Origin: Sisyra terminalis
Taxonomy: Eukaryota > Arthropoda > Insecta > Neuroptera > Sisyridae
Direction of reading: 5' to 3'
DNA: 64,000 bases
NCBI GenBank assembly: GCA_958496175.1
Contig: OY292280.1
Location: 3,038,001 to 3,102,000 of the forward strand
The notes under the pieces: model-generated
What the model was told of the DNA's origin: nothing
The model's input: the letters and a program-made list of their open reading frames with translations, nothing else
Databases searched by the model: none
Program-made: the position numbers and the translations under genes
Part shown: one piece after another, positions 1-64,000 of the stretch
Layout of the letters: every line of letters begins with the position of its first letter
Position numbering within the stretch: position 1 is the first letter of the stretch

Positions 1-1264
1 TTCGCTGGGGTTTGATAAGTTTATGCATTAATATTTACTGTTTAAATAGTGTTTTATTAACTGATTTTTTTCAAGCAGATCGTTCGTTAATTGTTGAATA
101 TCATTTAAACTAGGATTTGGAGTTTATGTAAGAAATTTAATTCGCTGGGGTTTGATAATTTGATGAATTCGACTGTTTTGCCGGTTTTTTTTCCCTTATC
201 TTTACAGCTTCGTTGTGCCACAAATTCATAAAGAATTTTGTTTTTTATTACTGTAAGAGAAGGATAATAGCTTTTATAATGGGGAGGGGGTGTTTTTAAA
301 CGTTCAGGAATCCATTAAGTTATACGGTATAAATATGGTTTTATAAAAAAAATTAGGGTTCAATATTTGGGTTATTGTTTTAAATGTTAGTTGAAAATGT
401 ATTTTTGGGTTGAATGATTTTGCGTTAAAATTGATTCGGTGGCCACCCCCATCCCCATTGCATGTAAAAAGTGTGTATCCGTTCTGAGAAGCATTTAGAG
501 CACAATTTACAACGGAAAACATTAAGTATTATTGTGCGAAGCTCATAAAGAAAAGAGATTTCGGACTGCATGGGGCCAAATGAGACACAATAGGGTAAAC
601 GTGTAAAAAACGGAGGGTTACTTAAAGAACTTAACGAGTGGATGTTTGTATGTGGTATGCGTATAGATTTTTTTTTTGCGCTGTATAATTCAAGAATGTT
701 TTTTCGTTGATTTTTTTTTTGCTTTTGTACAGGATAAGACATCCAGGCGAAATGTATGTAAATGTGTTTGCGCGAATTGACATGAAAGCAACTAAAAAGG
801 GGATTGGTTTGACACCCATCATGTAAAATTTCACGGCATGAGTAGGGTTTAAGATGCTAAAAATAGGATAGGTGATAGGTGGCGCTGGGATCGAAATGGG
901 GGCTGCGAGGGCGATGGCGATGGCATTACGATGAGAAAAAGCGACACTGCAAGGATAAAACTGATGATGAAACGGCGCGCGGTAATCAATCACTATTTAT
1001 AAAGGACAAGATATTTAGAAACTTCATCTTGCTAACGCTCCAGAATATTTTGTCCCTATGATCCTTATATTTTCCCCCATCAAACCACCGCAGTTCCATT
1101 ATTTATTTTCCACTCCAACCCTTATAAATCTTTTGATCTCATACTTCTTTTTTAACATCAACAGATTATATGTTTCATAATAAAACATTTCCATCGCATT
1201 TTCAAGAAAAAATAATAATAAATTAAAATATAATGAGACCTTCTCCTCAGATAATATCTTAGAC
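1..1264. other. No recognised gene; AT-rich DNA with a short direct repeat
   Basis: An 18-bp exact direct repeat (ttcgctggggtttgataa) lies at 1-18 and 141-158, but the flanks do not match. A small GC-richer patch at about 880-1000 gives open frames on both strands without a recognisable protein. Nothing else was identified. Confidence 0.5.
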
Positions 1265-1360
1265 CAGTGATTCTTAACCTGGGTATGATCGAATCCAAGG
1301 GGTTCGGTGAGTCAGTCTCGCGGGATCGACAGAGGTCAATATACACCTATGCGTAAATAT
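1265..1360 (+). mobile_element. hAT-type terminus, fragment
   Basis: The segment begins cagtgattcttaacctggg, matching the CAGTGGTTCTTAACC-like terminal inverted repeat seen in many hAT elements. The reverse complement of a related terminus ends at 54392, and a shorter one starts at 24362. The first 60-80 bp include ttcggtgagtcagtctc, which reappears (as gactgactcacc) at about 54340. No partner end or 8-bp duplication could be placed, so this is a fragment. The family assignment rests on the terminus alone. Confidence 0.5.
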
Positions 1361-1410
1361 AATAGGAAGTGTCCGACCGAATCCGAAACTTCCATAAACA
1401 TTTGCCGGCT

Positions 1411-1625
1411 CATGTGTACTTTAGCACACTCACAATCTGGCAATGTTGCATTTTTGACTAATTTTTTAATTTAATTCGCGATCAAATCGGTCTATAATAA
1501 AAATTTAGCCACAAAAAAGAATTATACCATATTAAAACTAAATCATCAAAAATATCGCGAATTTAATTAAAAACAAAGACGAAAATGCAACATTGCCAGA
1601 TTGTGAGTGTCCTTAAGTACACATG
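1411..1625. mobile_element. MITE with about 42-bp terminal inverted repeats
   Basis: The left end (catgtgtactttagcacac, then acaatctggcaatgttgcat) is mirrored at the right end (atgcaacattgccagattgt, then gtacacatg), with arms of about 42 bp. The 215-bp element has no coding capacity. A related, more diverged element lies at about 1819-1995 with the interior in the opposite orientation, sharing the internal stretch gtggctaaattt. Confidence 0.7.
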
Positions 1626-1818
1626 AACCCATTTGCCTACATTATTAACATTAATACTACTTATAACTGATGTACCATTTCAGACACTACCGGAATATAC
1701 TATGACAGTGGATTAATCGCAATGTTTAATTTACGACAAATAAGTATAACATTTTACGGCCGTACATTAGTACCCACATCGTTTTTTTTTTTTGGCTCAA
1801 GTCCATTTTAGCATATTA

Positions 1819-1995
1819 AAATCTGGCAACGTTTTTTCTACATTTTTTTAAATTAAATTCTCCAATTTTTGTTCATTTAATTCTACTATGGTACACTTTT
1901 GTCTTTTGTGGCTAAATTTTCATTATGGACCGATTTATTCGCGAATGAAATTAAAAACAAAGTCGAAAATGCAACGTTGCCAGATTTTAAATTAA
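1819..1995. mobile_element. Second copy of the 1411-1625 MITE family, inverted interior
   Basis: Ends carry aaaatctggcaacgtt and aacgttgccagatttt. The interior (gtggctaaattt, then ggaccgattt) is the reverse complement of the first copy's interior. The two copies are diverged, so they look like independent old insertions rather than a recent duplication. Confidence 0.6.
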
Positions 1996-2159
1996 TAATA
2001 TTTATTTATATTATATATAAAAAACGGAAATGGGTTTTCAGCAAATTATTTAATTAAAATAAAAAAAAAAATTATGTTAAAAATATAATAATTCAGGGAA
2101 TATTATTAATTTAAAACAATAAAATTACGAATATTTTCAGTTTAATGCAAATAACTTAA

Positions 2160-2540
2160 GACCTGTGAAAAAAATCAAAAACTTTTATAGAGATAAGTTA
2201 AAGGAAAAAAAGTGCTCTACAAAAAATGTCCTGTAAAATTTTCTCGTAAAATTGATGGTTGCGTCAAAAATTGAAAAAATATCAAAATCTCTCTTTAGAT
2301 CAATTTTGACCTTGAATATCTTTTGAAGGAATAAATATATCAAAAACTTGTTCGGAACCTTTTTTGTAGATCGTTCAATTTTCTATAAGAATATACCTTG
2401 GTCATTTCGAAATATTATCACCAGCGTGAGCTATAAAATTCCAAAGTGCAAGAGAATATTGTTCCCATATTATTTAAATGGAAAATCGAAATTTGCGATG
2501 CGGCACCTCTTGATATTAATATTAAGAGCTTAAAATTTCA
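2160..2540. repeat. Dispersed repeat remnant, unclassified
   Basis: It contains the phrase tttgtagatcgttcaatttt and a tail ending attaatattaagagctt. A diverged relative lies at 6690-7040 (tttgtagagcgtttaatt, attaatattaagggctc). Fragments with ttttgtagagcgataaattt or its complement occur near 30462, 50740 and 50880. Only a family link is supported; no class can be assigned. Confidence 0.45.
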
Positions 2541-3985
2541 CAGGATTTTTTTTTGTAATTCACAACAATATTTTCGATATAATTAAGAAAAAAAAAATTA
2601 TCCTTTTCTTTGAATCAGTCTAATTTATATAGAATAGTAAAATGTATTTTTTATTTCAAATGATCAGCTCTTAGGAAAAATTGGAATGCATAAGTGGAAA
2701 ACTTTTGATCCATTTTTTACGATTTTAGTGTTTTTCAAGTGGTGCATGAAGAGAAAGTTCTGAGGAAAATGAATCGTATTTATAAGAAAATAGGAAAATT
2801 GTTGAACCAATTACGTTTATGAATAGCAGTAGGTGATGTTTGATTGGAGTTTCTGGAAACTTTTACTCTTATACACAATGGAAAAGAGTACTTAACTGGA
2901 AAATTTTCGGACTTTATTAAAACGGTAAAAAAATTCATAAATAAAGAGATATGGGGAGCGGTATTAATGTAAATGGCGGGGAAAAACAAACATGTTCTAT
3001 TCATGAATATTTGACGAAGAAAATTGTGAAGGGTTTTTCTTTTCAATTGGAAAACCAACAAAATTACGACGTCGACGACTGACTTTTAGTGGACAAGTTC
3101 AGTAAACAAATCAATACGACATTATCAACTATTCAACTTATTCAATTCCAAAATAAATACTTTCCCAAATTCCTTTTTTTCCGGGGTACACGTGTCGAAG
3201 TTAACAAAAAAGCCGTCTTCTTTACAATCCCAATTCTACCCCAAATCCGCAATCTATTTTAAGGCTTTTTCTTCGGGGACTTGCCCGATACCGATTGTTC
3301 ATTTATCCCGACCATCATTTATATAATTTTTTATATGATATATCCTTTTTTTTAAATCCATAAGAAGCTTTTATCGTTTTTTTTCTGATAATCAATCAAA
3401 CTTTTAATAAAGTCGATTTAAAAACGAAAAAATATCATCTAGTTACAAAATTGATTTTTGTTCATTACAGGTCATCCATGAATTACATCACATGTAAAAA
3501 GAACGAACGGGGGTGGGGGGCCGGTTGAAAGTTGTACCATTGTTTGTGGGGATGGGGAGGATGAGGGAGAAAAGAACTTTTCAAATGGCACATTTAATAA
3601 AAGAAATATAATAAGGAGAAAAAATGAGGACAAAAAGTGTATTTTGATAGATTTGAACAAAAAAATAAAAAAGTTAGTGATACATTCTTGGTTGATACCC
3701 GCTACTTCGTCAACGTGGCATAAAACTCGGCATTGTAAATAATCAATTCCAAATAATTTAAATATTTTCTACATAAATAAAACATTATCCACCCTTCAAA
3801 AACGTATTTTAACCCTTTAAAAGTGAATCAATAAATATTCCCCATCTTTATTCAATTGACACAGGAAATAGATGTTACAACTTATATAGTAATGAGTCCA
3901 ATATAAGATACTAATTGTATAGATTATACCAAAAAAAAACAGTTTTTCTTTTCTATTGATCTTTTTTACTGGGCTTATTATGGTT
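2541..3985. other. No gene seen; short non-LTR-like motif near 3700
   Basis: The stretch is AT-rich with a G-rich patch near 3510-3560. At about 3697-3735 the phrase gatacccgctacttcgtc matches a motif repeated at about 42130 and, in reverse complement, at about 56880 (family F). Nothing else was identified. Confidence 0.4.
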
Positions 3986-4911
3986 CCCAGTTTCTTTTTC
4001 TGTTTCGTTGGGTTTTCCAGGAAAAAGTTAGTTAAGCCCCAAAATTACAGTCTCAGGGCTTATTTCCTGGGTTCCTACTTCTAGTTATGATTAAGCATCT
4101 GGAGGAACCTCAGTACTCGTCGCACTAGATACTTTCCAACTATTTCAGTTCCATGACTTTATATCCCCAGTTCCTGTATCTTCATTCATCCAGAGTACCG
4201 CATTCCTATAGAACTTCAACGTAGTAAAAAATTACAATATATTTTTTATTCCAAAATCTATATTGAAATGGTAGAATCGAAAACCCGAATGAATATAAAT
4301 TTGGTATTGAATGCTTCTCGAGTTTCACAGGATAGCGACGCTAAGTTGTTACTAAAAACATTTTTAATGTTTTTCAATGTGCATTAGATGTTCATTAATG
4401 CCAAATGTGATTTTTGTAAATTCAAATTCGATTATTTTCATTTTTCCAACGAAATATGACAAAAAAATTATCCAATAAAACGTTAAGAGGGAAACTGGTG
4501 CCAAATTTATGGCAGAAAGTCAAAGAGCTGCCAAATAATCCTATTCAATCTTAATCAATCGGTTAAATACCCAAAAGTGTCCACAAACTGTTAACAGATA
4601 AAATTCTATGCTGGAACACGGTAATGCAGGACTCCTTTAGGACTCCTTGGCAGAAGAAAAGTCCTGGAAAAACACTAATAAATTAAGGGGGAGGTGATAT
4701 TGATGTACCCACTGTAATTGTCCAAAGTTATTTCATCGGATTTCTATTTATTTCAATCGTTACTACATTTACTAAGTGGTACAAAAAATTGAATACTTAA
4801 GTGATGTTCTAAAATTGAATTTTTTGATATTTTTCTTAGTAATTAATTGATTTTTACTTATATGGCATTAAGAATTTACACACTAAATGTCAAAACGTTG
4901 ATACTATTGAG

Positions 4912-5123
4912 ACTATTTTTTTAAATAAGAAAATAATTCAGGTTGTTTAAAATAGGTTTTTTTATTTAATATTTTTACTATTCAATTAGCTACGTTTCGT
5001 TACGAATCGCAACTTCATCAGGCTTTTTGATTCACAAAAACAAAATATTTTCAATTTAAATTCAATAAATAAAATTGTCTTCTTATTTAAAAAAAATAAA
5101 AGCTGAGATCTGAATTTTATCGT
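4912..5123 (-). mobile_element. 212-bp hammerhead-bearing insertion with 8-bp target duplication
   Basis: The segment is flanked by ctattgag at 4904-4911 and 5124-5131. The family C paralogue at about 35010 shows the unoccupied site (ctcaatag on the plus strand), which supports a discrete insertion. Inside, ttttttaaataagaa near the left end is mirrored by ttcttatttaaaaaaa near the right end. The minus strand carries a hammerhead-like motif at 4981-5026. The length is in the range known for animal retrozyme monomers. Alternatively, it is a truncated Penelope-like terminal piece. Confidence 0.6.
4981..5026 (-). ncRNA. Hammerhead ribozyme motif, family D
   Basis: Read on the minus strand: CTGATGA at 5021-5015, one extra A, a 5-bp stem II (GTTGC with GTAAC, one G-U wobble, loop GATTC), GAAA at 4998-4995, a minimal stem III (ACGT), then A as the possible cleavage nucleotide. 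A 3-bp stem I is formed by AGC before the core and GCT after the cleavage site. All invariant core positions of the hammerhead consensus are present. An extra A between A9 and stem II is known from a chrysanthemum viroid hammerhead. Activity is inferred, not shown. Confidence 0.6.
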
Positions 5124-5215
5124 CTATTGAGGCTAATTATGTTGATTTAAAATCAAAAGTTGTGTTTTAATTGTTTATTGAAAAAATGTCATTACTTTCC
5201 GGCCTTAATATTAAA

Positions 5216-6401
5216 ATATTGGCATCGTCATTATATAAATCGCTACAATTCGGTATAAAAATCGCTCATAGTTAATTGGCTATTTAACCAGAAAAAAGGA
5301 AAAAATTTTTTTTTGGTTGGAAATAGTTATGTTTTAGACAAATTTATTTGATTTGTATGGTAGAGAAATGAAGAACTTGAAGATATATGAAGAATGTAAA
5401 TTATTCCTATTAGTATTTCTCTTTTTTTATACGAACAAATTAGTTTGACCACCAAACGACTAAAGAGGCAGGTCTCTAATCTAAAAGGAAAAAAAAAGCG
5501 GTCGTTAAAAGATTTTTTTTAACACTTAAAGTTGACGCATTGCTCAATTTCGAGTTTAACACTTTCAAGACAAAGCAATTACAATAAATTATCAATCTCT
5601 TAATTGGACGCAGCATTGATGATGGGCTTTTCGTGGAGTGGCCGTTCTACGTAAGTCGAGACCTGGTTTATGTTGATCGATTTGAGCGGCCAATGATTTT
5701 TAGCAGTGCTGATAAAACTCAATATTTATGATGGACTTCACTTAGTGATCTATTATGTCGAATTTTCGTGGGACATGAATTGTTTTCTAAAACGGTGTGG
5801 CCCAACATTGGTGACATCTTAATTTTTCACAAAAGCCTACATCATTTGGGCGCTATAAATACGTTGTTCCGATAACATTAGACACAAGAAATCAATTTGG
5901 TTGGCATTGATAAGCCGGTTAACAGAAAATACATATTCGGGTAACAATATTTTGTCGAGTTTGTCATCCTCGTTGTTCCACCCCGTGTAAATCCGTTGAG
6001 TTCCAGTCCCCCGCGAATACGCGATCTTTATCCAACCGGACATATATTACGTAAGTCGAAGCGTGGTCGCTCTAATTCGAAACCAGTCTGGTCGAAACTA
6101 TGCAACTCGTGATTGAAAAGATGAGAAAATTTTATGTTTTATTTCAATCACAACTATTTATTATTTCTCTTATCCAAGTGATTTAAGTAAATATATGTTT
6201 ACCTCCCACACACATGTCGTTCGGATAAGACAATGGAAATGACATATTTTTTCGTAAAAACCCGTTTTATTTTATTCGAATTTTTTTTGTCTCAACTCAA
6301 AAAAATAACTAAAATTTTTGATCAAAAATACTCTCAGAATAATCGATTTTGATTAACATTATTAATCGATATTATCGAAATTATCGAAAACATTATTTTA
6401 T
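5216..6401. other. No recognised gene or repeat
   Basis: The stretch is AT-rich. A short phrase, acgtaagtcga, occurs at about 5649 and again at about 6049. A 68-codon open frame on the minus strand at 5837-6043 has no recognisable product. Confidence 0.4.
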
Positions 6402-6683
6402 TCTGTGTACACATTATATAGAATATATTACGGTCCAATTTATGTAGTATAATTTAATAAAAAAAATATATAAAACTCATACCATAAACATAAATTTGAA
6501 CAGAAGTTCAAACAAAAATATTCGTCACGTATTGCCCTGATACGTATTTCGATTCTCAAGCAATCTTCCTCAGTTAGGTGAAACACCACAAAAAAGTTAC
6601 GGAGTGATCCAAACTACTTGATGACCACTGAGGAAGTTTTGCTTGGCAATCGAAATACGTATCTGGGCAATACGTCACGAAAA
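6402..6683. mobile_element. Hammerhead-B foldback element, degenerate (copy U)
   Basis: The left arm (6402-6572) reads in reverse complement: ctgtgtacac, the atttatgtagtataattt block, the cataaacataaatttgaac block, then a hammerhead-like core. In this core stem II is damaged (GATTGC faces GAATC). The partial right arm (6597-6683) is forward and carries CTGAGGA at 6638-6644, a modified stem II (one extra T region) and GAAATACGTATC. The spacer between the arms is only a few tens of bases, so the usual internal SINE pair is missing. Confidence 0.6.
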
Positions 6684-6689
6684 ACTTGT

Positions 6690-7060
6690 AGAGAATTTGA
6701 TTTCCTACAAAAAAGTTCCTGTAGACCAAATCGCGAAGATCAATATTAAACGAGATATTTAGCCTTGAATTTTATGGAAAAATCAGGTTCAGTGGCCCGT
6801 ACTACCTCACCGGTGTGAGTTACGACTTTGTCGCAATAGACACTTTTGTAGAGCGTTTAATTCTGAGAAAAAACCATCTTCGGTAAAAGCGATCCCATGA
6901 AATGGCCCGCTGAGATATAGAAATTTAAAAATAAAAAATCAGAGTTTCCGTGTATTTTCAATGGGAAATCTTTACGCGTCTTGGTCGAGGACTTAAAATT
7001 AATATTAAGGGCTCAAACTTTCAGAGAATTTTGTTTTTGGTATTTCCAACAAAATATCAC
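6690..7060. repeat. Dispersed repeat related to 2160-2540
   Basis: It shares tttgtagagcgtttaatt and the tail phrase attaatattaagggctc with 2160-2540, in the same order. It abuts copy U directly. Class unknown. Confidence 0.4.
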
Positions 7061-7100
7061 GATGGGACCAAAAAAAAAGTAAAAAAAAAAAAATCACCCT

Positions 7101-7214
7101 AATAGTAATATATGAAAATCATACCATTAACATAAATTTGAAGAAAAGTTGAAACAAAAATATTCGTGACGTATTGCCCAGACACGCATTTCGATTGCCA
7201 AGCAATCTTCCTCC
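7101..7214 (-). mobile_element. Hammerhead-B arm fragment (copy T)
   Basis: It is one arm on the minus strand: taccattaacataaatttga, then gacgtattgcccagacac, then the stem II hairpin. It stops inside the core (only the GAGGA end of CTGAGGA remains). The stem III palindrome is mutated to a gcgtgt-type sequence. Confidence 0.55.
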
Positions 7215-8870
7215 TTTTTACGGTGTTAATTTATAAGTTGACGAAAAATTTCCAAGTACAAATTGTAAAGTGAGAAATAGGCCTTATTTTTCCACATTAA
7301 TTAAAAAAAGTTTCATAAAAATGTTCATTTTTTCATACAAAGTTACAACTATTAGTGCACCCTATTGATTTCGTCGTATTGAATTTTGGAATTTCGATAT
7401 GAAAATTTTCGTAACTAGCCGAATCATTCCCAGTTGAGAGCACTTCAATAATATGAGTGGTACAATTTATTTTCATCGGTTCCCGAATTGTAGCTAAAAT
7501 TTTAATTGCAGAAATATTTGCACGTATATTGAATTGAATCGAGCTAGTTTGATACCGAGGGGGTGTGTGGGGGGCGAGGTAGAGGGGGATTTGCGCCGAA
7601 AAAACAAGAGAGGTTAGTTAGTTGGTGGAAAAGGAAATCTGTTTTCAATTTATCAAATTTAGTTTTAGTTGATTTGCTTTTTGGGACAATGGAGTATTGT
7701 GTGCATATGTGGAGAGTTTCAACCGAATATAATGAAGGTGTGGTGTATCTCATTAATTAAGGGATGAAAACAAGTGAGTGGTAGAAAGTGGTGGGTGTTT
7801 GAGGAAAGATGCTTCTTGAAGGAAAATGGGGAAAAAATGTTTTCCATGACAACTGGAAAAATCTGAAGTTTTTTTTTTTTTGTTGGGGGGAGAAATGTAG
7901 GAATTATTTTTACTAAATGAGGGATTATGATAAGTCGGAAAATGAATACTGGAGGGTTGGTACTTGGAAACTAATAGCAACCCATCAATTCTCTGAATTA
8001 TTGACGAAATTATCTGTAATAATAATAATACTAATAATAACAGTAGAAATATAGTTGTACAACCCCATTCCTGTTGTTTTCCCGTGCACATTTCCCGGAA
8101 CATTTCCCGAAACACTCAACAAACTTTTGTCTCATTCACGTTTGTATGAGATAAATAATTGATAACATGAACTAAAATCGCTAATTAGAGAAATAGACGA
8201 GGAATTATCCAACCATCAAAATACATCGATATTTGATGTGGTGTTTGTCTATAATTCAACAAATTTCGATGATAATAGACGGCAAATAATTGACGTAATG
8301 CAACCCCCTCTATTGGCTAGCAAATCAGATTTGGAAATTTGCGAATCAAAGATCACTCCAACTATAACTAATTTCCAGCTTAGTTATTATTTCCATCAAA
8401 TGTTATTCCTGCGCCGTTTGGTGAAAGCAATTTCCCTGATTATCATTTGCAGACAAAAAAATCAAATCAACCCTCAACCACTCACTTCACAATTAATCCG
8501 GATCATTTCCAACATTGAAAGCTTAAAATCATTTCATTATTGTGAGTACCTACTAGACAAAGCTAATGTGAAATTAAATGATTCCGGGAAATATGAATTT
8601 CCCGTCGACAAATGAAAATATTCACATTTCCACTTAAGTTTCTCGGAATACAAATCACTCGTTTCTAGATTCTCGAATCTTCATTTGCACCTGAAACAAT
8701 CTTTAAAAATATGACGAGGCCTCCACACAACTTCCTTGGTCCAAATACTATCACCCTTTCAATCCATGTTTATATACGCTAAGTGCCTATGAAGTATTGA
8801 ATTCTAAGGTCAATAAATCAATACATTTTTTTAAAGCTGTTTAAATTTTTAGTAAATTTTCTTGAATTTT
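7215..8870. other. No recognised gene
   Basis: AT-rich with a G-rich patch at 7560-7600. The longest open frames are 120 codons (minus, 7753-8115) and about 126 codons (plus, 8238-8615). Neither shows recognisable domains, and low-complexity stretches dominate the first. The second starts at a GTG unless a later ATG is used; its composition does not differ from its surroundings. I do not call either a gene. Confidence 0.4.
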
Positions 8871-8878
8871 TTTACCCA

Positions 8879-9244
8879 CAAACGTATTCAGAAGAATTCC
8901 GTACAGTTATCGAAAATAATGACGAAACTTATATCGATAATGAAAAAGAATTATCTCTTGAACAAAAATTAGAATGACCAACAACTAAAAAAATATTAAC
9001 AAACCAAAATACTGTTGTAAACTTTGGATATTTAAAAATTCCAACAATGAAAATAGAATGACAAAAGATGTTTAAGTATATTCTAAGAGTGATAGAATAT
9101 GCGAAAAACATCTGGAACTCTCTTGAAACTTCCAGAACATGGCTTAATTGGCTGAACACAAATTCAACGAACCCGTTAATAAAAATAAGTCAAAACGTAA
9201 CAATGCAATACAAAAATCAATTGGATCCAAAACTATTAGACTAG
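8879..9244 (+). pseudogene. Decayed coding fragment, paralogue of 34701-34924
   Basis: Two open pieces match the other locus at the protein level. The first (8879-8977) ends with residues EEF.TVIENND, IDNEKE, then EQKLE and a stop. The second (9068-9244, 58 residues) begins MFKYILRVIEYAKNIWNSLE. In the paralogue the same pieces read EEFGTVIENND, IDSEKE, EQKLELDI and MFKYILSMIEYARNIWNSLE. Many differences fall at third codon positions (for example AAT/AAC, GAC/GAT, TTT/TTC), so both derive from a once-coding sequence, probably a mobile-element protein. Family unknown. Frames are broken by stops between the pieces. Confidence 0.5.
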
Positions 9245-9372
9245 AAATCGATTTATTTGAAAATGAGGATTTTTGAGGTTAACACTGGGAAAAAATATCA
9301 TGCTCATTGCTATACTTCACCATTTAGCGTAGATGCTGAACCAGAGAAATATAATAAACTGTTAAATTCTTG

Positions 9373-9584
9373 GTGAATCATCACAAAGCAGTTACGAAGT
9401 GATCCAAACTACTTGATGACCGCTGAGGAAGATTGCTTGGCAATCGAAATACGTATCTAGGCAATACGTCACAAATATTTTTGTTTGAACTTCTGTTCAA
9501 ATTTATGTTTATGGTATGATTTTTATATATTATTATATTAAATTATACTACATAAATTGGACCGCAATATATCCTATGTACACA
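9373..9584 (+). mobile_element. Hammerhead-B right arm (copy S)
   Basis: This is a single forward arm beginning gtgaatcatcacaaagcag. It carries the ribozyme-like motif and then the caaatttatgtttatggtat and actacataaattggaccgc blocks. No left arm or SINE pair precedes it, so it is a truncated copy. Confidence 0.65.
9413..9471 (+). ncRNA. Hammerhead ribozyme motif, family B
   Basis: CTGAGGA at 9423-9429, extra A at 9430, GATTGC-TTG-GCAATC at 9431-9445, GAAA at 9446-9449, TACGTA at 9450-9455, TC at 9456-9457. The core is intact, but stem I is weakened: cleavage would leave TAGG facing ACCG instead of the TGG/CCA of better copies. Confidence 0.5.
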
Positions 9585-9779
9585 ATTCACAATATCGTTT
9601 TTCCACCCTTGGAATACTAAAGGGGGATTATCGATCGAAAATTTTTTAAGGTTAAATTTATTATTCCCTAGTATCCATCTAATGCGAGGAAAAAGAATAT
9701 TTAGGAACAGAAGTGATTCGCGTTTGTAAATCACGGATATCTGTTCATCAAAATCGGTTGAGTGGTTCTATTTCGAAAA

Positions 9780-10230
9780 AAATATTGTATAACTAGTAAT
9801 TGCCCGTTGCATTCGTAACTAAAGCTTTTAGCTCAATAAAATTTTTAATATGAGATGATGTAGTTAGTCGAAATTTTAAATTTAATAATCAAAGTGTTGT
9901 TAATATAAAAAAGTTCATCGAAAATTATATTAAGAAACGTTATTACTGCTTACTATAAAAACAAAGTTGATTTATTATAAGAAACAAAAACTTAGGGTCT
10001 GCTTAAAAATTTAAGGTTTGATAAATATATCTGAAAAAGGTTAAGTTAAATTTAGAAGTAAGCATTATGTTTTTCGGCTTTCACATATTGTAAACCTGAA
10101 ATCCGAAATACGTATTCACAAATACATTAGTGAGTGAGTACCCTTACCAACGTTTTGAATGCGTAAGTGGGGATAACAGAGCGCATGCGCATAGCCCATT
10201 CTGCACAGGAAGATAGTCAATTTATATATA
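9780..10230 (+). repeat. Probable non-LTR retrotransposon tail remnant
   Basis: The phrase catcaaaatcggttgagtgg just upstream, and actagtaattgcccg near the start, are of the kind seen in insect non-LTR 3' regions. A block ctttcacatattgtaaacct at about 10079 is repeated in reverse complement at about 25240. It is degenerate and has no coding remains. Confidence 0.35.
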
Positions 10231-11050
10231 TGAAAAGTGGATTTAATTTCTTTTTCGTAAGTGTGAATAATTTTAGTAATTAAAGTAATAAAGTATCGAT
10301 TTCACCATATACGGAAAAAAAATCAATAAGAGCAATGAATAGAAGCGTTGGAGAACAAAGTGGACAATGGGAATGTCTTAATGGGATCTGCATCGGAAAA
10401 ACACCCCACAATACTTTAATAATTATATTTTCATTGAATTTTTTTCATATCTGTTAGCGATAGGAAAAATTATGAAGCACCAACCAACCGCCATTTTTGA
10501 TGTGAAAACTTTCTTTTTACCACAAATTTCCATGCGGAACAAAGTTGAAGAGAAAGCAGCTGGACTCGCATTGGGGGTTGAGTCGGGTGGGTTTATATTT
10601 TCATTGTCTTTTAATGACACTAATTATCCTTAGCAGTGTATCAACGAACGGCGTTCATGATTAAATTACGCGTCGACTGAAACAATCAAATCTCTTTCCA
10701 AAGTCCATTTGCCCTACGTTTGATATTTTCAAGCTTTCAACTTTCAACAAAAACTCACCCCCAAAGTGGCCAAACCACCCTTACCTCCAAGCAACCACGT
10801 TACGCCGCCATCCTTCATTGCCGGTGTGTGAAAATATTTTCCGTTTCCACTCTTCCGTTTCAATTGATCGGACGAGGGTTCTATTCTCTACTAATTACCC
10901 ATATTTGGGACACACTTCTCAATCATATTGATCCATTTTACTCGATTATTAGGTCACATTAATAAGAAACCACTTTTGAATCATTTAACCTTGATACTTT
11001 AAAACGCTTGGACTTCAAATTCCATGTTGTAAATCACCTTCACTTCAAGG
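10231..11050. other. No recognised gene; GC-richer patch at 10740-10870
   Basis: An 80-codon frame at 10720-10962 covers the patch. It has no recognisable domain and no start context or splice signals that I could support. Confidence 0.35.
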
Positions 11051-11058
11051 TCCTAGGA

Positions 11059-12047
11059 CAGAGATGGCAATCCTTTTCGAGACATGGGTCAAACTTTATT
11101 AATATTTTTTTAGTACCAGCTCGTGGGTCACTAATACACAACGGCCCCCATTGGGGCGTCACAAAGTGACACAGAAAGAAGATGATTAAAGTGCTATGGA
11201 AATCCAAAGAAAAACAATGCCTAGTTATCGTGAATCAGTGACCCACGAGTCATAGTTTCGCTATCCCGCTATCTCCGAAACCACCAAGCTTCAACGTTAA
11301 CGAAATACCAGAAGAAGAAAAATTGATCCCCATAAAAACGCATATTTCTCAACAAACTTCTTCCTTACATTTTTAAGAATCTTTAGAAAAAGCAGGAACA
11401 ATACTAAAATAATTGAATAGAATCATTTAAGCATATAGTTAAATGGGTCAACGATGAAAAATAAGACATTTTGGCCTACTGGTGGCCGAGTTGTCAAGGT
11501 GACCGCTCCAAAACTGGTCGACGATAGTTATAAATTTCGTTTCGAGAAAATTTTCGATTTACGGATTTTAATTAACCCTAGAGTCGTTAAAGGCCTTAGC
11601 AGTTATAAACTGACGGTAAATAACAAGAAAAAATCTACCACATGGTATACGGATTGTGCCAAAAAAGATTCTTTAAATCAGAGCACTCTAATACCTCTTA
11701 TTAATAAGTATACGATTTCTAACCGTCTTCTTCCTTTTTTCTTGGGCCTTTCCAACTTTCATGGCAACAAAAGGCAATAAATTTTTTTTTATGACATTAA
11801 CTTAAAAAGTTAGCCCAGCTATACGAATCTATTCAATGCAAATCCGTAATAAAATTCGATCAAAGTTCTAAGATGATTCCGTAAAACTATTGTATAATTT
11901 TATCTTTCTATGTATTAAGCCTTAGTGAATTTTAAAAAAGTTCAATCCTAAAGCGAAAGACGATTAAAGTGCTATGGAAATCCTAGGAAAAAGAATGCCT
12001 AGTTATCATGGATCAGTGACCCACGGGTCATAGTTTCGCTATCCCTG
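11059..12047. mobile_element. Non-autonomous hAT-like element with 8-bp duplication
   Basis: The left end cagagatggcaatcc and the right end, read inward as cagggatagcgaaac, are hAT-like. They are flanked by tcctagga (11051-11058) and ttctagga (12048-12055), which match at 7 of 8 positions. A block including gattaaagtgctatggaaat, then agtgacccac, occurs both at about 11184-11272 and at about 11963-12040. The 3' end is therefore duplicated inside the element. A SINE lies between the two copies. No transposase remains. Confidence 0.65.
11474..11633 (+). mobile_element. tRNA-derived SINE, near full length
   Basis: The head gcctactggtggccgagttg resembles a Ser/Leu tRNA 5' half (box A). The body contains ttttcgatttacgg and taaccctagagtcgttaaag, and the tail tgacggtaaataacaagaaa is A-rich. 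Box B is decayed here. It lies within the hAT-like element. Confidence 0.8.
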
Positions 12048-12464
12048 TTCTAGGACCATAACAACAGCAAGTCGATCCAAAAAAGATAAAGGTCACTCAA
12101 AAGTTATATCACATTATAAAAATATAACAGAAACTTCTAATACTTTATAATATCACAAATTATTCAAGTAGAATTGATGAAAAAGCATGGAATCCTTAAA
12201 AAGGAATGCAATCATGGATCCCTTTTTTGGATACCACTGAGATCTTTAATGGGATAGTTTTTGTCTTGGTTTTCCGTAGACTCATGGAGAACTTTTCCTC
12301 CAACAAAGATAGTTTTCCATTCCAAAGAAAAAGAGTACCCAGCATTATATAGACTGAGATGCTCACATATCCTAGTTTAAATTCGGTACCCTGTTTATTT
12401 GGCCCCCACTAGACAATTAACGTTTAATAGTTAACCATTGAGACGCTAACCAATAAGTCATTTC

Positions 12465-13030
12465 ACTTCAAGAAATTCAGACGAAATGATCGTAATCAGA
12501 GGGTAGGAGTTAAGAGATTCAGTTTCCATGCTTTTTGTATGATCAATTTAGGTAGACCGATAGAATCTCCCGAAATTTAAGGTAAGTTGATGGACCATGA
12601 TGAAAGCATTCCAAAAGGTAGCAAGGAGTTCGAAAGGTAGAGACTTTTTTACAATATTTGTTATACAATAACTTCTCATTTTTGTCACTATCAGCGCCAG
12701 TATTCAGATGTTAAAGGTCACTAACGTTTTAAGAATGTATTCCGTTTTAAAAATGTGTCATAATATTATTTACAACATGAGCACTCTATAGTACATCTCT
12801 ATAGATAAAACTTTATTTTGATTATTTATGTGTGAAAATATCGGCAGGAAATCAATTTAGACTCTAATCAATAACTGTCAATTCACTTTAACAAACTTCG
12901 TCAAAATGGTCGTATTCAGAGGGTAGCAGTTAAGAGATTCAGGTTCCATGCTATGCGCAAGGTCAACTTAGATAGACAGAGATAGAATCACTGAAATTTA
13001 AGGTGAATTAATGGACCATGATGAAAGCAT
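12465..13030. repeat. Tandem duplication, about 420-bp period
   Basis: The block cagagggtaggagttaagag at about 12498 recurs at about 12918 as cagagggtagcagttaagag. Both are followed by gattcagtttccatgc or gattcaggttccatgc, and by tggaccatgatgaaagcatt at about 12591 and about 13012. The spacing is 420 bp. The second unit's boundary runs into the palindromic MITE below. Confidence 0.65.
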
Positions 13031-13062
13031 TTGTTGGCATGTATTTTTACATCGGAAAAGTG

Positions 13063-13171
13063 ATATTATAATAAATATATTTTCCCATAGAGATGTAGTA
13101 TAGAGTAATTATCTTGTAAATAATGAGTGATCTATATTACATCTCTATGGGAGAAATATGTTTATTATAAA
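13063..13171. mobile_element. Palindromic MITE, about 36-bp arms
   Basis: The left arm ttataataaatatattttcc, then catagagatgta, is mirrored by tacatctctatgggagaaat, then atgtttattataa. A related single arm (tagtacatctctatag) lies at about 12791-12806. The transcript could form a long hairpin. Confidence 0.6.
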
Positions 13172-14409
13172 ATAATTTTTTGGGTGTGAAAATACAGGCT
13201 TTAGATCACTAGATTATTTAGTGGATTTTTGTTTGGTTTAGGTATAAAATTGTCGGAAATTTGAGAAATAAATTAAATTTTCCACGGAATATTAGCATTG
13301 ACAAAGTTTTTTAATGTATTAATTTTTATTTGAAGTCTTTGGAGTTGATTTTATAATTAAGTTTAGGAATGAAAATGATGGTGCACAGCACAGCGGCGTA
13401 AAACTTTTCCACTCAATAAAAACCAAGTGAAGTTATTGAATTACAATGAGGGAAATAATTTTTACGGTTGCAGCCGGATATGACGGTGGAAACGGTAGTT
13501 GAAAATATTTTCCCGCAAACCAATAAATTATTATTTTAAAAAATAAACCGAGGCAAAATTAAAAATTCCAACTTAATAATTAATTAAAAGTGATAAATGT
13601 TTTACGGGAAATTGTTAAGTCTCCGTCAAAAACATTGCGGGGTTGATGCATTTTCCCGTTTTCCCTTCTGCGTTTCACCATTTTCTCCCGTTGGAAAAAA
13701 AAAGAAAGTATCGATGAAGGAAGAAGTTGTAGTGTACGGGGTGGCGGCGTCGGGAAGAACGACAAAAAAAATATAGTTCATATTTGTATATATAGATGGC
13801 AGAGTGTATGGGGTGGAATTGGACGAATAAATAAATAGAAACATTTCTCATCTCTCATTGCTGTCAGGAACATTATCTGAACGAAAAGTAGTTACTTTTT
13901 CTGTTTGGTAAACGTCTCATGCTCGACGGCGACAATTTGAATTTTTCCAATAAGAACTTTTTGTTTCGGAAATGATGGTTTTTTTTCAGTTCGTTCATTA
14001 TTCAAACATCAAAACCAGATGAATATTAATGACTCCCAAATGCTATATGCGAATATAGCATAATTATCACACATTGGGGTGGTTTTAATTTTTGACAGCT
14101 TTCAAGGAGTTAGAATTAACGATTAATTTCGAGAACGCCAAACGTGACCACACTCGAAACAATTTCCACAGGGAAGAACTCCACCCTCAAATTAAAAAAA
14201 AAAAAAAAAACAGCGAAATAAAAACCATTCTCGCTACCAATTTACAATAACAGTCATAAAAATTAGTTTAAATCAAAATCAAGAAACTGATACACTAATT
14301 AAAATTTCACCAATTGATTGTAAAATCAATCGTTTGTCTTAATTGTCTTCAAATACTCATTCATTAGGACAAAATATGACTTACTTAAACCAGTAAATAC
14401 ATTTTGGGT
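13172..14409. other. No recognised gene
   Basis: AT-rich DNA with a run of about 17 A at 14194-14210. Frames of 61 and 72 codons at 13580-13844 have no recognisable content. Confidence 0.4.
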
Positions 14410-14567
14410 ACATTACTTACCGCCGTTTTTTAACTACTAAGGTTTTCAGTGACTCTAGAGTTAAAAAAAATCGTATAGCCGAAAATATTGAAAATATTTC
14501 AAAATTCAAACCCAACACCTACCAGTTTTGAATTGGCCACCTTGACCACTCGGTCACCAGTAGGTTT
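14410..14567 (-). mobile_element. SINE copy
   Basis: Read in reverse: the head matches ctggtgaccgagtggtcaag (14541-14560), box B reads gggtttgaa, and the body has ctctagagtcactgaaaacc, then an A-poor end at about 14410. It is full length but diverged. Confidence 0.75.
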
Positions 14568-15237
14568 ATTTCACCGCTTTGTCAAAGGAAATTCCTTTCA
14601 TCGTTTGACTTAATTGTCTTCAAATACCCATTCATAAAAAAAAATCATCAAAATCGGTTTAGTGGTTTCCCAAAGGAGGATCTTAATTTTGAAATTTTTT
14701 GGTATAATTATTATGTAATTTTTTTTATGGAACACAATAGAGAAGAATTTTTGAAGAGAATTGGAACAAATTCAAAATGACCACATCAAGGGACACTTTC
14801 ACGTGTTTTGGGAATGTTTATGTTTACCATATCCTTTAAGGAATAATGGGAATTTTATTGGGAGTCCGCATTGGCTTATGACTTTAGACTTAATGCTTTC
14901 TATTTGTAGTTATTAAGTCATAAAGGATAATATCCCACATGTGCCAATCTATTATTTTGGGTTTTTCAAAAAACTTCTTAAAATACTTTTGAACCAAGAA
15001 CAAAAAATAAACGAGATCACATGTTTTTAGTCAATGTGTTCCTTGAAAAGGATAATTATCCATAAATTTAATCCTTGTCAAGAATGGCGCCCTAAAGTTT
15101 TTTCAGGGCATTATCTTTCCGAAATTGACACATGTACATGTGTGAAACTTTCAGGGAATTGATAATTTTTTCAAGTGAAACAAAATACTCCAGGAAATCA
15201 GGGAATCATGTTTAATTTTGGTATACTATGACAGATT

Positions 15238-15369
15238 TTTTTTAATTGTTATTTAATGATGCTTTATGCCTATTAAGGTCTTTAGTAGCTATAGAGTTAA
15301 TAAAAATCCTTTAATAAAAACCTACCACTTTTGGAGCGGTCACTTAGACCACTCGGCCACCAGTAGGCT
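15238..15369 (-). mobile_element. SINE copy with internal deletion
   Basis: The minus-strand head is cctactggtggccgagtggt at 15349-15368. The box B region is missing, and the body resumes at ggatttttattaactc. The tail ends in the T-run near 15238, which is an A-rich 3' end on the minus strand. Confidence 0.75.
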
Positions 15370-15470
15370 GATATGAGAGATTTGATTTATTGGAAATTTA
15401 ATTTCACAAATATATGGAGGAAATTTAAAATAATTTTTGATGAAAATTGCCAAATAATTGAGTGGCTGAA

Positions 15471-15625
15471 GTTTATAGGTGGACGAGTGGTCAAGGTGGC
15501 CACTGTGAAGCTTGTAAATTATAGGTATGAATCTCGAGATGAGCAAATTTTTGATATTTCTCAACTAATAGGATTATAATAAAAATTTATTTAGGCAGTT
15601 ATGAAACGAGGACAAATAACCCGAA
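15471..15625 (+). mobile_element. SINE copy, diverged
   Basis: The head ataggtggacgagtggtcaa is at 15476-15495, and the box-B-like phrase aggtatgaatctcg is at about 15523. A segment of the body is lost after atttctcaac. It lies about 100 bp from an oppositely oriented copy. Confidence 0.7.
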
Positions 15626-17369
15626 AATTAAGGATTACAATATAGATGTTGTCCACCCAATTCATTGAAATTTATTTGCAGAGAAAATGTATGAAATTAA
15701 AGTATATTTCCAAAAAATCACTAATTACTTCCTTAAAACGCAGAAATGTTGTCAGGGGAGAGGCGATATCACTCCCGAAAAACAAAAAATCAAGTTAAAA
15801 TTTTTTATTTTAGGGTGAAATATTGTTAGACAGGAATAAAGGAATATTTTTTCATGAAAAATTTTTTACATCAAGGAAATTGATTGTTTTGAGCACAGGA
15901 AGTTCGTGTAAAAAGCAATATTGATTACAGCTGTAATATAAATTAATTTTCCAGGAGATCCGAGGGAAAAATTGCTCGCCAAAACTCATGATCGAATTAT
16001 ACATTTCCCTCGATTCCACATTTATTTTTAACAATGCATAAGTATATCACTGAAAATTTAATGTAACAAACTTATAACAAGAAAATAGATTTTCCACGTT
16101 CTATCAATTTTCCGCTTTTCTTTTTCGTACTTTTGTACTATAATCACAGAAAAGTGCAATATGTCCCCATGTTAGTTAATTCATGAATGCATTTCACAAT
16201 GTCTGACAATTTCCATGCCACCCCATCCTATTTTCCAACCCCACGCCGTTTAGCTGCCACCCCATTGCTCATCCCCGCCACCTATTCCCTGTTTTCCACA
16301 AATAAAAACCCAGTGATAACAACGAACAAGTCTCCCCATTCTTTTAATTCAGATCATTTTACAACTTAAACGAATGTTTTATCAAGTCTTCTAAACTAAA
16401 ATTGAAAAAAAACAAAGGAAAACTTTCAAATGAAAACATTTTTCTTTAAGAATTTAATAAAATATGACATAAAAGACTCCATTAAACCCTAAAGTTTAAT
16501 GTTGACCAACTTTTAACTATATGATTTAGGATAATTATTATGAAATATTAAATTACTAAGAATAAAACAATAATAATATATACTATACTCCAACGCGCAT
16601 GCGCGGTACTCTGGTTTTCCAAAGCTCATTATATTTTCTTTATATAAAGAAACAAACAATATAATGACCATTCTCAATAACTCTTTTATATTTACTTGTC
16701 AAGACTATAAATAAAGTACAACTTATTTTACTATGTCATTTTGCTTAAAAACATACTTTGCAATACTTTTAGCAAATTTCAACAAGTAATTATCACTGTT
16801 ATCACTACAAATAATCCCAGAGTGTTAAATAAAGTATTTTTGCGTACTATAATTATCGTATAAAGTATAGAGAATAATTAACCAAAATATCGTACAATAC
16901 TTTATAATAAATTACGGTTGATAAACTTACATATATGTTAGTGAAAATCAAATATTATAATCATTGTTTCAAATTTGAAATTACTTATTGTTGTCGTTTG
17001 TTTCAACTGTCGTTTCGATCTCCTTCAATCGTGTGATAGTTACTAGTATTTTATATTATATTATAACGCAAAATTTGTTGAAAATTCTTGCTTTGAAACA
17101 AGAATGAGGGAAAATTATTTCTCGAAAAAAGCATACTTTTCCAAAGAAATAGATATAACTTCTTTCTTCTTTTTTTTAAGTGACAAGTTTTAGTTTCCTG
17201 ATCATAATAACTCAAGTTCTGCTGAGGTAGTTTTGTTATGTTGTGTTCTGTTTTGTCCGATTACATAATGTTATACGTAATTTGTGAACGAAGGAAACTA
17301 CTTAGTTAATCAATTGCTTTTATTTATTTTATTTTTTTCACTATAGTGCTCCAATTTGATTTCATTAAG
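15626..17369. other. No recognised gene
   Basis: AT-rich. A short phrase aacgcgcatgcgcgg at about 16592 resembles gcgcatgcgcat at about 10181. Frames of 60 codons at 15852-16034 and 16187-16369 have no recognisable content. Confidence 0.4.
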
Positions 17370-17796
17370 TAGGCGATTCACTCTCCGACTTGCAGTCCAA
17401 CTTGTGGTCCGACTTTCGAAGTTGGATCTAAAGTCGGACCAGGAATGGTGTTGTTAGAAGTTGGATGTCTAGTCTTGGATTAGTCGGATCCTTTAGGCGA
17501 TCCAACTAGTTGGACTGCAAGTGAGAGCAAGTCGAAGTTGGATCTAAAGTCGAACAGTGAATGGTGTTGTTGGAAGTTGGATGTCTAGTCTTGGATTAGT
17601 TGGATCATTTAGGCGATCCAACTAGTAGTCCGACTAGTTGGACTCCAAGTGGGAGCAAGTCGAAGTTGGATCTAAAGTCAAACCGTAAATGGTGTTGTTG
17701 GAAGTTGAATGTCTAGTCTTGGATTAGTTGGATCATTGAGGCGACCCAACTAGTATTCCGACTAGTTGGACTTCAAGTCGGAGCGTGAATGGCCTG
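17370..17796. mobile_element. TIR element with three internal tandem units
   Basis: The ends are inverted repeats of about 32 bp: ctccgacttgcagtccaact at the left, and ctccgacttgaagtccaact read inward at the right. Inside are three units of 116-128 bp. Each contains cgaagttggatctaaagtc (17417, 17533 and 17661) and ggatgtctagtcttggatta. The sequence is full of mirrored short words (agtcgga/tccgact, gttgga/tccaac), so it can fold extensively. It has no coding capacity. Class unknown. Confidence 0.65.
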
Positions 17797-19469
17797 CTTT
17801 AGTTGTGCGAAACATTTATGACCTTAATCTTTATCTTTTTGCAGAAACAAAAGTAATCCTGATAGGTTTATTGAAAAGATAATTGGGACAAGGAATTTCA
17901 TTCTTTATTGATGCCAATCAGGAATTTTAGGGGGTGATTGAGGGGGAGAGAAGTTAGAATGTTTTGTTGGCAAAAAAAATTCTAATGTTTATGAAAGCCA
18001 CTTTGAATATGTCAGACCCATGGAAGCAAAAGCGAGTTTTTGGGGTTGTGGCTAAGTTGAAATCAATTGGAACCCCTTGGGGGTTGGGGAAGTTATGGGG
18101 ATGTGTCGACTAGTGGAATTGTCCGAGGCTGGAAACAAATGGAATTCGAACACTTGATCACCTCAATGTCTTCCTTAAAATTCATATTACTAATTCAAAA
18201 CGCCAATCACTACTGTCAATTACCTGAAGTGGAGCGGGACTATATGTGTGGTCAAGTGATCAGCGATCGAGCGATTGAGACACCGAATTGATGACAGGGT
18301 GAATATGGGGTTGAGGGGGGTGGTGCGGGTGTAACGATGCAACTAGTTCTGTCCGATACAAAATGTCGATTAAAACAATTTGGAAAAATGTTTAATTAAA
18401 CTTGTCAATAGAAAATATTTTCATTATTTTCAAATAACAAAAATCAAACACAGACAACATTCACATAAAATTTAATTAACTTAGTCAACTGATCGACAAA
18501 ATCAATCGATTTCATACAAAAATTAACTTGTAATCAAATTCTTCACAATTCCAATTCATGTCATTTCAACGAATTTCAACAATATTTGTGAAAAAAAAAA
18601 AATAGGAATAAATTTAATATTTGTCAATTTACAACAGTGAACCGAATATAACTGCACGGATATTCCATACATTGATATTTGGAAAATTTAATACCAAATT
18701 TCTGTTGCTTGCTACATAACAATTAATGAAATTTTTGCAGCCGAAACCAATAGTACCACGCACATTAATACCACTTGAATATTACATTTATTGATTTTAT
18801 CATTCTCGTAGCTATTTGCAAATATTACCTATAGAATATTTCTTTCTCATTAGTTTATTGTTTCATTCCTGGAAAAAGTTTTCATTTTAATATCAACACT
18901 CAACAGTTTACTCTTGTATCCCCCTACAAACTTCCCCCACACTACCCTACATTCCCCCTAGTACAAATCTGTACTACTAAATAAAATTCCCTTCGTCAAT
19001 TTTAATTTTCGCTCATTTCTGGATTTTTTTTTAATTTTTATCGATCTCCATGTTCTTTTTAAAAAAAAACGATAAACCGATTTTGATGAAATTTTCTTTT
19101 AGATCTAACAACGATAAACCTTGATTAGAAAGTAATTTTTTCCAGTTTTACAAGTCTATGAAAATTTTGACCGAAAGTATTCCTCAAAATTTAAAAATGT
19201 TAATTCTCTTAAATTAGGTAAATTAAAAAATTATATTGCCTCGAATCAGATATTTGGGAGACAATAAATTGAAGATGCTTCAAAGTGTTCTATCAGAAGA
19301 ACAGTAAAAATTTGGGTGGTGTTTTTAAAGTTCTCGAGTTTAAAACGTTCTAGAAACTGGCCTGATTTCTTATTTAAGGAAGTTGAATAGTAAAAAATTA
19401 AACGAACCCAACGGTCAACTTAAAAATTGTTGTATGGTAAATAAGTAAATAAGTGTGAAATGTTAATTC
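17797..19469. other. No recognised gene
   Basis: AT-rich, with a GC-richer patch at 18060-18330 holding a 74-codon frame that starts at a TTG. No recognisable product. Confidence 0.35.
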
Positions 19470-20355
19470 AAAAAATAAATTCAATAAATTTCTGATTCGC
19501 TTACTGATGACCGAAAGGTCTAGATAACCACTACAAAACTGTTAAATTTTAAGATCGATCCTTGTATCGAGCAAATTTTTGATATTCCTCGATAACAGAT
19601 TTTTACTAATCCAAAGAAGCTAAAAACCGTCATGGAGACCTACTAATACAAAAGATGAACCGTCATTAGTGACCCAAGGGTTAATAAAAATCCGTAGTCG
19701 AGAAATATCAAAAATTTTCTTGATATGAGAAACGAACCCAAAACCTGCGAATTTTGCCGAGATTTCCTCGACCGCTTATCCACCAGTAAACTGAATCAGG
19801 AAAGCCAAGTTTTGACTCTAAAGTTCATAAAAGTTCGTAAATTGAGAAATATTTACCAATCAAGAACAGGCCAGTTTTTAAGCGATGATCAATGGCCCTT
19901 GTGCAGTAAAAATTACCAGAACATAAATAACACAGCATAAATGTTAAAGCAATGTCCCAATCGGTTGCTTCGTGTAAAACTACAAATACTTATTCCGATT
20001 GCCAATCAACTTTCTCCAGGGGTCATTACATAGTATTAATTTTCGTAGCTGCAATATAATGATTGCTGAGCAATCAAAATACGTATCTAAAATCATCCCA
20101 AAGCAGTTACCGAGTGATCCAAACTACTTGATGACCACTGAAGAAGATTGCTTGGCAATCGAAATACGTATCTGGGCAATACGTCACAATACGTCACAAA
20201 CATTTCTGTTTGAACTTCTATTCAAATTTATGTTTATGGTATGATTTTTATATATTATTAAATTAAACTATACTACATAAATTGAACCGCAATATATTCT
20301 ATATATTGTATAAACTGTATAACTGTTAAAAGTCAGCGAAAAAATCTTATTTTGG
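19470..20355 (+). mobile_element. Composite hammerhead/SINE element, left arm lost (copy Z)
   Basis: The order is: remnant of the inner left edge; a SINE-like head forward (about 19496-19630); a second SINE head reversed, ending near 19795 (cctcgaccgcttatccacca); a unique block with caagaacaggccagttttta; two degenerate inner hammerhead-like hairpins (about 19998-20030 and 20060-20088); then the complete right arm with an intact ribozyme motif. The arm ends ...gtcagcgaaaaaatcttatttt. It has the same order and orientation as copy X (28362-29194). Confidence 0.75.
20128..20189 (+). ncRNA. Hammerhead ribozyme motif, best-preserved family B copy
   Basis: The core is CTGAAGA (20138-20144), an extra A (20145), stem II GATTGC/GCAATC (20146-20151 with 20155-20160) around a TTG loop, GAAA (20161-20164), TACGTA (20165-20170) and TC (20171-20172), with the predicted cleavage after 20172. 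Stem I pairs CCA (20135-20137) with TGG (20173-20175). After a bulge on the 3' side, TGA (20132-20134) pairs with TCA (20184-20186) and TTG with CAA. Stem III is either two base pairs closed by ACGU, or an 8-bp duplex (ATACGTAT) between two molecules, as in known dimeric hammerheads. Activity is inferred. Confidence 0.65.
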
Positions 20356-20756
20356 CATATCTAGAGAATTATATTAAGGCACCATTGGACATTGGGTCAA
20401 TTTTGCAATTTTTTCCTACAATAATTTTTGTTGTGATATCATTATATTTTATTTTTGTTAATTTATCTCTACAAAATATTGTAGTAAAACAAGATTTGAA
20501 GCTTTTGCTTTAGAAGCTTACTATCTATAAAATTAAACCAAATCAAATTTGTAATTTTATTTGTATTAGTAATATCTCAAATTTATAGTTTTACTCTAAT
20601 TTTAATAATTTTAGCTAAATTTCAATGTTCATAGATAAATATCATTACATACAATCTATAATTTATGTAAAAAACTCACCTATATCACCTTATCTAAGGT
20701 GCATATGGCCTAAGTTGCTGAGCACCCAAATTTTAGATAAAAAAAATTGTAATCAG

Positions 20757-20930
20757 CCTACTGATGGCCGAGTGGCTATGGTAGCCGCTTCAAAACTGGA
20801 AAGTGTTGGGTTTGAAATTTGTATCGAACTTTCGATATTTTTCGATTTACGGATTTTTTATTGACCCTAGAGTCGCTAAAGAACTTAGTTATACCGCGAC
20901 GGTAAATGACAATTAATAAAAATAAAAAAA
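20757..20930 (+). mobile_element. SINE copy, near full length
   Basis: The head is gcctactgatggccgagtgg. Box B is gggtttgaaatttg. The body has ttttcgatttacgg and gaccctagagtcgctaaag. The tail is cgacggtaaatgacaattaa followed by A-rich sequence. Confidence 0.8.
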
Positions 20931-22114
20931 TTGTTGCCCCTTTGGGCTTTTTCCTTGATGTTTAATTGAAAATAAGAGTACCAACTCTTACATTAAGGAC
21001 CAATTCCAGGATAAACAGTGCGAAAGAAAACTGCGCAATTTTATGAGAACATAAATCAGTCTGGTTTGGTATAAGAAAATAAAAAGAGGGAAAATATTAA
21101 TTAAATAGAAATATAAGGGTCCAAATATTACAAAGAAAAAACAAAGCATTATTTCCTTTAATTCCAATTATCAATATCCTTCATATCCTACATTTCCTGT
21201 GCGTGTTCATTTCCTGGGAATTATCTCCGGTATTTCTGATAAAAAGCCCAAAAAGCTTTAATTAAGTTACTCGTTCACTTAGTTACAATCAATATTGATT
21301 TTGTTAAGTAGGTACCAATACTATGACTGGAAAATTGTTTTGTATGTATGTTTGCCTATCTGTCAGTCAACATTAAAGAAAATGACGTTTTGTGTTGTTC
21401 CTCGTTAACGGCGGCCGGAAAAGCGTTAACGGAAAACATCGGCGAAAATTTCGCTTAATCTTGAAATTATCGGAATGGAATGAAGAAAAATCAAATAATT
21501 TGAAAATGAGTTTTATGTTGAGAAAATACAAAACGTCAAAAGCACTTGAATTTTTTTGTAGGTAATCAAATCGAGTTTCAAGTGTAATTCTGAGTATTTT
21601 CCAGTATCATTATATATAAAAAAAAAATGCCTAAAAGATCAATATTTCCGCGGTATTTGCTTTTGATTTGAATAGCGTGGCTTCTATTGCAGATTTCAAA
21701 CACTTCACATGGCCTACTTCAACGATTAAGTATGTTTGAGTTACAAAATATATTTGATATATAATAACTTTCACGGTTTCCCCAAACTCATCATTATAAT
21801 TATTTTCATATAACTAAATATGAAACATTAAATTTATATTCAAAAATTTTCTGTGTCAATATTTTTAAATTCCAGAGAAAAATTTTTTTACTATGTACCT
21901 TCTCTCTGAATTGATATAGGCAATATCGCCCCTTTTTTCAAAAAAATAAAATAAAAATAATAACTCTTACAACTAAAAAAAGCATCCACAAAAAGGTGAT
22001 ATGGTTTCACTCCAATTTTTGTATTTAAATTGGTCTCTGTCCTTTTTGTACTATAAGCAATGGGGAAATTATAAAATTTCTTTTTTTTTGTGGGTGAAAG
22101 ATATAAATAGAGCC
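20931..22114. other. No recognised gene
   Basis: AT-rich DNA. A CpG-bearing patch (cgttaacggcggccgg) lies at about 21405-21440. No open frame of note. Confidence 0.4.
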
Positions 22115-23245
22115 TTATTACTGTTTATACAATATATAAAATTGTGGTCATATAATTAACATAAATAAACTATGAACATAAATTAGAACAAAAGTTAAAA
22201 AAAAAAAATGTTTTTTGACGAAATTCTCAGATACGTATTTCGATTGCCAAGCAACTTCCTCGGTGGTCATTAAGTAGTATTGGATCGATTAATTATACAA
22301 TAATACGGACATAAATTCAAAAATTGTTTGGGAGGTAATCAATCCATTCTACTGCAATATTGCGAGGAAAACAGTTACTTTTAAAATCAAATTAAACTTT
22401 TACTTCTCTTACTTTGAACAGTTACACTGTTAATACAATATCAGAAATATATTGAGAACCTAATTATTTTTTTCATTTTGCAAAAGTTATCTCCAAATAA
22501 TCATATATTTATTAAACAGATACGTATTTTGATAGCCAAGCAATCTTCCTCAGTGATCACCAAGTAGTACTGGATCGTTAATACATTAATTATGCAATAA
22601 AAAGTTTAATTAATTTATTAATTGTGAATTAAAAATTTGGAACTCATTTTTTTCACTTGATTATTCTCCACTTTATTCCATTGCAATATTGCAAGGAAAA
22701 AATGTACTCTTTGAAATCAAATTAAACTTTTAATTCTCTGACTTTGAGCAGTTAAACTGTTAAAACAATATCAGAAATATATTGAGGACTTACTTATTTT
22801 ATTCAATTTGCAAAAGTAGTCTACATATAAAGATAAATTTGAATAGTTCAGACAGAAACGTATTTCGATTGGCTAGCAATCTTCCTCAGTGGTCATCACG
22901 TAGTATTGAATCGTAAATTTATTAATTATACAATAAAACGTACATTTATTCATTTATTGAGTATAACAAATTTGGAACTGTTTTTTTTTTACTTGATTAC
23001 CTCTCACTCTACCCCACTGCAATAATTCATGGAGAAAAGTTATTCTTTGAAATCAAATTTTTATTCGCTTACTTTGAACCGTTACACTGTTAATACAGTA
23101 TAAGAAATATAATGAGGCCTTATTTATGCAATACAAATGGCAAAAGTAAACTATAAACAAACATTAGAGCAACAGGTTCAAACTAATACGTATTTCGATT
23201 GCAAAGCAATCTTTTTCAGTGGACATCAAGCAGTATTGATCGATC
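22115..23245 (-). repeat. Tandem array of about 330-bp hammerhead-B monomers
   Basis: Four minus-strand motifs lie at 22218-22278, 22518-22570, 22850-22902 and 23183-23230. The spacing of their tacgta or equivalent points is about 290, 336 and 331 bp. Inter-motif sequence is also repeated: ttgaaatcaaat, then ttacactgttaatacaata-like, then tatattgaggac-like, then caaaagta. Core changes differ between units: CCGAGGA in the first, AAAA for GAAA in the second, TACGTT in the third, CTGAAAA in the fourth. None is now fully consensus. Head-to-tail repetition is the expected product of RNA circle or multimer reverse transcription, or of satellite amplification. Confidence 0.65.
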
Positions 23246-24360
23246 TGATTTGATCTGATCTGAAAAAGATTCACTTAATACAAATCATGTGATACAAATC
23301 AAGTAAACAAAATAAAAAAGCGCTTTGTGTTGGACAAGTAGAAAGGGAATAGAAGTTTTAGTGTGGGTATCTAATGCAAGTATTTGCGTAGATTGGCGCT
23401 CTTTGGCGCTCATTGGCACTTGAGAGCACTTAAAGTTGACAATGATCCCCTAAGAAAAAAAACAGATTGTCTCGATATATAAGTCTGATAATTCGATATA
23501 TTGTCTACCAATAATAAATTATTGAGGTCATATTTAATTTTAGGTGACCTCAGCTTTAACTAAAAGCTTCCATTTATTCTTAAATAGGTGATGACTATAT
23601 CAAATAGCCAACGTAGGCAGAAGTCAACTTGACAGGCTTTACTATGCCTATATTCAAAGAACCAAATTAACCATACCCTTTAATAAAATGGAAGATAAAT
23701 GGAAGATAAATGAAGATTACGAATTTTACTTTTATCATTCAATGAAAAATGTATAAAACAGCGAAAATGGGACGAACGGGATCCAATGGTGGATGGATTT
23801 GTCGAATATTTAAACAGTGTTAATTCATGCTGCCGATTCAATTGTTTTATTTTCTTTGATTAAATCGTGAAAAAAGAAAATTGTTCGTAAATATAGAACG
23901 GTGGGTTGGGATTTAATTAAAGATTCAATACAAATGCAAACAATGGAGACAGAGGAATACAAGTTTCCTTTTCATTTAGCGTTACACCATATTCATATCA
24001 AATAAACCTATACATATAAATTTGATTATTTTTTTGTCCAAATTGAATTTTCCAATGAAAACCGAGAGAAAATTTCAAATGTCAACACATTGGGATTTCA
24101 ATTCAAATTATTCAAAAGCTGCAAATTTTCATTGTTCATTAGTTATATTAAAAAAGTTCATCAATTATTATTTGATTTGATTTGCGTTTATATTTTAATA
24201 TAAATATTAATCTCAAATGAATCGAAACAATAAAATATTTTTTTTTATTTCATAGTTATTAAAACAAAAACTAGAACTTACTTCTTCAATTATTAATAAT
24301 ATTCAAAGATATACTGGTTTAAGTTCAAGCTATATAATCAACCTCTTTTTAGATACTAGA
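23246..24360. other. No recognised gene
   Basis: AT-rich. The phrase gtgggtatct lies near 23370 and a short duplication (aaatggaagataaatg) near 23690. Nothing else was identified. Confidence 0.4.
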
Positions 24361-24361
24361 A

Positions 24362-24430
24362 CAGTGGTTCTTAACCTGGATTAATCTGGAACCCAATGAA
24401 TGTACACTCTTATTTCAAGAACCTTGCCTG
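24362..24430 (+). mobile_element. hAT-type terminus, fragment
   Basis: It begins cagtggttcttaacctgga, the same terminus as at 1265 and (reversed) 54392. Similarity fades after about 50 bp. Confidence 0.45.
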
Positions 24431-24530
24431 GGCAGTAGGGGAACTATATTTGTTGTTTTACCGAAAACAAAAAACATTTTTAAACAAATAACGATTTGAT
24501 ATCCCCAAGTCGATTAAAACTATATAAATA

Positions 24531-25726
24531 CTAGCTGATCCCCGCGACTTCGTCTGCGTAACGTAGGTGTAAATTATATTTTATTTTTAAATTTGCTATT
24601 TGCAGTGGTATATGAAAATTATTACTTTTCTTATTTCTTTTTCGAAAAACATAATCCTACCTGAAAACACTATTTTGTCAATTTTAAAAAGACACATTTA
24701 ATAAACTGTTACTTACTAAAATAGTTGTATATAATGATCAATTAATTTCCAAAAAATATTTATAAATATCTAAAAAGAGTATGGTCTATTCCGTATACCT
24801 ACGGTAGGTATACCTACCGTGAACCAAATAATCCATAAATCAATCACCATCTATACATAAATAAAAACTATCGTTAAGTTTAATAAAGTCAGTCATAATT
24901 ATGACTTAAAACAGTCAAAAGTTATCAAAACACTCGCCTAGATATTTAGAATATTAGTAAAAATCCCATTTCATTGTCTCGACTCCCAAATGAACCTTTT
25001 TCTCAAAACTATTACACTACTGCAATGTACAAAACTACCGCGAAATTAAAATTTGTTCAATTGCACGAAACCTAGTTGCTCCATAATCAAGTATAACCAT
25101 TGTGTATCAATGCACTTGTTATTAAAATATCTGAATTTCAACTTTATAATTAAACCATTTTCTTTAAGTTCGCCGAATTTCTCGCTACTCGATATTCGCT
25201 CACTATTGTATTTGTGAATACGTATTTCGGATTTTCAGGTTTACAATATGTGAAAGCCAAAAAACTTAATGCTCACTTATAAACTAAGCTTAAATAATAT
25301 ATAAACGTTTATATTTCAAAGAAGCAATTTTGAGACTTTAAATTGAATTTACTGTGCTTTTTATCAGTTCAACTTAAAAATATTTTTACAGACTATTTTT
25401 TAACTTTTTATTACCTTTCTAATGATATATAACTCACTTATCTAAAGTAAAAATTTATGTTTCCATCCCTAGGGAATACCTTCCCTTATTATTTTTAAGG
25501 AATGATAAGTAGTCTAACATGTGTGGGAAATTGTGTTGTATCTTAATACTAAATTTCATTAAATTCGATTGTTCCGTTCTTTAGTTAAATCAGGACACAC
25601 AGACAGACAGACAGACAAAAATTTTAAAAATATTAAATTTGGAATAAGGGCCTCTTGAAACAAATATTTATGAAACAAAATCGAAATGTACAGACAGACG
25701 TAAGAATTTTATATATTAGTATAGAT
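24531..25726 (+). mobile_element. Non-LTR retrotransposon remnant, insect type
   Basis: It begins ctagctgatccccgcgactt, then cgtctgcgtaacg, and ends with cagacagacgtaagaatttt, then atatattagtatagat. Just upstream of the end are repeated acagacagac words. Both edges match a non-LTR tail pattern widespread in insects; the exact clade cannot be told from the sequence. No reverse transcriptase frame remains. A block at about 25208-25255 is the reverse complement of 10079-10125. Confidence 0.5.
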
Positions 25727-25827
25727 GAAACCAGTTTATCGTCAAAGCTTTAAGGGCTTTAATTTTCACTCCTGGATTCGTAGACTCTATCCCAAGGGTA
25801 GATATCTAACAGATATGGATTATCTGT

Positions 25828-25986
25828 TTTTTTTTTAATTGTTATTTACAGTAGTTTTATAACTATCAAGGTCTTTAGTGACTCTAGGGTTAATATAAAT
25901 CCATAAATCTAAAAATATAATACATATAATTTGAACACTTACCCGTTTTGGAGTGGTTACATTGACCACTTGGCCACCAGTAGGCT
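25828..25986 (-). mobile_element. SINE copy
   Basis: The minus-strand head is gcctactggtggccaagtgg at 25966-25985. The body contains tattaaccctagagtcacta, and the 3' A-rich tail is the T-run at 25828-25837. Confidence 0.8.
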
Positions 25987-26308
25987 TCGGACAAAATTTT
26001 ACCCGCAAAATAAATGGCATCATGCAGATATAAAAGTTCCAGCCCTTAGTCAATGATTAAAAATTAACGATTTTTTTTAATACAATAAATTTTTTTCATT
26101 CCAAAACTCAAAATGTATAAAATTCTTCCTACTTGTGCAAATGTGATAATTTTTCAATTTAAAAAATGGAATTTTCCAATTTTATGAGCGCACTTTTGAC
26201 CAAGGGTTGGGAAAAGAATCAAAAGAATTGGATTTAAAAGGCAAGGGGGAAACCACCAAAGTAAAGGTTATAGTGATATCTCTGGTACCAATAACAGAGA
26301 TGAAGAAA

Positions 26309-26470
26309 GGCTACTGATGGCCGAGTGGTCAAGGTGGCAGCTCCAAAACTGGTACATGATGGTTTTGATCCTCGTATCAAGAAAATTTTTCAAAATTTCT
26401 TAATTTACGTTTTTGTATTTCTTGGCAGATATTAAGGTGACGTTAAGACGATAAATTTATTAATTAAATA
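26309..26470 (+). mobile_element. SINE copy
   Basis: The head is ggctactgatggccgagtgg, then tcaaggtggc. Box B is ggttttgatcctcgtatc. The last third has a deletion around the usual accctagagtc word. Confidence 0.75.
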
Positions 26471-27598
26471 ATGAAAAACTGATATTTTCTCTTATAAAAT
26501 TCAACAGAAAACTAGCACTTTACCATTTATTGTTTTTCAAGTATGTAATTTATGAATATAGATAACACTTATGGTGCAATGAAGAAAAAAAATGTGATAC
26601 GCCAGCGCCATCTCTTATCAAAAATTGTTGATGTTTATAGTTACCTTTAAATTACTGTAGCAATTATTTTAATTTGAGCCTAGACATAATATTAAATATT
26701 AATGACCATAAATTTTCTTGATTTTTCTTGAAAGAATTGCATAGAATTGTTCATTCGAATTATTCAAGCTTGTAAAGATTTTCTCTTTGATAGACAAAAA
26801 TAAAGTTCGAATAAAACGAATATTATGGGAAAAAATTCCAATCAAACGATCAATAGTTAAGAAGATAATCAACGATGAGAAGAAAAACACAAATTGTTCC
26901 GAATAGATGGACAGACATATTAACAGACAGATAAATGGACCAAAGACAAATCGAATCGAACCGTTTTCTTATGTACAACTTAGCTTTTTACTTTCAATGG
27001 AGGAAGAAAGAAAAAACATACACCCACATATATATACCACAGGATACAATGTTTCAGAGACTAATGCAATGCAGAAAATGGTAAGAAAAGAAAAACTCAT
27101 TTTGTGTTTACGATAAGAATCTTAAATAATTTTTCTTTTGAGTTGCATTTCACTGGAACTTGATTAAAAGATTTACAAAGCGGGAATTACCACAATGCGT
27201 TTTTCTTTTCCTATTTTTTGTAATTTTCCCCGATCTGAGATTTGCGCAATATGACGGAATCGAGGCACGAAAATTTAAACTAAAATTGAAGAATTTCTGC
27301 TTATTTTATTAATGAAAAAATAATTTTGTCTCCAAACTCTTTCTCAATACTAATAAAACCACTGAACCAATTTTGATGAAATCAAATTATAAGGAATTAA
27401 TTCGATTTCAAATAGGAAGTTATAATTAGTGCTAAATCTCGACATGATCGGTCGGGGAACTTTTCCAACCCTTACATACTACTTTACTACTACTTACTAC
27501 TTTCTTACATACCTATTGGTATATAATTAGTACATAGTATCATTATTTACTTAAATATCATATCGGAGCAATTTTGTGGCAATTAAAGTTGTTATATA
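26471..27598. other. No recognised gene
   Basis: AT-rich. Frames of 63-69 codons (26699-26890 minus and 26907-27116 plus) have no recognisable product. A short tandem of tactactta/tactacttt words lies near 27477-27510. Confidence 0.4.
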
Positions 27599-27775
27599 GC
27601 CTACTGGTGGCCGAGTGGTCTATATGGCCTCTCTATAATTATTAGGTATTGTGTTTAAATCTCGTATCATACAAATTTTCGATATTTCTTGATATACAGA
27701 TTTTTATTAACCCTAGAGTCACTAAATACTATAGTAGTTAATAAAGCAACGGTAAAAAGAGTTAATAAAATAATA
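27599..27775 (+). mobile_element. SINE copy, near full length
   Basis: The head is gcctactggtggccgagtgg. Box B is degenerate (tgtttaaatctcgtatc). The body is ttaaccctagagtcactaaa and the tail is aaagcaacggtaaaaag, followed by an AATAATAATA-type end. Confidence 0.8.
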
Positions 27776-28009
27776 ATAAAAAAATACTAAAATTAGCCAA
27801 CACAACCCGTTGGGTTGTTCAACAAGGAGTAAACTATCCTTGAATGGAGGGGAGAATGGAGGGAAAACCTAAAAAATAGAAGACGAAAGCAAAAAAAAAT
27901 TAATAAATTTATAAATTTATAAAAGCAATCCTATAATGTTCGAAAGAATATATTATTTACGAAAATTAAGATGCTTTTTTTTTGGGAAAATTACAGGTTT
28001 GATAAGAAA

Positions 28010-28260
28010 AAAAATTACATTTAAGTATTGAAATTTAAAGTTACTTGAAAGTGTCATGGCGTCGCTTGTGACGTCATGATTGTTCTAGCAAAACATAAAC
28101 AGATGTTATAGGAACTTGACAGTTAAATTGTGTTAAAAAGAATTAATATTACTACCTGAAGAAGTCGGGAAACCGAAGAAACGTTTCGAACAAAAATAAT
28201 AAATTTAAAATAAAAAAAGAGAATATAAATATTTATTAAAGTAACTATGGAAAAGAACCG
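28010..28260 (+). mobile_element. Penelope-type terminal fragment with hammerhead-like motif
   Basis: At 28156-28162 CTGAAGA is followed by A, then TCGG-GAAA-CCGA (28165-28176), then GAAACGTTTC. This fits the hammerhead order but with a G/A mismatch at the base of stem II and almost no stem III, so it is probably a decayed copy. Similar strings terminate Penelope-like elements. Family D (4981-5026) and 53930-53990 carry related versions. Confidence 0.4.
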
Positions 28261-28361
28261 TCTAAACATAAGGCAATGAATCACTAAATATAGTAAAATA
28301 AATATTATATTTACATACACTTAGCCCAATAGAAAGAAATTCATATCTTGCCCATTACTTT

Positions 28362-29194
28362 ACCAGATACGTATTTCGATTGCCAAGCAATCTTCCTCAG
28401 TGGCCATCAAGTAGTTGGGATCACTCCTTAACTGCTATGTGATGATTCACAAAAATTCATAAATTCCTGATTCGCCTACTGGTGGTCTAGATAACCACTC
28501 CAAAACTGTTAAATTATAAGATCGATCCTTGTATCGAGCAAATTTATGATATTTCTCGATTACAGATTTTTACTAACCCAAAGTAGCTAAAAACCTTCGT
28601 AGAGACCTACTAAGACTAAAGATCAACCGTCATTAGTGACCCACCCAATTTTGCAGAGGTTTCCTCGACCACTTAACCACCAGTAGACTGAATCAGGAAA
28701 GCCAAGTATTGACTCTAAACTTTATAAAAGTTCGACAATTGAGAAATAATTACAAATCAAGAACAGGCCAGTTTTGAAGCGATGATCAATGGCCCTTGTG
28801 CAGTAAAAATTACCAGAACATAATTAACACAGCATAAATGTTAAAGCAATGTTCCAATCGATTACTTTGTGTAAAACTACAAATACGTATTCCGATTGCC
28901 AATCAACTTTCTCCAGTGGTCATTACACAGTATTAATTCTCGTAGCTGCAATATAATGATTGCTGAGCAATCAAAATACGTATCTAGAATCATCACAAAG
29001 CAGTTACGGAGTGATTCAAACTACTTGATGACCACTGAGGAAGCTTGCTTGGTAATCGAAATACGTATCAGGGCAATACGTCAAAAATATTTTTGTTTGA
29101 ACTTCTATTCAAACTTATTTTTATGGTATGTTTTTTTATTTAATATCATACTACATAAATTGAACCGCAATATATTCTATATATTGTATACACA
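28362..29194 (+). mobile_element. Composite hammerhead/SINE foldback element (copy X)
   Basis: The left arm is short and reversed with an intact ribozyme motif. Next come a forward SINE head (gcctactggtggtctagata at 28465), a tail-to-tail reversed SINE (head at about 28660-28690), the caagaacaggccagttttga block (28758), and inner hairpins (about 28884-28915 and 28957-28990). The right arm holds a second motif at about 29024-29090 (stem II GCTTGC/GTAATC, weakened) and the arm end near 29194. The order equals Z and is the reverse of Y. Confidence 0.75.
28363..28412 (-). ncRNA. Hammerhead ribozyme motif, family B, intact
   Basis: On the minus strand: CCA (28403-28401), CTGAGGA (28400-28394), extra A, GATTGC-TTG-GCAATC (28392-28378), GAAA (28377-28374), TACGTA (28373-28368), TC (28367-28366), TGG (28365-28363). 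All conserved core bases and the 3-bp inner stem I are present. Confidence 0.6.
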
Positions 29195-30769
29195 CTATAG
29201 TACATAAATTAGCCTTTAATATAGCTTAAACGTTTTATTAACAATGCAAGTATAAGATTAGAAATTTCTATAATATGTAGATACGATTGGCCTCAAGTAG
29301 CAAACGATTTGGCGGCATTTTTAAAGCAAATGTTTGCATTTTTGAATCGTTAAATGTTCGAATACTTGGAGTATATAAAAAATCAAAAAGAAAAGTTACC
29401 AAAAAAAAAGAAAGAAATTATAATCGACTTTTAGGGCAAAGCACCTGAAGAGTACGTCATAGGCTTGTTACTTAACTGTATCGCAATTGAGAAATTTTGA
29501 TCGAATCTTCGAAAAAAATACGTTCAACTCACTTTGTGTAAGTTTAGTCGAGAAGAAGTTACGAAATAAATTTTGTATTACTATAAACATAAATATAATA
29601 ACATTATCTTCAATCTATATTAATAAACAGGCAAAGCCAGAAGAATGCAAGTCGTATAGCAAACACATCGGTTCCCTAAAGCCATACTATTTTTTTTTCA
29701 TTTTTTTTTTACGTACATAATTTTTAAGACGAGATTCAAAATACTGAACATAAGTGTGAAATGATTTATGAGCGCTTAAAAAAATAGAGACCCATAAATT
29801 TCGATTGGTGTTTTTCAGTTTTTTTTTTTTCTCTTTTCTTCAGAACAAGAGCTGTACTCGTACGTATTATTGCGGCCGTTTTAAAACGATTTGATTGTCA
29901 AATTCGATTAGTTGCGGTTTTATATGTAAATGTAATATGATATAATTCATTTTTTGTGATTTCATTGGTAAAATCATAGATATTTCTCTAATGTATTTAA
30001 ATGCTAGAAATTAAATGATTTGCAACACTATTTTTTTAAATAGTTGGCATCCCTGTTATGGAAAGCCAAAAGAAAATCATTAGGTCCATTACTAAGTTTG
30101 ATTTTCAATTTTATTTAGGATGTATTCCACTTGGCGCCTAAAACATCCGATGGATAAAATTAACTTATTATAAATTGGTAAAAATATTTAGAGGACTAGG
30201 ATCAAATAATAATCAGTAAGGAGTCCGTTATTTCCCAAATTGCCTTTTTTACAGCGATAGCCTCCTGAATTTTTAGTATAAGATACAAAAAAATTACCCA
30301 ATACAATTAAGCTCATAATTTCTTGATTAAACCGTGCCAGAATCATGTTACTTTTACCATTTAAATAACATGGCATTATTTGACTTTTAACTTTTAATTT
30401 TTTTCTCAGAAACAAATGTATGAAAAGATTTAAGATTAAATTATTCTGACGTAAAATTTAACGCTCTACAAAAAAGGTCTCTTATAAAATATCGATTAAA
30501 TCACTCCATTAAAAGTTATTCAACATTCATCCAAAAAGTTTTTCCAGATACTGAAAAGTAACTTAGATACCTAGGTACCCAGAGATTAAATACAAAGTTT
30601 TATTTTGTGGTCATATTGATGAAGTACAATTGTATAATTATACCTACAAATATTTATGTGTTAATACTGTTTTTTAATTCTAATATAAAAAAAAATGCAA
30701 TTTAATGTATTAAACCACTTTCCTTGCAAAATCTTATATATTGCAATAAAAAATACCTTTTTTCAAATG
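29195..30769. other. No recognised gene; one dispersed-repeat fragment near 30460
   Basis: AT-rich. At about 30460-30480, aacgctctacaaaaaaggtc is the reverse complement of the ttttttgtagagcg phrase found near 6850 and 50750. Frames of 75-77 codons at 29487-29720 and 30188-30415 have no recognisable product. Confidence 0.4.
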
Positions 30770-31000
30770 TATTCAAGCTATTGTGTATTTAATATGGATA
30801 TGGTTCAAACAATAAAAATTGAAAATTTTAAATTAGACGATATCGATGTTTTATATATAAAATAACAACTGACGGTATCTGTTACGATTGTCATCTTTTC
30901 CTGGTATTTTTTAACTTCATCATGGATCATTTCCATTGGTTTCCCCTACTGAATAACGAAAAACGTGTGCTAGCGGTCAACTCGGTCGACTTGATTGCGA
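30770..31000 (-). repeat. Dispersed repeat family E, copy 1
   Basis: It is the reverse complement of 48123-48330. The shared core is gtgctagcggtcaactcggt, then cgacttgattgcg, with the distal part gtattcaagctattgtgtat matching in order. A SINE head abuts within about 130 bp in this copy. Class unknown. Confidence 0.55.
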
Positions 31001-31127
31001 TTTTTAGTACTCGCACCTGAAAATCGGTCCGCTTTCACCCGCTTAACAACGTCATATTTAATTAAAAAATCAGTCTGATTATTTGTTGAAAATGCCGTTA
31101 AAGAATACTTCAAAGAAATATTGAATT

Positions 31128-31205
31128 TTTTTTCGAATCGAGGATCGAACCCAAAACCTACTAGTTTTGAAGCGGTCACCTGGACCACTCGGCCACCAGC
31201 CGGCT
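31128..31205 (-). mobile_element. SINE 5' head, truncated
   Basis: Read in reverse: gccggctggtggccgagtgg, then tccaggtgaccgcttcaaa, with a well-preserved box B gggttcgatcctcg. The body after the tRNA-like part is missing. Confidence 0.75.
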
Positions 31206-31305
31206 AAAATCAAAACTTGTTTCAAAATTTTGGGTTTTAATCTTATATTATTATGAAAGATGACAATACTTTTCGTTTTCCCTATTATTTGTAGGTTTGA
31301 TAATA

Positions 31306-32237
31306 GGGGAGAATGGGTACAAAAGTAACGGCGGGTCGAAAGTAACAAATGCTTTCTAGGTTTATCCAATGGGCGAACATCGTTTTGCTGCAATCAGGTG
31401 ATAGCCTAGAGCACCCCCCTCAATCGCATTAAGTCGACGCGTGCGCAGTGCATTGTTAGGTTATATAATAGGAAGTAATGTGTTTTAACGAGCCAAAAGT
31501 AAGTTTTTCGACGTTTTCTTATTTATTGTTTACATAATCGTAAAAGGATCATAGTAATCCGAATGTTCGGATATCCATTCTTGATTGGATAAATTGTACA
31601 TTGTTTAAATTCATTTTTTGTTTAGCACATTCCGTTTTAAGGTTATGTAACAAGTTTTATTAAAAATGAGAATCAGGACAAAAGTAACATAGCCCCCTAG
31701 GGTACAAAATTAACATGCTACTATTGTCCTCGTAATGAATTTATTACTAACATCATATTTTTATAGATATCTACTTCAATAGAATGATTTTCGATACATT
31801 TCCGGGTCGGTAGTTCTTCATGCAGTAGTTCTTATGCGTTGTCGCGGCATTCAATTGATTTATTTCCTTAAAATAAATATTTTTTGAGTATTTAAAATGC
31901 TGAATTTGGTTTATATCAATAATATAAAGTCTTTAAATAAGTAATTTGTTGATTTAACTAGTACTTTATTTTTATTAGCAACCCTTAGCAGTCTTGTTAC
32001 TTTCGACCCACAACGTGCTACTTTCGACCCGCCTACGTGGTCGAAAGTAACAACTGACAATTTTTTTTAACTCTGTGTTATTCATATAAAACACAAGATA
32101 ATTTAATAAAGCAAGTTATTATTGTGAATAACATAAACTAAATTTATATGTGGTTATATTCATTTAATGGCAATTATAACACCCAGCCAGAAATCAAAGT
32201 AAAAGTACAAATTGTTACTTTTGTACCAGGTCTCCCC
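31306..32237. mobile_element. TA-flanked TIR element, 932 bp, no transposase
   Basis: The left end ggggagaatgggtacaaaag, then taac, matches the right end read inward, ggggagacctggtacaaaag, then taac (about 25 bp). Both sides are flanked by TA (31304-31305 and 32238-32239), as in Tc1/mariner-type insertions. Internal copies of gggtcgaaagtaac-like words (about 31335 and 32036) suggest subterminal repeats. No coding capacity. Confidence 0.7.
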
Positions 32238-32790
32238 TACTTTTTTCGCGGTTTAGGTCAAAATTTGGATGGGAAAGTTTTTCTCCAACAATGGGACCCA
32301 TATTTGATTTGGTAAAAAAGGTCCAGTGACTGAAGATTGCTGAATTGTGAATAGTTTTGTTTTTGTTCCATAAATATTTGCTTGGAATGATGTTTGCGAG
32401 AATATTTGCAATTTAATAGATAAAAGATTGTTGTTGGCCTAAGGGAATGGTTGAACGGGTTTAGAGGAGAGTGGGGCCGGTGGGACTAGTGGTAGGGTGC
32501 GAGTGGTCAAAGTGGCCTTAGTGGTCGTATATTTATCACTCACGGACTCGGTTGTCTGACACGATACAGTACATTGTTATAAATCTGCGTTCTTGTTAGG
32601 AACAACATTTACCATAAACATTATTCAGGTTATCATTCTGATTATTTTCCAGCGAACGTTTGTGGCCTACCAAGTCAAATAATGCAAAGTCGAGTGCATT
32701 ATTGGTCACAACAAACGACGCGACAGTTCATATAATTTCCATCTATAAAATATGTAAAGAGAAATTCCATGACAAACAGAGATTATTTTA
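32238..32790. other. No recognised gene; tRNA-like phrase near 32495
   Basis: The phrase ggtgcgagtggtcaaagtgg at about 32497-32516 resembles the SINE box A region but lacks the rest. No other signal. Confidence 0.3.
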
Positions 32791-32814
32791 CTTGTAAATC
32801 CTGCGCCGTTTTCG

Positions 32815-33070
32815 CTATCGAGCCGAACGTATCGCCTCGTTTATGGCCACATCATGCTCATTTGCATGGATGGATCCCTTTACGAGATTTGCAAAATTTT
32901 GCGTTTCAGGCGCTGCATAAATACGAAGGAAATCAGATCGCAAACGAGAACCACCGGGTCCCCACTTGCAATCGTCGGAAACAATGCGAAATTCTGGACC
33001 CAAAATCACATCCACTTTAATGGAACCATGCCTGCCGGCATCCATTTGCCTGATAAACATTTCTCTTCAA
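32815..33070 (-). CDS. Candidate coding exon in a GC-rich island, unidentified
   Basis: The stretch is close to 50 percent G+C in AT-rich surroundings. The minus-strand frame ending at the stop at 32815-32817 reads like protein: after an ATG at 33060 come MDAGRHGSIKVDVILGPEF, CKWGPGGSRL and IYAAPETQNFANLVKG, with mixed codon use. An in-frame TGA lies just upstream, so a splice acceptor or the ATG itself would have to define the start. A donor-like gtaaag occurs within the frame. On the opposite strand, a good acceptor (ttgcgtttcag, ending near 32909) precedes another open stretch, so strand is uncertain. I do not recognise a family. Confidence 0.3.
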
Positions 33071-33169
33071 CCACCTGAACTTATTACAATTCTTTCAAGA
33101 TCAATTCCCAAATTATAAATATGCGCCTTACAAATCAACCTGCCTATATCTATGAGTACTTAACATCTA

Positions 33170-33240
33170 GGAAATGCAATACCGGTATACCAAAATACCA
33201 ACTACCGGTATTCAGTATTTACTAGAAATTATTTACAGTG
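33170..33240 (-). repeat. Fragment of the 39.9-41.0 kb satellite-like unit
   Basis: The phrase ataccggtataccaaaatac, then caacta, is the reverse complement of tagttggtattttagtatac, then cggcata, in the 415-bp units at 39903-40975. Confidence 0.45.
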
Positions 33241-33489
33241 TTTCCACAATATGTTCGAGAGTTGCCAACATACCAAATTAGTATATATTTTGGTTTCTAT
33301 GTCTCTCTACCGAGTGAAATTAATTAAACTGTGAATATAGAAAAATCCCACAATATTTACCCAATTATATCGTGTATACAATATATAGGTTATATTGCGG
33401 TCAAATTTATGTAGTATAATTTAATATAATAATATATAAAAATCAAACCATAAACATAAGTTTGAATAGAAGTTCAAACAAAAATATTT

Positions 33490-33553
33490 GTGACGTATTG
33501 CTCAAATACGTATTTCGATTGCCAAGCAATCTTCCTCAGTGGTCATCAAGTAG
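33490..33553 (-). ncRNA. Hammerhead ribozyme motif, left arm of copy Y
   Basis: On the minus strand: CTTGATGACCA, CTGAGGA, extra A, GATTGC-TTG-GCAATC, GAAA, TACGTA, then TT. The cleavage nucleotide would be T rather than C, which is tolerated (any base but G) but usually slower. Stem I keeps CA/TG pairing. Confidence 0.5.
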
Positions 33554-33602
33554 TTTAGATCACTTCGTGACTGTTTTGTGATGATTCTAGATACGTATTT
33601 TG

Positions 33603-33742
33603 ATTATTATTATTATTATTATTATTTATTACCAGGATGTAATACATTCATATTTACATACAAATTTTTTATACATAGATATGCACCTATAGAGATGAAG
33701 CAAATCATCTGTGCATAGGCCCGGTTTTTTTTTTGTTATATT
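33603..33742 (-). mobile_element. Nested non-LTR 3' tail with (TAA)n
   Basis: The insertion separates two halves of a hairpin that is contiguous in copies X and Z (ttttgatt ... attgctcagcaa). On the minus strand it ends tacatcctggtaataaataa, then TAA repeats, a tail type used by some non-LTR elements (I-clade elements end in TAA repeats). It is short, and the clade is a guess. Confidence 0.45.
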
Positions 33743-34375
33743 GCTCAGCAAACATTATATTGCAGCTACGAAAATTAATACTGTGTAATGACCACTGGAG
33801 ATAGTTGATTGGCAATCGGAATACGTATTTGTAGTTTTACACAAAGCAATCGATTGGGACATTGCTTTAACATTAATGCTGTGTAAATTATGTTCTGGTA
33901 ATTTTTACTGTACAAGGGCCATTGATCATCGCTTCAAAACTGGCCTGTTCTTGATTTGTAAATATTTCTCAATTTACGAACTTTTATGAACTTTAGAGTC
34001 AAAACTTGGCTTTCCTGATTTTCAGTCTACTGGTGGCCAAGTGGTCGAGGAAACCTCTGCAAAATTGACTGGTTTTGGGTTCGTTTCTCATATCAAGAAA
34101 ATTTTTGATGTTTCTCGACAACGGATTTTTATTAGCCCCAGGGTCACTAATGACGCATGATCTTTAGTCTTAGTAGGTCTCTACGAAGGTTTTTGGCTAC
34201 TTTGGGTTAGTAAAAATCTGTGATCGAGAAATATCATAAATTTGCTCGATACAAAGATCGATCTTAAAATTTAACAGTTTTGGAGTGGTTATCTAGACCT
34301 TTTGGCCCCCAGTAGGTGATCAGGAATTTATGAATTTTTGTGAATCATCACAAAGCAGTTACGGAGTGATCCAAA

Positions 34376-34440
34376 CTACTTTATGACTACTGAGGAAGAT
34401 TGCTTGGCAATCGAAATACGTATCTGAGCAATACGTCACA
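34376..34440 (+). ncRNA. Hammerhead ribozyme motif, right arm of copy Y
   Basis: CTGAGGA (34390-34396), extra A, GATTGC-TTG-GCAATC, GAAA, TACGTA, TC. Before the core is ACTA and after the cleavage site TGAG, so stem I retains its innermost pair but weakens outward. Confidence 0.55.
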
Positions 34441-34700
34441 AATATTTTTGTTTCAACTTCTATTCAAACTTATGTTTATGGTATGATTTTTATATATTAT
34501 TATATTAAATTATACTACATAAATTGGACCGCAATATATTCTATATATTGTCTACACAGTACAACTGTTCAAAGTCAGTGAAAAATTTTTATTTCAATTA
34601 TATCGATTATATAAGTATAAAGGAAGAAAAGAGACAAATCAATAAAAATTTGAACAAGTTAATAACAAATTTTCTTGTTTTTTTTTGCCCACAATTCTAT

Positions 34701-34924
34701 CGACATTCCGAAGAATTCGGTACAGTTATCGAAAACAATGATGACACTAATATCGATAGTGAAAAGGAATATCCTTTTGAACAAAAATTAGAATTGGATA
34801 TATAGAAATTTCAAACAATGAAAATAGAATGAGACAAAAGATGTTCAAGTACATTCTAAGCATGATAGAATATGCGAGAAACATTTGGAACTCTCTAGAA
34901 ATTTCCAGAATACGACCAAAGTGT
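34701..34924 (+). pseudogene. Decayed coding fragment, paralogue of 8879-9244
   Basis: The frame 34701-34805 reads RHSEEFGTVIENND, IDSEKEYPFEQKLELDI, then stop. A second piece from 34841 reads MFKYILSMIEYARNIWNSLE. Both match the copy at 8.9-9.2 kb with many third-position changes. Past residue SLEISR the match ends and family C begins. The product is unknown, probably a transposon protein. Confidence 0.5.
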
Positions 34925-34932
34925 ATATAAAT

Positions 34933-35770
34933 GGTACCGGAAAGTATTGTCGGTTTTTCAATATACAATTTAAACACCAAATTGGTACAACTGATTTTAA
35001 ATCTATGATAAGATCAGCCTCAATAGTATTAACATTTTGACATCTAGTATGCAAATTTTTAATGTCATATTAGTAAAAACCAATTGATTACTAAGGACAA
35101 TATCAAAAAATTCCATTTTTGAACATTTCTTAAGTTTTCAATTTTTTGTACCATTTAGTAAATGTGGTAGCGATTGAAATAAATAGAAATCCGATGAAAT
35201 AACTTTAGACAGTTATAGTGGGTATGGCAATATCATCCCCCCCCCTTAATTTATTAATGTTTTTCCAAGGCTTTTCTTCTGCAAAGGAGTCTTGCATTAG
35301 TCAATTTTCAGCATAGAATTTTATCTGTTTTTGGACACTTTTGGGTATTTAACCAATCGATTAAATTGATTAGGATTATTTGGCAGCTCTTTGATTTTAT
35401 GGTATACAATTGGCACCATTTTCTCCCTTAACTTCTTATTGGATCAATTTTTGCTCATTTTTCGTTGGTACCAGTTGGAGAAATGAAACTTATCGAATAT
35501 GAACTTAAACTCATTTGGTATTAATGAACATCTAATGCACTTTGATAAGCATTGAAAATGTTTTTCGTAACAACTTTGCCTTGCTATCCTGTACAACTCT
35601 AAGAGCATACAATGCCGAATTTATATTCTTTCGGGTTTTTGGTCCTACCATTTCATTAAAGATTTCAGAATAAAAAATATTTTGTAATTTTGTACTAAGT
35701 TGATAAATTACTCTAATCATAAAATGTCTTTTGTATCACTTTGAAATAACTTATAAGCAAATAAATGGTA
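34933..35770 (+). mobile_element. Family C element, longest copy
   Basis: It starts at gtaccggaaagtattgtcgg. It aligns in reverse with 4200-5215 and 39240-39900, and its end words (gtatcactttgaaataactt, then ataagcaaat) match about 59800. The minus-strand frame 35720-35532 (62 residues, with FNEMVGPKTRKNINSALYAL and DSKAKLLRKTFSML) is also open in the paralogues apart from small breaks, so it was coding. Further minus-strand frame-2 words KIKELPNNPNQFNRLVKYPK follow. No known family was recognised. Confidence 0.55.
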
Positions 35771-36877
35771 CTTGAATGACTTGGTTTAACAACGACATTT
35801 TTTTCTGGTACAATCCGGTAATTATCTGTACAATATGCACGGTTTGTGTTTCTTATCCATAAATCTGTACAATATTCTTCAAATAAATGTATAGTGTTTT
35901 ATACCATTGTATAGCGGTTCATGGAGAGTAACATTTTCTTTAATTTTATCCATTCAGCATCGTATAGTTCCCGAGTAAATTGCATACAACGTTCAATCAG
36001 GCGACATTACAAAAATTCCGTTTTAACAATTTGGTAGGGAACCCGAATTGAATTCATAATCAACCCCTAATATTTATTGTGATTTAAACTACTTGAAGCA
36101 TATGTTTTCAATCAAAACTATCCAATTAGTTCTGGAGAGATCATCGGTTTTGGTGTAATATGAAAATTTGAATTTCGATTAAGTACAAATTGCAGTTTAT
36201 TTCTTCGGGCAATAACACGATCATCCCCTAAATATTCATTTTCCACATTGAAAACTATCTAGTTAATTGCAAATTGCACAAATAACGTTTACTGAAATGA
36301 CCGTACTAATATTCTAGTTACAAAAAGTATTATTTAGATCACTTATTCCTACCCTTAACATACAAGATTTCATAATAAATGATTTTAATGATTCATATTT
36401 TTTTTTTGTATTCTCTTTAATTGTTATATTTCTCTTATATTCCCCGAGTATCATGCAAAGATTCTGATTTTACTATTTTGCTACTGAGCCCTAATGATAA
36501 ATGTCACTAGGCCTTATTATACAGTGCTTTAAAATAATTCGAGCGTATGTTTTCAATCAAAACTGCCCAATTATTACCGAAGCGATAATTGGTTTCGATG
36601 TAATATGAAATTCAAATTTCGATTAAGTATAAATTGCAAGTATATTTCTTCCAGCAATGACACGATCACCTCCCTAATATTTTAATGTGAAAATTGCTTA
36701 TCGCTTTATACCATTGTATAGCGGATCCCTTTCCTATCATAGGATCCCTTTCCTTCCAAAATTCAATTTGATACTTAGTGCTAGTAGTTTTCGATTAAAT
36801 TGGTTATGATGATTGGATAAATAGGTGTCATGAAATTATAGTAGTACTATAATATTATATATAATACTATATTATAG
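35771..36877. repeat. Direct duplication, about 446-bp spacing
   Basis: The block catatgttttcaatcaaaac at about 36099 recurs at about 36545, with matching downstream words (tttcgattaagta, then caaattgca or taaattgca, then cacgatca). The word tataccattgtatagcgg occurs at about 35901 and about 36699. It is possibly the continuation of family C. Nothing else is seen. Confidence 0.5.
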
Positions 36878-37281
36878 TAGCTACTTTGGGTTAGTAAAAA
36901 TCTGTAATCGAGAAATATCATAAATTTGTTCGATACAAGGATCGATCTTAAAATTTAACAGTTTTGAAGTGGTTTTTTAGACCTTTCGGCCACCAGTAGG
37001 CGAATCAGGAATTTATGAATTTTTGTGAATCGTCACAAAGCAGTTAAGGAGTGATCCAAACTACTTGATGACCAATGAGGAAGATTGCTTGGCAATCGAA
37101 ATACGTATCTGGGCAATACGTCACAAATATTTTTGTTTGAACTTCTGTGCAAATTTATGTTTATGGTATGATTTTTATATATTATTATATTAAATTATAC
37201 TACATAAATTGAACCGCAATATATTCTATATATTGTATGCACAGTATAACTGTTCAAAGTCAGCGAAAAAATCATATTTTG
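36878..37281 (+). mobile_element. Right half of a composite hammerhead/SINE element (copy W)
   Basis: It begins inside the reversed SINE (ctactttgggttagtaaaaa), passes its head (gacctttcggccaccagtag at about 36990-37009), and then the whole right arm to ...gtcagcgaaaaaatcat. The ribozyme core at 37064-37132 has ATGAGGA instead of CTGAGGA (first core base changed), which should disable it. Confidence 0.7.
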
Positions 37282-38216
37282 ATCAACTTCTATGGTTTTT
37301 GGATATCCAAAAATCACCAAATTTTTGAATTATTTTTCTTTATATTTGAAGATTAGGTTCGATTTTTGGTTGAACAGTGTGTATTTTGTGGACAAGTTTT
37401 ACTGGATTTGTGGGGAATAGTATGGAGGCAAATGTATTGAATTTGTTTATAGATCGAGTACATATGCATAGTGGAGTTTATTACGGTTAATTTCTGATAT
37501 GAAATTGATTTTCGTCGGCAAGTTTGTAATATCAGGTAGGCAAAACGTGCTTACTAATCACACAAATAAATCGAGCGTTAAATTAAAACAATCAATATCG
37601 ATTTGTTTATGACTTTAACACATACAAGTGCAATTCAAAACCGTAAAAATGTTTCAATAAAAACGAAAATTAAAACGTGATCCGAAACATATACAATTGG
37701 AATAAGACGTAAAAAGTATCAAAGGTTTTTTTTTTGTGGAATTCAAGTTTAAATAACAATAAGAGGAATTAATATTTTTTTTTCTTCTATAAGAATATGC
37801 AGCTAATTTTCAATCAGTTCGAGGAAAGAAGTGTTAGGTATATACCGCAGGTCTTTTTTGGTCGCTAACGATATATTTTCAAATATATAAATGGAGGTGA
37901 TAAATCAATTTTGTTGAAATGAAAAGAATTCAAGAAGAAAAACGAACAAAACGTTCGATGTTGGTCTCTATGATGTGGATTCGATGGATTTTATCCGATC
38001 GAACAAAATAAAAATATATTCAGCTTTTAAGATCAACGACTGATGTTGAAAGAGGGCGTAAAACGAATATTTGTCTCAAAAAAAAAATATAAATGTACAA
38101 AATAAAAACGACTCATAATATACAAAACGTCTGTCTCTACAACCCCACTTTGATTTCCGAACAACATACAATTTAAGATTTTTTTCAAATCGTTTTTTTC
38201 GACATTGAATAACAAG
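37282..38216. other. No recognised gene or repeat
   Basis: AT-rich DNA with T-rich runs. Nothing was identified. Confidence 0.4.
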
Positions 38217-38321
38217 CTAATGACCAGATTTATGGTTTCGATCATCCGCCAGGGATGGCAAAGTTGCGGCCGAATAAACTCGAACAGGAACAACACCGCT
38301 TGGCTTTAATTCCGCGGCCAT
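38217..38321 (-). CDS. Short candidate coding frame in good start context, unidentified
   Basis: The minus strand has ggacatggccgcgg at the start, a good translation-start context, followed by a 34-residue frame (MAAELKPSGVVPVRVYSAAT, then LPSLADDRNHKSGH) in a locally GC-rich stretch. It could be a first coding exon with a downstream donor not identified, a small peptide, or chance. Confidence 0.25.
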   Translation of the reverse strand: MAAELKPSGVVPVRVYSAATLPSLADDRNHKSGH

Positions 38322-38939
38322 GTCCCCCTACTCGACAGCCCTGCCAAATCGAAATTATTTGTATTTAAATAGTCGGTAATTGACAATGATTGATTCCAAG
38401 CAAAAATGTCAGTACAATTCAATTATTTACATATTCGGTTCAGCAGTAAAGAAAAAAAAAACAGCGACAACCAACCGAATGCAGGATGCAAGAAAATTTT
38501 ATGTAAATCCCAATTTTTTTCCTCTCGTTTTTTGATTATCAAAAGGTGAACGATTTTTACATTTCAGACCACAAAAAGTACATTTTTTGCACATTTAAAT
38601 TATATACAAAATTTTGTGGTGTGAAAAATTTCCATATTTGCCCGTCTCGAATATTTAAGCCGGAAATGTATTTTGAACCAACTGACACACAAAAAATGAA
38701 TACCAAATAGTAAATTCACAAATTTATATCAATTTTAAGCAAAATTACTTCTTTTTACACAAATTAAATCCGGTATTTTCACATTTATCTTCCAGATAAA
38801 ATTTATCCCGAGGATTAAAAAAAAACATAATTTATCCATCCAGAATTCCCCTTGGTTTTGAAATACATACAATACAAATTGGAATTTTCACATCTAAATA
38901 ATAATATTAATTTTTATTTTCCAAGATGAAAATAATAGA
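38322..38939. other. No recognised gene or repeat
   Basis: AT-rich sequence without notable features. Confidence 0.4.
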
Positions 38940-38999
38940 ACCTCTGAAGAACTGCATCCTCTAGGCTTATTGAGCATCCTGGGCCCCTATTTCCCTTAG

Positions 39000-39240
39000 T
39001 TAAAACTTTTTCTCCAAAAGTATCCTAGATACTGAAAAGTTTTTAAGCTACAAGGTACAGGTCCTTTAAAAAAGTATCTAAGATACTAGTTATCCTTTAA
39101 CCCAAAAAATAAAGGAACTAAGAGAGTATCTTAGTTCCTTTAAAGTTTCTAAGTATCTTAGATACTTTATAAAAGAAACTGTATCACGTAATTTAAATAA
39201 TATCTTAGATACCGAAAAGTAATTTAAATACCTAAATACC
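39000..39240. repeat. Palindrome-rich tract with a 14-bp perfect hairpin
   Basis: Repeated palindromic words agtatctaagatact and atcttagatact are scattered through this stretch. At 39110-39142, TAAAGGAACTAAGA faces TCTTAGTTCCTTTA across a 5-base loop. A shorter relative (agatactgaaaagtaactta) lies near 30546. It may be the tip of family C or a separate foldback MITE. Confidence 0.5.
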
Positions 39241-39902
39241 GAGAAATACGACTTGTATAAGAGGCTAATTATATTATTGACTTAAAATTAAAAGTGGTAC
39301 CAAAATTTTGTATTTTAATTGTTTATTGAAAAACGACCATACTTTCCGGGTCTCCTTACATTATCGAGACTGGAACTACTGAACTTAGGTACTGTTTCAG
39401 GTACTTCAGGTACTAGACTAAATTGTTATTTAAAGAATGTCGTTTCCAAACCAATAATCATTTAATTGCCATTTATCAGCTTATAAGTTAATCCAAAGTG
39501 GTTCTAAAAACATTCTATGGTTAGAGTAATTTATCAACTTAGTAAAAATTACAAACTATTTTTTATTCCGAAATCTTTAATGAAATGATAGGACCAAAAA
39601 CCCGAAAAAATATAAATTCAGTATTGTTTGCTAATCGAGTTTCACAGGATAGCAACGCAAAGTTGTTACGAAAAACATTTTCAATGCTTATCTAAGTGCA
39701 TTATACCTAAAAGTGTCCCATAATACTCAAAAGTGTTCAAAAACTGTTAACAGATAGAATTCTATGCTGCAATATGGTAATGTAAGACCCTGGGACTGAT
39801 CATATTATCGATTTAAAATCAATAGTTATAACAAAATTTTGTGGTTTAATTGTATAATGAAGAAATGACATTCTTTTCCAGTACACCTATTATTTGACTT
39901 TT
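39240..39902 (-). mobile_element. Family C element, third copy
   Basis: It contains attgtttattgaaaaacgac, then catactttccggg, at one edge and the coding-like frame at about 39545-39700 (KTRKNINS, SQDSNAKLLRKTFSMLI, then stop) matching 35532-35720. Middle parts are deleted compared with the 34.9 kb copy. Confidence 0.55.
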
Positions 39903-40975
39903 GAATTCCGGTATTAGAAAATTGTACAAACGGCAGAAAATAATAGTTGGTATTTTAGTATACCGGCATAGTATTTCCTAGTTCCATGGCAGTTGAATTT
40001 TGTAATCACCAGAGAATTGGATATCTTCTTATGTGGTCTCTAATCTTTTGATATTCTGATAAAAAATTGGTTTTATTAAATTGGAATTGCCAGAGAAAAC
40101 AAAGGGTGAAAAAGTAAAACAAAAATAATTAGTGAAAAAGTATTATACATTTTGTATTTCTAGCATTATAATATCAGTATAACTAATTTCATCCGGTAGG
40201 GAAAAATAAAAACAAAAACTTATTCTATTTTGGAATGATGGCAACCCTTGAACATATAGTGGTGCCAACTTACAAAATTTCTAGTAAATTCCGAAAAATC
40301 GATATATAAACTTATGAATTCCGGTAATAGAAAATTGTACAAAGGGCAGAAAACACCAGTAGTTGGTATTTTAGTATACCGGCATAGTATTCCCTAGTTC
40401 CATGGGAGTTAAATTTTGTAGTCGTCAGAGAATTTGATATCTTGTTATGAGGTCTCTATTCTTTTGATAATCTGATAAAACATTTGGTTTTATTAAACTG
40501 GAATTGTCAGAGAAAACAAAGGGTGGAAAAGTATTAAAAAAAATAATTAGTGAAAAAGTATTATACATTTTCTATTTTCACCTTTATATTCTCAATTTAA
40601 CTAATTTCATCCGGTAGGAAAAAATAAAAACAAAAACTTATTCTATTTTGGAATGATGGCAACCCTTGAACATATAGTGGTGCCAACTTACAAAATTTCT
40701 AGTAAATTTCGAAAAATCGATATTTAAACTTATGAATTCCGGTATTAGAAAATTGTACAAACGGCAGAAAACACCAGTAATTGGTATTTTAGTATACCGG
40801 CATAGTATTCCCTAGTTCCATGGGAGTTGAATTTTGGAATCGCCAGAGAATTGGATATCTTGTTATGTGGTCTCTATTCTTTTGATAATCTGATAAAAAA
40901 ATTGATTTTATTAAATTGGAATTGCCAGAGAAAACAAAGGGTGGAAAAGTATTAAAAAAATAATTGGTTAAAAAG
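39903..40975 (+). repeat. Satellite-like tandem repeat, about 415-bp unit, 2.6 copies
   Basis: Units start at gaattccggtattagaaaat (39903), gaattccggtaatagaaaat (40316) and gaattccggtattagaaaat (40734), with periods of 413 and 418 bp. Shared landmarks are agtataccggcatagtat, ctagttccatgg, aaacaaagggtg and atagtggtgccaactt. The third unit ends near 40975. Identity is high by eye, so the duplication is younger than most repeats here. Confidence 0.75.
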
Positions 40976-41040
40976 TTTTGATCGGACGGTAAACCGTTAT
41001 GAAGTGCAGGTTCGATTACTGAAATGATTTCAATTGAATT

Positions 41041-41548
41041 ATGCAATTTGATTGTTTGGATTGTAATATTTTTATTAGGCGTTCAGAGAACTATGTGAAC
41101 TGGCGATTGTTATCGGTATTCTTTGATTATTTGCAACGTATCCACTATCCGAATATATACAAAGAATGGCTTTTCAATGATGTTCAAAAATCGGTATGGG
41201 AAATTGATTTTGGTGTTTCTCGTTAAAAACTTATGACGAGTTAAGTTAGTCATATTTATGTGGCTTTTTGGAGAAGAACAGGTTAAAATAATATGCAAAC
41301 TGTTGCTATTGTTACTTAAAAGTATTTCGGGTCAGAATGTTTTAGTGATAACTGTTGGTACTTTGGTCGGGGCTTCGACTACGTATTCGTATATAATAAA
41401 GATAAACCGGTTTTGTGATTGTAATTCCTTGGCTAAAGAGTTGAGCATCGGAGGGTCCAACTTTGTGGCTATTCAACTATCGAAGTATTCACGTATTCAC
41501 GATTTCCTTCTCATTCTGGTTTGCTGTATTTATGGGCATAGCTGTTGA
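41041..41548 (+). other. Two adjacent open frames upstream of a poly(A) tract, unidentified
   Basis: Frame one (41041-41226) gives 61 residues beginning MQFDCLDCNIFIRRSENYV; frame two (41258-41548) gives 96 residues beginning MWLFGEEQVKIICKLLLLLL, with a hydrophobic N-terminus. The stretch is less AT-rich than its flanks and is followed at 41599-41624 by 26 consecutive A. This would fit a retroposed copy of a transcript, but no known protein was recognised and no target duplication was found. Confidence 0.25.
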
Positions 41549-41598
41549 TGGTTTAGGGAGTCGAGAGATGTAGGAGGATACGACGTGGAAGATCTCAC

Positions 41599-41624
41599 AA
41601 AAAAAAAAAAAAAAAAAAAAAAAA
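41599..41624 (+). repeat. Poly(A) run of 26
   Basis: It is the longest homopolymer in the window, just downstream of the 41041-41548 open frames. Confidence 0.8.
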
Positions 41625-42305
41625 TACACCGACCATAGAAGAAACCAGGCAAAGAAAAGAAAGAACATTATGTTTCATCTGCTTCGTTCATATTGTATAC
41701 GATTTTTTTTTTACTTTTGCTTTTGGAATTGACCTCCGGGGGCCTCCACGTCACCCTCACTCCCTCTTGCGTCCATCGTCCCAACAAAATTATGAAAATT
41801 TTAACAAATTTTGCCTTCATTATAGTCATCATAAATTAGCGAAATTAATCTTTTTCGCCCGCACTGTGATTTTTTTTCCTTTCCTTAATCAAATTCAATT
41901 ATTTAGAACCCGTTTCGTACAAATCGCCATTAATTAATGCCTCACACAAACTTTGTCAATCAAATTTATGTAAGCGGGTTTTCACATACGTATTTCGACT
42001 TAATTATATGCATATAACACCAAAAATCCAATCTTTTTTTTCTCAAACAATTAAAGCCCTCTACTTCACTTGTTTTTTTTTTTTTTAGAATTTCCAAAAC
42101 ATTTTGACTGCCTAGACGAATTTTCGGGCTAATACCCACGACTTCCTTAGCGTGCCATAAAAATATTTATGTGCTATTCTACTTACAACATGTGAAAAAA
42201 CACCACGCAGAACTAAACCGATGCATTTTCACATAGTTATAGCCGTTGTAGAATTTTTGTTTTTCATTTGAACCCGTAAGATTCCCAACCTACATTAATC
42301 CCAAG
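41625..42305. other. No recognised gene; short family F motif near 42130
   Basis: The phrase aatacccacgacttcctt, then agcgtgccataaaa (about 42131-42162), is related to about 3697 and to the reverse complement of about 56873-56920. Confidence 0.4.
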
Positions 42306-42449
42306 CTTTATAAATTACACAGGTTGCCCCATTAGAAAAACAATGACGTCATACGAAGAATTTTGAAATTTGAATTAGTCTGAAGATATGTACGAATTTC
42401 TTCTGGATACGTCACGTAGCGCATGAGGCCACCTGTGTATTTTATAAAC
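42306..42449. mobile_element. Small MITE, about 24-bp inverted ends
   Basis: The left end ctttataaattacacaggtt, then gcccc, and the right end, read inward as gtttataaaatacacaggtg, then gcc, are inverted repeats around about 95 bp. A second left end (gctataaattacacaggtag, then cccc) lies at about 59679. Confidence 0.55.
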
Positions 42450-42649
42450 CTTGCATTAATCCAACTTTACAAAATTACCAAATATTAAAATTCGTCTGAC
42501 CATTATCCCAAGTAGAAATACAACATTGCTCATAAAAATATCGACTTAGAATATCGATATTTTTAAAAAGAAAAATCAAAGTTTATGAATCATATAATCA
42601 ATTTATCGTGTTTTTTACGGTTTTTTCACCATTTAAATATATTTAGAGT

Positions 42650-43345
42650 CATTCGGGGTAACCGTGCGCAGTGGGTAAGTGTGCGCATCCCGTTTATCCT
42701 GAAATATTGAAGGGGTAAGTCATATTATGTGTAGTCTACTGAAAGGTACAATAACAAGGAACTAACTTACCTACAAAATTCCAATATAATGTTATTCATT
42801 TTCTTTTTAAGCAATAATTATTAGAATTCAGAACTGTAACTAAAATTTTTGTCACCACGGCAAAGATTCTCCAAGAATACTAACCAAGATAAATATTTTT
42901 TTTTCGTCTTAAGAAGTTATTTAAGTTTTTTTTTCTTCATAAAATATAAAGGTATATTTAGTATAGGCAAACTTATATGAGAATATACTAAAAATCTTTG
43001 CCTGGGGTAAGGGTGCGCAGATAATTTAGGCGCAAAACTTAAGTATGCTAACATTGCCACCACATAGCACTTACAAACTCCAACCACTGGTAAAGCTTTT
43101 TTCAGTCTTCTGAAACCTAAATACTCTATTGTATGCAATAAAGTCATGTCAGGGTACCCAATAAAAGCTATTACCCAATACCATGTAGCTCGGTTATTCA
43201 ATTTCTACTCAACTTTTATTATGTGCTTTTATATAAGTCAATATCTAAGCATTATAGCTATAAAATGCGTATATTTACCCGAACGATTGCGCACACTTAC
43301 CCACAAGTCGGGTCAAGTGTGCGCATTTGGAATCATTCTAAATAA
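42650..43345. mobile_element. Putative TIR element with gtgggtaagtgtgcgca ends
   Basis: The left side has gtgggtaagtgtgcgcat and the right side its complement gcgcacacttacccac, with outer words gtcattcgggg and aatcattc roughly mirrored. An internal ggggtaagggtgcgcag lies near 43003. No coding capacity; no clear target duplication. Confidence 0.45.
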
Positions 43346-44415
43346 TCTTTTATATTTTATAAATGTCAAGATTTTATGTATTATTATTTAATGTAATTAT
43401 TAATCCAATCAATACTTTATCATATGCAGGATTTCTTTTATTCTTATTCCTCATTGTTTAATTTTTACTCTGGTTTAAATCTTTAAGTGCCAACACTTGA
43501 CTCGAATGGCTCTATATAAAATATTTCTTAAATAATAATATACGATCCCGTAACATTTTAAACTCCATCTGTTTAGATTACTATCTAACTTATCCTAACC
43601 TAACCAATCGTTAGTTTATAATCTAACGCGTTATATTATAAACTGGCGGAGTTCACAAATCAACGTTTTTCACTGAGAGAGGTACCTGATTATTTGTTAA
43701 CAATGAATGAGATAGAGGAGGACGCTATGATAAAATATCACTCATAAAACATTACTCATACAAAACGATGTATCATCGAGGTTTTGGGTTTTAAGTTCGA
43801 TGTAAAAATATCGATATTTATGAACGATAAATCGATTTTCGGAAAAGAGGTTAGGAGCTGTTTCAATTAGTTGTATTTGTCAAAGAGTATATTTTTGTCA
43901 AAAAAATAAGAGAAAAAAAAAATTTTTTTTGGCCACGTAAAAGATGATTTTTTGGATTTGTTAAAAAAATACAGTATGAAAACTAAGGTATATTTTCAGT
44001 GGTAAAATTACTTTTGGCCCATTCTGTACTTGCCATTGAAAAGTAATTATTCGATAAGTATTGAAATTGCATGAATCAGTGATGGAGAGTTGATTTGACG
44101 CCTCATAACCGAGAATTATTAGCCTTGGGAAAAAATGTCGGAACAATTACGGAAAGAAATTAAATTTTCTATCAAAAAATTTACGACCACGAAAGTGATG
44201 AAACGAATATTTTATGGGATATTGTTGATAATTGAAATTGCAAAACGCAATACTAATTCATCAGATGTAATACTAATAACAGTTACCTACTGTTAAGATA
44301 AGTCGCCATTTTTTAATAATTGTAATAACTACCGGCTTTTCAATACCTAATTGGAAACACAACATTGCATCATTGGTGATATCAGTGAAATTTCAATACT
44401 ATGCAATAAAATTTA
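43346..44415. other. No recognised gene or repeat
   Basis: AT-rich sequence. A 61-codon minus frame at 43961-44146 has no recognisable product. Confidence 0.4.
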
Positions 44416-45085
44416 TTTTCCATTATCCTTAGTAATTCCTTGATAGTTTTGATAACTAGATCATTATTCATTGATTTTAAAAATTGTATTTAAAAACATA
44501 TGGAACAAAAATTTCTATGGATAAAACAAGAGATACCACAAATATTCGGCTACTTTTCTTTAAAATTCAAATTCTGCCGAATATGGCATACTATTCGGCC
44601 GAATACCGAATACCAAATCCTCAAAAAAAAAAGAAAACATATTTTACTCAAAAATATATTAAGGGGACCGGAAAGTAATATCATTTTTTGAATCAATGAT
44701 ATAATCAACTTTTCGACATCAAGGATACAAATTTTCAATTCTTAATATAAAAAAAAAGCAATTGACTACAAAGCAAAATATCTGTAAATCACATTTTCAT
44801 CATCATACTTAATGATAGCATTACACCTGTCACCCGCGAAATGTACTAATTGTAAATTGTGTAAAATGACTGGTTACTCATAAAATCGCATGGCAATCGA
44901 AATGCGTAAAAGGAGGCAATAAATTTTTCAATAAAATTCTGGAAAATAAGGTTACAATAGTATTACTGTATGGCGACTTCCAGGTAACCAGATAGAGGTG
45001 ATAAATTAGATCTGTTTTCTTTCTTTTTTGATTGGCATTTCTTTGGGACTAGTCCAAAAATATTTGATTTGTAGAATCCAAACTT
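44416..45085 (+). repeat. Segment B, copy 1 of a 1.2-kb duplicated block
   Basis: It is nearly identical by eye to 58343-59006, starting at ttttccattatccttagtaa. It includes caagagataccacaaatatt, the ttaaggggaccggaaagtaa word (shared with family C edges), and a degenerate hammerhead-like hairpin fragment (gcatggcaatcgaaatgcgt at 44889-44908). It directly precedes a pogo-like element in both copies, so the whole block was copied as one. Confidence 0.65.
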
Positions 45086-45584
45086 CAGTGGACCCCCGGT
45101 AATCTGACAAACAGTTTGCAGGGTATAGTCCGATTAGCGATTTTTTCGGATTATAGAGTACTGCCTAAGACCCTCTATAGTCCGGATTTTTTAACGAAAG
45201 AGTACCTTGTAATCCGACAAATTACAGATCCAATGATAAGATTCTACATGATATATACATATTATGTACTCTGAAGTACAAATCATACTTCATTATGTAT
45301 ACATATGTCATAAAAATATTCATTTTATTGATATTGATATTGTTTTCTTGAGAAAAGAACATAAATATTTATCGTTTTATTATAAGCATTTGTTATTACA
45401 TTATAGGTAAACAAAAGAATAGTTTTACCTATAGTATGAGGAAAATTTTCTTAAAAGTAGTATTTTTTTCTCTCTGTGTAGCGAAGATTGTCAAAAAAAT
45501 ATTCAATACATAATAAATAATAGACCATGTCGGATTACAGAGGGTGCCGGATTAGCGGAGAGCCGGGTTATCGGGAGTCCACTG
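45086..45584. mobile_element. Non-autonomous pogo/Tigger-like element, 499 bp
   Basis: The left end is cagtggacccccggtaatct, and the right end read inward is cagtggactcccgataaccc. A TA follows the right end (45585-45586). The left flank reads tt, a probable mutation. Ends of the form CAGTGGACCC...TAATCCG are typical of pogo-type elements in the Tc1/mariner superfamily. Internal words ttatagagtactgcctaaga and gaccatgtcggattacagag are present. No transposase. Confidence 0.7.
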
Positions 45585-46140
45585 TATAGGGTTTTGAAAA
45601 GTAACAATTTGGGATATAAACATTTCGATTTCTACAAAGTAAAAGTCGGGAAAAAGCTTCTTCTGGAATACCTGCCAAACTTTTCGGATAATTGGTGTTG
45701 CAATAAAAACGGAGGACAAGGAGAAAATAAAAGAAGGCAGAATTATGAAATAAAAGTATAAATTAATAGAATTTCCATGTGTTTTGGAAGTATTACCATA
45801 AGTAGTTCAGGAAGTATATTTTTGTAAATAAACCACCGAAAATATAAACCTTGCCAGAAGTGATGCTAGAATTTTAGTAAAGAAAGTCAAAAAAATTTTT
45901 TTGAGATTTTTAACATTTAATTGGTTTAGGAATTTCATTGATTATTTTTTCTTGTTTTAAATTCGGTTGGAAAGGGGGCAACTGCCCCCTTAATCTTGTC
46001 CTTGCTTGATTTTACTAATAGATCAACTTTCCACAAAGAATTCCGAAGAATTTTGGAAATAAATTTTTTATCACCAAAAACTAAATGGAATTAAACATCA
46101 TAGTTACCTACACTTGGTTCAATAGTGACGGTACAATTCA
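45585..46140. other. No recognised gene
   Basis: AT-rich; nothing identified. Confidence 0.4.
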
Positions 46141-46141
46141 T

Positions 46142-46299
46142 TACTACTTGATGACCACTGAGGAAGATTGCTTGGCAATCGAAATACGTGTCTGGGCAAT
46201 ACATTTCTTTAAACTTTTGTTCAAATTAAAGTTTATAGTTTACTTTTGTAGATTATATTATATAAATATGACCACTATATATTTTGTATAAATAGTACG
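46142..46299 (+). mobile_element. Solitary hammerhead-B arm variant
   Basis: A forward ribozyme motif is followed by a diverged arm (cttttgttcaaattaaagtt, then tatagtttacttttgtagat) that resembles the 22.1-23.2 kb monomers more than the foldback arms. No second arm. Confidence 0.6.
46148..46200 (+). ncRNA. Hammerhead ribozyme motif, family B
   Basis: CTGAGGA (46158-46164), extra A, GATTGC-TTG-GCAATC (46166-46180), GAAA (46181-46184), TACGTG, TC, TGGG. Stem I keeps CCA/TGG. The palindrome in stem III has one change (TACGTG), which still permits the innermost A-U pair. Confidence 0.5.
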
Positions 46300-47845
46300 A
46301 ACATGTGAATAAAGAAGTCGCTGATATGGTGTCAACAGTTCATGGAGTGTTCCCGATTGAAAATTTCTAGAATCATTCTCAGCGTTTTTTTTAATTTAAG
46401 TCCTGCTTCTGAGGTGATTGGATTTTAAAGCATGCCTTCTTATTTTATTTAGTAGTACTAGTATACTACTTAGTAGTAGGTAGTTGGTAAAGGTACTAAA
46501 CTAAAAGGCTACTACATTATATTTTTCTACGTTTTTTGTCCAAGTTATAGCGCTAATTTTCCGGGAATTGCCGACCAATGTTCTTTATCTTCCAATCCCA
46601 TTTTTGACAGGTATTCCAAATGGAACGTCTTCCGTAATTTTGGTACCCATATCCTAAAATTTCCGGTATAAACTTAACTGGTAATTTATTCTCAAATATG
46701 GAAATATTTTCTCAGATTTCTTATGAGCACTCTAATTTCCTCCCTATCCAGGTTTTATATGAAATATTAATTAAGAAATTATGGAACGATTATAAAATTG
46801 AAAAAAAAAATGTTTACATAGATATTACTTGGAAAACCCATTCGCAAATTTTGTAGTTCCAAAAGTGATTATTGTGATTTTTGGTGTAATAAATTAATTA
46901 AAATATCAGATGGGGATTAAACCGGGATTCCGAATTAACTCTGGTGCGTTACTTACATTAATTACATCCCTGGTTGTAACTTAATATATTTTCATAAATA
47001 ATTCATGAATCCATTAACGGAAATCGTAACAGCGACAAATTCATCATAAAATAAATATTTTATGCCAAAGACGTTCCAAAGACGTTCGAGCATATATGAT
47101 GTTTGGCGTGAAAAACAAAGAAGAAAAAAGCACTCCATTGGCGTACTATTGAGTGGAATGAATGATCAAACAATAAAAACGAAAAATAATAATTCATTAT
47201 TCTGATTCATATTTGAATTTCGTCAAATATCACCCACAGCGATCGCAATCGTATTTGTGTGAAGTAAATTAATTTTTTCACGCCGACCAATCGTTGCATC
47301 TCACTTCTTTTGATTGTTCACTTTGTTTAATGATTAATTTTTCGGATGATAATTTCATTGACACAAAGAATAAGCCTAAGGATCTTCACAAATCAAATTA
47401 TAATTAACAAATTCTTTTATTCCAATTCTATTTTCTACAAAATTTAATTCAAATGTGTACTACGACCGCTCAATTTCTCATTTGGAATAAATTAGGATTT
47501 TTTTTCTTTCAACATCATTGGATGGATTCCAAAACCACAGTTCAATCCTACAGTAGCATTTTTAGAACTATTTAGTACTATTTTTTTTAATCTTACAATG
47601 TTAATTAAACATTAAATAATTTGAGTCATATATTTTTTCAAAAAACGAAGTATCTAGAGAGCTTTGAAATGTGGGAAACTGAAACACTCCAAGAAGAAAG
47701 AAAGAATTGAAATCTTCAATTTACTAAAAAGAGGAATAGACGGAATTAAAAAGGAACGGATTTTAAAGAACTTTGTCAGTTAATGGAAAGAATTCAACCA
47801 CGCGGGAAATAAAATTCCAGTCAAGCAAATATACAATTTTAAAAT
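46300..47845. other. No recognised gene
   Basis: AT-rich; nothing identified beyond short homopolymers. Confidence 0.4.
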
Positions 47846-47849
47846 ATTT

Positions 47850-48020
47850 TTTTTTATTGATTCTTACCGTCGCTTTATAACAATTTAGGTCTTTAGCGAC
47901 TTAAAAGTTAATAAAAACCCATAATCGATAAATACCAAAAAAATTGCTTGAATCGACGATCAAACCCAACACCTTTTAGTTTTGGAGTGCTCACTTAGAC
48001 CACTCGGCCACCAGTAGGCT
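47850..48020 (-). mobile_element. SINE copy, full length
   Basis: The minus-strand head is agcctactggtggccgagtg, box B is gggtttgatcgtcgattc, the body has ttttattaacttttaagtcg, and the tail is accgtcgctttataac in reverse, with a T-run at 47850-47857. Confidence 0.8.
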
Positions 48021-48122
48021 AATTTTATACTTCAAGTATTGAGACAATACACACTTAGTATTGAGACAAATCAACAAAGAAGTTTATCATCGGTTAGAAG
48101 AAAATTTATAGTCTAAAAAAAC

Positions 48123-48330
48123 GCAATCAAGTCAACCGAGTTGACCGCTAGCACAGGTTGTTCGTTATTTGATAGGGGAAACCAACTGAAATGATCGACG
48201 AAGACGTTAAAAAATTTCAGGAAGAGATTACAGTCATAAAAGGCATATCATTGTAAATTGTAAACATTTACAATTTTAATAGTTTGAATCATATCTATAT
48301 TAATAAACAATAGTTTAAATACATTTTTAA
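48123..48330 (+). repeat. Dispersed repeat family E, copy 2
   Basis: It begins gcaatcaagtcaaccgagtt, then gaccgctagcac, and continues through ttgtaaattgtaaacatt to atatctatattaataaacaa. It is the reverse complement of 30770-31000, and in both loci it lies within about 130 bp of a SINE head. Confidence 0.55.
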
Positions 48331-50099
48331 AAAATATATATTTTTTTGAAAATATATTTTGTATAAGAAAATTGCCTTTAAATGTTTTTATAGATTATAA
48401 TCTGACAGTAAACATTTTTTTTTTACAAAATTGTTGTAAATAGATCCTTAGGGTTGCTCAGTAAGGAAATATTAACGAAAAAAATGTAATAGTCATAATA
48501 ATAGTAATAAAGCTAGTATTTAATATTTTTAAAAAAAAAATTTAAGACGAAAATTTTTTTTCAAAAAATACGAATTTCAAAAATCGACAATTCTTTAGAA
48601 GCGTATAACTTGGCAAATAATCATCATTCGAAAAAAATATTTTGTATCCACATTCATACTTACTAGAAGTCCAATCATGCCAAATTTGAACCAATTTTAG
48701 AAGATCACTTTTTTTTCGGTGTCCGCTGCACGTGAAATGCCCCATAAGCTTCTAGCTCATTTGCTAGATAGATGATCTTAGTTTTGTTGAAAAGAAATTC
48801 GCGTAATTGATGGAATAAAGCAGTTGGTTATGTAATCAGTAATTACGTGATTTATCGAAGCCGATATGAATTAGTTTTGGACGAGTAATCATTTATGGTA
48901 TTAATTCTATCTCACTTGCACCTCACTTTGGACAGGTACAAGTATATTATCAGATCGATATAAAATTGGTTAATTTCACGTTTTCGAAAAAGTTGCATTA
49001 GATATTTGAAGCGAGTGGAATTTCCATTTTTGTCCCAGTTGGGTGTGGGGCCGTGTTTACTGTAACTGAGTTTTTCCAGTTAGTGTAGAACCTTATGCCC
49101 AAATCCGGCCACAAATCTCCACTACAAAAACGGCTGCATTCTGCTGGTTGAGTATACGAGATGTGTTGCCTTCAATGTGCTGAATAAAATATGTGATAAT
49201 GTTGCAAAACATTTGTTGTATTGATAAGAATATTTTTCCTGGAGAAATCGCCAGCGGGAGTGGCAATTCAACACCGGCGACGCAAAGGAGGTAATGTTAC
49301 AATTTTGCTATTCAAATAAATGTTGAGCCAATGATTTTATAACTCATTTGTAACTATACTTCTTCTTCGTATTATTTTTTTCTTGGAAATAATCAGAAAA
49401 TATTATGTCTTAGAAAAGATTTCGCAATGTATGTGGATTTTGTCAAGTGCTTCTCCATAGACGTTCGTGTATTCAATGACGTCACAACCCTGATTCGAAC
49501 GGGCAATTTTTTCCTTTATATTTATAAGGTTTCCCCGTCTATGTTTTCCCTGTTGTTTAAAGAGAGTTAACAAAAAAAAGCCTACAAACCATCATATGGT
49601 GACTGACTTTACGTATATCTATGGATTTATGTTAGGGGTGAATATAGTCCGTTTTTCCACCGCCAGACTGACTTTTCCTTAATGAATACATTGTTTTCCC
49701 GTTTTTTTTTCTTCCTTAATACGTTTTCCTTTCAATCGGCCTAGAATTAAACGTATATATTTACTTCACTCTACGGATTATTTTGCCGACCAACTTTAAA
49801 TTAATACATTAAAATAAAACACGACATTTAATACAAATCAATTTCCACAAATATCTATTTTTAACATTAAATTCAACCCCTAATTTGCTTCAAATTTTCC
49901 TCTTCATCCCAAAAACCTTCTACAAATCAACCTCACCCTTAATGTTGATCACTCAAAATTCATTCCACAACTTTTAACGCACATACAAACTAGTAACTAC
50001 CCGTGAAAATTCTCATTCAACACTGACGTGTCAACTGGCAAAAATTGGCAATTGAATGAAATCAAATTAACGACAATTATTATTACAAATTGTTTATTT
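48331..50099. other. No recognised gene
   Basis: AT-rich. A 67-codon minus frame at 48542-48745 has no recognisable product. Confidence 0.4.
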
Positions 50100-50246
50100 T
50101 TTCACTCTCGGTCTATAACAACTAATATCTTTAGTAGCGCAATGGTTAATAAAAATTTCTAGATTGCGAAATATTGAAAATTTGCTCAAACTCAACACCT
50201 AACAGTTTTGGAGCGGCCATCTTGACCACTCGGCCACCACTAGACC
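50100..50246 (-). mobile_element. SINE copy
   Basis: The minus-strand head is gtctagtggtggccgagtgg, then tcaagatggccgctcc; box B is decayed (gagtttgagc); the body ends at ttataga... near 50113. Confidence 0.8.
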
Positions 50247-50984
50247 AAATACAAAAAAGGTCCAGTATATTTTTACCGATGAAGTTTGTATATATATATA
50301 AAAAACGATTGCAAGGCCATGGAGCCACTTTTTAGTTCAAATTTTGTAGGATTTGTATGAAAAACAAATTACCATCCTCCATCAACTAAATCCGTGATCT
50401 CATAACCTTGCATTCTCCTTGTTAAGGATATTTTGTCCGGGGATGTTTTGTCTGGGGATATTTCGTCGAACAATTAAAACGCCTGATTCGAAGTATTAAG
50501 ACGCTCATAATGTTTCGACAAATCTTTATTAGGATTGGTTAATTTATTAAAGTTTTTGTTCTCTGTCTTTGTAGATATAAAAAAAGAGAAGGGTAATTGG
50601 AACCATAGAAAGAAAAATACGAAAAAAATCAGTTTAGATTACAATCATTTAAATGGACATAAACTAGAATTTTAGTCATAAGTAAATCAAAAAACATATT
50701 TCCCTTAAAATAATTAAACTTCAACGGTAAAAATATACTGGACCTTTTTTGTAGAGCGATAAATTTCCTACAAAACTATGTATTGCACATTTAATAATTC
50801 AAATTGGTTTGTAAGTTAAAACATTCATTAGCAACAAATTTATTTTTCTTCAATCGTCAATATCTTCTAACGGTAAAAATATACATGTTCTTTTTTGTAG
50901 AGTGATAAATTTCCTACAGTTAAATTTCCTAAAGTTATGATCATGATATTATTTCCTTTAATTGGACTGAAGTATATAAAACTT
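50247..50984. other. No recognised gene; two small duplicated phrases
   Basis: acggtaaaaatatactggac at about 50725 recurs as acggtaaaaatatacatgtt at about 50871. Both are followed by cttttttgtagagcgataaa or a variant, and tcctaca. The phrase belongs to the dispersed repeat of 2160-2540. Confidence 0.4.
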
Positions 50985-51107
50985 TAATGCCTTTATATAT
51001 ATATATAAACAAACTATCCCTGACAATTGATCCTTCGGTTATTAATTATCAATTTTTGTACACTGGTTTCTTTTCTAAAAAATAAGCACTTTAATGCAAA
51101 GTTAAAG

Positions 51108-51635
51108 TCAAAATAAGATTTTTTCGCTGATTTTGAACAGTTATACTGTGTACACAATATATAAGATATATTGCGGTCCGATTTATGTAGTATAATTTAA
51201 AATAATAATATATAAAAAACATACCATAAACATAAATTTGAACCAAAGTTCAAACAAAAATAATCGTGACGTATTGCCCAGATACGTATTTCGATTGCCA
51301 AGGATTTTGAGGATTCGGTGAAAGTAAAGCAATTTGGGAGCACACCCTCCTCCATAACCACATTGCAAAAAGAGAAAGGCACGACTTATAAATTGAGGTG
51401 AATCCGTGATTATTTTGTGAATCATCACAAAGCAGTTACGGAGTGATCCAAACTACTTGATGACCACTGAGGAAGCTTGCTTGGCAATCGAAATACGTAT
51501 CTGGGCAATACGTCACGAATATTTTTGTTTGAACTTCTGTTCAAATTTATGTTTATGCTATGATTTTTATATATTATTATATTAAATTATACTACATACA
51601 TTGGACCGCAATATATCCTATATATTGTATACACA
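51108..51635. mobile_element. Hammerhead-B foldback element with 12-bp target duplication (copy V)
   Basis: It is flanked by gcaaagttaaag at 51096-51107 and 51636-51647. The paralogous empty site in unit B at about 52054 has one diverged copy. The left arm begins tcaaaataagattttttcgc and the right arm ends at tatattgtatacaca, about 40 bp short of the full mirror. The interior is about 110 bp of unrelated sequence (gattttgaggattcggtgaa onwards) instead of the SINE pair. The left motif is broken off inside stem II; the right one is intact. Confidence 0.75.
51457..51517 (+). ncRNA. Hammerhead ribozyme motif, right arm of copy V
   Basis: CTGAGGA (51467-51473), extra A, GCTTGC-TTG-GCAATC with one mismatch in stem II, GAAA (51490-51493), TACGTA, TC, TGGG. 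Stem I has CCA/TGG and then TGA/TCA as in the 20128 copy. Confidence 0.55.
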
Positions 51636-52345
51636 GCAAAGTTAAAGGTCATTTCCGTTTCGTCATTTTATATTTCTATATTTATTTTATTCCCTAAGGT
51701 CTTACATAATTTAAAATCCTCCTTCCGTTTTAGTTAACAATACCAGATCGTCAGCGTATTTGGTAGCTTTAATTGTTCGTCCACTAATTGTAGCCTTCGC
51801 ATTTTTCCAGAACTTAATTTGTCAACTATTGTACAAATATGGATGATAATTTATAATAATTTTGTCGAGGATGATGTGTTTACGTCATTGATATCGTAAA
51901 TTACTATTCCAAAGGTGATCCATCGAAAATAACTTATAACTTCTCGTTCTTTGTATATATATATAAACAAATTATCCCTGACAATTGATTCTTCGGTTAT
52001 TAACTACCAATTTTTGTACACTGGTTTCTTTTCTAAAAAAAAGGACTTTAATGTAAAGTAAAAGGTCATTTCTGTTTCGAAATTTTACATTTCTAAATTT
52101 ATTTAATTCCCTAAGGTCTAACGTAATTTAAAACCCTCCTTTCGTTTTACTTAACAATACCAGATCGTCAGCGTATTTGGTAGCTTTAATGGTTTTGTCC
52201 AATAATTGTAGTCTTCGCATTTTTCCAGAGCTTAATTTGTCAACTATTTTACAAATATGGATGATAGTTTATAATAATTTTGTCGAGGATGATATGTATT
52301 CCTAAGGTAATCCACCCAAAATAACGTATAACTTCTCGTTACTTT

Positions 52346-53224
52346 TACTAGACATTATTAATTGTAAGATGTGATGATGATGGAAAAAAGTAGAGCTTTT
52401 ATAATAAAAGTGATGAATCTAAATTTTATAGGTAATAAATTATCAAATATTAGTATCCTTAAAAATATTTTCCTCTTCATAAATTGAAGGAAAATTTAGT
52501 TTGGCATTTCTGGTTTGGAACTTGAAAAATCGCCAGAAAACGGTTAAATTATCGTTTTCTCGAACATAATAAACCGTTATAGAAATGAGTGAATTATCTT
52601 TTATAAAAAAATAATGGAAATACAAAAGTACAAGTTATCTTAAAGTCGACGAAATCGGACGAAGAATGGTTGTATAGGTGTTATGCAGAATACTCATAAA
52701 ATTTAAAACGAATATATTTATGATGTGGGAGATAAAACGACAAAAAAATCACATCAATTACTTGTACATTCTTGGCACACCTACTTTCCAAATAAGTTCG
52801 AAAAAGAAACAAACGTACGAAGCCATGGCCCCAAAAATAACATTTCCATGGTTTCGATTTTCGTCACTGTGCTCCGGGAAAATGGTCGGAGGAAATTCAC
52901 GGAAAACATGTTGGCATCCGCTGGTTACGGACATTAGAAACATGCTGATAAAATTATCGCCTTTTTTTGAGCAATATTTCATTCGAAATTCCAAACAGAT
53001 ACGAAAAATAAAAACTTAAAATTAAAAAATGTTCAATAAATAACAACTACAAAAAGTAATTATTTATCCAATTGGTTACATTTACATTCATATATTATAT
53101 TATCTTAAGGTGCGAGGTATCCACATGCTAAATTATACGTTTTTGGATAGAAAATTTACATAAACTATTTATGGCTGCTTAAATTTTTGACAAAAAACCA
53201 AGAAATTATCTTCTACTTTTATGT
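52346..53224. other. No firm gene; weak exon-like frame at 52758-52994 (minus)
   Basis: The minus frame contains SVTSGCQHVFREFPPTIFPE, then HSDENRNHGNVIFGAMASYV, and meets a donor-like gtaggt at about 52790 (read on the minus strand). The surroundings are somewhat GC-richer. No family was recognised, and the opposite strand is open too, so evidence is weak. Confidence 0.2.
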
Positions 53225-53655
53225 CATGATCTTTTCAAAATTTTATATTGATTTCTTCCTAAACAAATGTTTTTTTTTTTCAGGCAGAAAATTACCAACC
53301 CCTTTTCAACCCCTTACTTCTAAAAATTGACCAAAAATCGAGGAAACTGAAGTATCAGAATATCACAAAAAATTACAATCTTTTATTGGCAAGAAAAGGT
53401 CAATGCCAAAAGTTATGCAGGTTTGCCATACTCCAAAAAAAAAACAGCAGATACTCACTTATTTTTTTTATTTGTTCCAAAACAAATGTTTTTTTTCTGG
53501 TAAAAAATTACCAACCCTTTTTCAAACCCCTACCTCTTTAAATTGGCCAAAAATCAAGGAAACAGAAATTTTAGGACACCAGAAAAAAAAATACTATCTT
53601 TTATTTAGTAATGGCCAATCTCAAAAGTGATGCAGGTTTGCCATACTCCAAAAAA
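53225..53655 (+). repeat. Tandem duplication, about 215-bp unit
   Basis: atgcaggtttgccatactcc, then an A-run, occurs at 53415 and 53630. Each is preceded by aaattaccaaccc, then ttttcaa.cccc, and aaaaatc.aggaaac. Two units, moderately diverged. Confidence 0.7.
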
Positions 53656-54160
53656 AAAAGCAAAAGCAGCAGATTTTTAGTTGTCTTAATTTTACCAATA
53701 GTTATAAATAAATTAAGGAAATTTCAACAAAATTTATATTTTCTTATGATTTTCTTCAAATTGAAAATTTACTTAATATCAAATGTGTGATTAAATTAGA
53801 CCAAAAAAATTTTTTTGGTACTCAATAATTATGGGATAATTTTGATAACAAATCACAATCACCAAATATAAATGATACAACGAAAAAATTTTCTCCAACT
53901 TTGGACACATTATACAGGTAAATCAAACAATTAAGAATTTACTACATTTCGTTGTATATTTTCCGACTTCTTCAGGCATACATGCAAACTGATAGAGTGC
54001 TACAATTGTTTATTGTTCAAAATTTCATTTATAACAATTAATCAATATTCTTCTTTACCTTCGATAAACAGGAAATAAAACGTAGCCTTATTTGCCAAAT
54101 TTTTACGAAAATTTTTAAACAAAAATCTGAGACAAATATTTTTGGGGAAATGCTAGTTTA
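53656..54160 (-). other. No gene; hammerhead-like remnant at 53930-53990
   Basis: On the minus strand CTGAAGA, A, then GTCGG...ACAAC, GAAA, TGTAGTAAATT follows the order of the family D motif (GAAACGTAGCTAATT), but stem II pairs only at its base. It is probably a decayed Penelope-type end. Confidence 0.35.
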
Positions 54161-54164
54161 CCAA

Positions 54165-54235
54165 CCTACTGGTGGACGAGTGTTCAAGGTGGCCACTTCA
54201 AGACTAGTAGATCCTTTATTTAAATCTTAGGCACT
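54165..54235 (+). mobile_element. SINE 5' head, truncated
   Basis: cctactggtggacgagtgtt, then caaggtggccacttcaaga, then a short degenerate piece ending near aaatcttagg. The rest of the SINE is absent. Confidence 0.7.
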
Positions 54236-54309
54236 GATCTCCACTAGTTTGATAACTTTTTCAACTTTACAACAAAAATATATATTTATTCATAGATGAG
54301 CAAAATAAA

Positions 54310-54392
54310 CAAAACCATTAAGAGTAAGCCAAACCCGTGAGACTGACTCACCAAAATTTTGGGTTCGATTGAACCTAGGTTAAGAACCACTG
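54310..54392 (-). mobile_element. hAT-type terminus, fragment
   Basis: Reverse complement of the 1265 type: it ends ...ggttaagaaccactg at 54392, preceded inward by gggttcgattgaacc and gactgactcacc. No partner end was placed. Confidence 0.5.
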
Positions 54393-56159
54393 ATGAAATA
54401 GGACAATTTTCGAAATTTATTAATCATTAATTCTTTATAGATTTAAATTTTTTTTATAGCGCTGTTCGTAATTGAATCGATTTTATTTCAAATTTAGTTT
54501 ACGAGTCATAATCATCCTCTATTTTTACCGCATTTGAAGAAATGTTGAATTTTTCAAGTTAAACGGAACTCTATTAACAATTTGGTTCCAGTTCCAAAAC
54601 TTTCCAACTCTATGGTTTTGGTTGTCTACCTTAGTCTCAATATACATAGAAAATTTTCGAAAAAACAATATCCTATAGCTAGCTGATTGAACTTTGTGCG
54701 CATGGCAATGCGCATTAGTAACTACAGAATTTTCTCGCCATTTAAAATTAATCAACGATGATTCACAACTTCCAGCTATAATTTTATTAAATCATCAAGA
54801 AATCGAATTCTAAAACCCCAAATTTTTCTTTTTAAATAACGCATACTAAACAAGGATAATATTTTTTGTATCCCCACTTCTAGAAACCTTTTTAAACAAT
54901 TAAAGTTTTACAGTTTTTATACTCAATAAATTTAAATGGGACAGCAGAAATGGGTTTGACTGTATCTTCGATTTTCTTTTTTTTCCTAGATAATTTTTAT
55001 GCCAGGGGAATGACAAAAAGGTGTAACCTTTCCACGTTGAAGTTCTACTTTATTTGATTAAGTTGCTTGTTTTTAGTAAACATCAGGCTGTGTCATGTCA
55101 AACGTCAAAAAATAAACACATTATGTATGTAAGTGCTTTAATAATATGTTAATTTATTCCTGTTTGGTATCCTTAAATGAGGTTGATTAAATTTTGTTGC
55201 ATTAATAACATAAAACAAAGATTTTCGACATAAATTTAACATTTTGATATTAACGAGTTAATAAATTTCCACTTCCTTGCTTTATTTTTTTTTTTTGTAT
55301 TGGTATTCTTGATTTTCAGCAAAAAAAAAACACAATCATAAGGAACAAAAAAAAACTGTTCAAAATAATTCTTCAACTATTCAAAACCGTTGGAGACGTT
55401 CATTTGCTTAAAACCGAATCTTTTATCGAACGATCGAAGGTAGGCACTTTGTTAATTTACGCGTTCTCAAAAATTTGGACATGGCTTAGTAATTTTTTCG
55501 ACCACTAGCAGCGCATTGTCGTGAAAAACTAGCATAAAATATATTGAATAGTTATTGCTTGTTTCCCATACTGTCATACTGTGATTGTTATTCAAACTGA
55601 AGTCATAACTGACAAAATATTTCATTCATGTGCTTCCTATACAAATAATTATAAAACCAATGAAAGACAATAAGCGCTTATTTGTGAAGATTGGCGCCAA
55701 TGGGTACTTAATTGCCTGCTGTTGCTTTAAATGAACATTAATTGCAAGATAAAAAAAATAACAATGAACCCTCTATACTAAACCTCTGTGTTTTAAACTT
55801 GTTATAAGTATCATCATAACTTTACCCTACGATTGTCCTAATCCAGAAATTTTAAATTCGTCTCATTATCTTGAAGCTGACATTTTTGAAGATTTTACTT
55901 CTATCGCATGTTTTTCTTAATATGAATAGAATTTAAAAAAAAATGGCATTTTGTTATATTAAATTTACTTTTATAAAAATATATAAATTTCATTTAATAT
56001 AAATTAGCGACCAGATGCCAGAAAATGTATGTGTAGGGCCCCTTTTACCCCTTCAATACATTGTCTGGCTTATCTACCAGCTCCAAAGAAATATATCATT
56101 TGAGAATCATTGTTCACTATGAATTGCGGCTTAAATGCTATAATGTATTTGTAAAATTT
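54393..56159. other. No recognised gene
   Basis: AT-rich with A- and T-runs. A 76-codon minus frame (54525-54755) has no recognisable product. Confidence 0.4.
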
Positions 56160-56335
56160 TACTCAGACACGTATTTCGATTGCCAAGCAAATTTTATCAA
56201 TGGTCGTCAAGTAGTATCTGTTCATAAATGTTCTGTGATGAGTGACACAAGTAGCAGTTATGGAGAGGTCCACTACTTCTGGAACTATGATGAAGCTTGC
56301 TTGGCAATCGAAATACATAACAGGAATTATATAAT
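56160..56335. mobile_element. Degenerate inverted pair of hammerhead-B motifs
   Basis: The minus-strand motif at 56162-56216 keeps GCTTGGCAATCGAAATACGT, then GTC, but the core is TTGATAA. A plus-strand partner at about 56288-56330 keeps gaagcttgcttggcaatcga and loses the stem III palindrome (tacata). It has the foldback arrangement in miniature. Confidence 0.55.
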
Positions 56336-56399
56336 ATTTGTGTTAATATCAGAAAAATTGAAATCGGCAAATTCTCAAATTAATCATTATCTTTAACGT

Positions 56400-57080
56400 T
56401 TTTGTGCCATGTAAATGAAGTAGCGGATATTGACTAATTTATTAACAAATTATATTTTATTAATGAACTGTAACGTGATACAAAAATTATTTCAAAAACA
56501 ATTAAATCATAGGGATTCAAGCGAAAACGATCATACCACTTTCAACGATAACAATTTTCGTGGACACCATTGAAAAGGGGCATCCGGGTACCCAAAATTT
56601 TTATATACTATCTCTTTGTAAGTACGAAGGTTTTTAGCTACTTAAAAATTATTAAAAATCCGTTATCGAAAAATATCGAAAATTTGCTCGACATAAAAAT
56701 GGAACCCAACATCTAACCAGTTTAAAGCGGTCACCTTAACCACTTGGCCACCAGTAGGCCACAAATTTTGTCTCTAATAATATGCACGTGAATGAAGTCG
56801 AAGTCGAAGCTACTACTAATATAACTTTTTCTTACTTATTGGTCAGTAAAATTAATCATTAACATTGACGTTTTTTATGCCACGCTAAAGAAGTGGCGGG
56901 TATCGGCTAGTTTAATAGTAAAATATTAGTTGGTGATACAAAAATCGTTTCAAAAATATTCAAATAGTAGGGATTCAAGCGGAAATAAATGTATCACTTT
57001 CAATGATAACATTTTTTGTGACCCAAGTTGAAAGGGGACCCCTGGGTATCCAAAAGATTTCACAAATCATTTTTTCTTTG
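56400..57080 (+). repeat. Family F duplicated block with a SINE between units
   Basis: Unit one (about 56400-56610) and unit two (about 56873-57075) share tgatacaaaaat, then gtttcaaaa or atttcaaaa, tagggattcaagcg, cactttcaa.gataac and gaaaggggc or gaaaggggac. Spacing is about 472 bp. Unit two's start (tatgccacgctaaagaagtg, then gcgggtatcggctag) is the complement of the motif near 3697 and 42130. Confidence 0.55.
56620..56760 (-). mobile_element. SINE copy
   Basis: The minus-strand head is ggcctactggtggccaagtg. Box B reads gttgggttcc. The body has ttttcgataacgg and attttt-rich sequence, ending in acctt.cgtact. It lies between the two family F units. Confidence 0.8.
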
Positions 57081-57379
57081 ATGATAAGTTCGTGAATGAA
57101 GTCAAGGATATTGGCAATAAATTTTGATTTGTTTATGGATTTTTTTCTGGGTCACCAAAAAGCCAGTTGGTGTAGGATTGGTGATTTGGAGGAGTTTAAT
57201 TGACAAAAAAATCAAAGTGCTTGGCTTAATGGAAAGTAGCTCATTAATGAGAAACGGCTAATTCGGTATTTTGATGCATGAACACTGAACATACATTTAA
57301 TACGCGTTAATAACACGAAGTAATTACATATTAATTATGGTGTGGTGTTAAACAGTGAAATTGATCCGTAGTTCTTTGT

Positions 57380-57830
57380 GATCCAAATATGTGACAAGGT
57401 ACACACGAATATCCGGAATGTGGATCGTGCGTTACCGCCCTTTTGTCGTCCGCTTTTTTTGCGGCTTCGATTTTGTCGCCGTTTGGGCCAATCGTTTTGT
57501 CCTGCAATTTTTCTCGTTTGATTGGTTGCCTTTAACGGCCGAACTAAATGTAACACTGCATCGTAACTTCTGCAGGAACACATGTCTTGTAATTGTATAC
57601 GAGGATATTTTTTTTAATTGAGATATAACAGGCCGGTATCGGTGATTTTTATGTGTAAACCGGACGTAGTGACACTTCAAAAGACCAGCAAGATCTGTGC
57701 AGCAAAAAACGTGTCTCGCCTCAAATACTGCTATTCGACTTTGGAGAATTTTAAATTCGATATGAGCCGCAAAGTCAAGCGTAAAGCCACCTCTGATGCA
57801 CTGTTTGGTGCCTAGAAACTCGAACATAAA
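57380..57830. promoter_or_regulatory. CpG-dense island, possible promoter or exon
   Basis: A stretch of about 450 bp with many CpG and a G+C content near 45 percent, against AT-rich flanks. Both strands are partly open: 131 codons on minus (57432-57827) and 65 on plus (57618-57815, with RKVKRKATSDALFGA at its end). No known protein was recognised. It could be a promoter with a first exon, an unfamiliar exon, or the GC-rich part of a mobile element. Confidence 0.3.
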
Positions 57831-58152
57831 GTATCGGGTTTCATATACTTATAACGTAAAAAAATATTTAACACGAATATCAACGTGTGCGAGAAAATTC
57901 ATCTAAAATCAATCCGAATATCCTTAATACATTTACAAGAGCGACACTTTGTTTTTCAAAACACATTTCACACGGTTCGTTTCACCAAAAAAAAATTTGG
58001 ACCCAAAAATCGTACCTCCATGATCGCAAATTCAACACCAGAACCACCATATACCATTCCAAACTCTAGACTTTCAAATCAAACGATTTTTCGATGCTAA
58101 TATTCATAAATTTCAATAAAAAAGGGATGCTGTAAAAGATAACAATTTCGGT
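57831..58152. other. No recognised gene
   Basis: AT-rich; 60-71 codon overlapping plus frames at 57885-58100 have no recognisable content. Confidence 0.35.
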
Positions 58153-58156
58153 GCTA

Positions 58157-58342
58157 CAGTGGACCCCCGGTAATCCAACAAACAGTTTGCAGGGCAGAAT
58201 CTGATTAGCAAATTTATCGGATTATAGAGTACTGTCTAAGACCCCCTATAGTCCAAATTTTTTTACGAAAGAGTACCTTGTAATCCGACCAATTGCAGAT
58301 CCAATGATAAGATTCTACATATTATATACATATTTAAATTTT
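58157..58342 (+). mobile_element. 5' fragment of a pogo-like element
   Basis: It starts cagtggacccccggtaatcc, preceded by TA (58155-58156), and continues through ttatagagtactgtctaaga to the tacatattatatacatattt point, where segment B begins. The rest of this copy is absent. Confidence 0.65.
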
Positions 58343-59006
58343 TTTCCATTATCCTTAGTAATTCCTTGCTAGTTTTAATAACTAGAACATTATTCAATGA
58401 TTTTCAAAATTGTAGTTAAAAACATATGGAACAAAAGTTTCTATGGATAAAACAAGAGATACCACAAATATTCGGCTTCTTTTCTTTAATATTCAGATTC
58501 AACCGAATATGGCATACTATTCAGCCGAATACCGAATATCAAATCATCAAAAAAAAAAACATATTTTACTCAAAAATATATTAAGGGGACCGGAAAGTAA
58601 TATCATTTTTTGAATCAATGATATAATCATCTTTTCGACATCAAGGATGCAAATTTTCAATTCTAAATATAAAAAAAAGCAATTGACTACAAAGCAAAAT
58701 ATCTGTAAATCACATTTTCATCATCATACTTAATGATAGCATTACAGCTGTCACCCGCGAAATGTACTAAGTGTAAATTATGTAAAATGACTGGTTACTC
58801 ATAAAATTGCAAGGCAATCGAAATGCGTAAAAGGAGGCAACAAATTTTTCAGTCAACTTCTGGAAAATAAGGTTGCAATAGTATTACTGTATGGCGACTT
58901 CCAGGTAACCAGATAGAGGTGATAAATTAGATCAGTTTTTTTTTTTTTTTGATTGGCATTTCTTTGGGAATAGTCCAAAAATATTTGATCTGTAGAATCC
59001 AAACTA
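58343..59006 (+). repeat. Segment B, copy 2
   Basis: It matches 44416-45085 through its whole length, with small indels. It is followed, as in copy 1, by a pogo-like element. The duplicated block is therefore at least 1.1 kb. Confidence 0.65.
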
Positions 59007-59595
59007 CAGTGAACCCCCGGTAATCCGACAAACAGTTTGCAGGGCAAAGTCGGATTAGCAAATTTATCGGATTATAGAGTACTGCCTAAGACCCTCTATA
59101 GTCCGGATTTGACAAACTACAGATCCAATGATAAGATTCTACATGTTATATACATATTATGTACTCTGACGTACAAATCATACTTCATTATGTATATGTC
59201 AAATTTAGTAAATTAAACAACACAATAGAGAGCTTACGTTTTATTTACAATAGGACTTTACATTAGGATTACTTTACATTAGGAAATAATTATGTATAAA
59301 CAAATATACATACAAATAATCCAAAATTATTCATTTTATTGGTATTGATATTGTTTTCTTGAGAAAAGAACATCAATATTTATTGTTTTATTATAAGCAT
59401 TTGTTATTACATTATAGGTAAACAAAAGAATAGCTTTACCAATAGTATGAAGAAAATTTTCTTTATAGTAGTATTTTTTTCTCTCTGTGTAGCGAAGATT
59501 GTCAAAAAAATATTCAATACATAATAAATAATAGACCATGTCGGATTACAGGGGGTGCCGGATTAGCCGAGAGCCGGATTATCGGGGGTCCACTG
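59007..59595. mobile_element. Non-autonomous pogo/Tigger-like element, 589 bp, TA on both sides
   Basis: The ends are cagtgaacccccggtaatcc and, read inward, cagtggacccccgataatcc. TA flanks at 59005-59006 and 59596-59597. It is longer than 45086-45584 mainly through a segment around gcttacgttttatttacaat, and it has lost a block around acgaaagagtaccttg. Confidence 0.75.
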
Positions 59596-59597
59596 TA

Positions 59598-60179
59598 TTT
59601 CACTTGTGGAACAACACCGCGAGGAACTAAACAGAGTCGTCTTTGCATGATTGCAACCAGAAAAAAGAAATTAGCGCTATAAATTACACAGGTAGCCCCA
59701 CTAGAAAAAAAAATGATGTTTATTATTTATATTTTTTTTAATTATTTATTTTTTTCAATAAATAATGTTTCCAAACCAATCATTCAATTGGCATTTATCT
59801 GCTTATAAGTTATTTCAAAGTGGTACTAAAGACATACTATAATTAGAGTGATTTTTTAACATATACGTGATACAAAGTCGCGAAAATGAGCCAATTATAT
59901 ATAAGTTGAAAATTTTTATTTGTTTACATAATCCTGTGGCATATCGTTAGGTATTTTTTTCAAATTGTAAACACATAAGTGTCAGTGAAATGCAATCATT
60001 GTCTCAAATTTGGATTGAATGATTATTGTCATTGGTTTCACCAGTCATTTTGATTTTATTTAATCAATTGCCACTTTTTACCATTAATATATATTACTAA
60101 AAGTATCTTAATAACTTATCTAGATACTTTCCCAATGTATTTTGACCACCTCTGATAACCTCAAATGGCCTAAACTTAA
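59598..60179. other. No gene; fragments of the 42.3-kb MITE and family C
   Basis: A left end of the 42306 MITE (about 59679-59705) and a family C fragment (about 59765-59855, gcttataagttatttcaaag) are present. Nothing else was identified. Confidence 0.4.
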
Positions 60180-60850
60180 ACACAGACTTGAACTACAAAT
60201 TTTAGTTAAGAATTGAATAAATGTTTTGATCTATTTAATGCAACAAATTTCGTCAAAATCGGTTCAGTGGTTCCGCAAAAAGTGATCGGAAAATGGCATT
60301 CCGTGAAAAATGTGTGTGTAGATTTTTTGATGGTATTTTTTTATATTCTCTTGTGAAAAGCCTATAGTGCTATAACCCTTTCATTTTTTTGGATTTTCCC
60401 AAAAAAAAAAATAGGAAATTATTTGGAAAATTATAAAAAAAAGGATTTTTTGTATAGAAAAATGGTATTTAACCAACTAATTTTGACATTTAGATGGACA
60501 AGCGTATGAAAATATATTTCTACAAATTTAAGATAAGAATTAAATAAATGGTTTGATTTTTTTAATGCAATAAATTTCGTCAAAATCGGTTCAGTGGTTC
60601 CGCGAAAAGTGATCGGAAAATAGCATTCCGTGAAAAATGTGTGTGTAGATTTTTTGATGGTATTTTTTTATATTCTCTTGTGAAAAGCCTATAATGCTAT
60701 AACCGTTTCATTTTTTTGGATTTTCCCAAAAAAAAAAAAATTGGAAATTATTTGGAAAATTATTAAAAAAAATCGTTTTTTTCTATAGAAGAATGGTGTT
60801 TTAAGACCATCTAATTTTAAAATTTAGATGGACAAGCATATGAAAAATAT
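60180..60850 (+). repeat. Tandem duplication, about 327-bp unit, non-LTR-like tail
   Basis: aatttcgtcaaaatcggttc, then agtggttccgc, occurs at about 60246 and 60572. Both are followed by aaaagtgatcggaaaat, tagattttttgatggtattt and ttggattttcccaaaaa. Phrases of this type are common in insect non-LTR 3' regions; head-to-tail copying of the tail is unusual. Confidence 0.65.
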
Positions 60851-61949
60851 TATATTTTGTTTTGAGTCTTTCAATGTTATCATAAATTCTTTATGAAAAT
60901 ATTGTTTTTTTTTAAATATTTAAAATTAAATTAAAAATATAGAAGAATTATTTGAGGATTGTAACGAGGAATTTTTATTAAATTTATTTATGGAGGCCCT
61001 AACTCATTTGACATCTTGAAAACCGTTTATAATTTTAATATAATGTTAAATATATTACATATAATTTATTATTGTGTGTTGAGGTAAGTTTTTTCCGTAC
61101 AAAGAAGACCAGAGGTCGAAAAGATCACGGGATTTGAGAACGGCGCTCTTCAACGAACAAATATGCGACTTATAGAAAAATTTTAGTAATTTTTTTCAAT
61201 TTTTCAACGATAAATTTTTAATGGTTTTGGCTCTTTGGTCGACGACGGTTGAATAAATCACCGATTTCACACATTTTCATATAATTTTCGGATCAGCAGA
61301 TTTCTCTATTAGTACATTGATTATTTTTATTAACAACTAAATATCTTTATTAAAAGCAACGGTATAAGTGCTCAAAGATATATTATCAATCATAATGTGG
61401 ATGTCATAACTTCTTCAAATTAACTTATACAACCAATTCCATTTCCTCATACTAAACCCCCCTCCGCTCCACTGCCGACCAAAAATGCATTGCTAATAAT
61501 TCTGATGCAAATTGCTTTCCACATTAACAATACATAATTCCTCTTCCACAAATTGACCCAAAAGAAAACAAATTTTCCAACAAAAATTTGGGAAAATTAT
61601 AAATTCTCTTCCCTAATATTGCACATTTATAAAATAGGTGACGCCAAATTTCATCTATTTCAACCCTCTTCTCTTATTTACTATGCATATCGTAACGAAA
61701 TTAAGAAAGCCGTTAAAACCAGCAATTTTAGTAAAAAAAAAAATAATAAATTTCCTTTTAGTCTTGTGAAACTTTCCAGCCGAAGTAAAACTTACAAAAT
61801 TTCAAAAAAAAAATAATAAATGGATTTTACGTGGAAAACCTCCAACAGAGTGGACAACCCAAAATTGGAACTATTTTTGAAGATTAATCAAATTTGGTTT
61901 TGCGTTTGGACATCTAATTGCTTCAAATTTGATTTGAACACAAACAGTT
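60851..61949. other. No recognised gene
   Basis: AT-rich; an 87-codon plus frame at 61553-61816 is lysine- and asparagine-rich and unremarkable. Confidence 0.4.
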
Positions 61950-62110
61950 TATATGATATATAAAATATAACGTTTTAATTTCCAAAAAGAACAATAAGCA
62001 TCAATTTGAACAATTCAACCAAATGTATTTTTGACGTATTTCGATTGCCATGCAATCTTCCTCAGTATTCATTAAGTAGTGTGGGATCGTTTCTTAAGTG
62101 ATTCGTCACA
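61950..62110 (-). mobile_element. Solitary hammerhead-B arm, degenerate
   Basis: The minus-strand core CTGAGGA, A, GATTGC-ATG-GCAATC, GAAA, TACGTC is nearly complete (about 62035-62076), but the second half of the stem III palindrome and the TC are lost. The arm (aatttgaacaattcaacc) resembles the 22-kb monomers. A possible far part lies at 62460-62540. Confidence 0.55.
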
Positions 62111-62604
62111 AAAAATCACAATATTTTTCCCAAATCCATCGAGTAGTTTCCGAGAAAAGTGTTCCTTTGATATTCACTACCAAATTGTGTACAAAATTGC
62201 ACCCCTCGCTTTGAAGCACTACTAGATAGCTTTTTATTTTTATTATTTTTTAAATTTCCCAAAAAGCCATATATGATTGAGTACTTGTTTAAGTCCCGAA
62301 AGGTGACGAAACATTGTACAAAAATGAAATATGAATCATAAAAAAGAAAATTTTATTTAATTTTTTTAGTCCAATACAATATGATAATAGCCAATTTAAC
62401 AAACAATGGAGATTAATCGAATGAATTTAATATCAATGGTGCAATCGGTGTGAAAATTCAGTTATTTATTTATATTGCATAAATAAGATCACAATATTTT
62501 TTATGTATTGTATTATCATTTTATCGTATGCTTTATCAAACAAATTAAGATTCAATACTTATTGTTATATCTTTGTTATAATAAAGAAACTAATAGTAAT
62601 CATA
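62111..62604. other. No recognised gene
   Basis: AT-rich. The phrase tcccgaaaggtgacgaaaca (62296-62315) resembles a Penelope-type end but has no CTGANGA. Confidence 0.35.
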
Positions 62605-62946
62605 AGAAGTTATCAATAGAAGGCGAAACATTAAATGTTTTAAAATTCCTCTTTTTTCCAAAGTGATAATTTTTTAAGATTTCCAACTTTCTTTTTCGAC
62701 CAATGTTGGTTACATGAACCCCATTTCCATTTTGACAATTTAATATCCAAAATTTTAGTTTTCTATTAGTTTTCATTAAAAGTTATCAATAGTAGACGAA
62801 ACGTAAAGCGGTTTAAAATTCCTTTTTTTTCCAAAATGATAATTTTTTAAAACTTCCAACTTTCTTTTTCGACCAATGCTGGTTGAATGAACCCCATTTT
62901 CATTTTGATAATTTAATATCCAAAATTTTAGTTTTCTATTAGTCTT
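62605..62946 (+). repeat. Tandem duplication, 172-bp unit
   Basis: aagttatcaatagaaggcga at 62607 and aagttatcaatagtagacga at 62779. Both units share tttccaactttctttttcga, then ccaatg.tggtt, and atgaaccccattt. By eye the two are highly similar. Confidence 0.75.
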
Positions 62947-63241
62947 TTCTGGTTTCTTTAATTCTTCGGGGCCTTTTTTCTTTTAAGTATAGAGAATGGT
63001 AGGAAGAAGGAAAAAGGGGTATCGATAGTGTATGGAGTATCTTGATAAATTATTTAAAAATATTTTTTATTATGTGAGAAGTGGTGTAGGGTATTTCAGA
63101 GTGATTGCAGTGGGGTGTAGGGTAGCTACCCCATCTTTAAAGAAGTGGTTGATTTGAAAAAAAATCGAAATGGTTGACTTTGAAAAATTGCATTGAAGAC
63201 ATAAATGCGTGTTCCACCCTATATGGAATTCTTGATTTTAG
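62947..63241. other. No recognised gene; leads into the exon candidate
   Basis: It ends with a pyrimidine-bearing acceptor-like ttcttgattttag at 63229-63241. Confidence 0.35.
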
Positions 63242-63327
63242 CACAACCCAGAACCGCCCCTATATGCCTCGAGTCCCCATCAGTGGCAATCGTATCTAAT
63301 GTTATTTTTGACGAAAACAATGATCAA
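63242..63327 (+). CDS. Candidate 86-bp internal exon, unidentified
   Basis: An acceptor (ttcttgattttag) precedes and a consensus donor (gtatgt) follows at 63328. Two of three frames are open. The frame entered after two bases reads QPRTAPICLESPSVAIVSNV, then IFDENNDQ, which looks like protein; the frame entered at once reads HNPEPPLYASSPHQWQSYL. G+C content is above the background. No family was recognised, and a single exon cannot be proven from sequence alone. Confidence 0.35.
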
Positions 63328-63404
63328 GTATGTGATATGAATATGGAAAAGAAACTTCGCCCGAATAATTTTCATATCAACTTCTTTTTGATCAGGCTGA
63401 AATA

Positions 63405-63800
63405 ATGAGCGCTCACTTCCCTCGACCAATTACAAGAACAACTAGCACCGAACCCTTTTCATGCATCCCCCATTCCAGACTCACACTTTGCCCACGTCTC
63501 CCCTACACATCCCGTATCGCACGCTGGTTCCCGTCACATAGAAGTGAAGCCATGAGCCCTCCATCCCCAAACCCCGAGCATGCGACCCCCGAAACCCTTT
63601 TAAGCTTTTTGCATTTGCGTTTTTTACACAACTTGTTTGTCTTCGGCGAGGCGAAAACACAGATCCATCCAACACGTATAGAAGCTGTCTTTTGTTTGCC
63701 GCCCTTAATACGGACCTGGATATTTCCTTCCAAACGTTTTTTGTTTGACTTCATCGAGAAAAAAAGATGTTTCGCTTATGTGACTACTGTCTTTTTCTGA
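63405..63800. other. GC-richer stretch open on both strands, unidentified
   Basis: The plus strand has a 131-codon frame (63405-63800) and the minus strand an 83-codon frame (63503-63754). The former is rich in P, S and R, with no recognisable domain. G+C is near 50 percent from about 63410 to 63670. It could be untranslated exon or regulatory DNA. The nearby candidate exon at 63242 adds weight to a gene lying across this edge of the window. Confidence 0.25.
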
Positions 63801-64000
63801 TTTTCAATAAATTCCAAAAACGGAAACACCCCTTTTTGGTTCAAAAATTAATAACCCCACTCGAACAATACATACATCAAAAATTCCTGGATTCATCCCA
63901 CTTCCATCCAGAATATTGTTCTCATCATAAATTTTTCAAACCTTTACGATTTCAAAAGGTTAACTCGTTTTATATAACATTTCAAACAATCATATTTTTC

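Follow-up and report, generated by a model that had tools for sequence, protein, structure and literature searches.

The hammerhead motif at 20128–20189

The stretch of 64,000 nucleotides analyzed here (the window) was found to contain a dispersed repeat family, one copy of which carries a putative minimal type I hammerhead at 20128–20189 on the forward strand. The motif was recognized from its letters and by a strict descriptor, and its fold class was assigned through covariation in the genome (see below). Its elements follow each other as the 5′ strand of stem I, CTGAAGA, an extra A, stem II, GAAA, ATACGTAT, C17 and the 3′ strand of stem I, and this was exactly the order, with the same letters and coordinates, that had been described in an earlier note on this DNA. 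Stem II consists of 6 bp (GATTGC-TTG-GCAATC) and stem I of 3 bp (CCA/TGG); the latter pairing, also claimed previously, was present in 77.8% of the cells in a comparison of 12 sequences, and CCA/TGG is the only part of the longer, bulged stem I of the earlier note that can be regarded as safe. The TACGTA segment singled out in the earlier note was shown to be self-complementary, but the full unit is the 8-base, self-complementary ATACGTAT, which supplies A15.1, stem III and U16.1 and is followed by C17. Cleavage is predicted between positions 20172 and 20173. Directly 3′ of the predicted cut, this copy contains a 10-base duplication that is absent from the other copies of the family in the window.

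In a monomer, stem III could form at most two pairs closed by a 4-base loop, and the 8-base palindrome could close stem III in a dimer. When the given RNA was folded as a single strand, the hammerhead reached −2.5 kcal/mol compared to −9.6 kcal/mol for the preferred alternative fold. The dimer hammerhead formed through the palindrome was calculated at −20.9 kcal/mol, two monomers at −19.2 kcal/mol and the best duplex at −27.6 kcal/mol.

The repeat family within the window

A family profile built from seven copies was searched against both strands of the window, and rows with E ≤ 0.02 were kept. This gave 27 family rows, 23 of which scored more than 25 bits, in good agreement with the about 20 copies estimated before. 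All 11 core positions were intact in 10 of the 27 rows, and the copy at 22889(−) became the eleventh after correction of a gap. Position N7 was read as A, G, or T, so that it was indeed variable. The loops reported for stem II (TTG, ATG, and TTT) were all found, and besides these TAG, AAG, and TGA occurred. An intact core, C17, all six pairs of stem II and all three pairs of stem I were found together in 3 of the 27 rows (20138, 46158, and 28400(−)). These three and an unrelated motif at 5021(−) were also the matches to the strict descriptor, for which a mean of 0.025 matches was obtained in 200 Markov sequences. In over half of the 27 rows the core is either broken or absent, and these copies are probably dead.

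When the window was scanned for a perfect core combined with a perfect stem II, nine matches with the extra base (eight of them from the window family) and none without it were found; in the control, the class with the extra base gave one match in 60 Markov sequences. The extra A was present in every family sampled, where the pattern used on the genome demands this A and both classes were looked for in the window (9 vs. 0).

The motif matched at 5021(−) extends over 4988–5024 on the reverse strand and belongs to a different family (CTGATGA, A, GTTGCG/CGTAAC, GAAACGTA). It contains the same extra A, and close relatives of it were frequent among the genome matches listed.

Within the window family, the covariation that had been proposed as a check was not observed: among 12 sequences, 0 of 11 pairs had changed on both sides. 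As no pair had changed on both sides, the alignment of the window family cannot prove the fold. A covariance model made from 12 window copies recovered the family, and since the independent motif at 5021 reached only E 4.7, this model does not generalize. Several copies showed an arm starting with the palindrome TTTGTGA-ATCA-TCACAAA.

Arms and insertions in the window

The motif at 20128–20189 lies in an arm (pseudo-LTR, pLTR) at 20091–20354(+), whose tail (...GTCAGCGAAAAAATCTTATTTTG) ends at 20354. A degenerate inverted hammerhead arm, in which core positions A6 and A13 read G, is located head-to-head with it at 19981–20064(−). One insertion, at 33373–34594, consists of a tail-less arm at 33587–33373(−) and a tailed arm at 34342–34594(+), the tail of which matches the tail string with five errors; pieces of a tRNA-like SINE lie in its interior. 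It is flanked by the target site duplication CAATTATATCG on the left (33362–33372) and on the right (34595–34605). Another insertion, at 51108–51635, contains a tailed arm (−), in which the 5′ half of the hammerhead is broken, and a tail-less arm (+) with a hammerhead at 51464–51504, and it is flanked by GCAAAGTTAAAG at 51096–51107 and 51636–51647. The target duplications thus measure 11 and 12 bp in the two insertions, and for the 12-bp case an empty site was detected: a paralogous repeat lacking the insertion is present at 51949–52345(+), and an alignment of this repeat with the two flanks put together matches at 85.6% over 424 columns, 29 of which are gaps. An exact-match search for target duplications around the tailed arms at 20 and 37 kb revealed none.

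Further head-to-head arms were found at 28280–29200, where arms at 28448–28363(−) and 28987–29200(+) lie around a SINE piece, and at 6399–6685, where the arms (6574–6399(−) and 6580–6685(+)) are 5 bases apart; no tail was found at either locus. In the hammerhead at 28363–28403(−), the core, C17, stem II and stem I are all intact. An old head-to-head pair with broken cores occupies 56145–56324 (56241–56145(−) and 56253–56324(+)). Single arms were present at 46136–46299(+), with a complete hammerhead at 46155–46195, at 9375–9598(+), with a hammerhead at 9420–9460 that has an intact core, and at 37027–37281(+), where a tail is present and the hammerhead core is broken at C3. In addition, there were two partial arms, one at 7102–7214(−) with C3 missing and U4 changed, and one at 61964–62107(−) with an altered stem III and cut-site region.

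Half of a hammerhead, from stem II to the cut, abuts the start of the next arm at 20051–20090; the same was seen at 28958 and, in a broken-up form, near 33602(−). Weaker hammerhead-like relics were noted at 28156–28190(+), 44883–44921(+), and 58804–58862(+), one of which possibly belongs to another family.

A composite that occurs at 19.5–20.3, 28.3–29.2, and 33.4–34.6 kb contains pieces of the tRNA-like SINE between or beside the arms. This SINE is itself dispersed, with heads at 34028(+), 19788(−), 31201(−), and 16 further positions, and has a box A resembling TGGCCGAGTGG; a box B resembling GGTTCG was found in 6 of the 19 heads with a loose pattern. Some of the SINEs lie between or beside inverted hammerhead arms.

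Hammerhead patterns in the host genome

The host genome (376.6 Mb, 11 contigs) was scanned with a generic pattern, CTGANGAAG-N-CGAAACGT, written as CTGANGAAGN{7,23}CGAAACGT, which demands the extra A. It gave 8311 exact matches (4103 + 4208), compared to a single match for the reversed-pattern control. The form of the window family, with CGAAATACGTATC, gave 4301 exact matches (2131 + 2170) and none with the reversed control. For each pattern, the first 100 matches were listed, all of which lie on the first contig.

For stem II, 44 distinct sequences were picked by eye among the first 100 generic-pattern matches listed; the first pair is set by the search pattern and was left out, so that pairs 2–5 were scored. 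A standard pair was present in 92% of the cells compared to 51% after shuffling, and 0 of 5000 shuffles reached the observed value. When each group defined by three stem letters was represented by a single sequence (16 groups, among which related variants may fall in separate groups), the values were 91 and 47%, again with 0 of 5000 shuffles.

Stem I was analyzed in 41 distinct motifs with at least four pairs in stem II, taken from genome loci (designated by L numbers) other than L001 and L040. In the register that skips exactly one base (H17) after U16.1, the three pairs formed at frequencies of 0.78, 0.83, and 0.71, which was reached in 0 of 5000 shuffles, and in 4 of 5000 when one sequence per group was used (10 rows). 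The other registers behaved differently: skipping no base or two bases was equaled in 3400 and 4872 of 5000 shuffles, respectively, and skipping three bases in 195 of 5000 when all rows were used and in 1476 of 5000 when each group was represented once. The base at H17 was A in 13, C in 11, T in 11, and G in 6 of the 41 rows. G is disallowed at this position; all six rows with G belong to one family (GGTC), where the next bases would permit a cut two bases later. N7 was T in 21, A in 11, and G in 9 rows. Both stems covary across families, which supports their reading as a hammerhead fold, so that the hammerhead interpretation of the earlier note and the covariation check it proposed, which had failed within the window family, were borne out by the genome samples (0 of 5000 shuffles for each stem).

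Pairing of arms and distribution of tails

Most close neighbors were arranged head-to-head. Among the first 100 generic-pattern matches listed, neighbors within 1 kb were head-to-head in 23 cases, tail-to-tail in 2, and on the same strand in 1, and among the first 100 matches listed for the window-family form the corresponding numbers were 16, 1, and 1. The motif often occurs in pairs in the genome, with the minus copy on the left and the plus copy on the right. Within the window, the neighbors among the 23 rows were head-to-head in six, tail-to-tail in one, and on the same strand in five cases; the mean for head-to-head neighbors under random strands is 3.0 (P = 0.026), where three of the six cases are derived from a single composite.

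Side-by-side comparison of the arms of five families showed that one arm of a pair ends early and that its partner runs 30–40 bases further, this extension being the tail. Since 20 loci had been chosen for holding close pairs, the frequency of pairs is no test in these loci, and the number of tails is. Among 39 pairs, drawn from both the loci and the window and scored with tail strings that derive from part of the same loci, exactly one tail was found in 33, none in 5, and two in 1, where the second tail matches that of another family with five errors. The five tail-less pairs include two from the window (6.5 and 28 kb) as well as L026 and L050, for whose families no tail string was supplied to the scoring. 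By arithmetic at the observed rate, independent placement of tails would give about 8 pairs with two tails and about 12 with none. The longest match of the tail-side flank to the other side was, as a raw count, at least 12 bases in 9 of the 33 one-tail pairs.

Self-matching arms in L010, L012, L022, and L033 end approximately 65–85 nt 3′ of the cut. In the window family, the arm continues 3′ of the cut for 132 and 134 nt at the two tail-less ends and for 170, 172, and 182 nt at three ends with a tail, and the distance between arm end and cut thus varies between families.

A tandem arrangement was found at 22119–23252(−), where four hammerhead blocks are spaced 290–336 bases apart; three of the cores are broken and the one at 22889 reads as intact. 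Such an array of low GC content resembles the metazoan non-LTR retrozymes (PMC7229834), in which tandem repeats of approximately 300 bp with type I hammerheads are mobile as circular RNA. Reading the whole family as a retrozyme is nevertheless improbable in our judgment: it is the one hammerhead array in the window, the close neighbors are mostly head-to-head and not in tandem, the tails and target site duplications follow the anatomy of Penelope-like elements (PLEs), and the hammerheads are of the minimal, stem III-poor type and not classical.

The arms could also be regarded as the inverted repeats of a Foldback- or MITE-like DNA element, as they are inverted and flanked by target site duplications, with the conserved hairpin in the long inverted repeats acting as a binding site for a protein on DNA and not as a ribozyme. 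Conservation is indeed concentrated in the block hmm34–85, where 361 of 399 positions were conserved compared to 475 of 639 in the flanks (eight divergent rows). A binding site of this kind does not predict CTGANGA and GAAA with a free N7, free stem letters and exactly one skipped base at the cut, nor does such an element predict one tail per pair, and we consider this explanation very improbable, still more so than a retrozyme.

Coding capacity and neighboring sequences

The window contains 44 open reading frames of at least 84 amino acids; no Pfam match above cut-off, and hence no PLE protein, was found in the 40 that were scanned, and protein searches with three window ORFs gave nothing at E ≤ 1. 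A search of the genome for the GIY-YIG domain (PF01541), in which 107 candidates were scored, gave a single match, which by eye is probably the host gene SLX1. Seven loci in which the motifs lie on the same strand or far apart were searched for a PLE protein, and only a piece that by eye is LINE-like was found. As no PLE protein was present among the sequences scanned, the arms seen are probably non-autonomous or truncated.

Frames near hammerhead arms that by eye resemble pieces of a LINE reverse transcriptase (Jockey-type) were observed in L009 (179–547(−)) and L061 (819–1211(+)). Other frames near hammerhead arms, in L024/L025 and L006, resemble by eye a DHX35-type helicase and an arthropod Dpr-type immunoglobulin protein, suggesting on the basis of these similarities an arthropod host and intronic insertions.

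Probable relationship to Penelope-like elements

The inverted arms, the single tail per pair, the target duplications and the empty site match the published anatomy of PLEs, and we therefore consider it very likely, although the earlier note made no such connection, that these repeats represent PLE insertions, either non-autonomous or heavily truncated, made up of pLTR arms with minimal type I hammerheads that contain an extra A between A9 and stem II. Both the anatomy of PLEs and their minimal hammerheads are already published, and the present set adds one more member, in a setting that is unusually rich and regular. Its unusual features are the lack of a visible ORF in the arms, the copy number, and the additional A in the core, which the search pattern demands.

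Minimal type I hammerheads of PLEs were reportedly described by Cervera and de la Pena in 2014 and by Luense, Weinberg and Breaker in 2017. Their presence in PLE pLTRs and their dispersal by thousands in animal genomes have been reported (PMC7761336, PMC6155905). The present set shares with the published PLE hammerheads the order of the core, the diminished stem III, the thousands of dispersed copies, the link to pLTRs and the proposed action as a dimer, and it may differ from them in the extra A after CUGANGA, a feature that the search pattern itself requires. To our knowledge, CChMVd offers the only known parallel for an extra core A. In agreement with the earlier note, which had pointed to a chrysanthemum viroid, the plus-strand hammerhead of CChMVd has an extra A (A10) at this place, between A9 and G10.1 (PMC3705267); CChMVd is a viroid RNA, whereas the present motifs form a genomic repeat family.

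The arrangement of the arms is closest to that described for PLEs of Adineta vaga (PMC3846280), where an insert completed by an inverted pLTR was reported, with one of the inverted pLTRs bearing a 31-bp tail and with a 9-bp target site duplication, and where head-to-head was the most frequent arrangement, with palindromes at the junctions and foreign DNA between the pLTRs. Pen2a_Av and its relatives thus share with the present insertions the head-to-head inverted pLTRs, the single tail, the short target duplication, the junction palindromes and the non-element DNA between the pLTRs. In contrast to the thousands of motifs found here, the copy number was low there, and that paper never uses the word hammerhead (PMC3846280).

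For PAc, a Poseidon PLE from Anolis carolinensis, the protein was reported to cut and extend both target strands, and two RT start sites bound a tail of 30–40 bp (PMC11167929). The PAc hammerhead lies at the junction of pLTR and ORF, cuts only with the protein, and was dispensable for insertion in vitro. Its cut is located 26 nt and the RT start 111–118 nt into the ORF, and from these published positions we infer that the RT start lies approximately 85–92 nt 3′ of the cut (PMC11167929). PAc shares with the present set a minimal hammerhead near the end of the pLTR, a tail of 30–40 bp, and an insertion end a short way 3′ of the cut. It differs in consisting of tandem repeats with an ORF, whereas the loci sampled here showed head-to-head arms in which no PLE ORF was seen (PMC11167929).

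A possible route to the observed insertions can be outlined from these comparisons. A PLE protein would be supplied in trans, and reverse transcription of pLTR RNA would be primed from the two ends of a staggered break in the target. One end would start at an inner site and the other at an outer site, which would account for the tail, and the two cDNAs would then join head-to-head. Self-priming has been published as an alternative (PMC3846280), and the palindrome at the arm start would fit it. The hammerhead may trim read-through or tandem transcripts. If active, the ribozyme would work as a dimer joined by the palindromic stem III (AUACGUAU), perhaps aided by the PLE protein, with the cut at 20172/20173.

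A different role for the conserved segment, overlapping with the PLE reading, would be that of a former, now inactive hammerhead retained in the pLTR for binding of the PLE protein or for the RT start. At least one of the core, C17, a full stem II, and a full stem I is lacking in 24 of the 27 window rows, the extra A moderately slows the viroid hammerhead (PMC3705267), and PAc inserts in vitro without cleavage, with no reads reported to end at its cut site (PMC11167929). On the other hand, different families have kept the core and both stems as a set, and binding of a protein does not by itself account for this. We regard inactivity as rather doubtful, though much less so than the retrozyme and Foldback explanations.

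The PLE reading can be extended, with considerable reserve, to a more specific proposal. One genome would hold more than 12,000 such motifs (8311 + 4301) in pLTR-only PLE insertions, the motifs being a subclass whose catalytic core has an invariant extra A; the head-to-head, one-tail arrangement would be the footprint of two-ended priming from two RNA start sites; and the ribozyme would act on an RNA dimer held by the PLE protein. We put this combination forward as a tentative hypothesis that is more likely than not to be wrong at least in part.

The role of the hammerhead in PLEs was called unknown in a review (PMC7761336). With thousands of motifs in several families that have the same cut geometry, with tails and with one empty site, two open questions become testable, namely whether cleavage matters for insertion and how inverted insertions with one tail arise.

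Database searches and other repeats

The Rfam hammerhead models, proposed earlier as a check, gave no match in the window at any of three settings (the curated cut-off, E ≤ 5, and, for a short stretch, E ≤ 10). In 16 other loci, each with at least one pattern match, no hammerhead was found up to E 5 either (in L018, stem II is damaged). Since these 16 pattern-matching loci were also unmatched, the silence of Rfam has no discriminating power where this stem III-poor type is concerned, and the Rfam hammerhead models miss the class sampled here (0 of 16 loci, E up to 5). Several of the matches to Rfam microRNA families in the 16 loci are located on inverted repeats and look like hairpin artefacts. 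In the window, a weak match to the MIR9486 model at 39193–39047(−) (E 0.0052), far below the cut-off, is probably a chance hairpin.

Two hammerhead patterns had no match in a collection of viral contigs, and one had none in a collection of genome contigs. The single match of another pattern in the genome contigs was located in an archaeal frame with 62% GC, showed no stem II by eye, and was dismissed as chance. No published description of this particular set was found in the literature searched, outside which most subscription literature lies.

Besides the dispersed repeats, the window contains two tandem arrays. The one at 17416–17784 consists of 128-bp units with 83–92% matches, and the other, at 39897–40976, of 2.6 copies of a 418-bp unit with 91% matches, pieces of which recur near 33.2 kb.
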